Source: Rudaea cellulosilytica DSM 22992
GTDB lineage: Bacteria > Pseudomonadota > Gammaproteobacteria > Xanthomonadales > Rhodanobacteraceae
Length of the DNA: 64,000 bases
Direction: 5' to 3'
Assembly (NCBI RefSeq): GCF_000378125.1
Contig: NZ_KB899241.1
Coordinates: forward strand, 186,001 to 250,000
Positions 1 through 64,000 of this stretch are shown in pieces. The notes under the pieces were generated by a model that did not search any database, was not told where the DNA came from, and saw nothing but the letters and a program-made list of their open reading frames with translations. Within the stretch, counting starts at the first letter, position 1. Every line of letters starts with the position of its first letter. Both the position numbers and the translations under genes were made by a program.

Positions 1-905
1 TCAATTCGCTGATCGATGCCGCGCGCGCGGGCAAGGACGTCACCGTCGTCGTCGAACTGCGCGCGCGCTTCGACGAGGAGGCGAACATCGGCCTCGCCAA
101 TCGCCTGCAGGAAGCCGGCGTGCAGGTCGTCTATGGCGTGGTCGGCTACAAGACGCACGCCAAGGTGCTGCTGATCGTGCGCCGCGAGAAGGCCGGCCTG
201 CGCCGCTACGTGCACCTGTCGACCGGCAACTACCACACGGTCACCTCGCGCTTCTACACCGACTTCGGCCTGATGACCGCGGACAAGGACATCGGCGAGG
301 ACGCGCACAAGCTGTTCCAGCAGCTCTCAGGCCTTGGCCCCGTGATCAAGCTCAAGCGCCTGCTGCAATCACCGTTCACGCTGCACAAGGGCGTGATGGA
401 AAAAATCGAGCGCGAGACCGAGCACGCCAAGGCCGGCAAATCCGCGCGCATCATCGCCAAGATGAATGCGCTCAACGAACCGAGCGTGATCGAACTGCTC
501 TACAAGGCCTCGATCGCGGGCGTGCAGATCGATCTGATCGTACGCGGCGCGTGCACGCTCAAACCCGGCCTGCCCGGCATTTCGGAAAACATCCGCGTAC
601 GCTCGATCGTCGGCCGCTTCCTCGAGCACAGCCGCGTCTACTGGTTCGGCAACGACGGCGAACCCGAGCTGTATTGTTCGAGCGCCGACTGGATGGAACG
701 CAACCTCCTGCGCCGCATCGAGACTTGCTTCCCGATCCTCGATCCCGACCTTGCCAAGCGCGTCTTCGACGAGAGCCTGGCCAACTACCTGGCCGACAAC
801 ACCCAGGCCTGGGTGCTGCACGCAGACGGCCACTACGAGCGCACAACGCCCGGCGCCGACAAGGCTCACGCGGCGCAGCAGGCGCTGCTTGCGAAGATCT
901 GCTGA
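1..905 (+). CDS. ppk1: Polyphosphate kinase 1, C-terminal part (5' end outside window)
   Basis: This is the 3' part of a PPK1-type polyphosphate kinase, which makes inorganic polyphosphate reversibly from ATP. The reading frame is open from base 3, so the gene starts upstream of the window. The visible part opens with VVELRARFDEEANI and continues into the conserved YGVVGYKTHAK, with HLSTGNYH and FYTDFGLMT following; these belong to the two C-terminal phospholipase-D-like catalytic domains of PPK1. A second conserved block (GRFLEHSRVYWFG, then LYCSSADWMERNL) is intact near the end. The ORF ends with a normal TGA and the C-terminus is about the expected length. Identification is firm; nothing can be said of its promoter. 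Confidence 0.96.
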   Translation, partial: NSLIDAARAGKDVTVVVELRARFDEEANIGLANRLQEAGVQVVYGVVGYKTHAKVLLIVRREKAGLRRYVHLSTGNYHTVTSRFYTDFGLMTADKDIGEDAHKLFQQLSGLGPVIKLKRLLQSPFTLHKGVMEKIERETEHAKAGKSARIIAKMNALNEPSVIELLYKASIAGVQIDLIVRGACTLKPGLPGISENIRVRSIVGRFLEHSRVYWFGNDGEPELYCSSADWMERNLLRRIETCFPILDPDLAKRVFDESLANYLADNTQAWVLHADGHYERTTPGADKAHAAQQALLAKIC

Positions 906-1079
906 GAAACGCGAGCACGACGCACCTGCTACGCAATTCCGGCAGTTTGTGGCTAGGCTGATTGCACCAGAAACCCCCGCATCTTGGCGTTCGCGCAATG
1001 TCCGTCACGCAACGCGCAAAGAACATCGAGCGATCTGTACCAACATCCGGTCGATCGCTTCGCCGTTCCCCTCCCTGGA

Positions 1080-1571
1080 CTACGGATAGTACGCGTTCAT
1101 GTAGCAATGGCCTGCGACTGCTTCCGCATCGTTCAGCTTGTCGAGTGTCCTTGCATATTCGTCGTACTGGGATGACGCCCGTTGATTGCCGTACGGATCC
1201 GAAATCATGATCTGATTTTTCGCCAACCCCATGGAGAGAGCGGCCTGGAGCAGTTCGCCCTCTATTCCGTAAGCGTACGAATACAGGACCGGTGCTCCTG
1301 GCGCTCCGCCATTTTTTGCCGCGTCGACGGCAACATCCACATGCGATTTCGCGTCCGCAAGATTCGCGAGCGCAATGCCTACATACTGATCGTTGCTCGC
1401 CACGCTGCCCTGCGTAGTCGCGATGTCTGTATTCACGCGTGCTTGCGTTGCAAGCAATAAATCGTAAAGGACGTTGCAAGCGTTCGAGGTGTTCTTGGCG
1501 TTCGCTGTGGATACGAATCCGATGAAAATCGCCAACATAGCCACGGCGGTTTTTTCTGTCAGTGCCTTCAT
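1080..1571 (-). CDS. Small secreted protein of unknown function
   Basis: A 163-residue protein with a clear Sec signal peptide (MKALTEKTAVAMLAIFIGF, then an AXA-type site near STANA). The mature part is hydrophilic and mostly helical, has Cys residues at NACNVLYD and GHCYMNAYYP, and shows no motif I recognise. An upstream in-frame start exists at 1628, but the ATG at 1571 is preceded by GAGG at a 7-nt spacing and begins directly with the signal peptide, so it is preferred. The gene stands alone, facing ppk1 and divergent from the ECF sigma gene. It is probably periplasmic or secreted; the two Cys could form a disulfide (inference). Confidence 0.72.
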   Translation of the reverse strand: MKALTEKTAVAMLAIFIGFVSTANAKNTSNACNVLYDLLLATQARVNTDIATTQGSVASNDQYVGIALANLADAKSHVDVAVDAAKNGGAPGAPVLYSYAYGIEGELLQAALSMGLAKNQIMISDPYGNQRASSQYDEYARTLDKLNDAEAVAGHCYMNAYYP

Positions 1572-1839
1572 GTTTTTTCCTCGTGAGTGGTTGAATGAGG
1601 CGAAATCAGAGCTACGGATGTATGGCATCTGCGCTTACCCATGCCTCGTTTACTAGCACGCAAAACCGCGACGGGAGGTGACACGCTTGTACGGTCCCAC
1701 CGTTCCAGCCGGCAACGTTGGCCCAGTCGGAATTTGAAGCCGGTTCCACGATGCAAGAACGACCGGGCTAGGTGACAAAGGATCGACGAAGAATGTCGCC
1801 GCGATCGAGTACACTTGCGCACGCTAAGGGGAAACGCCG

Positions 1840-2400
1840 ATGGGTGTGGCCGACGTCACCGAGCTGGTTCATGCCGCGGGCAACGGCGATGCCGCCGCGC
1901 TGCAGCAGCTGTTCGTGGCCGTGTACGACGAGCTGAAGACACTCGCGCACCGCCAACTCGCGCGCGGCGCTGGCGCGACGATCGACACCACTGGCCTCGT
2001 CCACGAGACCTACCTCAAGCTGGTCGTACCCGACGCACTCAAGCTGCACGACCGCGGCCACTTCTTCGCCACCGCGGCGCGCGCGATGCGTCAGATCGTC
2101 ATCGACCACGCACGCCGCCGCCATGCCGACAAGCGTGGCGGCGCGCTGCAGGCGGTGACGCTGGTCGACGATCTCGACGGTGCCGGCCTCGATCCCGAAA
2201 CGCTAATCCATCTTGACGCCGCGCTGACCCGGCTCGCAGCAATGGAGCCCGCTCTCGCCGAACTGGTCGAGTTGCGCTTCTTCGCCGGCCTATCGGTCGA
2301 GCAAGTGGCGGAGCTGCGCGACGTCGCGCCGCGCACGGTGATCCGCGACTGGCGCCGCGCGCGCGCCTTCCTGTTCGATTCGGTCCACCCACAGGCGTGA
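1840..2400 (+). CDS. ECF-type RNA polymerase sigma factor (Sig-70_X6-like)
   Basis: A 186-residue ECF sigma factor. Region 2 is seen in GLVHETYLKLV and FFATAARAMRQIVIDHARRR, followed by the HADKRGG segment typical of the subfamily usually named Sig-70_X6. Region 4 is seen in LAELVELRFFAGLSVEQVAELRDVAPRTVIRDWRRARAFL, a helix-turn-helix. AGGGGAAA lies before the ATG at 1840. The next gene is a membrane Ser/Thr kinase with TPRs, a pairing common in Xanthomonadales and Planctomycetes, where the kinase rather than a classic anti-sigma factor is thought to modulate the sigma factor. No anti-sigma gene is visible. Its target promoters cannot be inferred from this window. Confidence 0.9.
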   Translation: MGVADVTELVHAAGNGDAAALQQLFVAVYDELKTLAHRQLARGAGATIDTTGLVHETYLKLVVPDALKLHDRGHFFATAARAMRQIVIDHARRRHADKRGGALQAVTLVDDLDGAGLDPETLIHLDAALTRLAAMEPALAELVELRFFAGLSVEQVAELRDVAPRTVIRDWRRARAFLFDSVHPQA

Positions 2401-2563
2401 GCGGAATGCGCCTGGATTCGAATCGGGTGCCGGCCCGGAGGCCGCGCGTCGAGCACATCCGACAAGACAAGTGTCCTGCGACGGCGCGTTCCTGCGTGGG
2501 AAAAAACGAGTGTTCGATCGGTCCATGCGATGCCCGCACCAACCCCGTCTTTGACTTGACCCG

Positions 2564-5110
2564 ATGAGCACCGGCGATCCGGAACGCTGGCGCCGCCTTT
2601 CCGCCTTGTTCGAGGGTGCGATCGATCTGCCGCGCGAGGCGCGCGAACGCTACATCGTGGAAAAGTGCGCAAACGACAGCGAACTCGAAACCGAGCTGCG
2701 TCGCATGCTCGCGGCCGACGAACAAGCCGAGTTAAGCGAGTTTCTGACCACTTCGCTTGCCGCTGCGCAGATCTGCGACTCTGCCGCTGGCGAGGACGGC
2801 TATGCTCCAGGCACACGCCGCTTCGGCCCCTACCGTCTGCTGCGCCTGATCGGCCGCGGCGGCATGGGCGAGGTGCATCTCGCCGAGCGGGGCGACGGGC
2901 AGTTCGAACAGCGCGTTGCGCTCAAGCTGCTGCCGCAACCGACGCCAGGGCTGCTGCAGCGCTTTCGGCAGGAACGGCAGATCTTGGCTCGCCTCGAACA
3001 TCCGAACATCGCACGCTTGCTCGATGGCGGCGTCGGCGAGGCGAACATCCCCTACTTCGCGATGGAATTCGTTGATGGCACGCCGATCACCGAATTCGTC
3101 GCAGCAAACGATCTCGATGTTACGGCCACGCTGATGCTGTTCCTGCGTGTCTGCGATGCGGTGCAGTACGCGCACCGCAACCTTGTCGTGCATCGCGACC
3201 TGAAACCATCGAACGTCCTCGTCGCCCGCGACGGCATGCCCAAACTGCTCGATTTCGGTATCGCCAAGCTGCTCGACACCACCGCCGAGGGTGAAGCCAC
3301 GCGCACGCAACTGCGTGCATTCACGCCCGACTACGCCGCGCCCGAGCAGATTCGCGGCGAGGCAGTGACCACGGCGACCGACGTCTACGCGCTCGGCGTG
3401 GTGCTGTACGAGCTGCTCGCCGGCGCCCGGCCTTACAAACTCAAACGCAACGAATCGCTCGAGCAGGCGATCCTCGTCGTGGAGCCGCCGGAACCTAGCA
3501 CCGCCGCGGCAAGCACAACGCGCGCTAAGACATTGCGCGGCGACCTGGACCGCATCGTCCTCACCGCGCTGGCCAAGGAACCGGAGCGCCGCTACGCATC
3601 GGCCGAAGCGCTAGCCGCGGACATCCGCAACTATCTTGGCGGCCTGCCGATCACCGCGCGCGGCGATGGCGCGATGTACAAGCTGCGCAAGTTCATCCTG
3701 CGCAACAAAGCTATCGCTGCAGCCACGGCCGCCGTCGCCCTGATCCTCGTCGCGGCAACCGCGATCAGCACCGGGCAGGCGCTGCGCGCCGAACGCGAGC
3801 GCAACAGCGCGGTACGCACCCGCGATTTCGTTCTCGGCATGCTTGCCAATGTCGGGCCGTATCGGCGCAGCGTCGCGCCGCCGCCGACGCTGGCGCGCAT
3901 GGTCGAGGCGAGCGCCCCGCGCGTGCTCACCGAATTCGCCGGCGACGTGCCGACGCAGATCCCTTTGTTGCGTGCGTTTGCCGGCGTCTATCTCTCGCTT
4001 GGCCGCGCGGGCGACTCCGCGACGTACCTGGAGTACGCACTCGAGCGCGAACGCGCGGCGAGTTCCGCCCCACAACTGATCGAGGAAACCCAGTTGGCGC
4101 TGGCGAACAATTACTATTACCTGCGCCGCTTCGACGACTCGAACCGGGTCACTGATGCCGTGCTGGCCGATCTCGTGGAAGCCCCCGCCGACGAGGCGCA
4201 CAAACGCCTTGAGTTTTCCGCACGCGAGATTCGCCTGCTCGCGGCCTGGTCGCGCGGCCACATCGACGAAGCGGAAAAAAATGCGGTCGCACTGCTCGCC
4301 GACATGCGCCGTACCCTCGGCGCGGATCATGTCGAAACCGCCTCCGCGGAGGGCTATCACGCCTACATGTTGATCGACCGCGGCGAGTTGTTGCGCGCCG
4401 GTGCGCTGATCGAACACCAGTCCCGCGTCGACCTCGCCGCGTTTCCTGCAGGCTATCCGGGCAACTACGGCGATGCGGCGACGATCGCCTGGTGGCTGAT
4501 CCAGTACGGCGATGCGCAAGCCGCCGAACCGCTGGCCGCACGCGTGCTCACTCTCCGCAATGGCGTGTACTCGGGAGTGGGCTTCGCTCCTGCGTATACA
4601 CACTTCCTGCGCGGCTGGGCGCGCTGCAAACTCGGTCGCCACGCCGAAGGACTCGTCGATTTCGACGATGCCCAGTCCGTGCTCGCCGACAGCGGCAAAG
4701 TCGGCTACATGTACCAGTCGCGCATCCTGCTGCATCAAGCACGCTGCCTGCTCGATGCCGGAGAGCCCGAACAGGCGCGCGTCTTGTACACGCGCGCGCG
4801 CGATTTCGCCATCAACGACGGCGGCGCGGACACACCGAACGCGCGCGCCGCCAGCGCAGCGCTCGCCTACGTCGACTGGCGCAATGGCAACAGCATGGCG
4901 ATTTCTCTTCTGCAGCAAATGCTGCGATCGCAGCAGGCCGCGCGCGATCCGCTTGCGGAGCAAACGCGCGTCTGGTTGATGGAGTCTGGCGCCGACCAGG
5001 TGCCGATCACGGCAACTGCGGACCCCGCCGAGCGCACGGAACTCGCCGCCACACGCACGCGCCTGCTCGCACTCGCCGAACAGCTGACCCAGGCGCCGGA
5101 GACGAAGTAG
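2564..5110 (+). CDS. Membrane serine/threonine protein kinase with C-terminal TPR-like sensor region
   Basis: An 848-residue PknB-like protein. An N-terminal extension of about 85 residues precedes the Hanks kinase domain: glycine-rich loop GRGGMGEVHLAE near residue 97, catalytic loop HRDLKPSN near 209, DFG near 229 and the APEQ activation end, with DVYALGVVLYELL further on. A single transmembrane helix (AIAAATAAVALILVAATAIS, near residues 382-402) separates it from a roughly 440-residue C-terminal region of helical repeats that look like TPRs and should lie in the periplasm. The gene follows the ECF sigma gene after 163 bp, so the two probably form one signalling unit (inference from family pairing). 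The input signal is unknown. Confidence 0.92.
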   Translation: MSTGDPERWRRLSALFEGAIDLPREARERYIVEKCANDSELETELRRMLAADEQAELSEFLTTSLAAAQICDSAAGEDGYAPGTRRFGPYRLLRLIGRGGMGEVHLAERGDGQFEQRVALKLLPQPTPGLLQRFRQERQILARLEHPNIARLLDGGVGEANIPYFAMEFVDGTPITEFVAANDLDVTATLMLFLRVCDAVQYAHRNLVVHRDLKPSNVLVARDGMPKLLDFGIAKLLDTTAEGEATRTQLRAFTPDYAAPEQIRGEAVTTATDVYALGVVLYELLAGARPYKLKRNESLEQAILVVEPPEPSTAAASTTRAKTLRGDLDRIVLTALAKEPERRYASAEALAADIRNYLGGLPITARGDGAMYKLRKFILRNKAIAAATAAVALILVAATAISTGQALRAERERNSAVRTRDFVLGMLANVGPYRRSVAPPPTLARMVEASAPRVLTEFAGDVPTQIPLLRAFAGVYLSLGRAGDSATYLEYALERERAASSAPQLIEETQLALANNYYYLRRFDDSNRVTDAVLADLVEAPADEAHKRLEFSAREIRLLAAWSRGHIDEAEKNAVALLADMRRTLGADHVETASAEGYHAYMLIDRGELLRAGALIEHQSRVDLAAFPAGYPGNYGDAATIAWWLIQYGDAQAAEPLAARVLTLRNGVYSGVGFAPAYTHFLRGWARCKLGRHAEGLVDFDDAQSVLADSGKVGYMYQSRILLHQARCLLDAGEPEQARVLYTRARDFAINDGGADTPNARAASAALAYVDWRNGNSMAISLLQQMLRSQQAARDPLAEQTRVWLMESGADQVPITATADPAERTELAATRTRLLALAEQLTQAPETK

Positions 5111-5116
5111 CCCCAA

Positions 5117-5146
5117 TTGATGTCCGCGCGACGCTTCACGTATGAT
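5117..5146 (+). promoter_or_regulatory. Predicted sigma-70 promoter of the fluoride riboswitch/crcB transcript
   Basis: TTGATG at 5117-5122 and TATGAT at 5141-5146 are separated by 18 bp, a strong match to the housekeeping consensus. Transcription would start near 5153, just ahead of the fluoride aptamer, which supports the call. It begins only a few bases after the kinase stop codon. Confidence 0.6.
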
Positions 5147-5157
5147 CGCCGCGAACC

Positions 5158-5218
5158 AGGGAGATGGCATGCCTCCCGCTCCGCCGCGAGCGAACCACCG
5201 CAAGGTTGATGATGCCTG
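5158..5218 (+). promoter_or_regulatory. Fluoride riboswitch (crcB RNA motif)
   Basis: The segment matches the fluoride aptamer layout: GGGAGATGGCATGCCTCC forms the first stem with the conserved GATGGCAT element, then a spacer, then AACC/GGTT forming the second hairpin, then the conserved TGATGATGCCTG tail that folds back as pseudoknot and long-range pairs. It lies 79 bp before the start of crcB, the commonest target of this riboswitch class. The downstream CCGGC-AAC-GCCGG hairpin at about 5223-5235 may be part of the expression platform (inference). Fluoride binding is expected to turn on crcB expression. Confidence 0.9.
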
Positions 5219-5296
5219 ATGTACCGGCAACGCCGGACGTCGGGCAGTGCGTGCAGCGGCCCGGCGCCCGGACCCTTCGCTCGAACCAGGAAGCGC

Positions 5297-5689
5297 ATGA
5301 ACATCACTATTCCTTCCCTGCTCGCCGTGCTCGTCGGCGGCGCCATCGGCAGCGTACTGCGCTGGGTGTTAGGTGTCGCACTCAATCCCGTCGTGCCGAA
5401 CCTGCCGCTCGGTACGCTCGCGGTCAATTTGATCGGCGGCTTCGTCATCGGCGGAGCCATCGCCTATTTCGATCATTTCCACAACCTGCCGCCGGAATGG
5501 CGCCTGTTCGTCATCACCGGGCTGTGCGGCGGCTTCACCACGTTCTCGGCGTTTTCGGGCGAGACTGTGAACCTGTTGTTGCGCCAGGAATACGGCTGGA
5601 CGTTCGCGATAGTCGCCGCGCACGTGCTCGGCTCGCTTGCGATGACGCTGGCCGGCGTCGGCGTCGTGCGTGCCGCGCTCAGGACGTGA
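5297..5689 (+). CDS. crcB: Fluoride ion exporter CrcB/Fluc
   Basis: A 130-residue, four-helix membrane protein of the Fluc family, which forms dual-topology dimeric fluoride channels that lower cytoplasmic fluoride. Signature segments are GGAIGSVLRW near the N-terminus, LPLGTLAVNLIGGFVIG with the conserved Asn, and GLCGGFTTFSAFSGE in the third helix. A longer in-frame ORF starts at 5219 but would overlap the riboswitch tail; the ATG at 5297 has AGGA in front and gives the usual family length. The riboswitch upstream independently supports the function. Confidence 0.95.
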   Translation: MNITIPSLLAVLVGGAIGSVLRWVLGVALNPVVPNLPLGTLAVNLIGGFVIGGAIAYFDHFHNLPPEWRLFVITGLCGGFTTFSAFSGETVNLLLRQEYGWTFAIVAAHVLGSLAMTLAGVGVVRAALRT

Positions 5690-5738
5690 TCGCCAAAGAA
5701 CTTGTGACGTAGTCCAGAGCAAGTTCCAGCAGCGGTTC

Positions 5739-5757
5739 CGATAGATGACATCTATCG
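5739..5757. promoter_or_regulatory. Perfect 19-bp palindrome, candidate operator for the rubrerythrin operon
   Basis: CGATAGATGACATCTATCG is perfectly palindromic around a single central base. It lies in the 182-bp gap between crcB and the rubrerythrin gene. A weak promoter-like pair (TTCACC at 5778-5783 and TAGGCT at 5801-5806, 17-bp spacing) would place it about 60-75 bp upstream of the transcription start, a position typical of an activator. The cognate factor is unknown. Confidence 0.5.
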
Positions 5758-5871
5758 AATCCATCGTGACAATCAATTTCACCCTGCCGCGGTTTCGCGC
5801 TAGGCTGAAGCCATCCGCAACGCGAGTTGCGGCCGTCCGCTTCCTCCAGCCAATCCAGCAAGAGGTGAGTC

Positions 5872-6291
5872 ATGAGCAATCTGAAAGGTTCCAAGACCGA
5901 GGGCAGCCTGAAAGCCGCATTTGCCGGCGAATCGCAGGCCAACCGTCGCTATCTCTACTTCGCATCGAAGGCCGACGTCGAGGGTTACAACGACGTGGCT
6001 GCGGTGTTCCGTTCCACCGCCGAAGGCGAAACCGGCCACGCGCACGGCCATCTGGAATATCTCGAAGCGGTCGGCGATCCTGCGACCGGCCTGCCGTTCG
6101 GCGGCACCAAGGACAACCTCAAGACCGCGATCGCCGGCGAGACGCACGAGTACACCGACATGTACCCGGGCATGGCCAAGACCGCGCGCGACGAGGGCTT
6201 CGGTGAAATCGCCGACTGGTTCGAGACGCTGGCCAAGGCGGAGCGTTCGCACGCGAACCGGTTCACCAAGGCGCTGAACGAACTGGGTTGA
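5872..6291 (+). CDS. Rubrerythrin (diiron peroxidase domain only)
   Basis: A 139-residue ferritin-like four-helix protein. The diiron ligands typical of rubrerythrin are visible: [27 protein letters not shown] (ExxH), [10 protein letters not shown] and [11 protein letters not shown] (ExxH). The C-terminal rubredoxin domain of classical rubrerythrin is absent, so an external electron donor is needed. Rubrerythrins reduce hydrogen peroxide in the cytoplasm. AGAGGTGAG precedes the ATG. The two genes downstream (Fe-S protein and DUF3501) follow in the same direction, and this trio is a recurrent proteobacterial arrangement. The Fe-S protein may supply electrons (inference). Confidence 0.94.
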
Positions 6292-6390
6292 TCGCCGCCA
6301 GGAATGGCGCATGCAGTGGCGCGATCTGTCGCGCCCTGCTTTCTCGGATCAATGCAGGACGCGTCGAATCGCGCCCTACGGAGGCTTGTC

Positions 6391-7734
6391 ATGAGCGCTA
6401 CCCCGCCCGTCGCACGCGAAGGCAACCTCGAAGCGCCCACACGCCATCCGCTGGACTGGAAGAATCCCGAGTTCTACGACCAGGCCGCGATCGACAAGGA
6501 ACTCGAGCGCGTCTTCGAGATCTGCCACGGCTGCCGCCGCTGTGTGAGCTTGTGCCAGGCGTTCCCGACCTTGTTCGACCTGGTCGACGAATCGAAGACG
6601 ATGGAAGTCGACGGCGTCGCCAAGTCCGACTACGCCAAGGTCGTCGACCAGTGCTACCTCTGCGACCTGTGCTACCAGACCAAATGCCCGTACGTGCCGC
6701 CGCACGCCTGGAACGTCGATTTCCCGCACCTGATGCTGCGCGCCAAAGCCGCGGCCTTCCAACGAGGTGAAACCAAGCTCGCGGCGAAAATTCTGTCTGC
6801 GACTGACGCGGTCGGCAAACTGTCGACGATTCCGGTCGTCGTCCAGGCTGTCAATGCGCTCAACCGTGCGCCGGCCGCGCGCAAGCTGCTCGAAAAATCG
6901 CTCGGCGTGGACCGTAATGCGCGCGTGCCCGAGTACACCTCGAATACCGCGCGCAAGCGCCTCAGGCACCTCGACGGCACCGGTGCTGCGCAACCCGCGG
7001 GGCGCACGCGCGGCAGCGTCGCGATCTTCGCCACCTGCTACTGCAACTATTCGACGCCGCAGCCGGTCGAGGATCTCGCCGCCGTGCTGCGCCACAACGG
7101 CGTCGCGGTGAAGCTGATCGAGCGCGAGGTCTGCTGCGGCATGCCCAAGCTCGAACTCGGCGACCTCGCCTCCGTGGAAAAGTACAAGAAGCAAAACATC
7201 CCGGTGCTCGCCGCGGCGGTCCGCAACGGCTGGGACATCAGCGCGACGATCCCGTCCTGCGTGCTCATGTTCAAGCAGGAACTGCCGCTGATGTTTCCCG
7301 ACGACGAAGATGTGCAACTCGTCAAACGCCACATCTTCGATCCGTTCGAATACCTCTGGCAACGCCATCAGGCCGGCCTGCTCGACACGCGGTTCAGGCA
7401 GGGCCTCGGCAAGGTCGCCTACCACGCACCCTGCCACCAACGCGTGCAAAATATAGGGCCGAAGACGCGCGAGGTGCTGAGCCTGATACCCGATACCGAG
7501 GTGCAATCGATCGAACGCTGCTCGGGCCACGACGGCACCTATGGCGTCAAGGCGAAGACCTACGCGTTCGCGCGCAAGATCGCCAAACCCGTGGAGACGC
7601 GTGTCGAACAGATCGCGCCCGCGCACTTCGCCAGCGACTGCCCGATGGCCGGCAGTCATATCGCGCATGGGCTCGGCGACAAACCGCCCGCGGAAAGCCC
7701 GCTCGGCCTGTTGCGCCTGGCTTACGGAATCTGA
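6391..7734 (+). CDS. Iron-sulfur heterodisulfide reductase-like protein (two 4Fe-4S motifs plus CCG domains)
   Basis: A 447-residue GlpC/HdrB-like protein. The N-terminal region has two cysteine clusters, [11 protein letters not shown] and [14 protein letters not shown], for two [4Fe-4S] centres. The C-terminal part has cysteine-rich CCG-type segments: [31 protein letters not shown] and [11 protein letters not shown]. The ATG at 6391 has GGAGG 6 nt upstream and is preferred over the ORF start at 6304. It sits between rubrerythrin and DUF3501, 2 bp ahead of the latter, so it is likely the redox partner of the rubrerythrin. Exact electron donor and acceptor are unknown. Confidence 0.88.
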
Positions 7735-7736
7735 CG

Positions 7737-8315
7737 ATGCAAAAACTCACCCGGGAAGACTTGCTCACCCTAGAAGCGTATGCACGCGAGCGCGCCGCGT
7801 TCCGCGCACGAGTGCTCGAGCACAAGAAGACGCGCATCGTCCATGTCGGCGCACACGTCACGCTCGTGTTCGAGGACCGACTCACGATCCAGTATCAGGT
7901 CCAGGAAATGCTGCGTGTCGAGCGCATCTTCGAGCCGGCCGGCATCGCCGAGGAACTCGACGCCTACAATCCATTGATCCCCGACGGCCGCAATCTCAAG
8001 GCGACGATGTTGATCGAATATCCCGATGAGGGCGAGCGCGGGCGCAAGCTTGTCGAGCTGCACGGCATCGAATATCGCGTCGCGCTGCTGATCGGCGATC
8101 TTGCGCCCGTCATTGCCATTGCCGACGAAGACCTCGATCGCAGCACCGACACGAAGACCGCCGCGGTGCACTTCCTGCGCTTCGAGCTCGACGCGACACA
8201 CGTCGCCGCCTTTGCCGATTTGGAAGTGGTCATCGCGATCGATCACCCCAGCTACTCGGCGCGGCAGACGCTGAACGCTGCGACACGTGCGGCGCTTGCC
8301 GTCGATTTTGACTAG
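7737..8315 (+). CDS. DUF3501 family protein
   Basis: A 192-residue cytoplasmic protein matching the DUF3501 family by its opening (KLTREDLLTLEAYARER), the central VFEDRLTIQYQVQEMLRVE and the YNPLIPDGRNLKATMLIEY block. No catalytic motif is evident. It starts 2 bp after the Fe-S protein stop codon, so the two are almost certainly translated from one mRNA with rubrerythrin. The family is known mainly through this neighbourhood; a structural or assembly role for the redox pair is only a guess. Confidence 0.85.
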   Translation: MQKLTREDLLTLEAYARERAAFRARVLEHKKTRIVHVGAHVTLVFEDRLTIQYQVQEMLRVERIFEPAGIAEELDAYNPLIPDGRNLKATMLIEYPDEGERGRKLVELHGIEYRVALLIGDLAPVIAIADEDLDRSTDTKTAAVHFLRFELDATHVAAFADLEVVIAIDHPSYSARQTLNAATRAALAVDFD

Positions 8316-8355
8316 ACCACCACTGCGCGATTCCCCAGCGGTTGCGGTTCACTGA

Positions 8356-9120
8356 TCACGGCGCAGGGGTCGCCGCGATGGCGACGAGCGCCAAGCGTCC
8401 GTCGGTATGGAACGGATCGCCGCCGCCGTTACGTCCCTCGCGCACCGGCTGGAAGTCGTCGACCCAGTCGATCGTCACGCCACCGACGCGGCGCAAATCG
8501 GCGAGCAGCTTGTCGCGCTCCGCGTCGATGTCGGCAGAAATATGATGGGTAACGTGATCGGTGACGTGTCCGTTGGCGCGACTGAGGCCGATGCTCGTGT
8601 CGTAGGTCGCCGCCGCCATCCATTGCGCGGGACCCGGCGCGTCGATTCGCCAAAAGCGCACGTGATGGCGCTTCGACGGGTTCGCCGCGGCCGGCTGCTC
8701 GAAGGCCAGATCCTGCTTTCTGCCGGCCACGTAGAGGCTGCTCACGGGCGCATCGACATACGGTCGACGCACGATGCTGTCCATCGTGATGCGCAGCGAG
8801 CTCCGCAGCGTGATCGGATCCGCCGGAAACCAGCCCGCTTTCGCCATCAGGCGCAGCAAGTCGCCTTCGCTGCCGACGAAGGCGAGGTTCAATGGATCGC
8901 CCGGCACGCCTTTCAAGGTGAACGAGCGGGTGCCCGCCGCAGCCAGGGCGGGGTAGCTGCCGGAAAAATCCGACAGCGCCGATCGTTCGTCCGCAAGCGC
9001 CCGCACAGGACTGCAGCAACACGACACCGCCAAGAGCAGCAATGCGCACGCCATGCGTGCGCCAACGCCCGGCCTTATCCAATTTTTGTTCGCCATCATC
9101 TCGGCAAGATACAAAGGCAT
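8356..9120 (-). CDS. Secreted LssY C-terminal domain protein
   Basis: A protein of up to 254 residues whose hydrophobic N-terminal segment (MACALLLLAVSCCCSPVRA) looks like a signal peptide or lipoprotein-like leader. The mature part matches the LssY_C domain: GDPLNLAFVGSEGDLLRLMA, GWFPADPITLRSS, SSLYVAGRKQDLAFEQP, HHVRFWR and DTSIGLSR. LssY_C domains are usually fused to PAP2 phosphatases or DedA membrane proteins; here the domain is on its own and exported. The start is uncertain: 9120, 9099 and 9054 are all possible and none has a good ribosome-binding site. It converges on DUF3501 and diverges from the SET gene. Function unknown. Confidence 0.75.
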   Translation of the reverse strand: MPLYLAEMMANKNWIRPGVGARMACALLLLAVSCCCSPVRALADERSALSDFSGSYPALAAAGTRSFTLKGVPGDPLNLAFVGSEGDLLRLMAKAGWFPADPITLRSSLRITMDSIVRRPYVDAPVSSLYVAGRKQDLAFEQPAAANPSKRHHVRFWRIDAPGPAQWMAAATYDTSIGLSRANGHVTDHVTHHISADIDAERDKLLADLRRVGGVTIDWVDDFQPVREGRNGGGDPFHTDGRLALVAIAATPAP

Positions 9121-9178
9121 CGCGAATCTGCGCCACGAATTCTAGAATATGCACTTTGCCACGACACGTGCCGCATCC

Positions 9179-9676
9179 ATGATCCTGCCTCGCTACCACG
9201 TCGCCGCCTCGACCATTCCCGGCGCCGGCAAAGGCCTGTTCCTCGACGAGGCCGTCGCGCGCGGACGTCTGATCACCGCACCGGACGATATCCGCAAAGT
9301 ATACAAATGGAGCGAGGTCGAGGCGTTGCCGAATGCACGCGAGGCGCTTGCCGCCACGGTGCGCTGGTTCGAGGATCGCTACACGGTGACGCCGGAGTGG
9401 CCCGACGAGTGCTACATCAATCATTCGTTCGCGCCGAATGGATTGTGGCATCTCGGTTTCGTGTTCGCCTTGCGCGAGCTCGCACAAGGTGAGGAAATCA
9501 CGGTCGACTACCGCCACCTGCTTGCGCCGGGTCAGAAGGAAGACTTCCGCGACTCGACCACCGGCGGCGAAATTGTCGGCTACACCTGGGCGGAAAGCCT
9601 GGCGCTGTCTAGCGCGCAGCTGCAAGAGACCGTCGCCACGCCGCGGTTCGTGCAGACCGCGGCGGACTGCGGATGA
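9179..9676 (+). CDS. SET domain protein (putative protein lysine methyltransferase)
   Basis: A 165-residue single-domain SET protein. The family pattern is clear: GAGKGLFLDEAVARG at the N-terminus, the CYINHSFAPN motif corresponding to the eukaryotic RFxNHSC-type block that forms the SAM pocket, and ELAQGEEITVDYRHL, the GEELTxDY motif with the catalytic Tyr. No pre- or post-SET zinc cysteines are present. An alternative ATG lies at 9149; the one at 9179 starts at the usual SET boundary (MILPRYHV). The gene ends 8 bp before hutD, suggesting co-transcription. The substrate is unknown. Confidence 0.82.
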   Translation: MILPRYHVAASTIPGAGKGLFLDEAVARGRLITAPDDIRKVYKWSEVEALPNAREALAATVRWFEDRYTVTPEWPDECYINHSFAPNGLWHLGFVFALRELAQGEEITVDYRHLLAPGQKEDFRDSTTGGEIVGYTWAESLALSSAQLQETVATPRFVQTAADCG

Positions 9677-9683
9677 GAGGCCG

Positions 9684-10280
9684 ATGAAGATTCGCCATCT
9701 GCGTGAAAGCGACTACCGGCGCATGTGCTGGAAGAACGGCGGCGGCTGGACGACCGAGCTGTACAGCCACGCGCTGCGCGACGGCGGCGAAGGATTCGGC
9801 TGGCGTGTCAGCATCGCCGACATTGAGAGCAACGGTGCATTTTCCATCTTTCCCGAATGCGACCGCTGGATCGCGTTGCTCGAAGGCAACGGTATGCTCC
9901 TGGAATTTAAAGACCATGCGGCCGCGGCACTGGAGGAGCGCCTGCGCTTCGTCGCTTTCTCCGGCGAATGGCAGACGCACGCCAGCCTGATCGACGGCCC
10001 GGTGCGCGACTTCAACCTGATCGCGCGGCGCGACCTGTGGCACTGTGAAGTCCGCCATCGTCCGCTCGTCGGCTCGATGCTGTTCGCCGCGAGCGCGGCC
10101 GACCTATGGTTCGTCTACTTGGCCGCGGGCTCGGCGCGGATCGAGCATCGCGGCGACCTGCCGTCGATCGACGCGGGCGATTCGCTGCTGCTCGAAGCCG
10201 ACGGCGAAACTGGCAGCGTGGTGATCGACGGCGGCGGTGAACTCGTGGTGATCGCACTCACGCGCACTACCTCGCTGTAA
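9684..10280 (+). CDS. hutD: HutD/Ves family protein
   Basis: A 198-residue cupin-fold protein of the HutD/Ves family, recognised by WKNGGGWTTEL near the N-terminus, GWRVSIADIESNGAFSIFPE, RWIALLEGNGM and the RDFNLIARRD block. HutD proteins occur with histidine-utilisation genes and are thought to tune that pathway, but no hut genes are visible here. The ATG at 9684 is 8 bp after the SET gene stop. It is followed by a strong terminator hairpin. Confidence 0.85.
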   Translation: MKIRHLRESDYRRMCWKNGGGWTTELYSHALRDGGEGFGWRVSIADIESNGAFSIFPECDRWIALLEGNGMLLEFKDHAAAALEERLRFVAFSGEWQTHASLIDGPVRDFNLIARRDLWHCEVRHRPLVGSMLFAASAADLWFVYLAAGSARIEHRGDLPSIDAGDSLLLEADGETGSVVIDGGGELVVIALTRTTSL

Positions 10281-10312
10281 TCGGCAGTTCGTTTTACCGC
10301 ATTCCTTGACCA

Positions 10313-10339
10313 GGGGCCCGCATTGCGCGGCCCCCTTTT
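10313..10339 (+). terminator. Rho-independent terminator after hutD
   Basis: GGGGCC and GGCCCC arms, extended inside by CGC/GCG with a one-base bulge and an ATT loop, are followed by CTTTT. It lies 32 bp after the hutD stop and just ahead of the ribosome-binding site of the next gene. Confidence 0.7.
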
Positions 10340-10359
10340 GCTCGCTCAAGGAGAATTCC

Positions 10360-13095
10360 ATGCGTAATTTCCCCGCTACTCATCCGCAACGCGCGCGAGT
10401 CGCGACGCTTGCGGCGGTGCTTGCCTGTGCGCTTGCGACGACGCCGGCGATACAGGCACAGCTTTTGCAATCGGCGGCCGACCACGGCGGCGGCGCACAC
10501 GTGCTGCCGACTCCGGGGCGTGCTGCCGGCTCGGAGTCGTTGCCGGCGTCGCAGCGCGGCAGCAGTACCCCGGATTCGTTCGCGATCCCCGCCGCGAGCA
10601 CGAACGACCTGACCTATCACGGCGGCCCGGTCATGCGCGATCCGACCAACTACGTGATCATCTGGAACCCGCCCGGCTCGACGTTCGGCGCGAACTACCA
10701 GCAACTGATCGAACAATACTTCACCGACAACGGCGGCACGCCGTTCATGACGATCAACTCGCAATGGAACGACAGCTCGGGCGTACCGGTGCCGAACACC
10801 AACCACTTCGGTGGCACCTGGGTCGACACGACGAACGCGTATCCGCATGCGGGCACGGTCGCCGATCCGCTCAACGGTTCGGACATCCGCGACGAGGTCA
10901 ACCGCGCGATCGCGGCCAATCCGACCTGGCAGGCGCACGGCCTCAGCACGATGTACTTCGTCTATCTCGGCCACAACATCATCGAGTGCTTCAAGGGCAG
11001 CGGCGACACGTTCGGCTGCTTCGCCGGCACCGATGTCGACGGTCACTCCCCGCCCGCGCCGTCGGGCAACCCGAACACGGTTGCGGGTGCGGCCACGTAT
11101 TGCGCGTATCACAGCTCGTTCGACGGCGACAAGATTTACGCGACGATGCCCTACGCCTCCGACGGTTCGTGCTACGGCAGTGCGAGTCCGTTCCCGAACG
11201 GCGTCGATCAAGACATCGTCCTGTCGCCGACCTCGCATGAGCAGAACGAGGCCTATTCCGACCCGCAGCTCAACGCCTGGTACAACGACACCAGCGGCAA
11301 CGAGAACGGCGACAACTGCGCCTATACCTACGGCCAGGTCGAACCGGACGGCACCAACTTCGTCCTCAGCGGGCACCGCTACCAGATCCAACGCGAGTGG
11401 AGCAACGCGTTGCCGGGCGGCTGCATCAAGCGCCTCGGCTCCGCAGCGCAGGCGACGATCGTCGGCGACCTCGGCTTCGGCCTCGTGCCGCGCGGCACGA
11501 GCACGAGTCGCGACGTGCAGATCCAGAACACCGCTGCGGGCGATCTCAACCTGCTCAACGTGCGCCTCGCCAACGCAGCACCGGTGCAGTTCAGCATCGA
11601 TCCTTCCTCGCCGCGCTGGGCCACGCTGCCCGCAGGCGACAGCGTGACGGTCAAGGTCAACTTCGCGCCGGGAGGCAGCTCGACCAGCGCCGGTCCGCTG
11701 TCGACTTCGCTGATCATCGACACCGACCAGCCCGGACAGGAAACCCAGTCATTCGCCGTGTCCGGCAGCGTCGGCCTGCCGAAGGCCGCGCTGACGCCGG
11801 CCGCGCTGAACTTTGACACGGTCTGCAGCGGAACCAGCTCCGACCAGCAACTCACAGTGACCAATACCGGCAACGCGCCGCTGACGATCTTCTCGCTCGC
11901 GATCGCCGGGGTCACGCCGGGCCTGTCCATCCTCACGCCGCCGACGCTGCCGCAGACCTTGCCGGTCGGCGGCTCGTTGTCGTTCACGATCCGCTTCACT
12001 CCGGTCGGTCCGAATCCTGGGCCGATCAGCGGCTCGATCGTGGTGAACACCGACGATCCGGTGCATCCTTCGCAGTCGATTCCGTTCGGCGGCAGCATCG
12101 GTGCAGCCAATGTCACGATCGGTTCGAACGCGCTCGATTTCGGCGGCGTGCCGGTCGACAACCGCACCGATCCGCACAACGCGGACCGCACGCTGACGAT
12201 CGGCAACACCGGCGCCTGCAACCTTGCGGTCAGCGCGCTTTCGATCGCCGGGACGAACGCGGGCGACTTCAGCCTCGTCGGCGCACCGTCGCTGCCGGTA
12301 TCGGTCGGCGCCGCTTCGAGCCTGACCGTCACCGTGCGCTTCAACCCGTCCGCAGCAGGACTTCGCGCAGGCACGCTAGGCGTCGCCACGAACGATCCGG
12401 CGCACGCCAGCTCGTCGGTCGCGCTGACCGGCACCGGCCTGTTGCCCGCGGTGCAGTCTTCGGCCGACGCGCTCGTCTTCGCGCCGACCGTGATCGCTTC
12501 GCAGGCGCCGGGTTACGCCGGTGGAATCCAGAACCTTGCGATCACCAACGTCGGCCAAGCCGAGCTGATCATCGATGCGATGGGCACCAGCGGCGCGCCG
12601 TTTGCCGCATCCGCGGCGACACTGCCGCCGGCACGCTACGCGACCAGCGACGGCTTCAACGAGCCGGTGACGTTCGCGCCAACCGCGGTCGGCAAGTTCA
12701 ACGGCAACTTCAACATCGCTGACACCGATCCAGAGGGCGGCGCGTCGAAGAGCGTCGCGCTGTGCGGCGAAGGCGTGATGCGCGGCATCCGCGTGCTCGC
12801 CGTCGACGCGAGCGGCACGCCGATCGCGCAGGTTGCCAAGCTGCACCTGCAGGCGAAAGGCACCGCGCAGAACGTCAACATCAATGCGCAGAACCTGGCG
12901 CTGAGCGGCGTGCCGACATCGTGCGACGCGAGCGCAAAGATGCAGTACGAGAACCAGGCGCTGCCGGCGACTGACACCGCCAACCAGCGCAGCTCGTACT
13001 ACACGCTGTCGGTCACCGCCGGCGGCAAGTCGACCACGATCACCTTCACTCTCGGCGTCGCCGAGTTCAAGGTCCTCGTCGTCACAGTGAAGTGA
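10360..13095 (+). CDS. Secreted protein with EXORDIUM/metalloprotease-like N-terminal domain and ASH (choice-of-anchor D) repeats
   Basis: A 911-residue exported protein. The signal peptide covers about the first 35 residues (VATLAAVLACALATTPAIQAQ). Residues of roughly 85-365 resemble phosphate-induced/EXORDIUM-like proteins: YHGGPVMRDPTNYVIIWNPP, then SHEQNEAYSDPQLNAWY followed by ENGDNCAY, reminiscent of the conserved SHE-x-x-E-A-x-x-DP block of that family and a potential metal site. About four ASH/choice-of-anchor D immunoglobulin-like repeats follow, each with a TLPVGGS- or NPGPISGSI-type core, the classic DFGxVPV start and NTDDP turns. AAGGAGA at 10348 fixes the start. It ends at a bidirectional terminator. 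Likely an extracellular or surface protein; enzymatic activity is unproven. Confidence 0.8.
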   Translation: MRNFPATHPQRARVATLAAVLACALATTPAIQAQLLQSAADHGGGAHVLPTPGRAAGSESLPASQRGSSTPDSFAIPAASTNDLTYHGGPVMRDPTNYVIIWNPPGSTFGANYQQLIEQYFTDNGGTPFMTINSQWNDSSGVPVPNTNHFGGTWVDTTNAYPHAGTVADPLNGSDIRDEVNRAIAANPTWQAHGLSTMYFVYLGHNIIECFKGSGDTFGCFAGTDVDGHSPPAPSGNPNTVAGAATYCAYHSSFDGDKIYATMPYASDGSCYGSASPFPNGVDQDIVLSPTSHEQNEAYSDPQLNAWYNDTSGNENGDNCAYTYGQVEPDGTNFVLSGHRYQIQREWSNALPGGCIKRLGSAAQATIVGDLGFGLVPRGTSTSRDVQIQNTAAGDLNLLNVRLANAAPVQFSIDPSSPRWATLPAGDSVTVKVNFAPGGSSTSAGPLSTSLIIDTDQPGQETQSFAVSGSVGLPKAALTPAALNFDTVCSGTSSDQQLTVTNTGNAPLTIFSLAIAGVTPGLSILTPPTLPQTLPVGGSLSFTIRFTPVGPNPGPISGSIVVNTDDPVHPSQSIPFGGSIGAANVTIGSNALDFGGVPVDNRTDPHNADRTLTIGNTGACNLAVSALSIAGTNAGDFSLVGAPSLPVSVGAASSLTVTVRFNPSAAGLRAGTLGVATNDPAHASSSVALTGTGLLPAVQSSADALVFAPTVIASQAPGYAGGIQNLAITNVGQAELIIDAMGTSGAPFAASAATLPPARYATSDGFNEPVTFAPTAVGKFNGNFNIADTDPEGGASKSVALCGEGVMRGIRVLAVDASGTPIAQVAKLHLQAKGTAQNVNINAQNLALSGVPTSCDASAKMQYENQALPATDTANQRSSYYTLSVTAGGKSTTITFTLGVAEFKVLVVTVK

Positions 13096-13102
13096 CGCTT
13101 TC

Positions 13103-13134
13103 GCGGGCGCGGCGGCTCATGCCGCGCCCGCTTT
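13103..13134. terminator. Bidirectional terminator between convergent genes
   Basis: An 11-bp perfect stem (GCGGGCGCGGC / GCCGCGCCCGC) with a 7-base loop, followed by CTTTC on the plus side and GAAAG mirrored on the other side. It lies exactly between the convergent stops of the ASH-repeat protein and the PepSY protein. Confidence 0.75.
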
Positions 13135-13787
13135 CACACCACCGCCGCGCCGCCGATCAGCAGCAATACAAGCATTGCCGCACCGACCACGCTGAACGCC
13201 ATCTGCTTCGCGCTGCGTCCGCGCGCCCAGAGCAGGATGCCGCTGATGCCGAGCGCGACCATCGCCAGCGCGAACGTGTCGGTGAGAAGAATCCACGCGG
13301 GCCCGCCGCCGACGCCTTTGTGCAAACGCGTAAGCACCGCGAGCGGGCTCTGCTCGGTCGTGCTCACGGTGATCGAGGCATTGCCCTCGCTGTATTCGGC
13401 CTGCGTCGACACGCGCGCGTTGCCGCCGGAAAACATCCAGCGCGCCGGCGGTTTGATCTTCTGGCCGTTGAGCTCGACCGGCTGTGCGCGCATAACGCGT
13501 ACGTTGTCGATGTCGAGCTTCTGCGTGTCACGCAGCCAGATGCGCATTGCCTCGGGTGTCGAGCGCACGCCCTCAGGCACGGGCAGTTCGACCTTCGACA
13601 GGTCAGACGAACTTCCCTGCGGCAGCTTGAGCACGGCACGATGATTCATGATGAAACCGCTGCTGCCGAACAGGATCGCCGCGATCGCACCCCAGGCGCC
13701 GATCCACAGATGCAGTTGGCGTACGATGCGATGCGTACGGTTGCGTCTCGCCGCTTGGGCAGTAACCAACGACTTCGCGATTTCCAT
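13134..13787 (-). CDS. PepSY-associated membrane protein
   Basis: A 217-residue inner-membrane protein of the PepSY_TM type. It begins with a basic segment and HRIVRQLHLWIGAWGAIAAILFGSSGFIMNHR, the first helix with conserved His. A periplasmic PepSY-like domain contains LPVPEGVRSTPEAMR and ARWMFSGGNARVSTQAEY. Two helices follow (LLTDTFALAMVALGISGILLWARG and FSVVGAAMLVLLLIGGA), with LTRLHKGVGG between. Proteins of this type commonly accompany TonB siderophore receptors and can act as ferric-siderophore reductases. It is the last gene of the iron operon, separated from piuC by a 76-bp gap filled by repeat copy A. Confidence 0.86.
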   Translation of the reverse strand: MEIAKSLVTAQAARRNRTHRIVRQLHLWIGAWGAIAAILFGSSGFIMNHRAVLKLPQGSSSDLSKVELPVPEGVRSTPEAMRIWLRDTQKLDIDNVRVMRAQPVELNGQKIKPPARWMFSGGNARVSTQAEYSEGNASITVSTTEQSPLAVLTRLHKGVGGGPAWILLTDTFALAMVALGISGILLWARGRSAKQMAFSVVGAAMLVLLLIGGAAVV

Positions 13788-13806
13788 TTCCTTTCCCAGT
13801 ACTCAT

Positions 13807-13864
13807 GCGCTCGTCCTTGATCGCGAAAGTCAAAAAGCGGCCATCCTTGGCCGCACTTCTCAAC
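13807..13864 (+). repeat. Double-hairpin dispersed repeat, copy A
   Basis: This 58-bp element has a first imperfect hairpin (GCGCTCGTCCTTGATCGC), a short A-rich linker, a second perfect hairpin (GCGGCCATCCTTGGCCGC; 7-bp stem, TCCT loop) and the tail ACTTCTCAAC. The same design recurs at 30498-30556 (inverted) and 33308-33364. Copy A fills the gap between the PKHD hydroxylase and PepSY genes, and its end touches the hydroxylase stop codon. Confidence 0.88.
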
Positions 13865-14550
13865 TATGGCTCGGCCCATCGACGAAGCAGGTTGTGGTAG
13901 ACACCGGTCAGCTCGACCAGCGCGGGATGGTCGACCTGGCTCTGGCCGAGCTTGCGGATCGCGAGGTCGAGGTCGAACAGCAGCCGGCGTTCGCCCGCGT
14001 CGCGCACGAGGCTCTGGATCCAGAAGAACGAGGCAAGCCGTTCGCCACGCGTAATCGGCTCCACCCGATGCACGCTAGCCGCGGAATAAAGCAGCATGTC
14101 GCCCGCGGGCAGTTTCACGCGTTGCGCGCCGACCGTGTCCTCGATGACGAGTGCGCCGCCGTCGTACTCATCCGGCGAAGACAGGAACAAGGTCGCCGAC
14201 AGATCGGTGCGTACGGCCTGCACGAGCTGGCCGCTGCGGTCGTAGCGCACGGCGTTGTCGATGTGTGCACCGAAGCCATCGCCGACGCGGTAGCGGTTGA
14301 ACAGTGGCGGGAACACGCACTGCGGCAGGGCGGCGGCGAAATACGTCGTGTTCGCCTTGAGCGCCGTGCGCACAAGCGCGCCGAGTTCCGTCGCGACGGG
14401 ATCGTCCTCGGCCAATTGCAGATTGCGCTTGGCGCGCGCGGACTGGTGGCCCGCCGTAACCTTTCCATCCACCCAGGCCGCTGCCGCGAGTCGTTCACGG
14501 AACAAGCGAACCTGAGCCTGGTCGAGGATGGCGGGGATGTGCAGCAGCAT
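13864..14550 (-). CDS. piuC: Fe(II)/2-oxoglutarate-dependent PKHD-type hydroxylase (PiuC/YbiX)
   Basis: A 228-residue dioxygenase matching the PKHD-type hydroxylase family. The Fe(II) facial triad is His96, Asp98 (GFGAHIDNAVR) and His161 (ASVHRVEPITRGER), with Arg171 as the likely 2-oxoglutarate ligand. Other family marks are GHQSARAKRNLQL, LFLSSPDEYDGGALVIED and LPAGDMLLY. It begins 18 bp after the TonB receptor stop and should be co-transcribed with it; piuC homologues regularly follow iron-regulated receptors. The physiological substrate is not known from sequence. Confidence 0.93.
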   Translation of the reverse strand: MLLHIPAILDQAQVRLFRERLAAAAWVDGKVTAGHQSARAKRNLQLAEDDPVATELGALVRTALKANTTYFAAALPQCVFPPLFNRYRVGDGFGAHIDNAVRYDRSGQLVQAVRTDLSATLFLSSPDEYDGGALVIEDTVGAQRVKLPAGDMLLYSAASVHRVEPITRGERLASFFWIQSLVRDAGERRLLFDLDLAIRKLGQSQVDHPALVELTGVYHNLLRRWAEP

Positions 14551-14568
14551 GTCGAATTCGCCGATGGA

Positions 14569-17022
14569 TCAGAATTTGTAGGTTGCGGTCACTTGTGCCG
14601 AGCGCGCGTCGCCCGGCGTACCCCAGGCGACATCGCCGGCCGTACGCACGCGTGTGAGGTATTTTTCGTTGAGCAGGTTGTTGACGTTGAGCTGCAGCGA
14701 AAAATGACGGTTGAACTTGTACGCAACCATCGCGCGCTGCAGCCAGTACGCGTCGACCTCGTTCAATGGTCCGTGCGGGTTCGTCACCGAATGCTGGCTG
14801 ACGTTGTAACTGCCGACATAGGTCGCGCCGTAGCCGACCTGCAACGCAGCGGACACATCGTACGTCGTCCACAGGCTCAGCGAATTTTCCGGTGTGCTCA
14901 ACAAGGGATCGCCGCGCGTGTAATCAGCCCCCTGCCCGGCAACATAGTTCGACGCGCCCTGCAACACCTTCGACTTCAGGTGCGCGTAGTTCGCGTACAC
15001 CGCCCAGTTATCGCTGATGTTGCCGGTCGCGCCGAGCAGCAGGCCGTCGACACGCGCCTTGCCGTCGAGCGACATCTGCCCGGACGGATTGTCGGGATTG
15101 CCCGGATCGGCAACAAGGTAGTTCTGTCGGTCGTTGCGGAACACCGAACCGGTCAACGACAGCTTGCCGTCGAGCACGTCCCACTTCGCACCGATCTCGT
15201 AGTTGACCGCCGTCTGCGGGTCGACATCGCAGTTCGCCGTACCGGTCGTGCTCGATGCCGCGCAGGAGCCGTTGACCGATGCTGCCGACGGCGTCTTCGA
15301 ATTGCTGTACGCCGTGTAGATGCTGGCGTTCTCGATAGGCTTGTAGACCAGGCCGACACGCCAGGAGAACAAGTCGTTGGAATTCTTCGCCGGCGCCGCA
15401 GCGCCCATGATCGTGCCGATGCCGGTGTTGACCGGGTTCGGCACGGCGACAGTCGGCGCGGTGTAGAGCTTCACCGTGTACGTCGTCGCGCTCGCATCGC
15501 TGCGCTCCCAGCGCACGCCGCCGTTGAGCGACCAGTGCTCGTTGAACTTCGCGTTGTCGAAGACGTAAACCGCCGTGTCGTCGAGCGTGCCGTCGATCTT
15601 TCCGGTCAACGTGCGATTGGCCGACCCGCTGTAGATCGAATCCGGAACGCCGATCGGCGTGAACGGAAAATATCCCGGAGCGGCATACGGATTCGTGCCG
15701 TCGACATTGCGGTACTGGCTGTAGCCGTTGAACGCATAGCTTTCGTGCGAAAGCGAGAGCCCTGCGACAGCCGTGTGTTCGATCGCGCCGGTATGCAAAC
15801 CGGTGCTCAGGTCGGTCTGGTTGTAGAGAATCTTGTTCGTCGTATCGCGGATATTGCCGCGCGGCCCGCTCGGCATGTAGTAGCCAGCAGGTACAACAAT
15901 CTGCAACGCGGTGCCCGGATTGAGCGTGCACGAGGCGCCGCTCGGCTGCAGGTTGTTCGCCTCGCAGAATGTGCCCTGCGGCGGATCGACCAGCGAATAT
16001 TGCGTCACGCGCTGCGCACGCGTGAGATTGCGCAGCGAAAAATCCTCGCTGAAGCGATGCTGGATGATGCTCGTGAACGCGTCGGCGCGGATCTGCTGCG
16101 CGTCGTAGTTGCGGTAGCCGTAGTAGGCGTGCGCATCGACGCTCGCAAGGATCTGCCCCTTGTACGTCGGCACGCCGTATTGCGGCACGTTGTCGTCGTG
16201 CTGATGGAAATAGCTCAGCGTCACGCTCGTGTCGGTGCCGAGACCGAAGCCGATCGACGGCGCGAAGCCCCAGCGCTTGAAGTTCTCCACGTCGCGCCCG
16301 GGCACATCGTTTTCGTGAGCCATCAAGTTGATGCGGAATGCGCTGTTGTCGCCGATCTGCTGATTCGTGTCCGCGGTCAGGCGGCCGTAGTCGTCCGTGC
16401 CGACACCCGCTTTCAATTCGGTACGATCGACGAGCATCGGCACCTTGCTGACCAGATTGATCGACCCGCCGACCGAACCGGAGCCGGCGTACACCGAATT
16501 CGCGCCGTTAACGAGCTCGACGCTATCGAGATTGAACGGGTCCGATCGTGTGTACTGCGCACTGTCGCGCACGCCGTCGACGGTGATGTCGGTGCTGCCG
16601 GTGAAACCACGCAGATTGATGCTGTCACCGTAACCGCCGCCGCCCTCACCCGCGCCGAACGTGATGCCGGGCAGGGTCGTCAAAATATCACGCAGGTTGA
16701 GCAGATTCTGCTCGGCGATGACTTTCTGCGGCACGATCGTAATCGTCTGCGGCGTATCGAGCAGCGAAGCGGTCAGCTTCGGCGAGGTCGGTTGGGCATT
16801 CGGCGTGGCGTGCACATCGACCTTGTCGAGCTCGGTCGGATTCCTTCGCGACTTTTCGGTGGCATCGTCGGCTCCGGCGGCGTCGGCAGCGATATCTGCC
16901 GCCGGCGAGGCGACTCCCGGTGTCGCCGCGGCAGTCACATCCGCGGCGAATGCGACGGTGGGGACAACCGCCGCAAGCATGGCGGCGTAGAGTGGAGAAA
17001 ACTTCAGCGTGAATCGGTGCAT
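14569..17022 (-). CDS. TonB-dependent catecholate-type siderophore receptor (Fiu-like)
   Basis: An 817-residue outer-membrane receptor. It has a signal peptide (MHRFTLKFSPLYAAMLAAV), a low-complexity Ala-rich linker, a TonB-box-like ELDKVDVHAT, and a plug domain with LLDTPQTITIVPQKVIAEQ, LRDILTTLPGITFGAGEGG, INLRGFTGSTDITVDGVRD and SGSVGGSINLVSK. The barrel ends in NNLLNEKYLTRVR and a terminal VTATYKF with the expected aromatic last residue. The Fiu/CirA-like plug and the PiuC and PepSY neighbours point to ferric catecholate or heterologous siderophore uptake. AAGGAAG precedes the start, and a Fur box lies about 100 bp upstream. The precise ligand is not predictable. Confidence 0.95.
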   Translation of the reverse strand: MHRFTLKFSPLYAAMLAAVVPTVAFAADVTAAATPGVASPAADIAADAAGADDATEKSRRNPTELDKVDVHATPNAQPTSPKLTASLLDTPQTITIVPQKVIAEQNLLNLRDILTTLPGITFGAGEGGGGYGDSINLRGFTGSTDITVDGVRDSAQYTRSDPFNLDSVELVNGANSVYAGSGSVGGSINLVSKVPMLVDRTELKAGVGTDDYGRLTADTNQQIGDNSAFRINLMAHENDVPGRDVENFKRWGFAPSIGFGLGTDTSVTLSYFHQHDDNVPQYGVPTYKGQILASVDAHAYYGYRNYDAQQIRADAFTSIIQHRFSEDFSLRNLTRAQRVTQYSLVDPPQGTFCEANNLQPSGASCTLNPGTALQIVVPAGYYMPSGPRGNIRDTTNKILYNQTDLSTGLHTGAIEHTAVAGLSLSHESYAFNGYSQYRNVDGTNPYAAPGYFPFTPIGVPDSIYSGSANRTLTGKIDGTLDDTAVYVFDNAKFNEHWSLNGGVRWERSDASATTYTVKLYTAPTVAVPNPVNTGIGTIMGAAAPAKNSNDLFSWRVGLVYKPIENASIYTAYSNSKTPSAASVNGSCAASSTTGTANCDVDPQTAVNYEIGAKWDVLDGKLSLTGSVFRNDRQNYLVADPGNPDNPSGQMSLDGKARVDGLLLGATGNISDNWAVYANYAHLKSKVLQGASNYVAGQGADYTRGDPLLSTPENSLSLWTTYDVSAALQVGYGATYVGSYNVSQHSVTNPHGPLNEVDAYWLQRAMVAYKFNRHFSLQLNVNNLLNEKYLTRVRTAGDVAWGTPGDARSAQVTATYKF

Positions 17023-17123
17023 GGCTCGTCGACTTCCTTGAATAGGCGAGTCATCCCTTGCTGTGCTGACTCTTGCGCGCGTGCGCTCGAACCGGACAAA
17101 AGCTGAGTAAGACTACGGATGCA

Positions 17124-17142
17124 AATAAGAATGATTCTTATT
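17124..17142 (-). promoter_or_regulatory. Fur box controlling the TonB receptor operon
   Basis: AATAAGAATGATTCTTATT is a perfect 19-bp palindrome (9-bp arms, one central base) that closely follows the classical Fur box GATAATGATAATCATTATC. It lies 102 bp upstream of the receptor start in AT-rich DNA, unlike its GC-rich surroundings. Iron-replete Fur is expected to repress the receptor-piuC-PepSY operon. Confidence 0.85.
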
Positions 17143-17281
17143 ATTGCACAATGACAAATCAATGCAAGATCACGTCGAACCGCGCCGCAGCGGGCATACG
17201 GCGGCGCCCGGCCTCGCCAGGATGCCGGAGGAATTCCGCACCATATCGAAGATCGAGCGCGGCGAGCTTTCGCAGCGCTGT

Positions 17282-17602
17282 TCAGTCGAAGCGATCGTCG
17301 CGCGTGTAGACCTGTGCGTCTTCCACTTTCACCGGAAATTTCGCGATCGGCTCGTAGGCCGGCGGGCACATCGCCGCACCCGTACGCAGGTCGAAGCGCG
17401 CGCCATGGCGCGGGCATTCGACTTCGAAGCCGTGCACCTCGCCGCCGGCGAGTTCGCCGCCGTCGTGCGTGCAGATGTCCTCGACCGCGTACAGCTCGCC
17501 GTCGACGTTGAACACCGCGATCGCGGTGTCGCCATCCCAGGCGACCTTGAATTCGCCGGGCAGCAGTTCGGAGCGGGCGCAGACGCGAATCCAGGCGCTC
17601 AC
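17282..17602 (-). CDS. Rieske [2Fe-2S] ferredoxin (NirD/HcaC-like)
   Basis: A 106-residue soluble Rieske-type ferredoxin. The cluster ligands are Cys44/His46 (DICTHDGGEL) and Cys63/His66 (ECPRHGARFD), the CxH...CxxH pattern of 'non-heme iron oxygenase ferredoxin' proteins. There is no membrane anchor or oxygenase partner nearby. It follows the GNAT gene by 10 bp and ends the sufU operon. In Xanthomonadales a ferredoxin of this kind is commonly the last gene of the SUF operon, so a role as electron carrier or cluster recipient is likely (inference). Confidence 0.92.
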   Translation of the reverse strand: MSAWIRVCARSELLPGEFKVAWDGDTAIAVFNVDGELYAVEDICTHDGGELAGGEVHGFEVECPRHGARFDLRTGAAMCPPAYEPIAKFPVKVEDAQVYTRDDRFD

Positions 17603-17612
17603 GGTCGCGCGC

Positions 17613-18164
17613 TCACAGCGGCTTCACCAGCAATTCGAACTTGAGGTCGTCGCGCTTGGGAATGCCGAAACGCTCGTCGCCGTACGGAAACGGTTTGTAC
17701 TTGCCGGTGCGCCGATAGCCGCGCCGCTCGTACCAGGCGATGAGTTCGTCGCGTACCGAGATCACCGTCATCTCCATGCGCGTGCAGCCGAAATCGTCCT
17801 TGGCGACGCGCTCCGCCTCGGCCATGACCAACTTGCCGAGGCCAGCGCCCTGCTGGGTCGGATCGACCGCGAACATGCCGAAGTAACAAGCGTCGCCCTG
17901 CTTCTCGATATGGCAGCAGGCGAGCACGAGCACGCCGCGCCCGGCGAGCAGGACGAGGCTGCCAGCCTTCTCGATGACTTCCTTGAGCCCCGCCGGATCG
18001 ACGCGCTGCCCGTCGAGCAGGTCGGCCTCGGTAGTCCAGCCCGCGCGGCTCGCATCGCCACGGTAGGCCGAGGTGACCAGCGTTTCGATCGCCGCGATGT
18101 CGGCGGTCGTGGCCAGGCGGAATTCGACGGCAGCCTCGTTCGGCAGGTCGTGGATGGAAGTCAT
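17613..18164 (-). CDS. GNAT family N-acetyltransferase in the sufU operon
   Basis: A 183-residue GNAT protein. Motif A is visible as FGMFAVDPTQQGAGLGKLVM (acetyl-CoA pyrophosphate loop QxGxGLG), followed by AERVAKDDFGCTRMEMTVI and YERRGYRRTGKYKPFPYGDE, a typical motif B. The ATG at 18164 overlaps the sufU stop codon (ATGA) and has GGGAGAG upstream, so translational coupling to sufU is likely. The substrate is unknown. Confidence 0.88.
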   Translation of the reverse strand: MTSIHDLPNEAAVEFRLATTADIAAIETLVTSAYRGDASRAGWTTEADLLDGQRVDPAGLKEVIEKAGSLVLLAGRGVLVLACCHIEKQGDACYFGMFAVDPTQQGAGLGKLVMAEAERVAKDDFGCTRMEMTVISVRDELIAWYERRGYRRTGKYKPFPYGDERFGIPKRDDLKFELLVKPL

Positions 18165-18610
18165 CGGTGCTCTCCCTCGGTCGTGGTTTTCGCGGTGCCG
18201 GCCAGCGCCGCACGCAATGTCGCGAACGGCAGCAGTGCGCATTTGCGGCGCGACGGATAGTTTGCCAGCGCGGCGAGCGCGTTCAAGTCGCCAAGCGTAT
18301 CGTCACGTTCCAAATCGCCGCCGATCACGCGTGCGAACCGCGCTTCCAGTTGCGCGATGCCATCTGCGTCGAGCCGCGCCGCGGCCTCGCCGAGCATCGA
18401 TGCCGTCGCCTTCGCGATCGCGCAAGCTTCGCCGCGGAACGCGATCTCGGCGACGCACCCGTCGACCACGCGCAGCTCGACGTGCAGCGTATCGCCGCAT
18501 AGCGGATTGGCGCCTTCCGCTCGATGTGTCGGCGCGGCCAGTGCGCCGAAATGATGCGGCGCACGGCTGTGCTCGAGGACAATGCGTTGATACAACTCGC
18601 TGGCGGACAT
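18161..18610 (-). CDS. sufU: SufU-type iron-sulfur cluster assembly scaffold/sulfur acceptor
   Basis: A 149-residue IscU/SufU-fold protein. It opens with ELYQRIVLEHSRAPHHFG and has the three conserved cysteines at Cys38 (NPLCGDT), Cys63 (GEACAIAKA) and in YPSRRKCALLPF. The long segment before the last Cys (DLERDDTLGDLNALAALA) fits the SufU insertion rather than IscU, and no HscA-binding LPPVK motif is seen. SufU activates SufS by zinc-dependent transfer of persulfide. The ATG at 18610 is chosen because upstream in-frame sequence is not SufU-like. It lies 5.3 kb away from sufS on the same strand, with opposite-strand genes in between. Confidence 0.9.
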   Translation of the reverse strand: MSASELYQRIVLEHSRAPHHFGALAAPTHRAEGANPLCGDTLHVELRVVDGCVAEIAFRGEACAIAKATASMLGEAAARLDADGIAQLEARFARVIGGDLERDDTLGDLNALAALANYPSRRKCALLPFATLRAALAGTAKTTTEGEHR

Positions 18611-18717
18611 CCGGGCATTGTAACGTTGCCGCGCTCGCTCGATGCCCGCAGCGCGCCAGGATTTCGCCATCGACGGCGGCGATGCTCTGCTAAGGATCCC
18701 GTGCGAGACTCGACCTT

Positions 18718-19728
18718 GTGACATCGTTGTTCCGTTCTATTTCGTTCCTCGCCACCGGCTGCCTCGCGCTGCTCGCGACCGCCTCCGCGTTTGCATCCGA
18801 AGCCCCTACCGGCAGCAGCGCGGCGTTGCAATCGCGCCTCGCTGCGCTGGCGCAGCGCGCTCGGCCGGGCACGCTCGGCGTCGCTGTACTCGACCTGCGC
18901 AGCGGCACGTCCTGGCGCATCAATGCCGGACGTGGCTATCCGATGATGAGTGTATTCAAGGCGCCGCTCGGCGCGGCCGTGCTCGAACGCGTCGATCGCG
19001 GCAAGCTCTCGCTGGACCGCGAGATCACGCTGACGTCGGTCGATCTGCGTCCAGGCCCAGGTCCGATCGGCGGCGAAATCCAGGCTGGCCATACCGAATT
19101 CAGCGTGCGCCGGCTGCTCGATGCCGCGGTCAGCGAAAGCGACAACACCGCGGCCGATGCGTTGGTCAAACTCGTTGGCGGCCCGACCGCAGTGACCACG
19201 TTCCTGCGCGCGCACGGCATCGAAGGCATTCGCGTGGATCGGGATGAGCGCACGCTTGCGCACGATATCGACGGCTTGGCCGCCAAGGTCGACGCGCCGC
19301 CTGCCGATGAGTCCGCCGCGGCGAAACTCGCGCGCAAGCGGCGCGGTTACGCCGCCTTTCTCACCGACCCGCGCGACACGAGCACGCCCGAAGCTGCCGT
19401 GGCGTTTCTGTGCAAACTCTGGCGCGGCGAGTTGGTGTCACGCACTTCGACCACGCTGATGCTCGAAATGATGACGCACTCGCCGACCGTGCCGAACCGG
19501 CTCAAAGGCGGCGTGCCGGCAGGCGCACATCTCGCGCACAAGAGCGGCACGTCGATTACGTTCGAAGCTGTCACGGCGGCGCACAACGACATCGGCATCT
19601 TGAGCTGGGCGGACGGACGCACCGTTATCGTCGCCGCGTTTCTTACGGCGTCGCCGGCGTCGGAACAGGAACGCGATGCGATTTTTGCGACATTGACGCG
19701 GGACGTGGCTGGCGCGCTGCATCCGTGA
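18718..19728 (+). CDS. Class A beta-lactamase with enlarged omega loop
   Basis: A 336-residue exported serine beta-lactamase (signal FLATGCLALLATASAFA). Catalytic motifs: Ser78-x-x-Lys81 (MMSVFK), Ser141-Asp-Asn143 (SESDN), Arg175-Asp-Glu177 as the equivalent of R164-x-E166, and Lys275-Ser-Gly277 (HKSGTS). The omega-loop end motif DPRDTSTPEAA lies 42 residues after Glu177, whereas about 12 are usual, so some 30 extra residues rich in Ala, Lys and Arg enlarge the loop; Asn170 is replaced by Ala. Start: GTG at 18718 with no strong ribosome-binding site. It is divergent from sufU. It could hydrolyse beta-lactams or be a relative with altered specificity. Confidence 0.88.
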   Translation: MTSLFRSISFLATGCLALLATASAFASEAPTGSSAALQSRLAALAQRARPGTLGVAVLDLRSGTSWRINAGRGYPMMSVFKAPLGAAVLERVDRGKLSLDREITLTSVDLRPGPGPIGGEIQAGHTEFSVRRLLDAAVSESDNTAADALVKLVGGPTAVTTFLRAHGIEGIRVDRDERTLAHDIDGLAAKVDAPPADESAAAKLARKRRGYAAFLTDPRDTSTPEAAVAFLCKLWRGELVSRTSTTLMLEMMTHSPTVPNRLKGGVPAGAHLAHKSGTSITFEAVTAAHNDIGILSWADGRTVIVAAFLTASPASEQERDAIFATLTRDVAGALHP

Positions 19729-19803
19729 CGATTTCTTGCCGTGCCATCGCCGCACGGGGAGATTAAACTCGGGTCGACGACACGACACCGGGAGCTACTA
19801 CCG

Positions 19804-20802
19804 ATGAATCCACAACGGCGCGCCGTGCTCGGCGGCATGGCATTGGCGGCGCTCGCGCCTGCACGCGCGGACACACCCGGCGAACCCGCACCGCAGCAAG
19901 CCGTCGACGCACCCGATGCGCCGCCGTGGCCGCCCGCCGAGCGCATCGCCTTGTGGCCCGGCGAACCGCCCGGTATGCCGGCCAAACCGCCCATTCCGGC
20001 GCTGACCATGAACGGCGCGCGCGGCGAACGTCAGCTCTGGGTCACCGGCATCGTGCATCCCGAGATCAACGTGTTCCGCGCACCGCGTCCGGACGGTTCG
20101 GCCCTGCTCGTGATTCCCGGCGGCAGCTACAGTTTCGTCTCGGTGCAGAACGAAGGCATCGACATCGCGCGGCGCTACACCCCGTTCGGCACCAGTGTGT
20201 TCGTGCTGACCTACCGCCTGCCTGGCGAAGGTTGGAAAAACCGCAGCCGCGTGCCGCTCGCCGATGCGCAACGCGCAATGCGCCTGCTGCGCGCGCGCAC
20301 GGCGGCGCTGCGCATCGATGCGCAACGCATCGGCGTCCTCGGTTTTTCCGCTGGCGGCCATCTCGCCGCCGATCTGGCGACTGCGTTCGACGAAGCCTGT
20401 TATGCACCGATCGATGCGACAGACAAACTCTCGGCGCGGCCGCATTTTGTCGGCCTCGCCTATCCGGTTGCCAGCTTGATGCCGAACGTGGTGCATACCG
20501 GTTCGCGCGACAACTTGCTCGGCATCGGCGCCAGCGCTGCGCAGGTCGCCAAGCATTCGCCCGCCGAGCAGGTACGCGCGGACACGCCGCCGGCGTTCGT
20601 CTTCCACGCGATGGATGACGATGCCGTACCGGTCGGTGCGAGCCTCGACTGGATCGCCGCATGCCGCCGCGCACGCGTGCCGGTCGAGGCGCATTTGTTC
20701 GAGAAAGGCGGACACGGCTTCGGCCTGCATGCGCCGATCGATTCACCGACCGCGCATTGGCCGGAATTGTTCGCCGCATGGATGCGCCAGCGACAGAGTT
20801 GA
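19804..20802 (+). CDS. Exported alpha/beta hydrolase (acetyl esterase/xylan esterase-like)
   Basis: A 332-residue BD-FAE/acetyl-xylan-esterase-like hydrolase. It begins with a twin-arginine-like leader (QRRAVLGGMALAALAPARA). The LWPGEPPGMP opening and VIPGGSYSFVSVQNEG are typical of the family. The nucleophile elbow is GFSAGGH, the acid lies in HAMDDDAVPV and the catalytic His in KGGHGFGLH. GGGAG precedes the ATG at 19804. It precedes the GMC dehydrogenase gene by 86 bp, so it may de-esterify plant glycans or glycosides for the oxidising enzymes downstream (inference). Confidence 0.85.
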   Translation: MNPQRRAVLGGMALAALAPARADTPGEPAPQQAVDAPDAPPWPPAERIALWPGEPPGMPAKPPIPALTMNGARGERQLWVTGIVHPEINVFRAPRPDGSALLVIPGGSYSFVSVQNEGIDIARRYTPFGTSVFVLTYRLPGEGWKNRSRVPLADAQRAMRLLRARTAALRIDAQRIGVLGFSAGGHLAADLATAFDEACYAPIDATDKLSARPHFVGLAYPVASLMPNVVHTGSRDNLLGIGASAAQVAKHSPAEQVRADTPPAFVFHAMDDDAVPVGASLDWIAACRRARVPVEAHLFEKGGHGFGLHAPIDSPTAHWPELFAAWMRQRQS

Positions 20803-20888
20803 CGTCTCCAATAATTTCCAATTTCGATAGCCGAAATTTTGCGAGCTCCACTCTGGCGCGATCGAGGTTTCATGCGCACAATCGGGCC

Positions 20889-22583
20889 ATGGAGACACAC
20901 TACGACGCAATCGTGATCGGCAGCGGCATCAGCGGCGGCTGGGCAGCGAAAGAACTCTGTGACAGGGGCCTGAAGACGCTCGTGCTCGAGCGCGGGCGCG
21001 ACGTGCAGCACATCAAGGACTACCCGACGATGTCGCTGCGGCGCTGGGACATGGACCTGCGCGGCGAGAATCCGCGCTCAACGAGCGAGGCGAATCCGCT
21101 GATCTCGCGCGCCGCCGGCTACGATGCGACGACCAAGCACTTCTTCATCAAGGATGAAGATCATCCGTACGTACAGGAGAAGCCGTTCCTGTGGGTGCGC
21201 GGCTATCAGGTCGGCGGCAAGTCGCTGATCTGGGGTCGCGCCTGCGCGCGCTGGTCGCCGATGGATTTCGACGCGCCCAAGCGCCTCGGCTATGGCATTC
21301 CGTGGCCGATCGGCTACGACGACGTCGCGCCATGGTACGGCCACGTCGAGAAATTCATCGGCGTCTGCGGCAGCAAGGAAGGCATTGCGACGATGCCCGA
21401 CGGCGAGTACCTGCCCGCCTACGAACTCAACACGGTCGAACAGCATCTGCAGAAAGTGCTCAAGGAAAAGTTCGGCCGGCACTACATTTCAGGCCGCTGG
21501 GCACACATCACCGACGCGCAGGAAATCCATCGCCAGCAAGGGCGCGCCACCTGCCAAAACCGCAACCTGTGCATGCGCGGTTGCCCATTCGGCGGCTACT
21601 TCTCATCGAACGCGAGCACGCTGCCGTGGGCGCAGAAGACCGGCAACCTCACCGTGCGCCCGTTCTCGGTCGCGCACTCGATCATCTACGACGACGCGAC
21701 GCAGCAGGCCAGCGGCGTCAAGGTGATCGATGCGAACACGCACGAGGAACTCGTGTTCAAGGCCAAAGTCGTCTTCGTCAACGCCTCGGCGCTGAATTCG
21801 ACGCTGGTCCTGCTCAACTCCACCTCGAAGCGCTTCCCAAACGGCCTCGGCAACGACCACGGCGTGCTCGGCAAATACGTCGGTTTCCACAACTACCGCG
21901 CCGGCATGAGCGCGGAGATCGAGGGCTTCGAGGACTCGTACTATGAGGTCTACAAGCCGGCCGAGAACATCATCCCGAACTTCCGCAATGTGCAGAAGCA
22001 GGATGCCGACTTCCTCGGCGGCTACGTCATTTTCAGCGGCGCGAGCCGGCGCCTGATCGACGACAACGATGCGCACGGCGAGACGATCGGCGCGAAGTAC
22101 AAACAAGCGATCAGCAAGCCGGGCAAGTGGACCGCGTACATGTACATGCAGGGCGAGACGCTGCCGAACGCTTCAAATCACGTGCGCCTGTCGCCCGACA
22201 AGAAGGACCCATGGGGCATCCCGCAACTCGTCATCTCGGTCGGCTACGACGACAACGCCGAGCGCATGGTGCGCGATTTCTTAAGCGAAGGCCGCAAGAT
22301 GCTCGAAGCCGCAGGGTTCACCAACGTCAGCGCGAACGACAATCACTGGCCGCCCGGCCTCGACATTCACGAGATGGGTGGTGCGCGCATGGGCGCCGAT
22401 CCGAAGACGTCGATGCTCAACGCGCACAACCAGGTGCACCTGTGCAAAAACGTCTTCGTCACCGACGGCGCGTGCATGACCAGCACGGGCAGCCAGAGCC
22501 CGTCGATCCTGTACATGGCGCTGACCGCGCGCGCAGCGAATTACGCGGCCGATCAGCTCAAAAAGCACGGGAGGATTGTCTGA
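20889..22583 (+). CDS. GMC-type FAD-dependent dehydrogenase, catalytic subunit (glucoside 3-dehydrogenase-like)
   Basis: A 564-residue GMC oxidoreductase. It has the FAD-binding start DAIVIGSGISGGWAAKEL and LVLERGRD, the RGYQVGGKSLIWGR loop, a Cys-rich stretch (CQNRNLCMRGCPFGG) that may bind an Fe-S cluster as in glucoside 3-dehydrogenases, and the C-terminal HEMGGARMG with the active-site His and STGSQSPS. No signal peptide is present. The next gene encodes a Tat-signal small subunit, so the complex is probably exported by hitch-hiking. Together with the DUF1080 hydrolase it suggests C3-oxidation of glycosides in the periplasm. The start is set at the family N-terminus (METHYDAIVIG). Confidence 0.9.
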   Translation: METHYDAIVIGSGISGGWAAKELCDRGLKTLVLERGRDVQHIKDYPTMSLRRWDMDLRGENPRSTSEANPLISRAAGYDATTKHFFIKDEDHPYVQEKPFLWVRGYQVGGKSLIWGRACARWSPMDFDAPKRLGYGIPWPIGYDDVAPWYGHVEKFIGVCGSKEGIATMPDGEYLPAYELNTVEQHLQKVLKEKFGRHYISGRWAHITDAQEIHRQQGRATCQNRNLCMRGCPFGGYFSSNASTLPWAQKTGNLTVRPFSVAHSIIYDDATQQASGVKVIDANTHEELVFKAKVVFVNASALNSTLVLLNSTSKRFPNGLGNDHGVLGKYVGFHNYRAGMSAEIEGFEDSYYEVYKPAENIIPNFRNVQKQDADFLGGYVIFSGASRRLIDDNDAHGETIGAKYKQAISKPGKWTAYMYMQGETLPNASNHVRLSPDKKDPWGIPQLVISVGYDDNAERMVRDFLSEGRKMLEAAGFTNVSANDNHWPPGLDIHEMGGARMGADPKTSMLNAHNQVHLCKNVFVTDGACMTSTGSQSPSILYMALTARAANYAADQLKKHGRIV

Positions 22584-23149
22584 TGGATCGGCGAGAGTTG
22601 TTGCGCGCCATCGCCGCACTTACCGGCTGCGCCTTTGTTGGCGAACAACGCGCAGAAGCGCTCGTCTACGTCCATACCGATGGCTGGAGCACCTACCTCG
22701 ACGACAATATCGCACTGCTGGACGAAATCGCAGAAACGATCCTGCCACGCACCGACACCCCTGGCGCGAAGGACGCGCGAGTCGGCGCGTTCATCGCACG
22801 CTACTCGTCCGCTTGCTACGCGCCGGCAGATCTGACGATCCTGCGCGAGGGTATTGCCGATCTCGATGTGCATTCACGCAAAGCCTATGGCATGGGCTTC
22901 GTGAATTGCACGAGTGCACAGAAACAGAAATTGCTGACCGACATCGATGCGGAAGCCAAACGCCACGCGCGCGAAGCCGCCGATAACCGCGGGCAGTCAC
23001 CGCACTGGTTCACGCTGTGCAAGCAACTGACCCTGATGAGCTTCTTCACTTCGGAGGCGGGCGCAACGCACGTGGCACGCTATCGTCCCGTTCCCGGTGC
23101 GTACAAAGGTGTGGTGGCATACAAGGGTGAGACGTTCTGGGCCTGGTGA
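22583..23149 (+). CDS. Gluconate 2-dehydrogenase subunit 3-like small subunit with Tat signal
   Basis: A 188-residue member of the gluconate 2-dehydrogenase subunit 3 family. The leader MDRRELLRAIAALTG has the twin Arg of a Tat signal. The body contains LDEIAETILPRTDTPGAKDA and MSFFTSEAGATH, typical of the family, and ends in GAYKGVVAYKGETFWAW. Its ATG overlaps the dehydrogenase stop (TGATG), so the two are translationally coupled. In characterised glucoside 3-dehydrogenases this subunit chaperones and exports the catalytic subunit. A dedicated cytochrome c subunit gene is not present here. Confidence 0.9.
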   Translation: MDRRELLRAIAALTGCAFVGEQRAEALVYVHTDGWSTYLDDNIALLDEIAETILPRTDTPGAKDARVGAFIARYSSACYAPADLTILREGIADLDVHSRKAYGMGFVNCTSAQKQKLLTDIDAEAKRHAREAADNRGQSPHWFTLCKQLTLMSFFTSEAGATHVARYRPVPGAYKGVVAYKGETFWAW

Positions 23150-23177
23150 TACTGTGATCCTTCGGAGACGAATACGA

Positions 23178-23918
23178 ATGAAATATGCCGTTGTGTTTTT
23201 TGCCGCCACTCTCGGTTTTGCCGCACATGGTGCCGAATCGGCCAAACCTGACCCAGCCAACACGCTGTCGACAGAGCAACGGCGCGAAGGCTGGAAGCTG
23301 CTGTTCGACGGCAAGTCGACCGCGGGTTGGCACCGCTACAACGAGAAGACGATCGGCAAGTCATGGTCGGTCGACGACGGCGGCCTGCATCTCGACACGA
23401 GCAACAAGAAAGACGGCTGGCAGGCGCCCGATGGCGGCGACATCGTCTACGACGGCGTGTTCGCCAACTTCGATCTCAAGCTCGACTGGAAGATCGCCCC
23501 GGCCGGCAACAGCGGCGTGATGTTCTACGTGCAGGAAGGCCCCGAGCACAAATACCCGTGGCAGACCGGCGTCGAGTCGCAAGTGCTCGACAACGTCGCC
23601 GCCGAGGATGCCAAGTTCGACAAGCATCGCGCCGGTGATTTGTACGATCTGATCGCCGGCAAGCCCGAAGCGGTGCGCCCGGCCGGCGAGTGGAATCGCC
23701 TGGAGATCATCAGCGACCACGGCCGCTTCGTCGAGAAACTCAACGGCACGGTCGTCGTCGAAACGACGCTGTGGGACGACGCGTGGAAGCGTCTGATCGC
23801 GGGCAGCAAGTTCCGCGACATGCCCGGCTTCGGCATGTCTCGCTCCGGCAAGATCGCACTACAGGATCACGGCGCGGACGTCTGGTTCCGCAATATCATG
23901 ATCCGCGAGTTGAAGTAG
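23178..23918 (+). CDS. DUF1080 3-keto-disaccharide hydrolase
   Basis: A 246-residue secreted protein with a signal peptide (MKYAVVFFAATLGFAAHG) and a concanavalin-like DUF1080 domain: GWKLLFDGKSTAGWHRYN, WSVDDGGLHLD, YDGVFANFDLKLDWKIAPAGNSGV as the core, VESQVLDN and GKIALQDHGADVWFRNIMIREL at the end. Members of this family hydrolyse 3-keto-glycosides made by glucoside 3-dehydrogenases. It lies 28 bp after the small-subunit gene, supporting a periplasmic oxidise-then-hydrolyse route. It converges on sufS with a 3-bp gap. Confidence 0.93.
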   Translation: MKYAVVFFAATLGFAAHGAESAKPDPANTLSTEQRREGWKLLFDGKSTAGWHRYNEKTIGKSWSVDDGGLHLDTSNKKDGWQAPDGGDIVYDGVFANFDLKLDWKIAPAGNSGVMFYVQEGPEHKYPWQTGVESQVLDNVAAEDAKFDKHRAGDLYDLIAGKPEAVRPAGEWNRLEIISDHGRFVEKLNGTVVVETTLWDDAWKRLIAGSKFRDMPGFGMSRSGKIALQDHGADVWFRNIMIRELK

Positions 23919-23921
23919 TAG

Positions 23922-25172
23922 CTACGCGAGAAGCTTGCGCACCTTGGCGATCGCGGCGATAAATGCGTCGATTTCCTCGCGCGTGTTGTAGAACGCAAGC
24001 GAGGCGCGCGCTGTCGCTGGCACGCCATAGAATTGCATCAGCGGATGCGCGCAATGGTGGCCCGAACGCACGGCCACGCCTTCGTGGTCGAGCAGGGTCG
24101 CCAGATCGTGCGCGTGCACGCCGTCGATCAGGAACGAGAACACTGCAGCCTTGTCTTTCGCCTCGCCGAACAGACGCAGGCCAGGGACGGACTTGAGTGC
24201 ATCGCTCATGTAGGCGGCGAGTTCGCCCTCGATCGCACCGATCGTGTCGAGGCCGATGCGGTTCACGTAGTCGATCGCGGCGCCGAGACCGACGAATCCT
24301 GCGATGTTCGGTGTGCCGGCCTCGAACTTGTGCGGCGCGTCAGCGAACGTCGTGCCGTCGAAGCTGACCGTGCGGATCATCTCGCCTCCGCCGAAGAACG
24401 GCGGCATTTCGGCCAGCAGTTCCTTGCGTGCCCAGAGCACACCGGTGCCGGTCGGACCGTACAGCTTGTGCCCAGTCAGCGCGTAGAAGTCGCAGCCGAG
24501 CGCCTGCACGTCGATGGCCAGATGCGGCGCGGCTTGCGAGCCGTCGACGAGCAGCGGGATTCCACGTGCACGGCAGGCCTTGGCCAATTCGCGAATCGGA
24601 TTGATCGTGCCGAGCACGTTCGACACGTGCGTCACGCCGGCGAGTTTCACGCGCGGATTCAGGCGTGCGATGAATTCCTCGACGATCAACTCGCCGCTCT
24701 GCGTGATCGGCGCGGCAATCACCTTTGCCCCTGTGCGCGCGGCGACAAGCTGCCAAGGCACGATGTTGGCGTGGTGCTCCATCGTCGTGACGAGAATCTC
24801 GTCGCCCGGCTGCAGGCGCGGCAGCGCATAGCTGTAGGCGACCGTGTTCATCGCCTGGGTCGTGCCGCTGGTAAAGATCACCTCGTCGCGCGTCGGCGCG
24901 TTGATGAAGCGTGCAATCTTGTCGCGTGCGCCCTCGTAGGCCGACGTCGCCGCTTCGCCGAGCGAGTGCACCGCGCGCGCGACATTGGCGTTGGTCTCGC
25001 GATAGAAGCGGTCGACCGCGTCGATCACCTCGATTGGCTTCTGTGAGGTATTCGCGTTGTCGAAATAGACCAGCGGCTTGCCGTGCACCTGGCGCGAGAG
25101 GATCGGAAAACCGGCGCGGATGCGCGCCACGTCGAACGCGGCGATGTCGCCGCGGCTGGCTTGTGTACTCAT
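23922..25172 (-). CDS. sufS: Cysteine desulfurase SufS
   Basis: A 416-residue group II cysteine desulfurase. It mobilises sulfur from cysteine as an enzyme-bound persulfide. Visible marks are YFDNANTSQKP, FTSGTTQAMN, the MEHHANIVPWQ motif, the PLP lysine in LTGHKLYGPTGTG, and the persulfide Cys in RSGHHCAHPLM. The ATG at 25172 is preceded by GGAG and removes a non-conserved extension. It follows the 7-TM gene by 85 bp on the same strand; sufU lies 5.3 kb downstream beyond the inserted plus-strand genes. Confidence 0.96.
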   Translation of the reverse strand: MSTQASRGDIAAFDVARIRAGFPILSRQVHGKPLVYFDNANTSQKPIEVIDAVDRFYRETNANVARAVHSLGEAATSAYEGARDKIARFINAPTRDEVIFTSGTTQAMNTVAYSYALPRLQPGDEILVTTMEHHANIVPWQLVAARTGAKVIAAPITQSGELIVEEFIARLNPRVKLAGVTHVSNVLGTINPIRELAKACRARGIPLLVDGSQAAPHLAIDVQALGCDFYALTGHKLYGPTGTGVLWARKELLAEMPPFFGGGEMIRTVSFDGTTFADAPHKFEAGTPNIAGFVGLGAAIDYVNRIGLDTIGAIEGELAAYMSDALKSVPGLRLFGEAKDKAAVFSFLIDGVHAHDLATLLDHEGVAVRSGHHCAHPLMQFYGVPATARASLAFYNTREEIDAFIAAIAKVRKLLA

Positions 25173-25257
25173 CGCGATGCTCCGACCGCCAGCCTTGCCA
25201 GCGGCACTCTCGTCGGTACCGACAAGCCTTGTGCGCGGTGGCAATCCGCCGCTTGCT

Positions 25258-26031
25258 TCAGCCGCCAAGTCCTTGCATGAACGCGGCGAACGCGAGCCAC
25301 CCCTGGGTCGGAGCGACCAGCACCGCAGCGGTGTTGGAAACGATCATCACCAAGGCGCCGTAGAGATAGGCGGGATACCAGCGACGTTGCGTTCTCCAGT
25401 CGTAGATCATCGCAATAGCGAAGAAAATCAACGCAACGAATGTCGGCGGAAGTGCGACGAATGGCGGCGGCGGCCCGCCTTCCAACGCGCCTGGCGGAGC
25501 GAAAAGCGTGATGAATACGCGCGCGATCGCGGGAACCATCAGCGCGGCCATCAGCGAATACATGAGCCGCTTGTGGATCTCGGGTCGGCGCAGGTTGGCC
25601 AGCGCCGCCACGAACATCACGACCATTGAAAACGCGCCGATGAACGTGATCGCCGAAAAACGGCGAGCCGCATCGCCAAATCCATGCGCGTCGTTGATAC
25701 GCAAATCGGTAATCTTGAAGACGACGATCGAACAGATCATCAGCGTGAACAGGGAAATCCCCGCGAGTCCCCAGCTGCGATGCGTCGCAATCCGGCCCGA
25801 GGCTACCCAGCCGGTTTGGGCCAGATAGAAAAGTGTCCAGGTGAACATGAAGGCGCCGTGGACATGCATGATCGGCGGCCCGTGAAAATTCGCCGTTCCG
25901 AGCCGCGCCCAGTAAGTCGGAATGAAGCCGCCGAAAGCGACCAGAACGAATACGACGGCCATCCAGAAGAAAAAGCGCCGTGACTGTACCGACGCATCGA
26001 TGTTGCGTGCGATTACCGTTTCCAAAGCCAT
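25258..26031 (-). CDS. Seven-helix membrane protein of unknown function inside the suf operon
   Basis: A 257-residue protein with about seven transmembrane helices (for example RFFFWMAVVFVLVAFGG, MHVHGAFMFTWTLFYLAQ, FSAITFIGAFSMVVMFVAAL, LPPTFVALIFFAIAMIYDW). Histidines occur at helix ends (GPPIMHVHG, ATHRSWG, EIHKRLM), which could bind heme or metal, but I do not recognise a family. The ATG at 26031 is very close to a GGGGG run; a start at 26109 is also open. It sits between sufD and sufS on the same strand, with gaps of 108 and 85 bp. It is probably transcribed with the suf genes or inserted among them. Confidence 0.7.
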   Translation of the reverse strand: MALETVIARNIDASVQSRRFFFWMAVVFVLVAFGGFIPTYWARLGTANFHGPPIMHVHGAFMFTWTLFYLAQTGWVASGRIATHRSWGLAGISLFTLMICSIVVFKITDLRINDAHGFGDAARRFSAITFIGAFSMVVMFVAALANLRRPEIHKRLMYSLMAALMVPAIARVFITLFAPPGALEGGPPPPFVALPPTFVALIFFAIAMIYDWRTQRRWYPAYLYGALVMIVSNTAAVLVAPTQGWLAFAAFMQGLGG

Positions 26032-26139
26032 CCCCCTTTGGTTCGTTGCAGCATCGGTTATACGCAACGGTGATGGAACACGCAACTCCACGACATGCGA
26101 TGTGACCATCGAATTGCAGATTCGTTTGCGGTTGCGCGC

Positions 26140-27261
26140 TCATGCACTAGCTCCATCCACGTGAGGCACGAGCAGCCCGGCAAGCCTATTGCGCAGATCC
26201 ACGTCGGTGATGCCGTCGAGCACTTCGCGGCAGAACGCCGTCACCATCATGCGTCGCGCATCGGCGAGCGGAATCCCGCGCGAACGCAGGTAGAACAGCG
26301 CGCGCTCGTCGATCTGGCCCACCGTCGCGCCGTGCGCGGCCTTGACCTCGTCCGCGTAGATCTCGAGCACAGGCTGCGTATCGATCTCGGCCAGCGCCGA
26401 CAGCAACAGATTCTTGTTCGACAGCTTCGCATCGCTGCCATCCGCGCCTTCGGCGACCGTGATCGCGCCGTGGAAAATTCCGCGCGCGCGCTGGTCGGCG
26501 ACGCCGCGCCAGAGGATATCGCAGGTCGTGTCGCGTGCGACGTGGCGCACGTCGAGCTGCGTGTCGGCATGCGCGCGCCCGCGCAGCGCGAAGACGCCGC
26601 GCGATTCCAGTCGCGCCTGTTCGCCGGCGAGTTCGACCTGCATGTCCAGGCGCTGCATGCGCCCGCCGAGCAACACATGCGTCGCGTGCAGCGTCGCCTT
26701 CGCAGCGAGGTGCACGTCGAGCAGGCGATACAACGACATCGACTCGGGCAAGTCGCAGAGACTGACCAGATCGAGTCGCGCGCCTTCGCCGATATCGATG
26801 CGCCGGCGCGAAGCACCAAGAACGCCGGCTCCGTCGAGGCTTACGTGCTGTTCGATCAGGGTGACGAACCCGTTGACGATCACCATCGAAGTATTCGTCT
26901 GCCAGCGGCTCGGCTGCGCAGAAGGAATGCTGACGTAGACGATCTGCATCGGCTCGTCGATTTTTCCGTCGATGCGCACCGCATAGGTTCCACCGGTCTC
27001 GCCAACCGTCACCATCGCGCCGACATCGGCCAGGTCCGAATAGCGCTCGGAAACCGCGCCGTTGACGACGACGACACGGCGGCGCCGCGTCGCTGGCCAA
27101 TCGAATTGCGTGCGCAGCGTCTCCGGCAACTCGGCGTTCGCATCAGCCGCGACAAATTCCTGCTGCGCCAGCGCGCGCAGCGCCATCTTGCTGTAACGCC
27201 ACGACTCCTCTCTCGCGCGCGCGTCGCCGCGGCCGAATTCCTCGAGCAAAGCCGCGCCCAC
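26140..27261 (-). CDS. sufD: SufD, SUF scaffold complex subunit
   Basis: A protein of about 373 residues of the SufB/SufD family. SufD pairs with SufB and SufC to assemble Fe-S clusters. Conserved features are EESWRYSKMALRAL near the start, the beta-helix core, and the C-terminal LEIYADEVKAAHGATVGQIDERALFYLRSRGI with the conserved Cys-to-His position. I chose the GTG at 27261: AGGAG lies 9 nt before it, and it starts just after the sufC stop. The in-frame ATGs at 27309 and 27303 would overlap sufC by about 40 bp. Confidence 0.93.
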   Translation of the reverse strand: MGAALLEEFGRGDARAREESWRYSKMALRALAQQEFVAADANAELPETLRTQFDWPATRRRRVVVVNGAVSERYSDLADVGAMVTVGETGGTYAVRIDGKIDEPMQIVYVSIPSAQPSRWQTNTSMVIVNGFVTLIEQHVSLDGAGVLGASRRRIDIGEGARLDLVSLCDLPESMSLYRLLDVHLAAKATLHATHVLLGGRMQRLDMQVELAGEQARLESRGVFALRGRAHADTQLDVRHVARDTTCDILWRGVADQRARGIFHGAITVAEGADGSDAKLSNKNLLLSALAEIDTQPVLEIYADEVKAAHGATVGQIDERALFYLRSRGIPLADARRMMVTAFCREVLDGITDVDLRNRLAGLLVPHVDGASA

Positions 27262-27262
27262 G

Positions 27263-28024
27263 TCAGGCGGCTCCTGCGAGCTTGCGCTCTGCAACCCAGG
27301 CATAGCCATGCTCTTCGAGCTTGGGCGCGAGACTCGCGTCGCCCGTCTCGACGATGCGCCCGTCGGCGAGCACGTGCACGACATCGGGCACGATGTAGTC
27401 GAGCAGGCGCTGGTAGTGCGTTACCACAAGGAAGGCGCGGTCGGGCGAACGCATCGCGTTGACACCGTCGGCGACCATCTTGAGCGCGTCGATGTCGAGG
27501 CCCGAATCGGTCTCGTCGAGGATCGCGAGCCTCGGTTCGAGCAGCGCCATTTGGAAAATCTCATTGCGTTTCTTCTCGCCGCCCGAGAAACCCTCGTTGA
27601 CCGCACGATGCAGCAGTTCGTCTTTCAGATGCAGCACGGCGAGCTTTTCGCGCACGCGCTTCAGGAACTGCATCGAGTCGAGTTCGGCTTCACCGCGATG
27701 CTTGCGCTGCGCATTCAACGCCGTACGCAGGAAGTAGGTGTTGTTCACGCCCGGAATCTCGACCGGATACTGGAACGCGAGGAACACGCCTGCGGCCGCA
27801 CGCTCCTCGGGTTCGAGTTCGAGCAGGTTCTTGCCCGCGTACACGACAGAACCCTGCGTGACTTCGTAACCCTCGCGCCCTGCCAGCACGTTGCCGAGCG
27901 TGGACTTGCCCGCGCCGTTCGGCCCCATGATCGCGTGCACTTGGCCCGCTTTCACTTCGAGCGAGAGACCCTTGAGGATTTCCTTGCCCGCGACGCGGAC
28001 ATGGAGGTTTTCGATTTTCAGCAT
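27263..28024 (-). CDS. sufC: SufC, ATPase of the SUF complex
   Basis: A 253-residue ABC-type ATPase that powers SufBCD conformational changes. Walker A is GPNGAGKSTL, the ABC signature FSGGEKKRNEIFQM, Walker B is PRLAILDETDSGLDIDALK, and the H-loop is in VVTHYQRLLDYI. The longer ORF start at 28063 is not used because MLKIENLHVRVAGKEILKG at 28024 is the normal SufC N-terminus and has GGA in front. It follows the GNAT gene by 25 bp and precedes sufD by one base. Confidence 0.97.
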   Translation of the reverse strand: MLKIENLHVRVAGKEILKGLSLEVKAGQVHAIMGPNGAGKSTLGNVLAGREGYEVTQGSVVYAGKNLLELEPEERAAAGVFLAFQYPVEIPGVNNTYFLRTALNAQRKHRGEAELDSMQFLKRVREKLAVLHLKDELLHRAVNEGFSGGEKKRNEIFQMALLEPRLAILDETDSGLDIDALKMVADGVNAMRSPDRAFLVVTHYQRLLDYIVPDVVHVLADGRIVETGDASLAPKLEEHGYAWVAERKLAGAA

Positions 28025-28049
28025 TTCCGTTCTCGCAATTTCTTCGGCG

Positions 28050-28547
28050 TCAGACGCCCGCAAGTTTTTTCAGTGCGTCGCTTTCGACGCGGCAACCGAG
28101 CCATTCCGGCGTCATCTTCGCTCCGAGCGATTCGTAGAATTCGATCGAAGGTTTGTTCCAATCGAGCACCGACCACTGGAAGCGTGCGAGTCTTTCGGCG
28201 ACGCAGCGCTTCGCCAGGTTCACGATCAGCGCCTTGCCGATGCCGTGACCGCGAAACGCCGGGCGCACGAACAGATCTTCAAGATACAAACCATGGCGGC
28301 CGCGGAAAGTTGAGTAGTTGTAGAACCACAACGAAAACCCGGCGACCTCGCCATTCCATTCCGCGATCTCGGCGAACACGCGCGGATTCGGCCCGAACAG
28401 ATCGCGCCCAATGTCCGGCGCAGTCGCATCGACTTCGTGGCGCAGCTTTTCGTAGTCGGCCAACTCACAGATCAGCGCGTAAATCGCCGCTGCGTCGTCA
28501 GGCCGCGCCGCGCGTATCGCGAGGCTTGCGATAGGCGTATCCATCAT
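28050..28547 (-). CDS. GNAT acetyltransferase (diamine acetyltransferase-like) within the suf operon
   Basis: A 165-residue GNAT protein similar to spermidine/spermine acetyltransferase-type enzymes: IRAARPDDAAAIYALICEL, ADYEKLRHEVDAT, FSLWFYNYSTFRGRHGLYLED and LFVRPAFRGHGIGKALI with the acetyl-CoA loop, then FQWSVLDWNKPSIEFYESLGA. Its ATG overlaps the sufB stop (TGATG), so it is translationally coupled to sufB, and sufC follows after 25 bp. SAT-like GNATs have no established role in Fe-S assembly; the position is unusual. Confidence 0.93.
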   Translation of the reverse strand: MMDTPIASLAIRAARPDDAAAIYALICELADYEKLRHEVDATAPDIGRDLFGPNPRVFAEIAEWNGEVAGFSLWFYNYSTFRGRHGLYLEDLFVRPAFRGHGIGKALIVNLAKRCVAERLARFQWSVLDWNKPSIEFYESLGAKMTPEWLGCRVESDALKKLAGV

Positions 28548-30022
28548 CAACCCACCGCGCCTTCGAGCGACACTTCGAGCAGCTTCTTCGCCTCTACCGC
28601 AAACTCCATCGGCAATTCGCGGAACACCTGCTTGCAGAAGCCGTCGACGATCATCGACACGGCGTCTTCCTCGCCGATGCCGCGCGAGCGACAGTAGAAC
28701 AGCTGATCGTCGGAAATCTTCGACGTCGTCGCCTCGTGCTCGACGATCGCGCCGGGATTCTTCACCTCGATGTACGGGAACGTGTGCGCGCCGCATTTCT
28801 TGCCGATCAGCAGCGAATCGCATTGCGTATGGTTGCGCGCACCCTCGGCGCCTTTCTCGACCTTGACCAGGCCACGATACGTGTTCTGTCCGCGCCCAGC
28901 GCTGATGCCCTTGGAGACGATCTTCGACTTGGTGTTGCGCCCGATGTGGATCATCTTCGTGCCGGTGTCGGCCTGCTGGCGATGATGGGTCAGCGCGACC
29001 GAGTTGAATTCGCCGACCGAATCGTCGCCGCGCAAAACGCAGCTCGGATATTTCCAAGTGATTGCCGAGCCGGTCTCGACCTGGGTCCACGAAATCTTGC
29101 TGCGCGCGCCGCGGCAGTCGCCGCGCTTGGTGACGAAGTTGTAGATGCCTCCTACGCCGTTCTCGTCGCCCGGGTACCAGTTCTGCACGGTCGAATACTT
29201 GATGTTCGCATCATCGAGTGCGACGAGTTCGACGACCGCGGCGTGCAACTGATTCTCGTCGCGCATCGGCGCGGTGCAGCCTTCGAGGTAGGACACACTT
29301 GCGCGTTCCTCCGCGATCAGCAGCGTGCGTTCGAACTGGCCAGTGTCGCGCGCATTGATGCGGAAATATGTCGAAAGCTCCATCGGGCAGCGCACGCCTT
29401 TCGGCACGAACACGAACGACCCATCGGAGAACACGGCCGAGTTCAACGCGGCGAAGTAGTTGTCGCCCGGCGGCACGACGCTACCGAGATATTTCTGCAC
29501 GAGTTCGGGATGCTCGCGCACCGCTTCGCTGATCGCGCAGAAGATCACGCCGGCTTCGGCCAATTCCTTGCGGAACGTCGTGCCGACCGACACCGAGTCG
29601 AACACCGCATCGACGGCGACACCGGCGAGGCGCGCGCGCTCGTGCAGCGGCACGCCAAGCTTGTCATAGGTTTCGAGCAGCTTGGGATCGACGTCGTCAA
29701 GCGACTTCGGCCGGTTCTTCGGCTGCGAGTAGTAACTGATCGCCTGGAAATCAATCGGCTCGATCTGCAGCTTCGCCCAGTGCGGCGGCGTCATCGTCAG
29801 CCAGTGGCGATACGCCTTCAGGCGCCACTCGGTCAGCCATTCCGGCTCGTTCTTGCGCGCGGAGATCGCGCGCACGACATCCTCGTTCAAGCCCGGCGGC
29901 AGGCTTTCGCTTTCGATGTCGGTGACAAAACCGGCGCTGTAGCGTCGATTGAGCGCCTCGGCGACAACGTCAGTTGGTGCTGATTCGTCGGGTACGTCGA
30001 GTTCGAGGGGTTGGGTGGCCAT
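28547..30022 (-). CDS. sufB: SufB, SUF scaffold complex subunit
   Basis: A 491-residue SufB with all hallmarks: [76 protein letters not shown], the core [19 protein letters not shown], and the C-terminal [20 protein letters not shown]. The Cys in RGDC or SYLEGC is a candidate for cluster or persulfide binding. It follows the regulator gene by 15 bp and is the first structural gene of the operon. Confidence 0.98.
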
Positions 30023-30037
30023 TGGCTGCCTGACTTT

Positions 30038-30484
30038 TTATGCGGTGGCGACTAGGCGCATCGGAATCGCTGCGCGCTTCGGTGGCGGCCGGCGCATGTC
30101 GGCCAGCGTCATCTGCTTGAGCGTCGTCTCGATCACCTCGCTGACGCGCCGCCAGTTGCCGCGCACGCCGCAATGTGGCTCGTGCCCGCAGGCGCCGTGA
30201 TGCGCGCTGCATTCGGTCATGCCGAACGGCCCTTCCATCGCAACGAGGATGTCGGCAAGGCTGATCCGCTCGGGCGCGCGCGCGAGGCGATAGCCGCCGT
30301 TGACGCCGCGAAACGATTCGACCAGTTCCGCCTGGGCGAGCTGCTTGAGCAGCTTCGACACGGTCGGCAGTTCGAGATGCGCGCGCTCGGCCAGCGTCTG
30401 CGCGCTGAACACCTCGTCGGACGATTCGGCGAGCACGGTCATGACGACGGTGGCGTAGTCGGTGAGTTTGCTGACGCGGAGCAT
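30038..30484 (-). CDS. Rrf2-family SUF system regulator (IscR-like)
   Basis: A 148-residue Rrf2 transcription factor with a winged helix (LTDYATVVMTVLAES, LPTVSKLLKQLAQAELVESFRGVNGGYRLAR) and a cluster of four cysteines in CSAHHGACGHEPHCGVRGNW, the expected [2Fe-2S] ligand region. It corresponds to the gammaproteobacterial/Xanthomonadales SUF regulator type that leads suf operons. It probably senses Fe-S status and autoregulates the operon. Repeat copy B lies 14-72 bp upstream, between it and the divergent ydcF-like gene. Confidence 0.95.
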   Translation of the reverse strand: MLRVSKLTDYATVVMTVLAESSDEVFSAQTLAERAHLELPTVSKLLKQLAQAELVESFRGVNGGYRLARAPERISLADILVAMEGPFGMTECSAHHGACGHEPHCGVRGNWRRVSEVIETTLKQMTLADMRRPPPKRAAIPMRLVATA

Positions 30485-30497
30485 GTTCGCAGCTCTT

Positions 30498-30556
30498 GTT
30501 GAGAAGTGCGGCCGCGGATGGCCGCCTCTTGATTCCCGCGATCACGGACGATCGCG
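30498..30556 (-). repeat. Double-hairpin dispersed repeat, copy B (inverted)
   Basis: Read on the minus strand it runs GCGATCGTCCGTGATCGC, a short linker, a GCGGCC...GGCCGC hairpin and the tail ACTTCTCAAC. It has the same two-hairpin order as copies A and C. It lies directly upstream of the suf regulator start codon, so it should be part of the suf leader RNA or promoter region. Confidence 0.88.
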
Positions 30557-30646
30557 CTTAATACCGTACCGATATAGTACTGTTTTACCATGCACCGGTC
30601 AAACCGCAGGCTATAGTCGGATGCTCGAACAAATCCGGGGACAGAA

Positions 30647-31435
30647 ATGATCGTTTCCTTCGTACTCGCGCTGTTGTTTCTGGCGTTCGTCCTGCATCGC
30701 CGGCGGCGGCGAACGGCCGGCTTTCTTGCGATCGCCTCAATCACGCTGCTCGTGTCCTCCGGATGCGGCCTTCTGGCGGCACCAATGCTGAGCGATCTAC
30801 AAACGCCGTTTATCAAATTGCCGCAAGTCAGCTGGGGCTCGAGCAATGCGATTGTCGTGCTCGGCGTCGGCACGGCGAAGTTCGACGGCACGGTCGAACC
30901 GACTCCTTTCGCTTACGGACGCATGCTGCGAGCGCTCGACCTCTACGGCAGCTGCAAAAATCACGGCCGTTGCCGGATCATCATCAGCGGCGGCGATCCG
31001 CAGCAGCACCGCGCGTCCGAAGCCGCCGTCTATGCGGCGGAGCTCGTCAAGGCGGGTGTCGACCACGCCGATATCGTGCTCGACGAGGCGAGCCGCAACA
31101 CTTGGGAAAACGCGAAGTTCACCCGAGCGCTGCTTGAACGCGAGGGCGCAGACAACGTCGTGCTCGTCACCGCGGCACTCCATATGAAGCGCAGCTTGCT
31201 GTACTTCGCCCATTTCGGAATTGCCGCCACTCCAATCCGCGCCGACGCGGTCGAAGGCGAACTTTCATTGCCGCCAAGCGGCATGAACATCGCCTACTGC
31301 GACATCGCACTGCACGAATACATGGGCATCGCCCGATATCACGTCTACAACGCGCTCGGATGGAACGTACCACCGCTCACGGCGTTGCGCCCGTCTGCAG
31401 ATGCGGCTGCAGGACGCCTGCCACCCAGTTCATGA
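30647..31435 (+). CDS. YdcF/SanA-like DUF218 protein
   Basis: A 262-residue protein with two N-terminal hydrophobic segments (MIVSFVLALLFLAFVLH and GFLAIASITLLVSSGCGLL) followed by a DUF218 domain: AIVVLGVGT, RIIISGGDPQ, ASRNTWENAKFTRALL and VLVTAALHMKRSLLYF. DUF218 proteins such as SanA, ElyC and YdcF act in envelope integrity or bind SAM. The fold is probably on the periplasmic side. GGGGA precedes the ATG. Its 3' end overlaps the convergent LysR gene by 59 bp. Confidence 0.85.
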   Translation: MIVSFVLALLFLAFVLHRRRRRTAGFLAIASITLLVSSGCGLLAAPMLSDLQTPFIKLPQVSWGSSNAIVVLGVGTAKFDGTVEPTPFAYGRMLRALDLYGSCKNHGRCRIIISGGDPQQHRASEAAVYAAELVKAGVDHADIVLDEASRNTWENAKFTRALLEREGADNVVLVTAALHMKRSLLYFAHFGIAATPIRADAVEGELSLPPSGMNIAYCDIALHEYMGIARYHVYNALGWNVPPLTALRPSADAAAGRLPPSS

Positions 31436-32291
31436 ATACCTGAACGCGCCGCGGCAGATTGCGCCGTTGCGCATAGAGCAGCGACACCGGCATCGGCTCC
31501 GCCGAGCATTGCGGCAGCACCTCGACCAGGCGGCCCTGTTCGATCAGGTGACGCACACCGAGAGACGGGACCTGGATCAGGCCGAGTCCGGCCACGCAGG
31601 CGGCCTCGTAGGATTCGGCATTGTTCACCGTGAGCGCGCCCGGCATCGGCAGGACGCGATAACGCTCGCCGTCGAAATACTCGAAGCCGTCGGGCTTGGC
31701 ACCGAACGTCGTCGCGTAGTGGATCAGGCGATGTGCGACGAGATCGTCGAGCGTGCGCGGCGTGCCGTAACGCTTGAGGTAAGCGGGACTCGCGCAATTG
31801 ACGATGCGATGCGCGCCGAGAGGGCGCGCGACCAGACTGCTGTCGCCAAGCGCACCGACGCGCAGCACGCAGTCGAAACCCTCGCGCACCGGATCGACGC
31901 GGCGGTCGGTGCTCGACAGCTCGATTTCGAGGTGTGGATGCGCTTCGAGAAATTCCGGCAGGCGCGGGATGATGAAATTGCGCGCCGTGCCGGTCGGCAT
32001 GTCGACGCGCAAGCGGCCGCGCAGGGATTCAGCGTCGCGGCGGAACATCGATTGCAGTTCGTCGACATCCGCAAGCAGCTCTTTACCGCGGTCATGAAAA
32101 AGCTGGCCGTCCTGAGTCAACTCGACGCGCCGCGTGGTCCGGTGCAGGAGCCGCGTACCGAGACGCGCTTCCAACTTCTGCACGGCCGTAGACGCGCTGG
32201 CTTTCGGCAGACCCAGATCATCCGCGGCACGCGTGAAGCTGGCGAGCTCGGCAACGCGGATGAAAATGCGCATGGCTTCTAGGTCGTTCAT
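31377..32291 (-). CDS. LysR-family transcriptional regulator
   Basis: A 304-residue LysR regulator. The helix-turn-helix is at the N-terminus (FIRVAELASFTRAADDLGLPKASASTAVQKLEARLGTRLL), with the LHRTTRRVELTQDG continuation; the C-terminal periplasmic-binding-like effector domain follows. The ATG at 32291 is used; a TTG at 32297 is also in frame. It is divergent from an SDR gene, the usual arrangement for a LysR regulator and its target, and an inverted repeat lies in the intergenic region. Confidence 0.94.
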   Translation of the reverse strand: MNDLEAMRIFIRVAELASFTRAADDLGLPKASASTAVQKLEARLGTRLLHRTTRRVELTQDGQLFHDRGKELLADVDELQSMFRRDAESLRGRLRVDMPTGTARNFIIPRLPEFLEAHPHLEIELSSTDRRVDPVREGFDCVLRVGALGDSSLVARPLGAHRIVNCASPAYLKRYGTPRTLDDLVAHRLIHYATTFGAKPDGFEYFDGERYRVLPMPGALTVNNAESYEAACVAGLGLIQVPSLGVRHLIEQGRLVEVLPQCSAEPMPVSLLYAQRRNLPRRVQVFMNWVAGVLQPHLQTGATP

Positions 32292-32324
32292 GGCCAAAGA
32301 CCTTCAGGAACCAGATGAGTCAAT

Positions 32325-32343
32325 TGTTCGCATATTTTGAACA
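32325..32343. promoter_or_regulatory. Candidate LysR operator between lysR and SDR genes
   Basis: TGTTCGCATATTTTGAACA is an inverted repeat (TGTTC and GAACA arms, 9-bp AT-rich centre) in the otherwise short 133-bp divergent intergenic region. Its size fits a LysR-type dyad. It is expected to be bound by the adjacent LysR protein (inference). Confidence 0.55.
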
Positions 32344-32424
32344 GACTAATCAATAATCTCCAATTTATACGGCTTTGCCAAACCAATAAAGTGGTATCCG
32401 TCATTCACACATCCCGGAGAAACC

Positions 32425-33192
32425 ATGAACACCCAAGACGGCAAAATCGCCCTGATCACCGGCGGCAGCCGCGGCCTCGGCCGCAGCATGGCCCTGCACC
32501 TCGCCCGCCAAGGCACTGGCGTCATCCTGACCTACCGCAGCAATCGCACCGAAGCCGACGCGGTCGTCGCCGAAATCGCCAAGCTCGGCGGCCGCGCGGC
32601 GAGCCTGCAGCTCGATACCGCCATCGTCGCCGGATTTGACGAATTCATCGCGCGCCTGCGCGAAACTCTGACTAAGACCTGGGGCCGCGACCGCTTCAAC
32701 TTTCTCGTCAACAATGCCGGCGTCGGCGTGCATGCTTCGTTCGCCGAGACCAGCGAGGTCCAGTTCGATGAACTGATGAACGTGCACCTCAAGGGCGTGT
32801 TCTTCCTCACCCAGAAACTGCTGCCGCTGATCGTCGACGGCGGACGCATCGTCAACGTTTCCAGCGGGCTGGCGCGCTTCAGCCTGCCCGGCTATGCGGC
32901 ATACGCATCGATGAAAGGTGCGATCGAAGTGCTGACGAAATACCTGGCCAAGGAACTCGGCGCGCGCAAGATCACGGTGAACGTGCTCGCGCCCGGCGCG
33001 ATCGAAACCGATTTTGGCGGTGGCCAAGTGCGCGACAACAGCGAGGTGAACCGTTTCGTTGCCGCGAACACGGCGCTCGGCCGCGCCGGCCTGCCCGACG
33101 ACATCGGCGGCGCGATCGCAATGCTGCTCTCGCCGGACGGCGGCTGGATCACCGGCCAGCGCATCGAAGCCTCGGGCGGCATGTTCTTGTGA
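32425..33192 (+). CDS. Short-chain dehydrogenase/reductase (SDR)
   Basis: A 255-residue classical SDR. The NAD(P) loop is TGGSRGLGRS; NNAG, the catalytic Ser in NVSSGLARFS and the Tyr-x3-Lys in YAAYASMKGA are all present, followed by PGAIETDF. Arg after the glycine loop and YRSNR at the end of beta-2 suggest NADPH. GGAG precedes the start. It is likely controlled by the divergent LysR regulator. The substrate is unknown. Confidence 0.93.
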   Translation: MNTQDGKIALITGGSRGLGRSMALHLARQGTGVILTYRSNRTEADAVVAEIAKLGGRAASLQLDTAIVAGFDEFIARLRETLTKTWGRDRFNFLVNNAGVGVHASFAETSEVQFDELMNVHLKGVFFLTQKLLPLIVDGGRIVNVSSGLARFSLPGYAAYASMKGAIEVLTKYLAKELGARKITVNVLAPGAIETDFGGGQVRDNSEVNRFVAANTALGRAGLPDDIGGAIAMLLSPDGGWITGQRIEASGGMFL

Positions 33193-33204
33193 TCGAAACT
33201 ACGA

Positions 33205-33233
33205 TTGACGGACCGGTCGATACGGCATATCTT
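33205..33233 (+). promoter_or_regulatory. Predicted promoter of the nrdAB riboswitch leader
   Basis: TTGACG at 33205-33210 and TATCTT at 33228-33233 are spaced by 17 bp. Transcription would start near 33240, at the front of the cobalamin riboswitch region, and shortly after the SDR stop. Confidence 0.5.
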
Positions 33234-33239
33234 GTGTTC

Positions 33240-33535
33240 GTCAACGGCGTCCAACCCAGCATATTGTTGGCGAGGACTTAATCGGGAACCCGGTGAGAGG
33301 GATTTTTGCGATCGTCCCCGATCGCGAAGATCAAAAAGCGGCCATCCGTGACCGCACTCCTCAATTCCAGGACTGCCCCGCAGCGGTGACCGGGAACGAA
33401 CGGTGCCAACAGCACTGGGCCGAAGATGTGGCGAACCACTCGCCGCATTCGACGATCTGGGAAGCGGCATCGCAGTAGGTGAGACAGGCGCTGCGCAAGC
33501 TGCCTGTGTCGCGCCCGGGAGTCCGAATACCGGCC
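33240..33535 (+). promoter_or_regulatory. Cobalamin riboswitch upstream of nrdAB, with a repeat inserted in its P5 loop
   Basis: The B12 riboswitch core is recognisable: GGGAACCCGGTGAGA, then TTCCAGGACTGCCCCGCAGC, then CAACAGCACTGGG, CTGGGAAGCGG, CAGTAGG and the closing CCCGGGAGTCCGAATACCGG. Every block aligns with the metE switch at 37262. Between GGTGAGA (ending 33298) and TTCC (33365) there are about 66 extra bases, nearly all repeat copy C. The P5 stem can still pair (CCCGG with CCAGG, one mismatch). B12 should repress the downstream B12-independent ribonucleotide reductase. Confidence 0.82.
33308..33364 (+). repeat. Double-hairpin dispersed repeat, copy C, inside the cobalamin riboswitch
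   Basis: GCGATCGTCCCCGATCGC (7-bp stem) is followed by a linker, then GCGGCCATCCGTGACCGC (one mismatch) and the tail ACTCCTCAA. It is the same element as copies A and B. It occupies the loop of the riboswitch P5 arm. Confidence 0.88.
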
Positions 33536-33758
33536 CGCGATCGTCGTGCGCAAGCGCGGCGTCTGGCTTGCAGACCTTCGCGGGAAGGATAGCCGGGCAG
33601 TGACGGTCGTCGTTCGTTTCGACACCCCGTTCCTGTCTCGTCTCTCCCACCAAGTTCTGTGCTCGCTCGCGGGAGCGAAGGCCGGCGGTTGCGGCCTGTT
33701 CCGGTTCCCGCATCGCCTGCCTCGCTTCCTTTCGTAACACCGACAAGGAGAGGCACCC
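33536..33758 (+). other. Riboswitch expression platform and nrdA leader; no gene seen
   Basis: This 223-base stretch between the aptamer and nrdA contains CTTCGCGGGAAGG at 33576-33588, which also occurs at the equivalent place in the metE leader (37483-37495), and the nrdA ribosome-binding site AAGGAG. No credible ORF is seen. Confidence 0.5.
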
Positions 33759-36212
33759 ATGTCCCACGTAGAAACCCTCGCGCCCGCGACAACGCCGTTG
33801 TTGTCGGCCGCCACCGCCCTCGCCGCTCCGCCGAACCAAACCGGTTTCGCCCTGACCCCGCCGCACAACGCACCCGCGGCGATGCGCGTGACCAAGCGCT
33901 CGGGTGCGAGCGAACCGGTCGATCTCAACAAGATCGTGCGCGCGGTGACACGCTGCGGCGATGGTCTGCGCGACGTCGATCCGATGCGCGTCGCGGTGAA
34001 GACGATCACCGGCCTCTACGACGGCGCCTCGACGCGCGAGCTCGACGAGCTGTCGATCCGCACCGCCGCCTCGCTGATCGCCGAGGAGCCCGAATACTCG
34101 CAACTCGCCGCGCGCCTGCTTGCCGGCTATGTCGACAAGGAAGTCCAGGTACTCGGCGTCTACTCGTTCTCACAGTCGATCCGCCTCGGCTTCGACCTGG
34201 GCCTGATCAACGAACGCGTGCTCGCCTTCGTCGAAACCCACGCGCGCAAGCTCAACGATGCGATCGATGCGAGCCACAATGCGCGCTTCGAGTATTTCGG
34301 CCTGCGCACGCTCTACGACCGCTACCTGCTCAAGCATCCGCACAAGCGTCAGGTCATCGAAACGCCACAGCATTTCTGGATGCGCATCGCCTGCGCGCTG
34401 ACGCAGACGACGAGCGATGCGATCGAACTTTACCGCCTGTTCGCCACACTCGACTACGTGCCGAGTTCGCCGACGCTGTTCAATGCCGGTACGCGCCACG
34501 AGCAATTGTCGAGCTGTTTCCTGCTCGACTCGCCGGCCGACTCGCTCGACGCGATCTATGAGAAATACAAAGACATCGCGCAGCTGTCGAAATTCTCCGG
34601 CGGCATCGGCGTGGCATGGCATCGCGTGCGCGCGGAGGGCTCGCTCATCCGTTCGACCAACGGCCTGAGCAACGGCATCGTGCCGTGGCTGAAGACGCTC
34701 GACTCCTCGGTCGCCGCGGTCAACCAGGGCGGCAAGCGCAAGGGCGCGGCCTGCGTGTATCTCGAATCGTGGCACGCCGACGTCGAGTCCTTCCTCGAAC
34801 TGCGCGAGAACACCGGCGACGAGGCGCGGCGCACGCATCATCTCAATCTCGCCAACTGGGTGCCGGACCTGTTCATGCGCCGCGTCGACGAAGACGGCGC
34901 GTGGTCGCTGTTCGATCCCGCGGACGTGCCCGACTTCCCCGATCTCTGGGGTGCCGCATTCGAGCAGGCCTACGTGCAAGCCGAAGCGCGCGGCCTGGCG
35001 AAGAAAACACTCAAGGCGCGCGATCTCTACGCGAAGATGATGCGCACGCTTGCGCAGACGGGCAACGGCTGGATGACGTTCAAGGACGCCTGCAACCGCG
35101 CCTGCAACCAGACCGCGCAGGCCGAAAACCGCGTGCACCTGTCGAATCTCTGCACCGAGATCATCGAAGTCACCGGCGGCGCAGAAACCGCGGTGTGCAA
35201 TCTCGGTTCGATCAATCTCGCGCGCTGCGTCATCGACGGCGCCTTCGATTTCGACAAGCTCGCACACACGGTGCAGATCGCCGTGCGCCAGCTCGACCGC
35301 GTGATCGATCTGAATTTCTATCCGATCGCGACCGCGCGCGCCTCGAACTTGCGCTGGCGGCCGGTCGGCTTGGGTTTGATGGGCCTGCAGGACGTATTCT
35401 TCCAGTTGCGCCTGGCGTTCGATTCGCCCGCCGCGCGCACGCTGTCGGCGCGCATCTCCGAGGAGATCTATTACCACGCGCTGCACACCTCGCTCGAACT
35501 CGCGCGCGAGCACGGCGCACACGCCGCGTTCGCGGACACGCGGGCTTCGCGAGGCGAGTTGCAGTTCGATGCGTGGAACGTGACGCCTAGCGATACCGTG
35601 CGCTGGAACGCGCTGCGCGAGGAGATCAAGGCACACGGTCTGCGCAACTCGCTGCTGATCGCGATCGCGCCGACCGCGACGATCGCCTCGATCGCCGGCT
35701 GCTATGAGTGCATCGAGCCGCAGCTGTCGAACCTGTTCAAGCGCGAGACGCTGTCCGGCGATTTCCTCCAGGTCAACCGCTATCTCGTCGAGGAACTCAA
35801 GCGCCTGGGACTGTGGACGACCGAGATCCGCGACGCGATCAAGCTCGCCGAAGGTTCGGTGCAATCGGTAGCCGCGCTGCCCGAAGAACTCAAGGTTATC
35901 TATCGCACGGTCTGGGAACTGCCGATGCGCGCGTTGATCGACATGGGCGCCGAGCGCGGTGCCTTCGTCGACCAAAGCCAGTCGCTGAACCTGTTTATCG
36001 AGAACCCGAACATCGGCCAGTTGTCGAGCATGTACATGTACGCTTGGAAGAAAGGCTTGAAGACAACGTACTACTTGCGCTCGCGGCCGGCGACGAAGAT
36101 CGCCAAGACCACGGTGGCGGCGAGCGATGCGACGCCGAAGAAGACCTATTCCGACAGCGATGCCGTCGTCTGCTCGCTCGAGAACCCGGAACTGTGCGAG
36201 GCCTGCCAATGA
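33759..36212 (+). CDS. nrdA: Class Ia ribonucleoside-diphosphate reductase, alpha subunit
   Basis: An 817-residue catalytic subunit that reduces ribonucleotides to deoxyribonucleotides. An N-terminal ATP-cone is present (RVTKRSGASEPVDLNKIVRA). The barrel carries the redox pair and radical cysteines: Cys253 (SSCFLLD), Cys465 (NLCTEI) and Cys480 (CNLGSINL), and the C-terminal ELCEACQ provides the shuttling CxxC. The start ATG has AAGGAGAG in front. NrdB overlaps its stop by 4 bases. Control by a cobalamin riboswitch implies that the genome also encodes a B12-dependent class II enzyme (inference). Confidence 0.97.
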   Translation: MSHVETLAPATTPLLSAATALAAPPNQTGFALTPPHNAPAAMRVTKRSGASEPVDLNKIVRAVTRCGDGLRDVDPMRVAVKTITGLYDGASTRELDELSIRTAASLIAEEPEYSQLAARLLAGYVDKEVQVLGVYSFSQSIRLGFDLGLINERVLAFVETHARKLNDAIDASHNARFEYFGLRTLYDRYLLKHPHKRQVIETPQHFWMRIACALTQTTSDAIELYRLFATLDYVPSSPTLFNAGTRHEQLSSCFLLDSPADSLDAIYEKYKDIAQLSKFSGGIGVAWHRVRAEGSLIRSTNGLSNGIVPWLKTLDSSVAAVNQGGKRKGAACVYLESWHADVESFLELRENTGDEARRTHHLNLANWVPDLFMRRVDEDGAWSLFDPADVPDFPDLWGAAFEQAYVQAEARGLAKKTLKARDLYAKMMRTLAQTGNGWMTFKDACNRACNQTAQAENRVHLSNLCTEIIEVTGGAETAVCNLGSINLARCVIDGAFDFDKLAHTVQIAVRQLDRVIDLNFYPIATARASNLRWRPVGLGLMGLQDVFFQLRLAFDSPAARTLSARISEEIYYHALHTSLELAREHGAHAAFADTRASRGELQFDAWNVTPSDTVRWNALREEIKAHGLRNSLLIAIAPTATIASIAGCYECIEPQLSNLFKRETLSGDFLQVNRYLVEELKRLGLWTTEIRDAIKLAEGSVQSVAALPEELKVIYRTVWELPMRALIDMGAERGAFVDQSQSLNLFIENPNIGQLSSMYMYAWKKGLKTTYYLRSRPATKIAKTTVAASDATPKKTYSDSDAVVCSLENPELCEACQ

Positions 36213-37219
36213 CGACCTCGCACCTGCTCGATCCCGGTTTCAACCTCACCCTGCGGCCAATGCGCTATCCGCAGTTCTACGAGATGTACCGCGCCGCGAT
36301 CAAGAACACCTGGACGGTCGAGGAGATCGACTTTCAGATCGACCTTAACCATCTCGACAAGCGCATGACCCCGGCCGAACGGCACCTGATCGAGCGCCTC
36401 GTCGCATTCTTCGCGACCGGCGATTCGATCGTCGCCAACAATCTCGTGCTCAACCTGTACAAGCACATCAACGCGCCCGAAGCGCGCATGTACCTGTCGC
36501 GCCAGCTCTACGAAGAAGCGCTGCATGTGCAGTTCTACCTGACCCTGCTCGACAACTATATCCCGCAGGCCGAGCGCCGCGCGCAGGCCTTCGCCGCGAT
36601 CGAGAACATTCCCTCGATCCGGCACAAGGCTGAGTTCTGCCAACGCTGGATCGACTCGATCCAGCGTCTCGACCGCATCGACAGCGACGCGGACAAGCGC
36701 CAGTTCCTGCTCAATCTCACATGTTTTGCCGCATGCATCGAAGGCCTGTTCTTCTTCGCCGCGTTCGCCTACGTCTACTTCCTGCGCTCGCGCGGCCTGC
36801 TGCCCGGCCTTGCTGCAGGCACCAACTGGGTGTTTCGCGACGAGTCCGCGCACATGACCTTCGCCTTCGAGGTAATCCGCACGGTACGAAGTGAGCAGCC
36901 GGCGTTGTTCGACGAACGATGGGCGAGCGACGTGCGCACGATGCTCGCGGATGCGGTCGAATGCGAAACGCTGTTTGCGGACGATGTGCTGGCCGGCGGC
37001 GTCGTCGGCCTGTCGGCGGCGGAGATGCGCCAATATCTCGAATACGTCGCCGACCAGCGCCTGACCATGCTCGGCCTCACGCCGCTCTACGGCGCGAAGA
37101 ATCCGTTCCCGTTCATGGAACTGCAGGACGTGCAGGAACTGACCAACTTCTTCGAGCGCCGCGTCTCCGCCTACCAGGTCGGCGTGCAGGGCGAGGTCAG
37201 CTTCGACCACGCGTTCTGA
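36209..37219 (+). CDS. nrdB: Class Ia ribonucleotide reductase, beta subunit
   Basis: A 336-residue ferritin-like R2 subunit. Metal ligands and the tyrosyl radical can be aligned: the Asp of VEEIDFQID, the Glu and His in YEEALHVQFY with the radical Tyr four residues after that His, the Glu in CIEGLFFFAAF and the Glu and His of RDESAHMTF. The radical Tyr is retained, so this is the Tyr-type class Ia/Ib and not the Tyr-less class Ic. The ATG overlaps the nrdA stop (ATGA). It ends about 10 bp before the metE promoter. Confidence 0.97.
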   Translation: MTTSHLLDPGFNLTLRPMRYPQFYEMYRAAIKNTWTVEEIDFQIDLNHLDKRMTPAERHLIERLVAFFATGDSIVANNLVLNLYKHINAPEARMYLSRQLYEEALHVQFYLTLLDNYIPQAERRAQAFAAIENIPSIRHKAEFCQRWIDSIQRLDRIDSDADKRQFLLNLTCFAACIEGLFFFAAFAYVYFLRSRGLLPGLAAGTNWVFRDESAHMTFAFEVIRTVRSEQPALFDERWASDVRTMLADAVECETLFADDVLAGGVVGLSAAEMRQYLEYVADQRLTMLGLTPLYGAKNPFPFMELQDVQELTNFFERRVSAYQVGVQGEVSFDHAF

Positions 37220-37227
37220 AAACTGCA

Positions 37228-37259
37228 TTGACGATGGACGTCTAGACATCTAGACTGCC
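37228..37259 (+). promoter_or_regulatory. metE promoter overlapped by three tandem met boxes
   Basis: TTGACG (37228-37233) and TAGACT (37251-37256), 17 bp apart, form a promoter whose start would be near 37263. Overlaid on it are three contiguous 8-bp units, GGACGTCT, AGACATCT and AGACTGCC (37236-37259), close to the MetJ met-box consensus AGACGTCT. A MetJ-like repressor with S-adenosylmethionine would block this promoter (inference). Confidence 0.6.
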
Positions 37260-37261
37260 AA

Positions 37262-37444
37262 TTGCTGAAGGTGCCGGAAGTAACGCTCCGGCTGAAAAGG
37301 GAATCCGGCGAAAATCCGGAGCTGCCCCGCAGCGGTATGTGGAAACGAATTCGTCAACAGCACTGGGTGTTACGGCCCGGGAAGCGGCGATCAGTAGGAG
37401 GGCTCGAATCATCGAACCCGTGTCCACGAGCCCGAAGACCTGCC
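37262..37444 (+). promoter_or_regulatory. Cobalamin riboswitch upstream of metE
   Basis: Conserved blocks occur in canonical order: GCTGAAGGTGCC, GGGAATCCGGCGAAAATCC, the closing of P5 and CTGCCCCGCAGCGG, CAACAGCACTGGG, CCCGGGAAGCGG, CAGTAGGA, and the closing CCCGAAGACCTGCC. The L5 loop is of ordinary length here, in contrast to the nrdA copy. It would switch off the B12-independent methionine synthase when cobalamin is available. Confidence 0.94.
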
Positions 37445-37685
37445 TTGGCCGAACGGTTTGCGCCGTTCGATACGACTCGGAACTTCGCGGGAAGGTTTCG
37501 GGCGAATGCCTGCCTGCGCCTTGCGCGGATGCGCCCTCGCCTTCGATCCCCGCTGAATTCCGTTTCGCCCGCGGGGGCGAGGGTCGACGCTGCGCATGAT
37601 CTTCTGCGTGACTCGACTCACGGCGGTTGCTCTGCGATAGCGCCTGCTTTCGTTCCTCTGTGTCCATCACGCATGAGGAATTCAC
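37445..37685 (+). other. metE leader/expression platform; no gene seen
   Basis: About 240 bases hold the shared CTTCGCGGGAAGG at 37483-37495, a GGCCGAACGG...CCGTTCG hairpin near 37447-37470 and the metE ribosome-binding region (GAGGAATTC). I see no ORF with coding character. Confidence 0.5.
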
Positions 37686-39959
37686 ATGTCACAAGTCACC
37701 AATCTCGGCTTTCCGCGCATCGGCCGCAGGCGCGAACTGAAGATCGCTCTCGAAAGCTACTGGAAAGGCGCGATCGACGCCGACGCGTTGCACGCCACCG
37801 CGCGCGAGCTGCGTCAACGTCACTGGCAATTGCAGCGCGAAGCCGGTGCGGATGTCGTGCCGGTCAACGACTTCACCCTGTACGACCACGTCCTCGACAC
37901 GGCCTGGCTGTTCGGCGCCGTGCCGTCCGGTTACCTCGAACTGGCCAAGACCGATCCACTTGCCGCCTATTTCGCCACTGCGCGCGGATACAAGTCAGCC
38001 GGACGCGACCTGCGTGCGCTCGAAATGACCAAATGGTTCGACACGAACTATCACTATCTCGTACCGGAATTGACGCGCGATCAGGCATTCGCTCTGTGTG
38101 GCGGCAAACCGATCGCCGAATTTCTCGAAGCGCGCGCACTCGGCCACGAGGCGCGCCCCGTCTTGCTCGGTCCGGTGTCGTTCCTGCTGCTGTCGAAAAC
38201 CGTCGACGGCGGCGATCGCCTCGCCCTGCTCGACAAGCTCGTCCCGGTCTACGCGGACCTGCTCGGCAAGCTCGCCGACGCCGGTGCGGAATGGGTGCAG
38301 ATCGACGAACCGTTCCTCGCCCTCGACCTCTGCGACGCCGCCCAACACGCATATCGGTACGCCTACGCCGCGCTCGCCGAGACGCGTACGCCGAAGCTGC
38401 TGCTCGCAACCTACTTCTCCGGGCTCGACGAGAACCTGCCGCTGGCGACCTCGCTGCCGGCGCACGGCCTGCACGTCGACCTCGTGCGTGCGCCGCACCT
38501 GCTCGACGCCGTGCTCGACCATCTGCCCGACGACCGCGTGCTTTCGTTGGGCCTCGTCGATGGACGCAACATCTGGCGCGCCGATCTGCACGCGGCGTCC
38601 GGCTTGATCAAGCGCGCGCGCGCCGCAGTCAGCGCGCACCGCCTGCAGCTCGCACCGTCGTGCTCGCTGCTGCACGTGCCGATCGATGCGGGCATGGAGA
38701 GCGCGCTCGAAATACATCCTTGGCTCGCTTTCGCGTGCGAGAAAATCGCCGAGCTGCGCACGCTGGCCGACGCGGCAGAAGGCGACACCGCCGCGCTCGC
38801 CGCGGTGGCCGCTTCGCGCGAATTGCAAAAGGCGCGACGCACATCGAAGCTCGTCGTCAACCCGGGCGTGCGCGAACGCCTGAAACAGAGCTCGACGCAA
38901 TTGCAACGGCGCGGTTCGGATTACGCGGCGCGTAAACTCAGGCAGGCGCAAACGCTGGCCCTGCCGGTCTATCCGACGACGACGATCGGCTCGTTCCCGC
39001 AGACCGCCGAGGTGCGTCACGCGCGCGCCGCGTATCGCGCGGGCAAGCTCAGCGAGTCCGAGTACCAGACCTTCCTGGAGAACGAAACCGCTCAGGCGGT
39101 ACGCATCCAGGAGGGACTCGACATCGACGTGCTCGTGCACGGCGAGTTCGAGCGCAACGACATGGTCGAATACTTCGGCGAGCAGCTCGACGGATTTGTG
39201 TTCACCAAGCAGGGTTGGGTGCAGAGCTATGGATCGCGCTGCGTGAAACCGCCGATCATCTATGGCGACGTTTCGCGCCCGCGGCCGATGACAGTCGCCT
39301 GGTCGCGCTACGCGCAATCGCTGACGAAGCGGCCGATGAAAGGCATGCTCACCGGGCCGGTGACGATGCTGCAATGGTCGTTCGTGCGCGACGACCAGTC
39401 GCGTGCCGAAACGTGCAAGCAGATCGCGCTGGCGCTGCGCGATGAAGTGGTCGACCTCGAGGCGGCCGGCATCCGCGTGATCCAGATCGACGAACCCGCG
39501 TTGCGCGAAGGTCTGCCGTTGCGCCACAAGGATCGGGATGCCTACCTCGCCTGGGCGGTCGCCTGCTTCCGCATCGCCGCGGCCGGCGCGCGCGACGAGA
39601 CGCAGATCCATAGCCACATGTGCTATGCCGAGTTCAACGACATCATCGATGCCGTCGCGGCAATGGATGCCGATGTGATCTCGATCGAAACCTCGCGTTC
39701 ACGCATGGAGCTGCTCGAGGCATTCACGAAGTTCCAGTATCCGAGCGGCATCGGTCCGGGCGTCTACGACATCCATTCGCCGCACGTGCCCGAACAGACC
39801 GACATGCTCGAGTTGCTGTACAAGGCCCGCACGCGGCTCAAGCCCGATCAGCTTTGGATCAATCCCGACTGCGGACTGAAGACGCGCGACTGGCCCGAGG
39901 TGAAGGCGGCGCTGAGCGCGATGGTCGGCGCGGCGAAGGCATTGCGCCAGGAGGCCTGA
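37686..39959 (+). CDS. metE: Cobalamin-independent methionine synthase
   Basis: A 757-residue MetE that transfers the methyl group of methyltetrahydrofolate polyglutamate to homocysteine. The N-terminal domain starts NLGFPRIGRRRELK. The zinc site in the C-terminal domain is His644, Cys646 (HSHMCYAEF), Glu668 (ISIETSRS) and Cys729 (NPDCGLKTRDW), each three residues downstream of the E. coli positions. TTTIGSFPQTAEVR and VLVHGEFERNDMVEYFGE are standard. The protein is full length. It is controlled by the cobalamin riboswitch and possibly by met boxes. Confidence 0.98.
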   Translation: MSQVTNLGFPRIGRRRELKIALESYWKGAIDADALHATARELRQRHWQLQREAGADVVPVNDFTLYDHVLDTAWLFGAVPSGYLELAKTDPLAAYFATARGYKSAGRDLRALEMTKWFDTNYHYLVPELTRDQAFALCGGKPIAEFLEARALGHEARPVLLGPVSFLLLSKTVDGGDRLALLDKLVPVYADLLGKLADAGAEWVQIDEPFLALDLCDAAQHAYRYAYAALAETRTPKLLLATYFSGLDENLPLATSLPAHGLHVDLVRAPHLLDAVLDHLPDDRVLSLGLVDGRNIWRADLHAASGLIKRARAAVSAHRLQLAPSCSLLHVPIDAGMESALEIHPWLAFACEKIAELRTLADAAEGDTAALAAVAASRELQKARRTSKLVVNPGVRERLKQSSTQLQRRGSDYAARKLRQAQTLALPVYPTTTIGSFPQTAEVRHARAAYRAGKLSESEYQTFLENETAQAVRIQEGLDIDVLVHGEFERNDMVEYFGEQLDGFVFTKQGWVQSYGSRCVKPPIIYGDVSRPRPMTVAWSRYAQSLTKRPMKGMLTGPVTMLQWSFVRDDQSRAETCKQIALALRDEVVDLEAAGIRVIQIDEPALREGLPLRHKDRDAYLAWAVACFRIAAAGARDETQIHSHMCYAEFNDIIDAVAAMDADVISIETSRSRMELLEAFTKFQYPSGIGPGVYDIHSPHVPEQTDMLELLYKARTRLKPDQLWINPDCGLKTRDWPEVKAALSAMVGAAKALRQEA

Positions 39960-39979
39960 TCCACGCGGGAGCCAAGCCG

Positions 39980-41866
39980 TTACCCGTCAGGCACACCGGC
40001 GTGTTTCGAGTTCGAATCGATCGGCGCCACGCTGTCCGCTCGTTCTTCGCAGAGAGCGACGGCGGCGCCGATCGATACGACAACCGCCTCGACGCTCGCA
40101 ATCTTCCCCGCCTCGTCCGTCTGCTTCGTCGCTTCGCTTGTGCCTTGCCAGAGGCCGATGATGACTCTCTGCTCCGGCGCGATCGACTTGATCTGGCGGC
40201 AGATCAGGTCTGCATCGGCGAGCAAGGTCGGCGGCGTCGCCGAAACGACGACGAGATCCGCCGCCTCCTCGCACAATCGCGCTAGCGCGCCGCGTGCTTC
40301 GCCACGGTTCGCGGCGACGCGAACATCGAAGCGTTCCAGCCTCAGCACACGGGCAAGCATCAGCGCGGCGAGCAAGTCGCGCCCGGCGCGTGCGGGCAGC
40401 ACGAGCACGCGATACGCACGCGGCGACGGCGCGGCCGCACCGTCGTAATCTTCGTCGGCATCGATCTCGTCGACCAGCACGCGCAGCGAGCGTGCGAGTG
40501 CTTTGCGCTGTTCGGCATTGAGGCGCTGCTCGGCGCGATCGCGTTCGGACGCGCGCACGACTGGCAACAGCACCTGGTCGTAGAACTCGGCCAGCGAATG
40601 CGCAGCAACGAAATCCTCCGCCATCTCGCGTCCGCGCACGAACGAACGCGGGCGCAGCAGGCGCCGGTACATCTGCTCGGATGGGGACAGCGCTTCCTCT
40701 TCGCCAAGCATCACGTTGAGAAAGGACAGGCTCGGCACGTGTCGCCCCATCACCACGAGACAGACCGTGAGCGGCGTCGACAGCAGCAGCCCGATCGGTC
40801 CCCAGATCGTCGTCCAGAACACGGCGGCGACGACGAGCGCGAACGAGGATACGCCCGTGCTCGCACCGTACAGCCACGGTTCGAGCACGTTGCCGGTGAC
40901 GAGTTCGAGCGCGAGGAACAGCGCCAGCGTCGTCAGCGGTCCCATCCACGACGGCGACACGGCCAGCGACAGCAGCAGCGGCGGAATCGCCGCGATCCAC
41001 GGCCCGACGTAGGGAACGAAGCGCAGCACCGCCGCAAGCCCGCCCCAGAGCATCGCGTTCGGCACGCCGATGAAATGCAGCCCCGTCGCGAGCGCGGCGC
41101 CGTAGATCAGATTGGTCAACAACTGCATGCCGAGGTAGCGGCGGATGCGCGCAGTGCCGTCGTCGATCGCGCGCGCAGTCGCGCCGATGCGCCCGTTGCC
41201 GACGAGGCGGATGAAGCGCTCCTGCAGATCGTCGGCCTTGATCGCCATGAACACGACGAGGAGAATGACGAGGAACGTGGTGCCGAGCGGGCCCATCAGC
41301 GGCTCGACGTAGGACTGCAGGACCTCGATCGGCGTATTTCTGCCGGTCTGGACGACGCGCACGTCGAGCGGCGCCTTCTCCTGCGCCTGAGCGGCGCCCT
41401 TGTCAGGTGCCGCCTGCTCGGCGGTCTTCTGCAGGTCCTGCGACAGGCGGGCGAGCTGGGTGAGCACGCCATTGCCGGCCGGCACGACGTCGCGTATCTT
41501 GGTCACGAGATTGCCGCGATACGCCGGCAACTGCTCGGCGAGATCGTGCAACTGCCGCGACAGCACGAAACCGAGTGCGATCAACGCGGCGAGCACGCCG
41601 ATCAAGACGAGCACGGCAGCGGCGGTACGCCCGATCGCGCGCGCCAGCCAATTCACCAGCGGCTCGAGCATGAAGGCGAACAGCGCCGAGAGTGCGAGCG
41701 GTACGAACACCTCGCGGCCGAAGTAGAGCATCGCGAAAATCGAGACGGCGAGCGCCAGCGCCCACAACCCGTGCGTTGCTTCGGCCATGGTGCGCGAGTG
41801 CTCGGCCAGCATGCCGAGACGCTCGCGCCGGTCGCCTTCGCGATTCGCCGATCCTTGCATTGCCAT
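39980..41866 (-). CDS. AI-2E family transporter with a C-terminal soluble domain
   Basis: A 628-residue membrane protein of the AI-2E (PerM/TqsA-like) family. The N-terminal about 385 residues hold eight or so helices, including MLYFGREVFVPLALSALFAF, NLIYGAALATGLHFIGVPNA, LRFVPYVGPWIAAIPPLLL and WGPIGLLLSTPLTVCLVV. A further about 240 residues follow that the core family lacks: a helical stretch, then a Rossmann-like domain (YRVLVLPARAGRDLLAALML, ADLVVVSATPP, QRVIIGLWQG) that resembles a B12-binding or receiver fold without its ligand motif. GGAGGTG precedes the ATG. It is the last gene after the three Yqj-like genes. The substrate is unknown. Confidence 0.88.
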   Translation of the reverse strand: MAMQGSANREGDRRERLGMLAEHSRTMAEATHGLWALALAVSIFAMLYFGREVFVPLALSALFAFMLEPLVNWLARAIGRTAAAVLVLIGVLAALIALGFVLSRQLHDLAEQLPAYRGNLVTKIRDVVPAGNGVLTQLARLSQDLQKTAEQAAPDKGAAQAQEKAPLDVRVVQTGRNTPIEVLQSYVEPLMGPLGTTFLVILLVVFMAIKADDLQERFIRLVGNGRIGATARAIDDGTARIRRYLGMQLLTNLIYGAALATGLHFIGVPNAMLWGGLAAVLRFVPYVGPWIAAIPPLLLSLAVSPSWMGPLTTLALFLALELVTGNVLEPWLYGASTGVSSFALVVAAVFWTTIWGPIGLLLSTPLTVCLVVMGRHVPSLSFLNVMLGEEEALSPSEQMYRRLLRPRSFVRGREMAEDFVAAHSLAEFYDQVLLPVVRASERDRAEQRLNAEQRKALARSLRVLVDEIDADEDYDGAAAPSPRAYRVLVLPARAGRDLLAALMLARVLRLERFDVRVAANRGEARGALARLCEEAADLVVVSATPPTLLADADLICRQIKSIAPEQRVIIGLWQGTSEATKQTDEAGKIASVEAVVVSIGAAVALCEERADSVAPIDSNSKHAGVPDG

Positions 41867-41890
41867 GCCGCACCTCCTTCGCTGCTGCGA

Positions 41891-42370
41891 TCACGCCTCC
41901 TGCGCTGGATCCGCACCGTCCGCGTCGGCAGGCGCAGACGCAGGCCGGTCCGTTGCTGCAACATGGTGCTCATACAGCTTGAACGCCGCCGAAACGAGAA
42001 TCGCCGTACCCGCCGTGCGCCACCACAACCGCGCGGCGGAAAAGAGCAATCGGCGACGCGTGGACACGACCCATACGGCAACCGCACCGCACAGCCCGGC
42101 GACTGCTACCGCGGTCCACGGACGCTGCTGCACCGCATCTTCGACGACGGGCTGCGCCTGTTCCAGCATGACACGCAGGTTGCCGTGGCGCCAATGCTCG
42201 CCGGTCGCATCGGCGATGCTCGACCAAAGTTCGCCCCAGACGCCGGGCGCCGCATTCGCCGAGCCCGCTGCGGCATGGCGGCGCAAATGTGGTTTCCGTG
42301 CCAGTGCGATCGCGAGTGCGGACCGGCTCGCCTCCAGCGAACGTACCGCGGCGGCAACGTCCTCGTTCAT
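41891..42370 (-). CDS. Small membrane protein of the Yqj-like cluster
   Basis: A 159-residue protein with two hydrophobic segments in its C-terminal half (RPWTAVAVAGLCGAVAVWVV and LWWRTAGTAILVSAAFKLYE) and an Ala-rich, charged N-terminal half. I do not recognise a domain. In E. coli yqjE is followed by yqjK, a small protein of similar layout, so it may be the counterpart. The ATG overlaps the yqjE-like stop (ATGA), and the AI-2E gene begins 24 bp after its stop. Confidence 0.65.
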   Translation of the reverse strand: MNEDVAAAVRSLEASRSALAIALARKPHLRRHAAAGSANAAPGVWGELWSSIADATGEHWRHGNLRVMLEQAQPVVEDAVQQRPWTAVAVAGLCGAVAVWVVSTRRRLLFSAARLWWRTAGTAILVSAAFKLYEHHVAATDRPASAPADADGADPAQEA

Positions 42371-42762
42371 GCGTCGCCTCCCCGCGTCTCGTCGGCGCCG
42401 CGCGCGGCGCGCAGCAATTCGAGATCGCGCTGCAACTGCTGGTTCAGCACCTCCGACATCGGCTGCGGCTTGCGCGTCAGCGCGAACGCGACGCACGCGC
42501 CCGCGACGAGCAGGCACACAATCGGTACGGCCCAGGCACGCCAGCTCGCAACGTCGACACCGTTCGACCACAGCGACAGAACCACGGCAGCGCTGACCAG
42601 GCCGATCAGCACGAACAGCGCAGCGAGCGCGAACGCGACCACGCGCCACAGCCACGAGCGCAGCGACGCGGCACACTCCACACGGACCAGTTCCGCGTAG
42701 CCGAGCGCGTGCTCGCCGACGAGATCGAGATGGCGTGCCAGTGCGAGCAGGAAGCGCAACAT
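42367..42762 (-). CDS. YqjE-like phage-holin-superfamily III membrane protein
   Basis: A 131-residue protein with two transmembrane helices (WRVVAFALAALFVLIGLVSAAVV and WAVPIVCLLVAGACVAFAL) following an amphipathic N-terminal segment. It fits the YqjE family: LDLVGEHALGYAELVRVECA, then the helices and a basic tail. A TTG start 15 bases upstream is possible; the ATG at 42762 is used. It is coupled with the preceding DUF883 gene by position (66 bp gap). Confidence 0.8.
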   Translation of the reverse strand: MLRFLLALARHLDLVGEHALGYAELVRVECAASLRSWLWRVVAFALAALFVLIGLVSAAVVLSLWSNGVDVASWRAWAVPIVCLLVAGACVAFALTRKPQPMSEVLNQQLQRDLELLRAARGADETRGGDA

Positions 42763-42828
42763 GGACTCAATGCCCAAACTGGGCGATAGAGCGCCACGTT
42801 ACGCGGCTACCCCAGGCGGCAGCACCGA

Positions 42829-43152
42829 TCATCGCCGTGTCGCACCGAGCAGCAGCGCGGCGAGCGCGCCGGCGGCCGCGGCCGCGAGCACGGCCTGCAA
42901 CGGCCGCTCGACGATGCGCCCGCGCATCGCCGCGAGCGCATCTGCCGCGTGTTCGCGCACGCGCTCGCCCGCGTCGTCCGGCACCGGTTCTTCTATCTTC
43001 ACGCCGGCCTTGCCGCGTCGGCGGGTCGAGGATCGCGCTGTGGATGGGCGACGGCGCGAGGCGACAGGCGCTTCGGCGTCTGCTGTTTTCGCGTCGGCAG
43101 GTGGTTCGCTCGAGCGATCCTCGAAGCTATCGTCGGAAATATCTGGAGACAT
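42829..43152 (-). CDS. DUF883/ElaB-YqjD-like membrane-anchored protein
   Basis: A 107-residue protein with a highly charged, Arg/Lys/Ser-rich middle and a C-terminal Ala-rich transmembrane anchor (QAVLAAAAAGALAALLLGAT) preceded by RVREHAADALAAMRGRIVERP. This is the ElaB/YqjD layout, in which related proteins associate with inactive ribosomes at the membrane in stationary phase. AAAGGAGG is placed ideally before the ATG at 43152. It is the first gene of the four-gene cluster. Between it and the next gene upstream lie 219 bases with no visible feature. Confidence 0.82.
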   Translation of the reverse strand: MSPDISDDSFEDRSSEPPADAKTADAEAPVASRRRPSTARSSTRRRGKAGVKIEEPVPDDAGERVREHAADALAAMRGRIVERPLQAVLAAAAAGALAALLLGATRR

Positions 43153-43371
43153 GAGCCACCTCCTTTCAGGCGATGGGCACGCGGGCTTTCTGTTCCGCCG
43201 CAGCCGCACCAATCGCGATGGGGCGACCCGTTTCCCGACGGCTGCCGGCACTTACGGGTCACCCACATACCGATAGTCGCAAAAAGCGGGCGTCTATTCC
43301 TAGTGCAGCGGGTTCAGTCGTTCAGGTAGCGACCCATCCGGATGGCACCAACGTGCGGATTCCCCGCCGCT

Positions 43372-44322
43372 TCAGAACACCATGTTGAGCGCCAGCGCCG
43401 GCGTCACCGAGGCCGGCGCCGTGCTCGTGCGCGGAATCACGCGTACTCCGAGCAACAGGCCGATATTCGCGTCCCAGTTGTATTCGACCGCGGGGGCGAG
43501 TGCGAACGACGCGTGCGGCCCAGTGTCGACGCGCACGTCATCCGCCGCTGCGTCAGGCGTGGAGCGGCCGACGATGCGCGTGCTCGCGGCATGGCGATAG
43601 ACGACGTCGGCCGCGAGCACCCAGTTTTGGGTCAAGCTGTATTCGAAGGCAAGATCGACGCTGCCGACGTCGCCCGGGCTCGCCGTACCGCGGAAGCCCC
43701 GCTCCGTGCCGTAGACGCTGGCGTCCTCGATGTTCGCATCGCGCGAGAAGGCCCAGGAAAAATTCAGACGCGTGCGCAGGATGCGCCCGTTCGGCATCCA
43801 GTAATAGGTCTGCATGTACCAGCCCAGCGTAGTCGTCTGCGCGCCGCTGCCGAAGCCGTCGCCGAGATGGTTGCCGAGGTGGTCGAATTTGCCGGTCGGC
43901 AACGACTGCTGCACGTTGAACGCCATCGCCGGCAGGCCGCTGTCGGCGTCGAAGCGGGTGACGCTCCATTGCGCCTGCACGCTGACGTCGCCGATGCCGA
44001 CATGCGAAGAACCGGCACCGCCGTCGATGCGGTTGTAGCCGAAAGTCGGGATCATGCCGATGGTCAGGCGATCGGTGAGTCCGTAGTTGATGTAGGTCAG
44101 CGAGCCGAAGCCGTCGGAGTGTGGCGCCATCACGTCATATAGATACGGTTCGACCAGCCAATGTCCCTGCGGCAGCGCGCCGGCCGACGGCGCCAGCATC
44201 GGACCGGTCCACCAGGCTTCGTCCAGCGACTGGCGCGCCGACGGCTCTGCGGCATCGGCGAGCGCGCAGGCCAGCAGCGCCAAAAATCCCGCGGCACGAA
44301 CGACTGTCGATACGAACGCCAC
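43372..44322 (-). CDS. Outer-membrane beta-barrel protein of unknown role
   Basis: A 316-residue exported barrel-like protein. It starts at a GTG (44322) with GGGGGAGAG upstream, followed by a signal peptide (GFLALLACALADAAEP). The mature protein alternates short strands with many aromatic residues (YLYDVMAPHSDGFGSLTYINYGLT, GIGDVSVQAQWSVTRF, YWMPNGRILRTRLNFSWAF) and ends in LALNMVF with the C-terminal Phe expected for BAM substrates. It resembles the transporter-annotated, MetA-pathway-like barrels, but the family is not certain. It is divergent from the amgK gene. Confidence 0.75.
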   Translation of the reverse strand: MAFVSTVVRAAGFLALLACALADAAEPSARQSLDEAWWTGPMLAPSAGALPQGHWLVEPYLYDVMAPHSDGFGSLTYINYGLTDRLTIGMIPTFGYNRIDGGAGSSHVGIGDVSVQAQWSVTRFDADSGLPAMAFNVQQSLPTGKFDHLGNHLGDGFGSGAQTTTLGWYMQTYYWMPNGRILRTRLNFSWAFSRDANIEDASVYGTERGFRGTASPGDVGSVDLAFEYSLTQNWVLAADVVYRHAASTRIVGRSTPDAAADDVRVDTGPHASFALAPAVEYNWDANIGLLLGVRVIPRTSTAPASVTPALALNMVF

Positions 44323-44470
44323 GATCGAGCTCTCCCCCGCCAAAGTGCGCCTATGCTGGCCGTTGACCTGTCGACACGACAGGGTCACTGCGCAGCAAAT
44401 CGACGGGGCCAATTCCGCATATGTCGCGGGCCCGTGCATCGCCGCGACCGCAGCCGCTACACTGCCGCGC

Positions 44471-45493
44471 ATGACCGATCCGCAATCGTCCCGACGCAGC
44501 GAACTGCAGGCTTTCGTCGCCGCGCATTTTCCGCAAGATGGCTTCACTCTGGCCCCCGCCTCGGCCGACGCGAGCTTCCGCAGCTACTGGCGCGTCGACA
44601 TCGGCGGCGAAACGCGTGTCGTCATGGACGCGCCGCCGGACAAGGAAGACATCGCACCGTGGCTCGACATCGGCGCGCGCTTGCATGATGCGGGCCTGCA
44701 CACGCCGCAAGTGTTCGCGGTCGACCACGCACGCGGCTTCATCCTCATGGAAGACCTCGGCAACCGCACCTACCTGCCTGAGTTGAACGCGGCCAGCGCG
44801 GACGCGCTCTACGGCGACGCACTCGATGCGCTGCTGACGATGCAGACGCGCGTGTCGCCGGCGGGCCTGCCTGCATTCGACGAAGCCCTGCTCCGTACCG
44901 GAATGGAAAATCTGCCGATCTGGCTGTTCGAACGGCACCTCGGTTTCGTGCCCGACAGCGAGGATCGCGCCACGATCGAGGCGGCATTCGCCATGCTCGT
45001 CGCCAATGCGCGCGCACAGCCGCAGGTGTTCGTGCATCGCGACTTCCACAGCCGCAACCTGATGATCGCGACGCGCGGCAACCCGGGGATAATCGATTTC
45101 CAAGGCGCACTGCACGGCCCGATCGCCTATGACCTCGCCTCGCTGCTGCGCGATTGCTATATCGCCTGGCCGCGCGAGCGCGTCGACGTGTGGATGCGCG
45201 AATACCACCAGCGCCTGCGCACAGCCGCGGTCATCGATGCCGATGCGGCCACGTTCCGGCGCTGGTTCGACCTTATCGGACTGCAGCGACACACACGCCT
45301 GCTCGGCCAGTTCTGCCGACTCAACTATCGCGACGGCAAGCCCGGCTATCTCAACGATCTGCCGCAGACCCTGCGCTACGTGCTCGATGTCGCGCGCGGC
45401 TATCGCGAGCTTGCCACATTCGCCGCGCTGATCGAACGCGCCGTCGGCGACCGCGACATCACGCGCCCGCGCGCGCGGGAGCAGCCTGCGTGA
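44471..45493 (+). CDS. amgK: N-acetylmuramate/N-acetylglucosamine kinase AmgK
   Basis: A 340-residue aminoglycoside-phosphotransferase-fold kinase. AmgK phosphorylates the anomeric position of MurNAc for peptidoglycan recycling. Marks: ASADASFRSYWRV near the N-terminus, VVMDAPPDKED, GFILMEDLGNRTYL, and the Brenner motif VHRDFHSRNLMI with GIIDFQGALHGPIAYDLASLL. It overlaps the next gene, murU, by 4 bases (GTGA), and this pairing makes the AmgK assignment strong over a generic phosphotransferase. Confidence 0.92.
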   Translation: MTDPQSSRRSELQAFVAAHFPQDGFTLAPASADASFRSYWRVDIGGETRVVMDAPPDKEDIAPWLDIGARLHDAGLHTPQVFAVDHARGFILMEDLGNRTYLPELNAASADALYGDALDALLTMQTRVSPAGLPAFDEALLRTGMENLPIWLFERHLGFVPDSEDRATIEAAFAMLVANARAQPQVFVHRDFHSRNLMIATRGNPGIIDFQGALHGPIAYDLASLLRDCYIAWPRERVDVWMREYHQRLRTAAVIDADAATFRRWFDLIGLQRHTRLLGQFCRLNYRDGKPGYLNDLPQTLRYVLDVARGYRELATFAALIERAVGDRDITRPRAREQPA

Positions 45494-46194
45494 TCGAGCG
45501 CGCCCTGATCTTCGCCGCCGGCCGCGGCGAGCGCATGCGTCCGCTCACCGACGCGACGGCGAAGCCGTTGCTCAAAGTCGCCGGCAAGCGCCTGATCGAA
45601 TACCACCTCGAAAGCCTCGCACGCGCGGGCGTGCGCGAGGTCGTCATCAATACCTCGCATCTCGCCGAGCAGTTTCCGGCCGCGCTCGGCGACGGCTCGC
45701 GCTGGAATTTGCGCATCCGCTATTCGTACGAAGGCCCGACGCCGCTCGAAACCGGCGGCGGCATGCGCCATGCACTGCCCTTGCTCGGGGCCGCCCCGTT
45801 CATCGCCGTGAACGGGGATATTTTTACCAATCTGGATTTTTCCACTTTGCCGCAAAATCCATCCGGGCTGGCGCATCTCGTCCTGGTCGACAATCCGCCG
45901 CAGCATCCGCGCGGAGATTTCGTGCTGCGCGGCGGTTGGCTATACGACGAGGAAACGCCGCGGCTCACGTTCGCCGGCATCGGCGTTTACCGGCCCGAAC
46001 TCATCGCCGCGCACGCGCCCGGAAGATTTCCGCTCGCGCCCCTCTTGCGCGAGGCGATGCGAGCGGCAAGAATCTCGGGCGAGCATCACCGCGGCGTGTG
46101 GGCCGACATCGGTACGGCGCAACGGCTGGCGACGCTCGAAGCCGACATCCTGGGGGAGCAGGGCGTCGTGCAGCAGAACCCGCAGGTCGGGTAG
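45490..46194 (+). CDS. murU: MurNAc-1-phosphate uridylyltransferase MurU
   Basis: A 234-residue nucleotidyltransferase. It has the IFAAGRGERMRPLTDATAKPLLKVAGK nucleotide loop, NTSHLAEQF, PLETGGGMRHALPLL, AVNGDIFTNLD and a GVWADIGTAQRL end. It uses a GTG start inside the amgK stop. MurU converts MurNAc-1-P to UDP-MurNAc, bypassing de novo synthesis and conferring intrinsic fosfomycin tolerance in pseudomonads. The length equals that of known MurU proteins. Confidence 0.93.
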   Translation: MIERALIFAAGRGERMRPLTDATAKPLLKVAGKRLIEYHLESLARAGVREVVINTSHLAEQFPAALGDGSRWNLRIRYSYEGPTPLETGGGMRHALPLLGAAPFIAVNGDIFTNLDFSTLPQNPSGLAHLVLVDNPPQHPRGDFVLRGGWLYDEETPRLTFAGIGVYRPELIAAHAPGRFPLAPLLREAMRAARISGEHHRGVWADIGTAQRLATLEADILGEQGVVQQNPQVG

Positions 46195-46367
46195 TACCTG
46201 CAATCCACGCGGACCGCATCGCGGTGTGCGGTGGTGCGCTCGACCCGGACCAACACGGACTGCTCGCCGACAGGCTGTCGACAAACACGGTTTTCGGTCG
46301 TGGCGTCATCGCGGCGCAATCTGTCGCGGTTCAAATCGTTTGATTGACGCAAACATGGAGACCGTTC

Positions 46368-49181
46368 ATGCCTCATCTCGCAGCACGCCGTCGTCTCGCG
46401 CTCGTCATCGCTCTGGCACTGGGCATCGGCAGCCCGCTCGCCATCGCCGCACCCTCGAGCATTGATTACGAAGACCACTTCGAATTCGACGCAAGCCTCG
46501 ATGCTCCGTATCTCGCCGATGTGGCGCACAGCCGCGAATTCACCCTGCACTTGCGTTTCCCCGGTGCGGCCGACGGCAGCGTCATCGGCTGGAAGCTGGA
46601 AATCGTCGATGCCAACGGCGCCGTCGTGCGCACATGGCGCGGCGAGGAAAACCTGCAGCGCGGTTCCGTTGACGCGCAGGTGCGCTGGTCCGAGTTCGAT
46701 CCGCAGAACAGCGCACTGCCGAACGGCATTTACACCGCGCGCATGTCTGCGTACGCGTTGCCGTCCTACCTCGGCGGCGGTGACACGTACGGCACGCTCG
46801 CGCAGCGCGTGGATGCCGCGCTGGGCAATTCCTCGAACGACATCATCGAACAGGATTCCGAAGTCAAGGTGGGCTATGTCGAGCCGCCGCTGATGCCCGC
46901 ATTCGCGCCGCTGCCAACGAACGCTTCTACGCACGCATCGCAGCCGGACTCGACGGGCCCGCAATCGGCGCAGGCCGCACGCCAATCGACGATCGACTCC
47001 ACCTCGGCTACCGCGAGCCTGCCCTACACGGTCTACTACGGCAACCTGCACAGCCAGACCGGCCTGTCCGACGGCAGCGGTTATCCGCTGTCGAGCTGCA
47101 ACAGCGAGCAGAACCCGCAGAGCGGCACGGGCGGCAATGCGACTGCCGCCTACACCTATGCGATGAACCACGGTCTCGATTTTCTTATGACCAGCGAACA
47201 CAACCACATGTTCGATGGTTCGACCAGCACCAATACCTCGGCCAATCCGACTTCGGTCAAGGCGCTGTACCAGTCCGGCCAGACGATGATGAGCAACTGG
47301 AACGCCTCCCACACCAACTTCCTCGCCCTGGCGGGCATGGAGTGGGGCGTGATCAGCAACGGCGGCCATATGAACGTCTTCAACGCCGACAAGCTAGTGG
47401 AATGGGAGTACAACAGCTCGAACCAGTTGCTCGGCGACATCTTCGTGGCGAAGAGCGACTACGCCAGCATGTACACGACGATGAAGAACAACGGCTGGAT
47501 CGGCCAGTTCAACCATCCGGCCAGCACCGGCCAGTTCACGATCAACGGAACCGACCTCGCCTACACCGCCGACGGCGATGCGGTGATGGTCACTTGCGAA
47601 ATCATGAATTCGTCCGCCTTCTCGAACGTCGAAGACGAGTCGCAGGGCGCGGGCGGTGGCTACGCGGCCGCGTGCAACAAGCTGCTCGAAGCCGGCTACC
47701 ACGTCGCCTTCTCGTCCGACCAGGACAACCACTGCGCCAACTGGGGTGCCAGCTACAGCAACCGCACCGGCGTGCTGCTGCCGACCGGCCAGGCGCTGAA
47801 CCGCACGAACTTCCTCGCCGCACTGCAAGCGCGCCACGTGTTCGCTACCTGGGACAAGACCGCGCAGATCGTGCTGACCACCGACGGCGGCCACATCATG
47901 GGCGACCAGTTCAGCCATTCGGGCGCACTCACCCTCACCGTCAACTATGCGCCCGGCACCGGCCGCAGCGCATCGACCGTGAAGATCTACCAAGGCGTAC
48001 CGGGCAGCAATGGCACGGTCACCTCGACCACGCTGAGCGGCAATACCTACACGACCACACCGGCGAACGGCAGCTACTTCTACTATGCCGTGGTCACCCA
48101 GGACAACGGCACGCAGCTTTACTCCGCGCCGGTGTGGGTGAACCAGGGCGCGAGCAGCGGCGATACGACACCGCCGACGGTCAGCGCCTCCGAATCGGGC
48201 ACGAGCGGCACGATCACGCTGTCGGCCACGGCCAGCGACAACGTCGGCGTGAGCAAGGTCGAGTTCTACGTTGACAACGTACTCAACGCGACCGACACGA
48301 CCTCGCCGTACTCGTCCACGCTCGACTCGACCACGCTCGCCAACGGCAGCCACAACCTGGTCGCCAAGGCCTATGACGCGGCCGGCAATATCGGCACGAG
48401 CAGCACGGTCGCTTTCTCGGTCAGCAACTCGACGACCGACACGACACCGCCGACCGTGAGCGCCTCCGAATCGGGCACGAGCGGCACGATCACGCTGTCG
48501 GCCACGGCCAGCGACAACGTCGGCGTGAGCAAGGTCGAGTTCTACGTCGACAATGCGCTCAAGGCGACCGACACGGCCTCGCCGTACTCGTCCACGCTCG
48601 ATTCGACCACGCTCGCCAACGGCAGCCACAACCTCGTCGCCAAGGCCTATGACGCGGCCGGCAACGTCGGCACGAGTTCAACGGTCGCATTCTCAGTCAG
48701 CAACACGGTCACCGCGACCGAACTGATCACGAACGGCGGCTTCGAATCCGGCAGCACTGGCTGGACCGCGACAAGCGGCGTGATCACGAATCAGACCGGC
48801 GAGTCGGCGCATGCCGGAAGCTACTACGCCTGGCTCGACGGCTACGGCGCGGCTACGACCGACACGGTCAAGCAGAGCGTGTCGATTCCCTCGGCCGCGA
48901 CCACGGCGACGCTGTCGTTCTGGCTGCACGTCGACACCGCCGAGACGACCACGACGACCAAGTACGACACGCTGACCGTGCAACTGCTCAACAGCTCGGG
49001 CACCGTGTTGACGACACTGGCGACCTACTCGAACCTCAACGCGAACACGGGTTACGCGCAAAAGAGCTTCGATGTGAGCACGTACAAGGGCCAGACCGTG
49101 CAGGTCTACTTCAAGGGCGTCGAGGACAGCGCGTACCAGACCTCGTTCGTCATCGACGACGTCAGCCTGAAGTCGCAGTAA
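46368..49181 (+). CDS. Secreted PHP/CehA-like metallohydrolase with Ig-like repeats and C-terminal carbohydrate-binding-like domain
   Basis: A 937-residue exported protein. After a signal peptide (LALVIALALGIGSPLAIA) comes a domain with a PHP-type metal site: NLHSQTGLSDG (His228), FLMTSEHNHMF (Glu277-His-Asn-His280), AGMEWGV, GQFNHP and FSSDQDNHC. Two near-identical bacterial Ig-like modules follow (each 92 residues, TVSASESGTSGTITLSATAS core), then a jelly-roll module beginning ITNGGFESGSTGWTA. GGAGA precedes the ATG at 46368; a TTG at 46344 is also in frame. Such proteins hydrolyse phosphoesters or related compounds; the substrate is unknown. Confidence 0.85.
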   Translation: MPHLAARRRLALVIALALGIGSPLAIAAPSSIDYEDHFEFDASLDAPYLADVAHSREFTLHLRFPGAADGSVIGWKLEIVDANGAVVRTWRGEENLQRGSVDAQVRWSEFDPQNSALPNGIYTARMSAYALPSYLGGGDTYGTLAQRVDAALGNSSNDIIEQDSEVKVGYVEPPLMPAFAPLPTNASTHASQPDSTGPQSAQAARQSTIDSTSATASLPYTVYYGNLHSQTGLSDGSGYPLSSCNSEQNPQSGTGGNATAAYTYAMNHGLDFLMTSEHNHMFDGSTSTNTSANPTSVKALYQSGQTMMSNWNASHTNFLALAGMEWGVISNGGHMNVFNADKLVEWEYNSSNQLLGDIFVAKSDYASMYTTMKNNGWIGQFNHPASTGQFTINGTDLAYTADGDAVMVTCEIMNSSAFSNVEDESQGAGGGYAAACNKLLEAGYHVAFSSDQDNHCANWGASYSNRTGVLLPTGQALNRTNFLAALQARHVFATWDKTAQIVLTTDGGHIMGDQFSHSGALTLTVNYAPGTGRSASTVKIYQGVPGSNGTVTSTTLSGNTYTTTPANGSYFYYAVVTQDNGTQLYSAPVWVNQGASSGDTTPPTVSASESGTSGTITLSATASDNVGVSKVEFYVDNVLNATDTTSPYSSTLDSTTLANGSHNLVAKAYDAAGNIGTSSTVAFSVSNSTTDTTPPTVSASESGTSGTITLSATASDNVGVSKVEFYVDNALKATDTASPYSSTLDSTTLANGSHNLVAKAYDAAGNVGTSSTVAFSVSNTVTATELITNGGFESGSTGWTATSGVITNQTGESAHAGSYYAWLDGYGAATTDTVKQSVSIPSAATTATLSFWLHVDTAETTTTTKYDTLTVQLLNSSGTVLTTLATYSNLNANTGYAQKSFDVSTYKGQTVQVYFKGVEDSAYQTSFVIDDVSLKSQ
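48162..48713 (+). repeat. Two tandem 276-bp Ig-module repeats
   Basis: The modules begin with GAT/GAC-ACGACACCGCCGAC at 48162 and 48438, 276 bp (92 codons) apart. They differ by only a few substitutions over their length, including silent ones, which points to a recent duplication or gene conversion. Confidence 0.85.
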
Positions 49182-49190
49182 CCGGGCTAG

Positions 49191-49226
49191 CCAAGCGGCG
49201 CGCCCGCGGGACCGGGCGCGCCTTGG
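49191..49226 (+). terminator. Strong hairpin after the PHP gene (putative terminator)
   Basis: A 9-bp perfect stem (GGCGCGCCC / GGGCGCGCC, 8-base loop) is flanked by CCAA and TTGG arms that extend it. There is no T-run, so it may be a terminator or only an mRNA stabiliser. Confidence 0.5.
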
Positions 49227-49318
49227 CACGAATCCGGCGCGGCGTGCCAGTTCCGGAATGACTTTCCCCCACCCGTGTGGGAACACGATAGATCGGGGTG
49301 CTGCGGTACAATCCCGCC

Positions 49319-49576
49319 ATGCGCATCCTCCTGCAAACCCAGCCGCAAGCTGCCGAAGCGCCACGCTACTATCAGATCCAGTTGCAACAGGATTTGCTCG
49401 GTGGCTGGACGCTGACGCGCGAGTGGGGCCAGCAGGGCGGACGCGCAAGCCTGAAGCGCGAGGTATTCCTCGAACGCGACGACGCGCTCGCCGCGTTCGA
49501 GCACGCGCGCGACACGCAGATCAAGCGTGGCTTTCGCCTGATGTTCAGTCAGGGAATCGATTCGCCGTACTCTTAG
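49319..49576 (+). CDS. Small WGR-domain protein
   Basis: An 85-residue protein that is a single WGR-like domain (YYQIQLQQDLLGGWTLTREWGQQGGRASLKREVFLERDDALAAFE), with the Trp-Gly-x pattern written as EWGQQGG. WGR domains bind nucleic acids or mediate polymerase/ligase accessory functions. No strong ribosome-binding site is seen before the ATG. It lies 43 bp before hemE. The role in this setting is unknown. Confidence 0.7.
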   Translation: MRILLQTQPQAAEAPRYYQIQLQQDLLGGWTLTREWGQQGGRASLKREVFLERDDALAAFEHARDTQIKRGFRLMFSQGIDSPYS

Positions 49577-49580
49577 CCCT

Positions 49581-49601
49581 TCTTCTCCCGCCTGGAGAAG
49601 A
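49581..49601 (+). other. 8-bp perfect hairpin between WGR gene and hemE
   Basis: TCTTCTCC and GGAGAAGA arms with a 5-base loop sit 5 bp after the WGR stop and 17 bp before the hemE start. It could weaken readthrough, stabilise mRNA, or mask a GGAGA ribosome-binding site (inference). Confidence 0.4.
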
Positions 49602-49618
49602 GACCAAAAGAAACTTCC

Positions 49619-50674
49619 ATGCAAAACGATCGTTTCCTGCGCGCGCTTGCGCGCCACCCCGTCGATGCCACACCAGTCTGGATCATGCGCCAGGCCGGAC
49701 GCTACCTGCCCGAGTACCGCGCCACGCGCGCACGCGCCGGCAGCTTCGTCAATCTGTGCAAGACGCCCGAGTTGGCCTGCGAGGTCACGCTGCAACCGAT
49801 CGCGCGCTATCCGCTCGACGCGGCGATCCTGTTCTCCGACATCCTGACGATTCCCGATGCAATGGGCCTGGGCCTGTCGGTCGACGAAGGCGTTGGTCCA
49901 CGCTTCGCGAAGACCGTGCGCACGCTGGCCGAGATTGAAGCGCTCGGCGTGCCCGATGCGGAAACCGATCTGCGCTATGTCATGGACGCGGTTCGCCTGA
50001 TCCGCCGTGAGCTCGACGGCAAAGTGCCGCTGATCGGCTTCGCCGGCAGCCCGTGGACGCTGGCCTGCTACATGGTCGAAGGTGCGGGCTCGGCGAGCTT
50101 CGCGCGACCGAAGGCGCTCGCACTCGAGGCGCCGGCGACGATGCACAAGCTGCTCGACGTGGTTGCGCGTTCGGTCGCCGCCTATCTTGCCGCACAAGCC
50201 GCGGCCGGCGCGCAAGCACTGATGGTGTTCGACACCTGGGGCGGCCTTCTGGCGCCGGCGATGTTCCGCGAATTCTCGCTGCGCTATCTCGCGCAGATCG
50301 CGCAGACCCTGAAGAACGATGCCGTTGCAAAAAACTTGCCGCTGATTCTTTTTTCCAAGGGCGCGAACGGCCATCTCGAAGCGCTCGCCGACACCGGCTG
50401 CGACGCACTCGGCCTCGACTGGACGATCGGCCTCGACGAGGCGCGCATGCGGGTCGGTGCGCGCGTCGCGCTGCAGGGCAATCTCGACCCGGCCGTGCTG
50501 CATGCGAGTCCCGAAGCGATCCGCGCCGAGGTCGGCCGCGCGCTCGCGGATTTCGGCGCGCATCCGGGCCATGTGTTCAACCTCGGCCACGGCATCACGC
50601 CCGATGTCGATCCCGATCGCCTCGGCGTGCTGATCGACGCCGTGCACGAACTCAGCGCCGGCAAACTCGGCTAG
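49619..50674 (+). CDS. hemE: Uroporphyrinogen decarboxylase
   Basis: A 351-residue HemE that removes four carboxyl groups from uroporphyrinogen III in heme synthesis. Signature [14 protein letters not shown] near the N-terminus, [39 protein letters not shown] and the C-terminal [13 protein letters not shown] are all present. It follows the WGR gene and overlaps the convergent DUF900 gene by 4 bases. Confidence 0.97.
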
Positions 50675-51705
50675 GCCGGTGCGGCTGCCGGCATCGGAAT
50701 AGGCTGCGGCGCTGCCGGTTGTGCGTACGGCGCGACATCACGCGCGATGTAGTTGCGATCGACGCCGCGCAGGATATTGCGCACGACAGCGATCGCCGGC
50801 GACGACTCGAACACGGCAGAATGCGCGCTGTCCTGCGTGTCGATGTAGTCGCTGACGTCGAACTCGAACACGTTGTCCCAGACATTGCCCGGATCGGCGA
50901 GACCGCTGCGCCCGAGCCGGCGCGTGCCGAAGTGCTTGAGCCCCGCCGACATGCCGAGCACCTGGTCGAGGCCGGTGTACAGCGCGGCGATGCGATAGCA
51001 CAGGTTGGCCATCAGGTTGCCATCGCTGCCGGATGGTTGGTCGCGCTCGAACAGGTCGTTGTCGACGTCGGCCGCGATCATGACGAACTGGTTGATCAAG
51101 CTGACGAGTTGTGGGTCGTTGAGCTGCTTCGACGCCGCGACGAGCGCCTCCTGCATCACGTAGTTGCCCATGCTGTGCGCGAGTACCGATACCTTCATGC
51201 GGCAGAACTTGCCCGGATCGTCGGTACGCGCGGCAATGCGCTGGCGCACGGTCAGGTAATCGCTGAGTTCGACCAGCAGCCCAGAAAGATCGGGCGCGCT
51301 GTCACGCGCACTCTCGCGATCGGGCAGGTAACCGGCGACGTTGCCTTTCGACGGCCAGGAGTACAGCACGAGCTGGCCCATGTCGCCGGCGCCTTCCATG
51401 AGGCCGTTCTTGATCAACAGATAATCGTTGACGGTGTCTTCCCAGTCCGAGTTGTAGCCATGCACGAACAGGCAGAGCAGCTTCTGATCTTCGTGTTCGG
51501 CCTCGGGCACGATCGGGCACTCGGTGCCGATCGCCTTCAACTGTGCGACGAAGGCCTGGCGCGTCACCTTGGTCCACGCCGCGAGCGTATGCAGTTTGCC
51601 GGGATCGGCATCGGCCGGCGCGGTGTAGAAGCCCATCGTCGCCAGGCGCGAACCGAGTCGGTCGTCCTCGCGATTGCGATTGCTGATCATCAGGTAGGGG
51701 CGCAT
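50671..51705 (-). CDS. DUF900-type alpha/beta hydrolase
   Basis: A 344-residue hydrolase of the DUF900 (esterase-like) family: [17 protein letters not shown] as the oxyanion-loop region, [14 protein letters not shown] and the nucleophile elbow [13 protein letters not shown]. No signal peptide. The C-terminus is Pro/Ala rich (low complexity). GGAGG sits ideally before the ATG at 51705; the longer ORF is rejected. The biological substrate is not known. Confidence 0.88.
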
Positions 51706-51748
51706 GGCATTGCCTCCGGCCGCAGTGATACGAAGCCCGATTATGCCC

Positions 51749-54700
51749 TCATGCGAGCGCCGGTTTGATGACGTGGTTGACGCCTGACTGCAACGCAGCG
51801 CCGGTGATCGGTTTGCGCAAGAACGCATCCATGCCGGCCCCCAGGCACAGCGCCTCCTCGTTGCCGGCCGAGCGCGCGCTGATGCCGATCAGCGGCAGGC
51901 GCGGCGAACCCGTCTGCGCTTCGCGCGCGCGCAGCGCGCGTGCGAGGGCGAGGCCATCGAGGCCGGGCAGGTCGAGATCGAGCAGGGCCAGGTCGAACGG
52001 CGCCGAATCGATCTCGGCAAGCGCGGCAAGGCCATGCTCGACACGGCGCAAACGGTGACCCTGCGCATCGAGCAGGCCGGCGATCACGGCGGCAACGGTC
52101 GCATCGTCCTCGACCAGCAGGACGTTCAGGCTGCGTGCCGTGGCGGCTTGCGCCTGCGCGACGTCTGCCGCTTTTATACTTTTATCTTTTTCTACATCCT
52201 CGTGCAGCGGCAGGACGACACGGAACGTGCTGCCGACGCCTTCCTCGCTGGCGAGCGCGATCTCGCCGCCCATGCGCGCGACGAGCTCCTGGCAGATCGC
52301 AAGTCCGAGGCCGCTGCCACCATGACGCCGCTGCATACCCTGGACCTGCTCGAAGCGCTGGAACAAGCGTGTGCGCGTCGATTCGGCGATGCCAGGGCCG
52401 GTGTCGCGTACGCTGAACACGGCGGCGCCATTCGTGTCGCGTGCGAGGGCCTGCGCCACGCTGCCGCGGTCGGTGAACTTGATCGCATTGTTGGCGAGGT
52501 TGAGGAACACCTGCTTGATCCGTACCGCGTCGCCGCGTACGTACCGCGGCGCGTCGGATTCGATCTTGCAATCGAAGGCGAGATCCTTCCGCTCGGCGAG
52601 CGGGCGCACCAGATCTGCGACCTCGCCGACCAGCGCGTGCAGATCCAGTGGCGCATCCTCGAGTTCGAGATGACCGGCTTCAATGCGTGCCAGGTCGAGC
52701 GAATCGTTGACCATGCGCAGCATCATTTGCCCCGAGGACTGGATCGCCTCGGCGTAGCCACGCTGCTTTGCCTCGAGCGGCGTGCGCAGCAGCAGCTCGG
52801 TCATGCCGAGCACCCCGGTCATCGGCGTGCGAATCTCGTGACCCATCGTGGCGAGGAAGTCGCTCTTCGCTGCGCTCGCCGCTTCGGCGAAGCGGCGCTG
52901 CTGTTCGGCGAGCGCGAGCTCATGACGACGCAGCAGGCGCGCGCGGTAGCTGCGGAAGATCGCCCACCCAAGAAGCAGTGCGGCGAGCGCGTAGCCGGCA
53001 TAGGCCCAACGCGTCGCCCACGGCGGCGCAGACTGGTCGAAATGCAGTGGCGCCAGCTCGCTCCACACCCCGCTCGCATTCGCCGCGCGCAAATGCAGCG
53101 TGTGCCGGCCGGTGGATAGTTGCGAATATTCACGCTCGCCGCGATTGCCGGTGCCGACCCAATCGGTATCGACGCCGCTCATCTTCCATTGATAGCGGTT
53201 GGCTGCGGGATTGGCATAGGACAGCGCTGCCGCGCGCAGGCGCAGGTCGCGGTCGTTCCAAGCCAGAGTTGTCGTTGTCGCACCCGCGTCGAGCGCAATG
53301 TCGTGCCCGTCTCGGCGCACCGTGAGGTTCTCCAGCACGAGCGGCGGCGGCGCCGGATTGCCGGTGACGCGTTCTGGCACGAAACCAACGATGCCGCCCA
53401 ACGTGCTGCCGAACACGCTGCCGTCGCGGCGCTTGAGCAGCTGCATGCGCGAGAACTCTGCGTTGGCGAGGCCATCGTGCGCATCGAACTGGCGCACCAC
53501 ATGCGTACGCGGGTCGAAGCGCCACAGTCCACGCGCACTGCTGACCCAGACCACGCCCGCCGCATCGACCTGCATGCCGCCGACGGCGAGCGCCGGCCAG
53601 CCCGACTTCGTGTCGATGCGCTCGATCGCCTCGAGGCTGCCACCCTGTTCGCGATAATGTTCGAGCACGCCGGGCAGATGCAGCCAGAGCGTGCCGTCTG
53701 CAGCCCAGGCGAACTCCATCACGCGCGATGCCGGTGCGCCGGGCACCGGAGCGAAGTGCTGCACGGTCGTGTCGAAACGGTCGAGGCCGGCGCCGCTGGC
53801 GATGATGACCGCGCCGTCGCGATCGAACCCGATCTGATCGACTTCGGCGTTGCGCAGCCCCGAGTTCTGCTCGTCGAAACGTTCGACCGCATGCGTGACC
53901 GGATCGATGCGGTGCATCGCATTGCCATTGCTGCTGACCCAGATCGCACCCGAATCGGATTCCGCCATCTGCTGCACCATGCCCGGAGCGAGCGCATCGC
54001 GGCGCTTGCGATCCACCGGCAGATCGCTGAACTTGCCGCTGTTTCGATCGTAGACACGCAGACCGCGTCCGTGGCCGATCCATATCTGGTCGTGGTGATC
54101 GGCAAGGATCGACCACAGCGCCTTGTCCGGAGCGGGCATGGAGTTGGTCATTCTCTCCACGCGGCCGCTGACCGGATCGAGGCGATCGATGCCGCCCCCC
54201 AGGTTCACCGCCCAGATCGCGCCCGCTGCGTCCTCGGCCAAGCCCTGCACGCGATTCGCCGACAGGCTGTCCGCATTGGTCGGATCATTTCGGTACAGAC
54301 TGAAGTTGCGCCAGTTGGCCGGCAGTCGCGCGATGCCACCCTCAGTTGTGGTGAACCAGAGGCCGCCCTCGTGATCTTGCATTGCATCCAGCACCATGTT
54401 GCCGGGCAAGCTTCCGGGCACGGCGGAATTTTCCATGTAACCGTGTAGACGTCCATCTGCATCAATGCGACCGAGGCCGTTGCGCGTGCCGACCCACAGT
54501 TCACCGGCTGCGTCGCGTACCACGGAATAGGCGTAGGCGTCGTTCAGCCCGCGCCCGGCGACGACCGTTGCGTTGCCGTCTTTGCCGATGCGTAGCAAGC
54601 CGTGGCGCGTACCGGCGAGCAGGCTGCCGTCGCCGTCGTCGACCAGGCTGGTGACGTTGAAGCGCCCGTCACCGGCGACGCCGGAGAGATCGATGTGCTG

Positions 54701-55375
54701 GATCGCACCGTTCGCCTCGCGCACGTCGATGCCGACATCGGTGCCGATCCACAGGCGGCCGGTGCGGTCGAAATACAGCGCAAGCACATTGTCCGACGTC
54801 AGGCCAAGGGTGCTACCCGCCTCCTTGTGCAGGTGCGCGATCTTGCCGCTCGCGGGATCGAGGCGGTCAACGCCGCCACCGTATCCGCCGATCCAGATGG
54901 TGCCGTCCGCATCGCTGGTGACCGCCCAGACATCGTTGGAGGATAAACTGGCTACGTCGTTCGCATCGTGGCGATAGTGGATGAAACGATCGCCCGCGGA
55001 CGGATCGAGCATCGACAAACCATCGTCACCGCCGCACCAGATGCGCCCGTCACGATCGGCGTAGACGGTAGGCACGTCGTTGCTCGCAATCGACCCCGGA
55101 TCACCTGCGTCATGCCGCCAGACGCGGAATGCCGCGCCGTCGTAACGCGCGAGGCCGTCACGCGTACCGATCCAGACGAAACCCCGGCGATCCTCGATGA
55201 TCTTGTAGACGTGGCTGGACGGCAGGCCGTCGGCCACGGTCAACACCTGGAAAAACGGCGTGGCGAGCAACGCCGGTGCCGGCATGTCCGGCTTCGCCGT
55301 CGCATCGGCTGCCACGACTGCGACCGGAGGCGCTGCGGCGAGCAGCGCGGCGGCAAACATCAGATTGGCGAACAT
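51749..55375 (-). CDS. Hybrid sensor histidine kinase with periplasmic beta-propeller (two-component regulator propeller family)
   Basis: A 1208-residue one-protein two-component system. A signal peptide (MFANLMFAAALLAAAPPVAVVA) is followed by a double beta-propeller with repeated WIGTRDGL-type blades (for example FVWIGTRDGLARYDG, IWIGGYGGGVDRL), a Y_Y_Y domain near residues 690-780, one transmembrane helix near 785-805, HisKA with the phospho-accepting His near 843 (FLATMGHEIRTPM), HATPase (NNAIKFTDRG, GLAICQELV) and a C-terminal receiver near 1080-1195 (LLDLDLPGLDG). There is no DNA-binding output, so a partner regulator is needed. Comparable kinases often sense polysaccharides. Confidence 0.95.
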   Translation of the reverse strand: MFANLMFAAALLAAAPPVAVVAADATAKPDMPAPALLATPFFQVLTVADGLPSSHVYKIIEDRRGFVWIGTRDGLARYDGAAFRVWRHDAGDPGSIASNDVPTVYADRDGRIWCGGDDGLSMLDPSAGDRFIHYRHDANDVASLSSNDVWAVTSDADGTIWIGGYGGGVDRLDPASGKIAHLHKEAGSTLGLTSDNVLALYFDRTGRLWIGTDVGIDVREANGAIQHIDLSGVAGDGRFNVTSLVDDGDGSLLAGTRHGLLRIGKDGNATVVAGRGLNDAYAYSVVRDAAGELWVGTRNGLGRIDADGRLHGYMENSAVPGSLPGNMVLDAMQDHEGGLWFTTTEGGIARLPANWRNFSLYRNDPTNADSLSANRVQGLAEDAAGAIWAVNLGGGIDRLDPVSGRVERMTNSMPAPDKALWSILADHHDQIWIGHGRGLRVYDRNSGKFSDLPVDRKRRDALAPGMVQQMAESDSGAIWVSSNGNAMHRIDPVTHAVERFDEQNSGLRNAEVDQIGFDRDGAVIIASGAGLDRFDTTVQHFAPVPGAPASRVMEFAWAADGTLWLHLPGVLEHYREQGGSLEAIERIDTKSGWPALAVGGMQVDAAGVVWVSSARGLWRFDPRTHVVRQFDAHDGLANAEFSRMQLLKRRDGSVFGSTLGGIVGFVPERVTGNPAPPPLVLENLTVRRDGHDIALDAGATTTTLAWNDRDLRLRAAALSYANPAANRYQWKMSGVDTDWVGTGNRGEREYSQLSTGRHTLHLRAANASGVWSELAPLHFDQSAPPWATRWAYAGYALAALLLGWAIFRSYRARLLRRHELALAEQQRRFAEAASAAKSDFLATMGHEIRTPMTGVLGMTELLLRTPLEAKQRGYAEAIQSSGQMMLRMVNDSLDLARIEAGHLELEDAPLDLHALVGEVADLVRPLAERKDLAFDCKIESDAPRYVRGDAVRIKQVFLNLANNAIKFTDRGSVAQALARDTNGAAVFSVRDTGPGIAESTRTRLFQRFEQVQGMQRRHGGSGLGLAICQELVARMGGEIALASEEGVGSTFRVVLPLHEDVEKDKSIKAADVAQAQAATARSLNVLLVEDDATVAAVIAGLLDAQGHRLRRVEHGLAALAEIDSAPFDLALLDLDLPGLDGLALARALRAREAQTGSPRLPLIGISARSAGNEEALCLGAGMDAFLRKPITGAALQSGVNHVIKPALA

Positions 55376-55461
55376 GCGTCCCTCCGCGCCGTTGCTGCCG
55401 AGATCATGCCAGAAACGCCATGCGCTCCAGTAGAATCGGACCACTCCCAAGCGGACCCCGC

Positions 55462-56937
55462 ATGGCCAATTCCAGTCGTTCGCTGCGTCTGATCCTGACC
55501 GCCGTGCTTGCGCTCGTGCTCGCCGCCGCGCTATGGGCGACGATCGCCACACTGCGGAGCGGCATCGCGTTATGGCAGGAACTGCACGATCTGCCCGTGT
55601 GGCTGCAATACGCCGCGAGCGGGCTGATCGCCGCGGTCGTGCTCGGCTTCGCCTGGCTCACCTGGCGCCTGCTGCGGCCGCGACCGCGCAAGCCCGTCGT
55701 CGCCAAGGCACCCGAGCGTGCCGAAGTACAGGCGCGTCTCGACGTGCTCGCGCAGCAACGCGCCGACACCGAAGAACTGCAATCCGAACTTGCCGAACTC
55801 GACCGCCGGGCGCGCAGCGAGCAACTCTACGTGGCCGTGTTCGGCGAAATCAGCGCGGGCAAGTCGAGCCTGATCCGCGCGCTCGCCGCGGGTGCCGCGC
55901 CGACATCGGACGTGCTCGGCGGCACGACGCGTGCGGTCGCGCACTATGCCGGGCATATCGGCGAAGTCGAGCTCATCTATGCCGACGTGCCGGGCACGCA
56001 TGAAGTTTCCGGGAAGACGCGCGAGGCTGTCGCGCGCGACGAAGCACTGCGCGCACACGTCGTGCTCTACGTCTGCGCGGGCGACCTGACCCGCGACCAG
56101 GACGCGGAACTCCACTGGCTGCGCGGCTTCGGCAAGCCGCTCGTGCTCGTGCTCAACAAGGCGGATCAGTTGTTCGCAGCCGAACGGCTCGCGCTCACCG
56201 CCGCGTTGCGGCAGAAGTATCGCGACGTCACCGATGCGCAGGTCGTGGTCAGCGCCGGCGGCACGCAGACGATCGAACGCCATTTCGCCGACGGTCGCGT
56301 CGAGACGTTGACGCGCGAACGCACAGCCGATGTCGGCGCGCTGATAGAGGTGCTCGCGCGCCAGGCACACAGCGGCGCGGCGGCGTTCGAGCCCGCGCGC
56401 GAGGCCGCGGTGCTGAGCCGGGTCGACGCGCGCGCGGCGGAACTCGAAGCCTCGCTGCGCGAACACGAAGCCGAAGCGGTCGTGGCCAAGTACACAAAGC
56501 GCGCCGTAGTCGGCGCGCTCGCCGCGGTGATGCCGGGCAGCGATCTCGTCATCCAGGCGGTACTTGCGACCGGATTGGTGCGCGAGTTGTCCAAACTGTA
56601 CGACGTGCCGGTACGCGACATCGACATCGACGCCTTTGTCGCCCAGGTCAAGCTGAGCGTGCGCACCAGTGCCTCGCTCGTGCTTGCGATTGCGGGCAAC
56701 GCGGCCAAGGCGTTCCCCGGCCTCGGCACACTCGGCGGCGGCATGCTGCACGCGATCGCCTACGGCCTGATTTTCGACAGCCTCGGGCGCGCGGTCGCGT
56801 TGACGTTGCGCGAACGCCACGCGCTCGATCGCGACGCGGCTGCGAGCGCGCTGTCACGCTTGCTAGCCGACACGAGCGCGGAGCGGCTCAGCCGCATCGC
56901 ACAATACGCACTGGGCAACGAGAACGAAAAGTCGTAG
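55462..56937 (+). CDS. DUF697 family membrane GTPase (first of two)
   Basis: A 491-residue protein with two N-terminal transmembrane helices (LILTAVLALVLAAALWATI and LQYAASGLIAAVVLGFAWL), then a GTPase domain: P-loop GEISAGKSS at residues 128-136, G3 DVPGTH and G4 NKAD. The C-terminal part is a DUF697-like domain with hydrophobic helices (AVVGALAAVMPGSDLVIQAVL, LVLAIAGNAAKAFPG). Related proteins are dynamin-superfamily-like GTPases. It is divergent from the hybrid kinase gene. The start is chosen at MANSSRSL, where the hydrophobic region begins. Confidence 0.85.
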   Translation: MANSSRSLRLILTAVLALVLAAALWATIATLRSGIALWQELHDLPVWLQYAASGLIAAVVLGFAWLTWRLLRPRPRKPVVAKAPERAEVQARLDVLAQQRADTEELQSELAELDRRARSEQLYVAVFGEISAGKSSLIRALAAGAAPTSDVLGGTTRAVAHYAGHIGEVELIYADVPGTHEVSGKTREAVARDEALRAHVVLYVCAGDLTRDQDAELHWLRGFGKPLVLVLNKADQLFAAERLALTAALRQKYRDVTDAQVVVSAGGTQTIERHFADGRVETLTRERTADVGALIEVLARQAHSGAAAFEPAREAAVLSRVDARAAELEASLREHEAEAVVAKYTKRAVVGALAAVMPGSDLVIQAVLATGLVRELSKLYDVPVRDIDIDAFVAQVKLSVRTSASLVLAIAGNAAKAFPGLGTLGGGMLHAIAYGLIFDSLGRAVALTLRERHALDRDAAASALSRLLADTSAERLSRIAQYALGNENEKS

Positions 56938-57025
56938 CGCGCCGGTCTCGCATCGGATGAACAGCGAACACATCGTTCCACCGATGAGGCTTGTTCCGGT
57001 CACAACCCTATCGCATAGTTCTGTC

Positions 57026-57661
57026 ATGTTCACCGCGCGTGTCATTGCCATCTTCGTACTCGCCGCACCGGCGGCGGCGTTGGCGACGCCGCATGATTAC
57101 CGGCTCGACACGGTGCATACGCAGGTGACGGCCAGCGCCAGCCACCTCGGCTTCTCGCAGCCGGGCGGCCGCCTGCGCGTGACGGGTGGCTGGTTCCGCT
57201 TCGATCCGGACGACTGGAGCATCGCGCAGCTCGACGTGACCGTCGACGCGGCATCGATCGACTTCGGCGATGCGGCGTGGAGCGACAAGCTGCGCTCGCG
57301 CGAATTCCTCGACGTCGCGCATCATCCGACCGCGCGATTCGTCGCGGACAAGGTCGAAAAGACCGGCGAGAAAACCGGCGTCGCCCACGGCAAGCTGACC
57401 CTGCTCGGTGTAACCCGCCCGCTCGATCTCGCGATCACACTCAACCGCGTCGCCGTGCATGCATTCACGTTCAAATGGACCGCGGGATTCCACGCCAGCG
57501 CGCAATTCAAGCGTTCGGAATTCCGCATGACCAAGTATCTTCCCGACGTCGGCGACGAAGTCAGCATCCACATCGAGGCCGAGGGCATTCGCGACGCGGA
57601 TGCGCAAAAAGCGGCGCCAGCCGCGAACGCCGCATCCCCCGACAGCACCAAGGAACCCTGA
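57026..57661 (+). CDS. YceI-family periplasmic lipocalin-like protein
   Basis: A 211-residue exported YceI protein. Signal peptide MFTARVIAIFVLAAPAAALA, then the family pattern YRLDTVHTQVTASASHLGFS, SREFLDVAHHPTARFVADK and GVTRPLDLAITLN. YceI folds bind polyisoprenoids or quinones. The next gene is a cytochrome b561 at 1-bp spacing; such YceI/b561 pairs are common. The C-terminal tail is extended and Ala-rich. Start choice follows the signal peptide. Confidence 0.9.
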   Translation: MFTARVIAIFVLAAPAAALATPHDYRLDTVHTQVTASASHLGFSQPGGRLRVTGGWFRFDPDDWSIAQLDVTVDAASIDFGDAAWSDKLRSREFLDVAHHPTARFVADKVEKTGEKTGVAHGKLTLLGVTRPLDLAITLNRVAVHAFTFKWTAGFHASAQFKRSEFRMTKYLPDVGDEVSIHIEAEGIRDADAQKAAPAANAASPDSTKEP

Positions 57662-57662
57662 C

Positions 57663-58349
57663 ATGCCGTTGAAGAGCGATGCACATCAATGGGGCAGCCT
57701 GGCAAAAACCTTCCACTGGCTGGTCGTGCTGCTGATCATCGTGCAGGGCGTGCTCGGCCTGTACATGGTCGAGCTGCCGAAGCGGCCAAGCAGCTTTTGG
57801 TATTACAACTTGCACAAGTCGATCGGCATGACCGTGCTTACGCTCGCGGTGCTGCGCCTGGCCTGGCGCGCGTTCGATCGGCGCCCTGAGGAACCCGCCT
57901 CGACACCGCACTGGCAGACGCTCGGCGCACGCGCAGGACATGCCCTGCTTTACGCGCTGCTGTTCGCCGTGCCGCTGTCGGGTTGGTGGTTCGATTCGGT
58001 CACCGCGCTGCGGCCCCTGTATTTCTTCGGCCTGTTCGAGATTCCGCATATCACTGCGGCAAATCCGGACCTGAAGGATTTCGCGCGCGAAACGCATGAA
58101 TGGCTGTTCTGGCTGCTCGTCGTCGTCGCCTGCGGCCATGCGGCGATGGCGCTCGTGCATCAGTTCGTCAACCGTGACGGCACGCTGTCGCGCATGCTGC
58201 CCGGACGTGCGCGCGCGCTTGCGTCCGCGCCTGCAGTCGCCACGTCCGTCGAACCCGCCCCCACTGCTTCGGAGAATGCTCATGTCGAAAACACGCCTGC
58301 TGCTTCCATCCTTGCTGCTGATCCTGCCGCTCGCGACCCAGGCGCGTGA
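57663..58349 (+). CDS. Cytochrome b561
   Basis: A 228-residue four-helix membrane protein of the cytochrome b561 (CybB-like) family. Heme ligand His residues are in AKTFHWLVVLLIIVQG, YNLHKSIGMTVLTLAVLR, ARAGHALLYALLFAVPLSGWW and ETHEWLFWLLVVVACGHA. These proteins pass electrons from the quinone pool to periplasmic partners. The ATG follows the upstream YceI stop by one base, and the next YceI starts inside its 3' end, so the three form one tightly packed operon. Confidence 0.94.
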   Translation: MPLKSDAHQWGSLAKTFHWLVVLLIIVQGVLGLYMVELPKRPSSFWYYNLHKSIGMTVLTLAVLRLAWRAFDRRPEEPASTPHWQTLGARAGHALLYALLFAVPLSGWWFDSVTALRPLYFFGLFEIPHITAANPDLKDFARETHEWLFWLLVVVACGHAAMALVHQFVNRDGTLSRMLPGRARALASAPAVATSVEPAPTASENAHVENTPAASILAADPAARDPGA

Positions 58350-58833
58350 TTGGGCAACCGATCCCGCGCAGTCGACGCTGACCTTCAAAGGCACGTACCA
58401 GAACGAGGCCTTCGCCGGCAAGTTCAAGAAGTTCGACGCGGCGATCAGCTACGACGAGGCCGATCTTTCCAAGGCCAAGTTCGATGTCAAAGTCGACGTC
58501 GCCAGCGTCGACACGGCGAGCAGCGAGCGTGACGATTCGCTCAAGGGCGACGAATTCTTCGACCCGAAGAAATTCCCGCAAGCGCACTTCGTCACCGAGT
58601 CGTTCGCCAAAGCGGCCGACGGCAGCATCGAGGCCAAGGGCAAGCTGACGATCCGCGACAAGACCCAGCCGGTCACGCTCAAGGTGAAGTTCGCCGCGAC
58701 GGGCGACAAGGCCATGCTCGACGTCGATACCGTGCTCAAGCGCGCCGACTTCGGCCTCGGCGCCAGCAAGGATTGGAACGACATCGGTGCCGACGTGCCC
58801 GTGCATGGGCATCTGCTGCTGAGCGGGAAATAG
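58282..58833 (+). CDS. YceI-family periplasmic protein (second)
   Basis: A 183-residue protein with a signal peptide (MSKTRLLLPSLLLILPLATQA) and a YceI fold (DPAQSTLTFKGTYQNEAFAGKF, DVASVDTASSERDDSLKGDEFFDPKKFP, IRDKTQPVTLKVKF). It overlaps the 3' end of the b561 gene by 68 bp. GGAG precedes the ATG at 58282. It diverges in sequence from the YceI upstream of b561, so the pair may bind different lipids. Confidence 0.92.
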   Translation: MSKTRLLLPSLLLILPLATQARDWATDPAQSTLTFKGTYQNEAFAGKFKKFDAAISYDEADLSKAKFDVKVDVASVDTASSERDDSLKGDEFFDPKKFPQAHFVTESFAKAADGSIEAKGKLTIRDKTQPVTLKVKFAATGDKAMLDVDTVLKRADFGLGASKDWNDIGADVPVHGHLLLSGK

Positions 58834-58849
58834 CGATTGTGTTGCTTCT

Positions 58850-58875
58850 GTCATTCCCGCGACGGCAGGAATGAC
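58850..58875. repeat. GTCATTCC-type palindromic repeat (REP-like)
   Basis: Arms GTCATTCC and GGAATGAC enclose a GC-rich centre (CGCGACGGCA). This motif recurs widely in proteobacterial genomes as a mobile palindromic element. Here it lies 17 bp after the second YceI gene and may also act as a terminator. Only one copy is in the window. Confidence 0.75.
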
Positions 58876-58934
58876 GAGCGCGAGCAGTCCGACGCAGTAC
58901 CATATGTCTTCATTTTCCCTGAGACGACATCGCA

Positions 58935-60299
58935 ATGGCTGCGAGCGACTGGTGGGTCCGTCTACGCGAAAAACTGGGCGGCATCCCGACCTTCGTCGCT
59001 CCGTCGAGAAATAGCGAAGCGCGCGTCGCGCAGACCAGCGAAGCGCTGCGTACGCTGCTCGAAGACAAGAGCGTGCCCGCGAACGTGCGCGACGAGCTGA
59101 CCGAGGACTTCGCCCACGTCCAGGCGTTGCTCGACAAGCTCGCAGCAGGCGAGTTGCACATCGCCGTGTTCGGTCGCGTCAGTGTCGGCAAGTCGGCGCT
59201 CGGCAACGCGCTGCTCGGGCGCGAAGCGTTCGCGACTGGAGTACTGCATGGCACGACCCGCGCGCGCAACGCCGAGCGTTGGCACGAGGTCGCAGGCCAG
59301 GGCCTGCATCTGATCGATACGCCAGGCATCAACGAGTTGTCGGGCGAGGAACGCGAACGCCTCGCCTTCGATGTTGCCGCGATCAGCGACCTCGTCATCT
59401 TCGTCGTCGACGGCGACATGACCCAGAGCGAACTCGACGCGCTGCGCACACTCGGACGGACGCAGCGCCCACTGTTGCTCGCGCTGAACAAAGCCGACCG
59501 CTACACCGTCGACGAGCGCGCGCGTCTGCTCGCGCGCCTGCGCGAACACAGCGCCGGACTCGTGCGCGCCGAGGACGTGATCGCCTGCTCCGCGCTGCCG
59601 GCCGAGCGCGTCGTGGTCCAGGTCGCCGCCGATGGCAGCGAGAGCGAGACGCGTACGGCACAGCCAAACGACGTCGCCGAACTCGATGCACGCGTGCGCG
59701 CGATTGCCGAGCGCGAAGGCAAGACACTGGCCGCACTCAATGCGGGCCTGTTCGCGGGCGACCTTTCCGATCGCGTCGCCCAGCGCGTGGCTTTGGCGCG
59801 AAAAGACCTCGCCCAGCGCGTGATCCGCAACTACTGTCTCGCAAAAGGCATCGCCGTCGCGCTCAACCCGGTGCCGGTCGCCGACCTGCTCGCCGCAGCG
59901 TCGCTCGACATCGCTCTCGTGCTGCATTTGGGAAAAGTATACGGAATGCCACTGACGCGCAGCGAAGCCGGCACGCTGATCGCAACGATCTGCGCGCAGC
60001 TTGCCGCGCTGATGGGCGCAATCTGGGGCGTGCATCTGGTGTCGAGCGCGCTCAAGGGCGTCAGCGCCGGCCTGACTACCCTCGTCACCGCCGGCGCACA
60101 GGGCGCGCTGGCTTGGTACGCCACCGAGCTTGTCGGCCGCGCGGCAGAGAAGTATCTCGTGCAGGGCAAGTCCTGGGGCGAAGGCGGCGCCAAACGCGCG
60201 GTGGCCGACATCGTGGCCAGCCTCGATCGCGATTCGATTTTGCGCGAGGCGCGCGCGGCGATCCTCGCGCGGCTGCGCGGGCAGCAGACCAGCGCGTAG
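58935..60299 (+). CDS. DUF697 family GTPase (second of two)
   Basis: A 454-residue GTPase with P-loop GRVSVGKSALGN (residues 80-91), G3 DTPGINE, G4 NKAD and a C-terminal helical region with hydrophobic segments (LAALMGAIWGVHLV, GLTTLVTAGAQGALAW). It lacks the N-terminal membrane helices of the paralogue 2 kb upstream but has the same domain order and similar length. It may act with it as a heterodimer or membrane-remodelling pair (inference). No ribosome-binding site is obvious; the GAGACGAC region precedes the ATG. Confidence 0.87.
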   Translation: MAASDWWVRLREKLGGIPTFVAPSRNSEARVAQTSEALRTLLEDKSVPANVRDELTEDFAHVQALLDKLAAGELHIAVFGRVSVGKSALGNALLGREAFATGVLHGTTRARNAERWHEVAGQGLHLIDTPGINELSGEERERLAFDVAAISDLVIFVVDGDMTQSELDALRTLGRTQRPLLLALNKADRYTVDERARLLARLREHSAGLVRAEDVIACSALPAERVVVQVAADGSESETRTAQPNDVAELDARVRAIAEREGKTLAALNAGLFAGDLSDRVAQRVALARKDLAQRVIRNYCLAKGIAVALNPVPVADLLAAASLDIALVLHLGKVYGMPLTRSEAGTLIATICAQLAALMGAIWGVHLVSSALKGVSAGLTTLVTAGAQGALAWYATELVGRAAEKYLVQGKSWGEGGAKRAVADIVASLDRDSILREARAAILARLRGQQTSA

Positions 60300-60342
60300 T
60301 GGCATACTTCTTCCTTGGCCGCCCGAACCAGGGAAACTCTTC

Positions 60343-60909
60343 ATGCGAATTGCCGGATCGATCGGCGCCGTTTTTTTTGCACTAGCTGGCTGCGGCAGTC
60401 ATTCGAATGGGCCGGCCTATGTGGAGTTGCCTGGCTCGGTCGCGCTGCAAAATCCGGACTTCGAGGCGCCGTCTGGCACGGACGATGTCATCCCGGGTTG
60501 GGAGACGAGTCAGCATGCCGGCCCTATTTCGTACAAACTCGGCGTCGACCAAAGCGTGAGCGCCACGGGCGTGGCAAGCTTCCGCATCGAACGCATCCGC
60601 GAGCAGGTCTACGGGCAGATATCGCAGGAAGCGCCGATCGCCGCCCACGCCGGTCGCACGATCGAACTGACCGCGCAAATGAAAACGGCGGACGTCGGGC
60701 CTGCCGGCTGGCAATTGATGCTGACCTTCACCGGCGGCGTGCCGAATCCGCGCCGGTTGGCTAAACCGTTGGCCGGCACCCAGGACTTCCAGAAGGTCGC
60801 GATCCGCACTCAGGTTCCACAGGGCGCGCAGAAAGTCGAAATCGCCGCGATACTCAAAGACCACGGCACGGCCTGGCTCGACGATGTACATCTGCGCGTC
60901 GTCGATTGA
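60343..60909 (+). CDS. Lipoprotein with carbohydrate-binding-like fold
   Basis: A 188-residue lipoprotein: the signal peptide ends in FFALAGCGSH, a lipobox (L-A-G-C). The mature domain resembles a jelly-roll carbohydrate-binding module (LQNPDFEAPSGTDDVIPGWE, SFRIERIREQ, GWQLMLTFTGG, GTAWLDDVHL), but no catalytic motif is visible. AGGGAA precedes the ATG. It converges on the glutaredoxin-like gene. Confidence 0.78.
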   Translation: MRIAGSIGAVFFALAGCGSHSNGPAYVELPGSVALQNPDFEAPSGTDDVIPGWETSQHAGPISYKLGVDQSVSATGVASFRIERIREQVYGQISQEAPIAAHAGRTIELTAQMKTADVGPAGWQLMLTFTGGVPNPRRLAKPLAGTQDFQKVAIRTQVPQGAQKVEIAAILKDHGTAWLDDVHLRVVD

Positions 60910-60921
60910 GCATTGCGCAAA

Positions 60922-61149
60922 TCAACGTGCGAGGAAACGCGTGACCGCCGCTGCGTCGAACGGCCAGCCGATCTCCTCGCCCGAATCCTCATCGCGCAAC
61001 ACGGGCACGCGCTCGCCGTAGCGCGCTTCGAGTTGCGCATCGTCATCGACGAACACGCTTTCGAATGCCGGTAGCCGCGCCTGCGCCAGCACCGCGAGCG
61101 CGAGATCGCAGAGGTGGCAGTCGTCACGTTGGAAAAGGATCAGGCGCAT
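60922..61149 (-). CDS. Glutaredoxin-like protein
   Basis: A 75-residue protein with a thioredoxin-like start (MRLILFQRDDCHLCDLALAVL) and an active-site CHLC, a CxxC with a Gly-less spacer seen in the DUF836/glutaredoxin-like family. It also has YGERVPVLRDED with the cis-Pro. It stands alone, convergent with the lipoprotein gene and divergent from sdaA. The role is probably cytoplasmic disulfide or glutathione chemistry. Confidence 0.85.
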   Translation of the reverse strand: MRLILFQRDDCHLCDLALAVLAQARLPAFESVFVDDDAQLEARYGERVPVLRDEDSGEEIGWPFDAAAVTRFLAR

Positions 61150-61277
61150 GGCATGGTGATCTTGGGCATTGAGCTAGAATAGCGCAGCGGGCAAATCCGC
61201 ATTCTGTCCAAGTTCAGCCGCGCCGCACAGCGGCGACGGCTGCAACGCGGACGTTGCCGCAACCTTCCGGAATAGCC

Positions 61278-62660
61278 ATGGCCGTCAGCGTTTTCGACCT
61301 GTTCAAGATCGGCGTTGGTCCCTCGTCCTCGCACACGGTCGGGCCGATGCGTGCGGCTGCACGCTTCTGCACGCGCTGGCTCGAAGAAAAGGGCGATCTC
61401 GCGCGCGTCGCGCGCATCCGCGCCGAGGTATTCGGTTCGCTCGCGCTGACCGGGCGCGGCCACGGCACCGACAAGGCCGTGCTCTGCGGCATCGAGGGCG
61501 AGTGGCCGGACAAGATCGATCCCGATTCGATTCCCGATCGCCTCAAACGCATCCGCGAGGCGAAGAAGATCCGCGTGCTCGGCAAGCACGATATTGCGTT
61601 CGACGAAAAAACCGATCTGGTCATGAACAAGCGCCAGAAGCTGCCGTTCCACACCAACGGCATGCGTTTCACCGCGTTCGACGCGCAAGGCGAAGTGATC
61701 GCGACGCGCGATTACTACTCGGTCGGCGGTGGCTTTGTCGTCAACACCGACGAGGCAGCCGACGACAAGATCGTGCCCGATGCTACGCCGCTGCCTTACC
61801 CGTTTTCGTCGGGCGATGAATTGCTCAAGCTCTGCGCGGAGTCGGGCAAGACGATCGCGCAACTGATGCTCGAGAACGAAAAGGTCTGGCGCAGCGAAGC
61901 CGAGGTGCGTAGCGGCCTTTTGACGATCTGGAAGGCGATGGCCGACTGCGTCGCGCGGGGCATGCGCGAGAAAGGCACGCTGCCGGGCGGACTGAAGGTG
62001 CTGCGCCGCGCGCCGACGCTGTCTGAGGAATTGCGCAACCGGCCCGAAGCGGCGCTGCGCGATCCGTTGACGATCCTCGACTGGGTCAATCTGTATGCGC
62101 TCGCGGTCAACGAAGAAAATGCCGCCGGCGGCCGCGTCGTCACCGCACCGACCAACGGCGCGGCCGGCATCATTCCGTCCGTGCTGCACTATTACGAGCG
62201 CTTCGCGCCCGGCGCGAACGACGCCGGCATCGTCGATTTCCTGTTGACCGCCGGCGCGATCGGCATTCTCTACAAGGAGAACGCCTCGATCTCTGGCGCC
62301 GAAGTCGGCTGCCAGGGCGAAGTCGGCGTGGCCTGCTCGATGGCCGCGGGCGGCCTCACCGCCGTGCTCGGCGGCAACATTTATCAGGTCGAGAACGCTG
62401 CGGAAATCGGCATGGAACACAACCTCGGCCTCACCTGCGATCCGATTGGCGGCCTCGTGCAGATTCCATGCATTGAACGCAACGCGATGGGCGCGGTCAA
62501 AGCGATCAATGCGCAGCGCATGGCTTTGCGCGGCGACGGCAAGCATCGCGTCTCGCTCGACAAGGTCATCAAGACGATGCGCGATACCGGACGCGACATG
62601 CAGGACAAATACAAGGAAACGAGTCGCGGCGGCCTCGCCGTGAACGTCATCGAATGCTGA
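61278..62660 (+). CDS. sdaA: L-serine ammonia-lyase (iron-sulfur type)
   Basis: A 460-residue serine deaminase that converts L-serine to pyruvate and ammonia. It is the single-chain form: the N-terminal beta domain has [16 protein letters not shown] and the C-terminal alpha domain has Cys residues for the [4Fe-4S] cluster in [17 protein letters not shown] and [18 protein letters not shown]. The ATG at 61278 is used. The chitinase gene begins inside its last codons (7-bp overlap). Confidence 0.97.
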
Positions 62661-63778
62661 CCCCTCTGAACCGGATTTTCGCCGCGCTGCTGCTCGGCTT
62701 CGCGCTGCATGCGCACGCACAGGACTATCGCATCGTCGGGTATGTCGGCGCGCGCAATGCCGACGACCGCTGGGATCCCGGCAAGGTCGACACGTTGATC
62801 TTCGCCTTCGCCGGGGTGCACGACGGCGAGGTGGCGCTGGACGACAAGGCGATTCCCCGCCTGCAGCGCATTCTCGCGCTGAAAGCCGATCATCCGCGCC
62901 TGCGCGTGATGATTTCGGTCGGCGGCTGGGGCTCCGGTGGATTTTCCGAAGCCGCCGCGACCGCGCAGGGCCGCCAGCGTTTTGCACGCAGCGCCGCGGC
63001 CATGCTTCGCGCGCAGCATGTCGACGGACTCGACGTGGATTGGGAATATCCCGGCCACCACGAGAGCGGAATCGCGTCGAGCGAACGGGATCGCGCGAAT
63101 TTCACCGCGCTGCTTGCGGAAGTTCGCGCCCGGCTCGACGAAGCATCCGCGCTCGAAGGCCGCCACGACGCGGACCGTTATACATTGAGCATTGCCATCG
63201 CCGATGGGGAGTTCGTCGACCACATCGATCTCGCCGGCGTCGACCGGCAGATCGACTGGTTCAACATGATGACCTACGACTTCGTCAACGGCCTGACCCC
63301 GACCACGGGACATCACAGCGGCCTGCACGCATCGACGCTGACGCCGCCGACCGCGCGCACGACCGATCGCGCGGTGAAGCAGTTTCTCGCCGCCGGTGTC
63401 GCTGCGCACAAGCTGGTGATTGGCGCCGCGTTCTACGGGCGCGAATTCGCCGAAGTGGACCCGGCACACGATGGCCTGTACCAGCACTACGGCCATTTCG
63501 TCGCGTACCGGGGCTGGAAAGTGCTCGGGTCCGACTACATCGACAAGAATGGTTATCAGCGCCGCTGGGATGCCGAAGCACAGGCACCGTTCTTGTGGAA
63601 CGAAAAGACGCAGCACTTCGTCAGTTACGAAGACCCGCAGGCACTGAAAGCGAAAATCGCCTTTGTCCGGTCGAATCACTTGGGTGGCATCATGTACTGG
63701 GAACAGGACGAAGACCCGAAAGGCGAGTTGCTCGACGTGCTGTGGAACGGGCTGCATGGGGCGCCCGCGAAGCCCTAG
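62654..63778 (+). CDS. Secreted GH18 family glycosidase (chitinase-like)
   Basis: A 374-residue enzyme with a signal peptide ([15 protein letters not shown]) and a GH18 barrel: [23 protein letters not shown], and the catalytic [11 protein letters not shown] whose last acidic residue, Glu131, is the proton donor. MMTYDFVN (the conserved Met-x-Tyr-Asp) and [11 protein letters not shown] complete the site. The family hydrolyses beta-1,4-GlcNAc. No chitin-binding module is attached. It overlaps sdaA by 7 bases, which could mean co-transcription. Confidence 0.93.
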
Positions 63779-63803
63779 CCCAGGTTTTCTGGCGGAGTCG
63801 CAA

Positions 63804-64000
63804 GTGCAGACGAAACGTGCCTCGAAACTGTCCCTGGCGACATTTGCATTCGCGCTCGCCGGCCTTATCGTGACGGCGCATGCCAAGCACATGTACCAGT
63901 ACACTGATGCGCAGGGCATCGTGCACTTCACCGACGTCAAGCCGCCGGACAATACGCCGGGAGTGAAATCCATACTCGTGCACACGGATGCGCAACCGCT
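63804..64000 (+). CDS. DUF4124-domain protein, N-terminal part (runs off window)
   Basis: The visible 65 codons start at GTG 63804 with GGAG 6 nt upstream. A signal peptide (LSLATFAFALAGLIVTAHA) is followed by MYQYTDAQGIVHFTDVKPPD, the classical DUF4124 opening. In Lysobacterales this domain is often attached to a peptidase or transglycosylase, but the remainder is outside the window. Confidence 0.82.
   Translation, partial: MQTKRASKLSLATFAFALAGLIVTAHAKHMYQYTDAQGIVHFTDVKPPDNTPGVKSILVHTDAQP

Follow-up and report, generated by a model that had tools for sequence, protein, structure and literature searches.

The leader of nrdA in Rudaea cellulosilytica DSM 22992 contains a cobalamin riboswitch in which one copy of a dispersed repeat splits the P4 loop (L4). 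Judging from sequence comparison, we consider it quite probable that the inserted repeat is a tolerated arm and that B12 is still sensed by the switch. Such recruitment recurs in the Rhodanobacteraceae. We analyzed 64,000 nucleotides of contig NZ_KB899241.1 (the window). Window coordinates are numbered from its first letter; nrdA, the parts of its leader, the metE switch and the fluoride riboswitch are on the plus strand.

An extra arm in the nrdA cobalamin riboswitch

The Rfam model RF00174 matched 33228-33552 over the full length of the model (positions 1-189) with 63.2 bits and an E value of 2.9e-13, against a gathering score of 31.5. Downstream lies nrdA (33759-36212), encoding the ribonucleoside-diphosphate reductase alpha subunit (TIGR02506, 726 bits, cut-off 341). 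In the Rfam alignment, the extra bases fall between GGUGA and AAUUCC. From this alignment and from reading the sequence, the 5′ strand of P4 is CCCGG (33289-33293). It is followed by UGA (33294-33296), the 5′ part of the L4 T-loop, then by an inserted arm of 66 nt (33297-33362) and by AAUU (33363-33366), the 3′ part of the T-loop; the repeat consensus likewise ends in AA. The 3′ strand of P4 is CCAGG (33367-33371), in which A33369 stands opposite C33291; all four same-genus orthologues have G at this position.

The arm is closed by GAGGG (33297-33301) and UCCUC (33358-33362), including one G.U pair. Inside it are hairpin 1, UUGCGAUC / GAUCGCGA (33306-33327), and hairpin 2, GCGGCCA / UGACCGC (33338-33355). 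In the predicted ensemble, the arm in the window showed 98.6% self-pairing. The first-pass annotation had described about 66 extra bases in this switch as a repeat copy, and the Rfam alignment, 41 BLAST matches in the genome and four orthologues without the block all bear this out. The bases do lie within a loop, as it stated; their limits needed correction, since the arm occupies 33297-33362, between UGA and AAUU, and not 33299-33364.

The interrupted loop had been named P5/L5, and the insertion was raised as a possible disturbance of the kissing contact between L5 and L13. We dropped this interpretation. In the published nomenclature the loop that kisses L13 is L5, with the consensus UCCCG (PMC10653944), and L13 forms part of the expression platform (PMC9600662). 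What the arm interrupts is the neighboring loop, L4, the T-loop on P4. The proposed mechanism, a changed or lost kissing contact, is therefore misplaced because it rests on the wrong loop. L5 is the next loop (P5/L5, CUGCCCCGCAG, 33373-33383); it is uninterrupted and identical in five nrdA leaders. Its CCGC is complementary to GCGG (33580-33583) in the loop of a putative P13/L13 hairpin, CCUUC-GCGG-GAAGG (33575-33588), which is conserved in the leaders of the orthologues. By sequence, L5 can pair with L13 in a putative kissing contact. The B12 box region, AGUCCGAAUACCGGCC (33520-33535), is also identical in the five leaders. The stem that closes the interrupted loop, which had been expected to form still, is P4 and not P5, and it can form only with one C.A mismatch.

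Some further features were recorded in this leader and elsewhere in the window. The nrdA switches of this genus have a B12 box that diverges from those of btuB and metE switches. In its P6 accessory region, the nrdA switch of the window has a loop extended by 34 nt (33419-33452); this extension is partly common to G004 and is not found in G002, G012 or G014. The metE switch, to which the nrdA switch was originally compared, lies at 37252-37461 (RF00174, 108.2 bits) upstream of MetE (37686-39959), and its L4 is uninterrupted. A fluoride riboswitch was found at 5151-5225 (RF01734, 36.4 bits, just over the gathering score of 34). The window also contains a 276-nt tandem duplication (48161-48712, copies 92% identical) within a long open frame (46344-49181).

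Orthologous leaders lack the arm

The nrdA leaders of four same-genus genomes, G002, G004, G012 and G014, lack the arm and align to the window along both of its flanks. Their loops read GGTGGAAATCC in G002, GGTGTGAATCC in both G004 and G012, and GGTGCGAATCC in G014. The flanks are near-identical, and a single block of extra sequence, at L4, distinguishes the window from these leaders. No obvious target-site duplication was seen at the nrdA site on comparison with the four empty sites. Using a simple pattern, we found a likely switch upstream of nrdA in 35 of 80 loci of relatives; most of these switches were uninterrupted and a few carried a short hairpin. When ten nrdA loci were scanned with Rfam, RF00174 matched at nine, and the tenth had only about 200 upstream bases. 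In Oleiagrimonas sp. C23AA, two divergent cobalamin riboswitches lie about 100 bases apart upstream of nrdA (L056, 2011-2307 on the minus strand and 2411-2651 on the plus strand).

Because the four same-genus orthologues and most nrdA leaders of other genera in which a switch could be recognized are uninterrupted, the comparison identifies the arm in the window as a derived insertion. The uninterrupted orthologues likewise support the earlier proposal of a mobile repeat inserted into a riboswitch, which would have fallen had every relative carried the arm as an ancestral part of the switch. We also considered that the arm might be an old, inherited part of these switches that was lost from the relatives. 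Such persistence is real for some btuB lineages, since in genus g5 the same closing stem, GUUG/CAAC, carries either the full repeat (G280) or a one-hairpin version of it (G387, G444) in the L4 of btuB switches. For nrdA, however, ancestry of the arm would leave the empty sites in all four same-genus relatives and in most other genera to be explained by losses. A single gain is far simpler, and an inherited arm is very improbable.

The repeat is dispersed and forms two hairpins

The 41 BLAST matches in the 4.34-Mb genome ranged from E 2e-28 down to 1e-4. The repeat is about 66 nt long and consists of two hairpins, with the consensus TTTATTTTTGCGATCGTCCCTGATCGCGAAAATCAAAAAGCGGCCATCCTTGGCCGCACTTTTCAA. 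The internal hairpins are clear, and the ends vary between copies. Across the nine riboswitches with a full-length copy (see below), 97.7% of cells in the internal hairpins stay paired: 98.6% in hairpin 1, which is mostly invariant, and 96.7% in hairpin 2, in which two pairs have changed on both sides. Further copies in the window lie at 13806-13871 (+) and 30491-30555 (-). The latter stops some 15 bases short of an apparent gene start on the minus strand (MLRVSKLTDYATVVM...), so other leaders may also be transcribed with a copy of the repeat.

With a length of about 66 nt, two hairpins, and tens of dispersed and some tandem copies, the repeat resembles the small bacterial repeats of the REP and MITE types. 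It differs in that no transposase partner was found in this genome. We rejected its classification as a REP element mobilized by a RAYT transposase, for which copies would be expected to flank a Y1 transposase gene: the one Y1_Tnp hit in the genome has no repeat in its 3.3-kb locus.

The same repeat occupies L4 in other riboswitches of the family

A search of same-genus genomes with RF00174 revealed four other switches with the same repeat at the same place. We then surveyed 198 Rhodanobacteraceae genomes with a pattern for long P4-loop inserts. In all, nine full-length repeat arms were found: in the nrdA switch of the window (G000), in the mmsA switch of G014, and in the btuB switches of G011, G005, G009, G280, G475, G016 and G415. 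Gene identity was checked against NCBIfam for nrdA, mmsA and one of the btuB genes; the remaining btuB genes were assigned by shared receptor sequence. The nine cases come from genera g1, g2, g5 and g32, and the orientation of the repeat is identical throughout. A one-hairpin version is present in three g5 switches (two in G444, one in G387). Short unrelated hairpins at the same L4 position are common in the family. Beyond the family, no further cases were found in the order among 399 genomes drawn from the larger group and searched with the exact pattern only.

On the btuB tree, the repeat label needs at least 3 changes (gains or losses), which are forced by well-supported branches. Adding nrdA and mmsA implies at least 5 gains or losses by this reckoning. 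Within the family, this recruitment has taken place several times. The repeat-bearing btuB switches score 101-115 bits with RF00174. Our best reading of these sequences is that a mobile repeat has time and again been taken up as a helical extension of L4, one with which the aptamer fold is compatible. Separately, the btuB switch of G009 has another repeat-like stretch, shorter than the first, which lies in its P6 accessory arm and not near L13 (L150, 1549-1570, minus strand; profile E 3e-4). A similar insert in the P6 arm of G014 btuB is not claimed, since the profile match is weak (E 0.016).

By rough reckoning, about 40 copies placed randomly in a few hundred kb of intergenic DNA would hit P4 loops in roughly one genome per thousand. 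Set against this rate, the observed recurrence suggests one or more of three causes: targeting, spread from switch to switch, and long retention. A broader proposal is tentative and, in our view, possible without being the expectation: the P4 T-loop would be a preferred landing site of the repeat, through hairpin-loop targeting or the spread of ready-made arms, repeat arms would be a main source of the variable L4 helices in Rhodanobacteraceae, and some of them may tune the switch.

The arm fits the T-loop frame

Barrick and Breaker (2007; PMC2258182) described a helix that in some cases intervenes at one position of the T-loop on P4. Such interrupted loops read U-G-N, the helix, R-A, two bulged bases and P4; the window reads UGA-[arm]-AAUU. 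In all nine repeat-bearing loops, the sequence between the P4 strands is U-G-N-[helix]-N-A-NN, and the same frame is seen in 54 of 54 distinct short-hairpin loops, 47 of which have at least 3 closing pairs. By this comparison, the repeat sits at the T-loop position that naturally takes a helix. P4 has five pairs in eight of the nine repeat-bearing switches and four in the window switch, in which the T-loop frame is kept.

The closing stems of the nine repeat arms have 4-7 contiguous pairs, wobbles counted, and they pair despite differing sequence (for example GAGGG/UCCUC, GUUG/CAAC, AAGUUG/CAACUU, GAGAAGU/ACUUCUC and GAGUGU/ACGCUC). As a control, the flanks of genome-wide copies were combined in the same register; at least 3 pairs formed in 6% of combinations and at least 4 in 2.8%. 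Duplex energies were lower than in 45 other copies (combined p 4e-4, a set in which the G009 arm was mis-parsed and its p of 0.35 is meaningless). These fit statistics overstate independence because some of the nine cases are orthologous.

We propose that a copy of the two-hairpin repeat entered the T-loop of the nrdA switch in the lineage of the window, at the position that accepts a helix. Both As in the 3′ part of the T-loop can come from the repeat, which ends in ...CUCAA. The final bases of the repeat would pair with those just 5′ of its core (GAGGG/UCCUC), which would make the insert a self-contained arm closed by a stem. Around this arm, the T-loop frame, the kissing loop L5, L13 and the B12 box would remain in place.

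Transposition is the plain reading of how the repeat arrived. A serious alternative is that the arm was copied ready-made, by recombination, from another repeat-bearing cobalamin switch; the donor tract would have left the C.A mismatch as its trace. At both of its ends, the loop of G475 btuB agrees with that of the window (GGTGAGAG...CTCAATTCCAG), and the P4 of the G475 switch is GCTGG/CCAGC. It is the likeness of both ends, together with a window CCAG that fits the P4 of G475 but not its own, that gives this alternative its weight. The G014 mmsA loop is also similar (83% over 107 bases). On the other hand, the genome of the window now has no other repeat-bearing switch, and the likeness may stem from the common T-loop frame and repeat end. 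We regard copying as a real but minority possibility. It concerns the route alone, and it is compatible with a tolerated arm.

Function of the window switch

Of 153 aptamer columns that are otherwise invariant, five are changed in the window switch alone, including one at the insert; other species have 3-10 such changes. One substitution, A33369 in place of G, breaks the central pair of P4. The Rfam score of 63 is the lowest among nrdA leaders, compared with 91-103 in the orthologues. Ligand-free free-energy folding predicted no P4 in the window switch, and in silico replacement of A33369 by G raised the P4 probability only to 0.06. The same folding also predicted no P4 in the mmsA switch, whose P4 is fully paired. 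We therefore rejected the thermodynamic P4 probability as a discriminator: with a score of zero for the intact mmsA P4, it failed to separate intact from damaged switches.

The broken central pair, the low score and the predicted ensembles without P4 could mean that the insertion and the mismatch damaged the aptamer, so that nrdA would no longer respond to B12 and the switch would be in early decay. We consider this unlikely. The number of window-specific changes is inside the range of other species, L5, P13 and the B12 box are all kept, and the eight other repeat-bearing switches have an intact P4 and mostly high scores. It is fairly probable that the window switch retains function. Either loss or alteration of B12 control, or an arm "tolerated as an extension", had been foreseen, and the comparative evidence favors the latter.

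A class II, B12-dependent reductase gene (nrdJ) was found in this genome above the curated cut-off. Cobalamin switches of this kind generally repress class I reductases where a class II enzyme can take over, and the presence of nrdJ gives B12 control of nrdAB a purpose. When B12 is sensed by the tolerated-arm switch, the class I reductase would be turned down, and B12-dependent NrdJ would be able to take over.

Discussion

The window switch shares its aptamer family, T-loop frame and exact insertion position with the RF00174 AdoCbl switches that have a helix-interrupted P4 T-loop (PMC2258182). In that description there is only an intervening helix, whereas the helix in the window is a dispersed, recently acquired repeat that fills this position in several gene contexts. 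A second comparison is the BOX element of the pneumococcal trp leader, which separates two T-box riboswitches (PMC3049150). In both cases, a small structured mobile repeat lies in a riboswitch-controlled leader and regulation is apparently kept. However, BOX lies between two complete riboswitches, and the repeat described here is inside one aptamer, in a loop that makes tertiary contacts. A review deemed the formation of riboswitches by small repeats conceivable (PMC10969869). In our searches of open-licence papers, we found no report of a mobile repeat lying within a riboswitch aptamer or recurrently forming a helix there.

Peripheral riboswitch helices are often variable, yet one seldom sees how they arise. 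In this case the stages can be followed: a repeat dispersed in the genome, orthologues with an empty site, and a single loop position that has been filled repeatedly in three gene contexts. Base-paired closure of the arm leaves the tertiary-contact motif in frame. The natural series of empty loop, short hairpin, one-hairpin repeat and full repeat is a testbed for whether mobile repeats act as building material for RNA switches or upset them. In this family, spare parts for such switches seem to come from mobile repeats.
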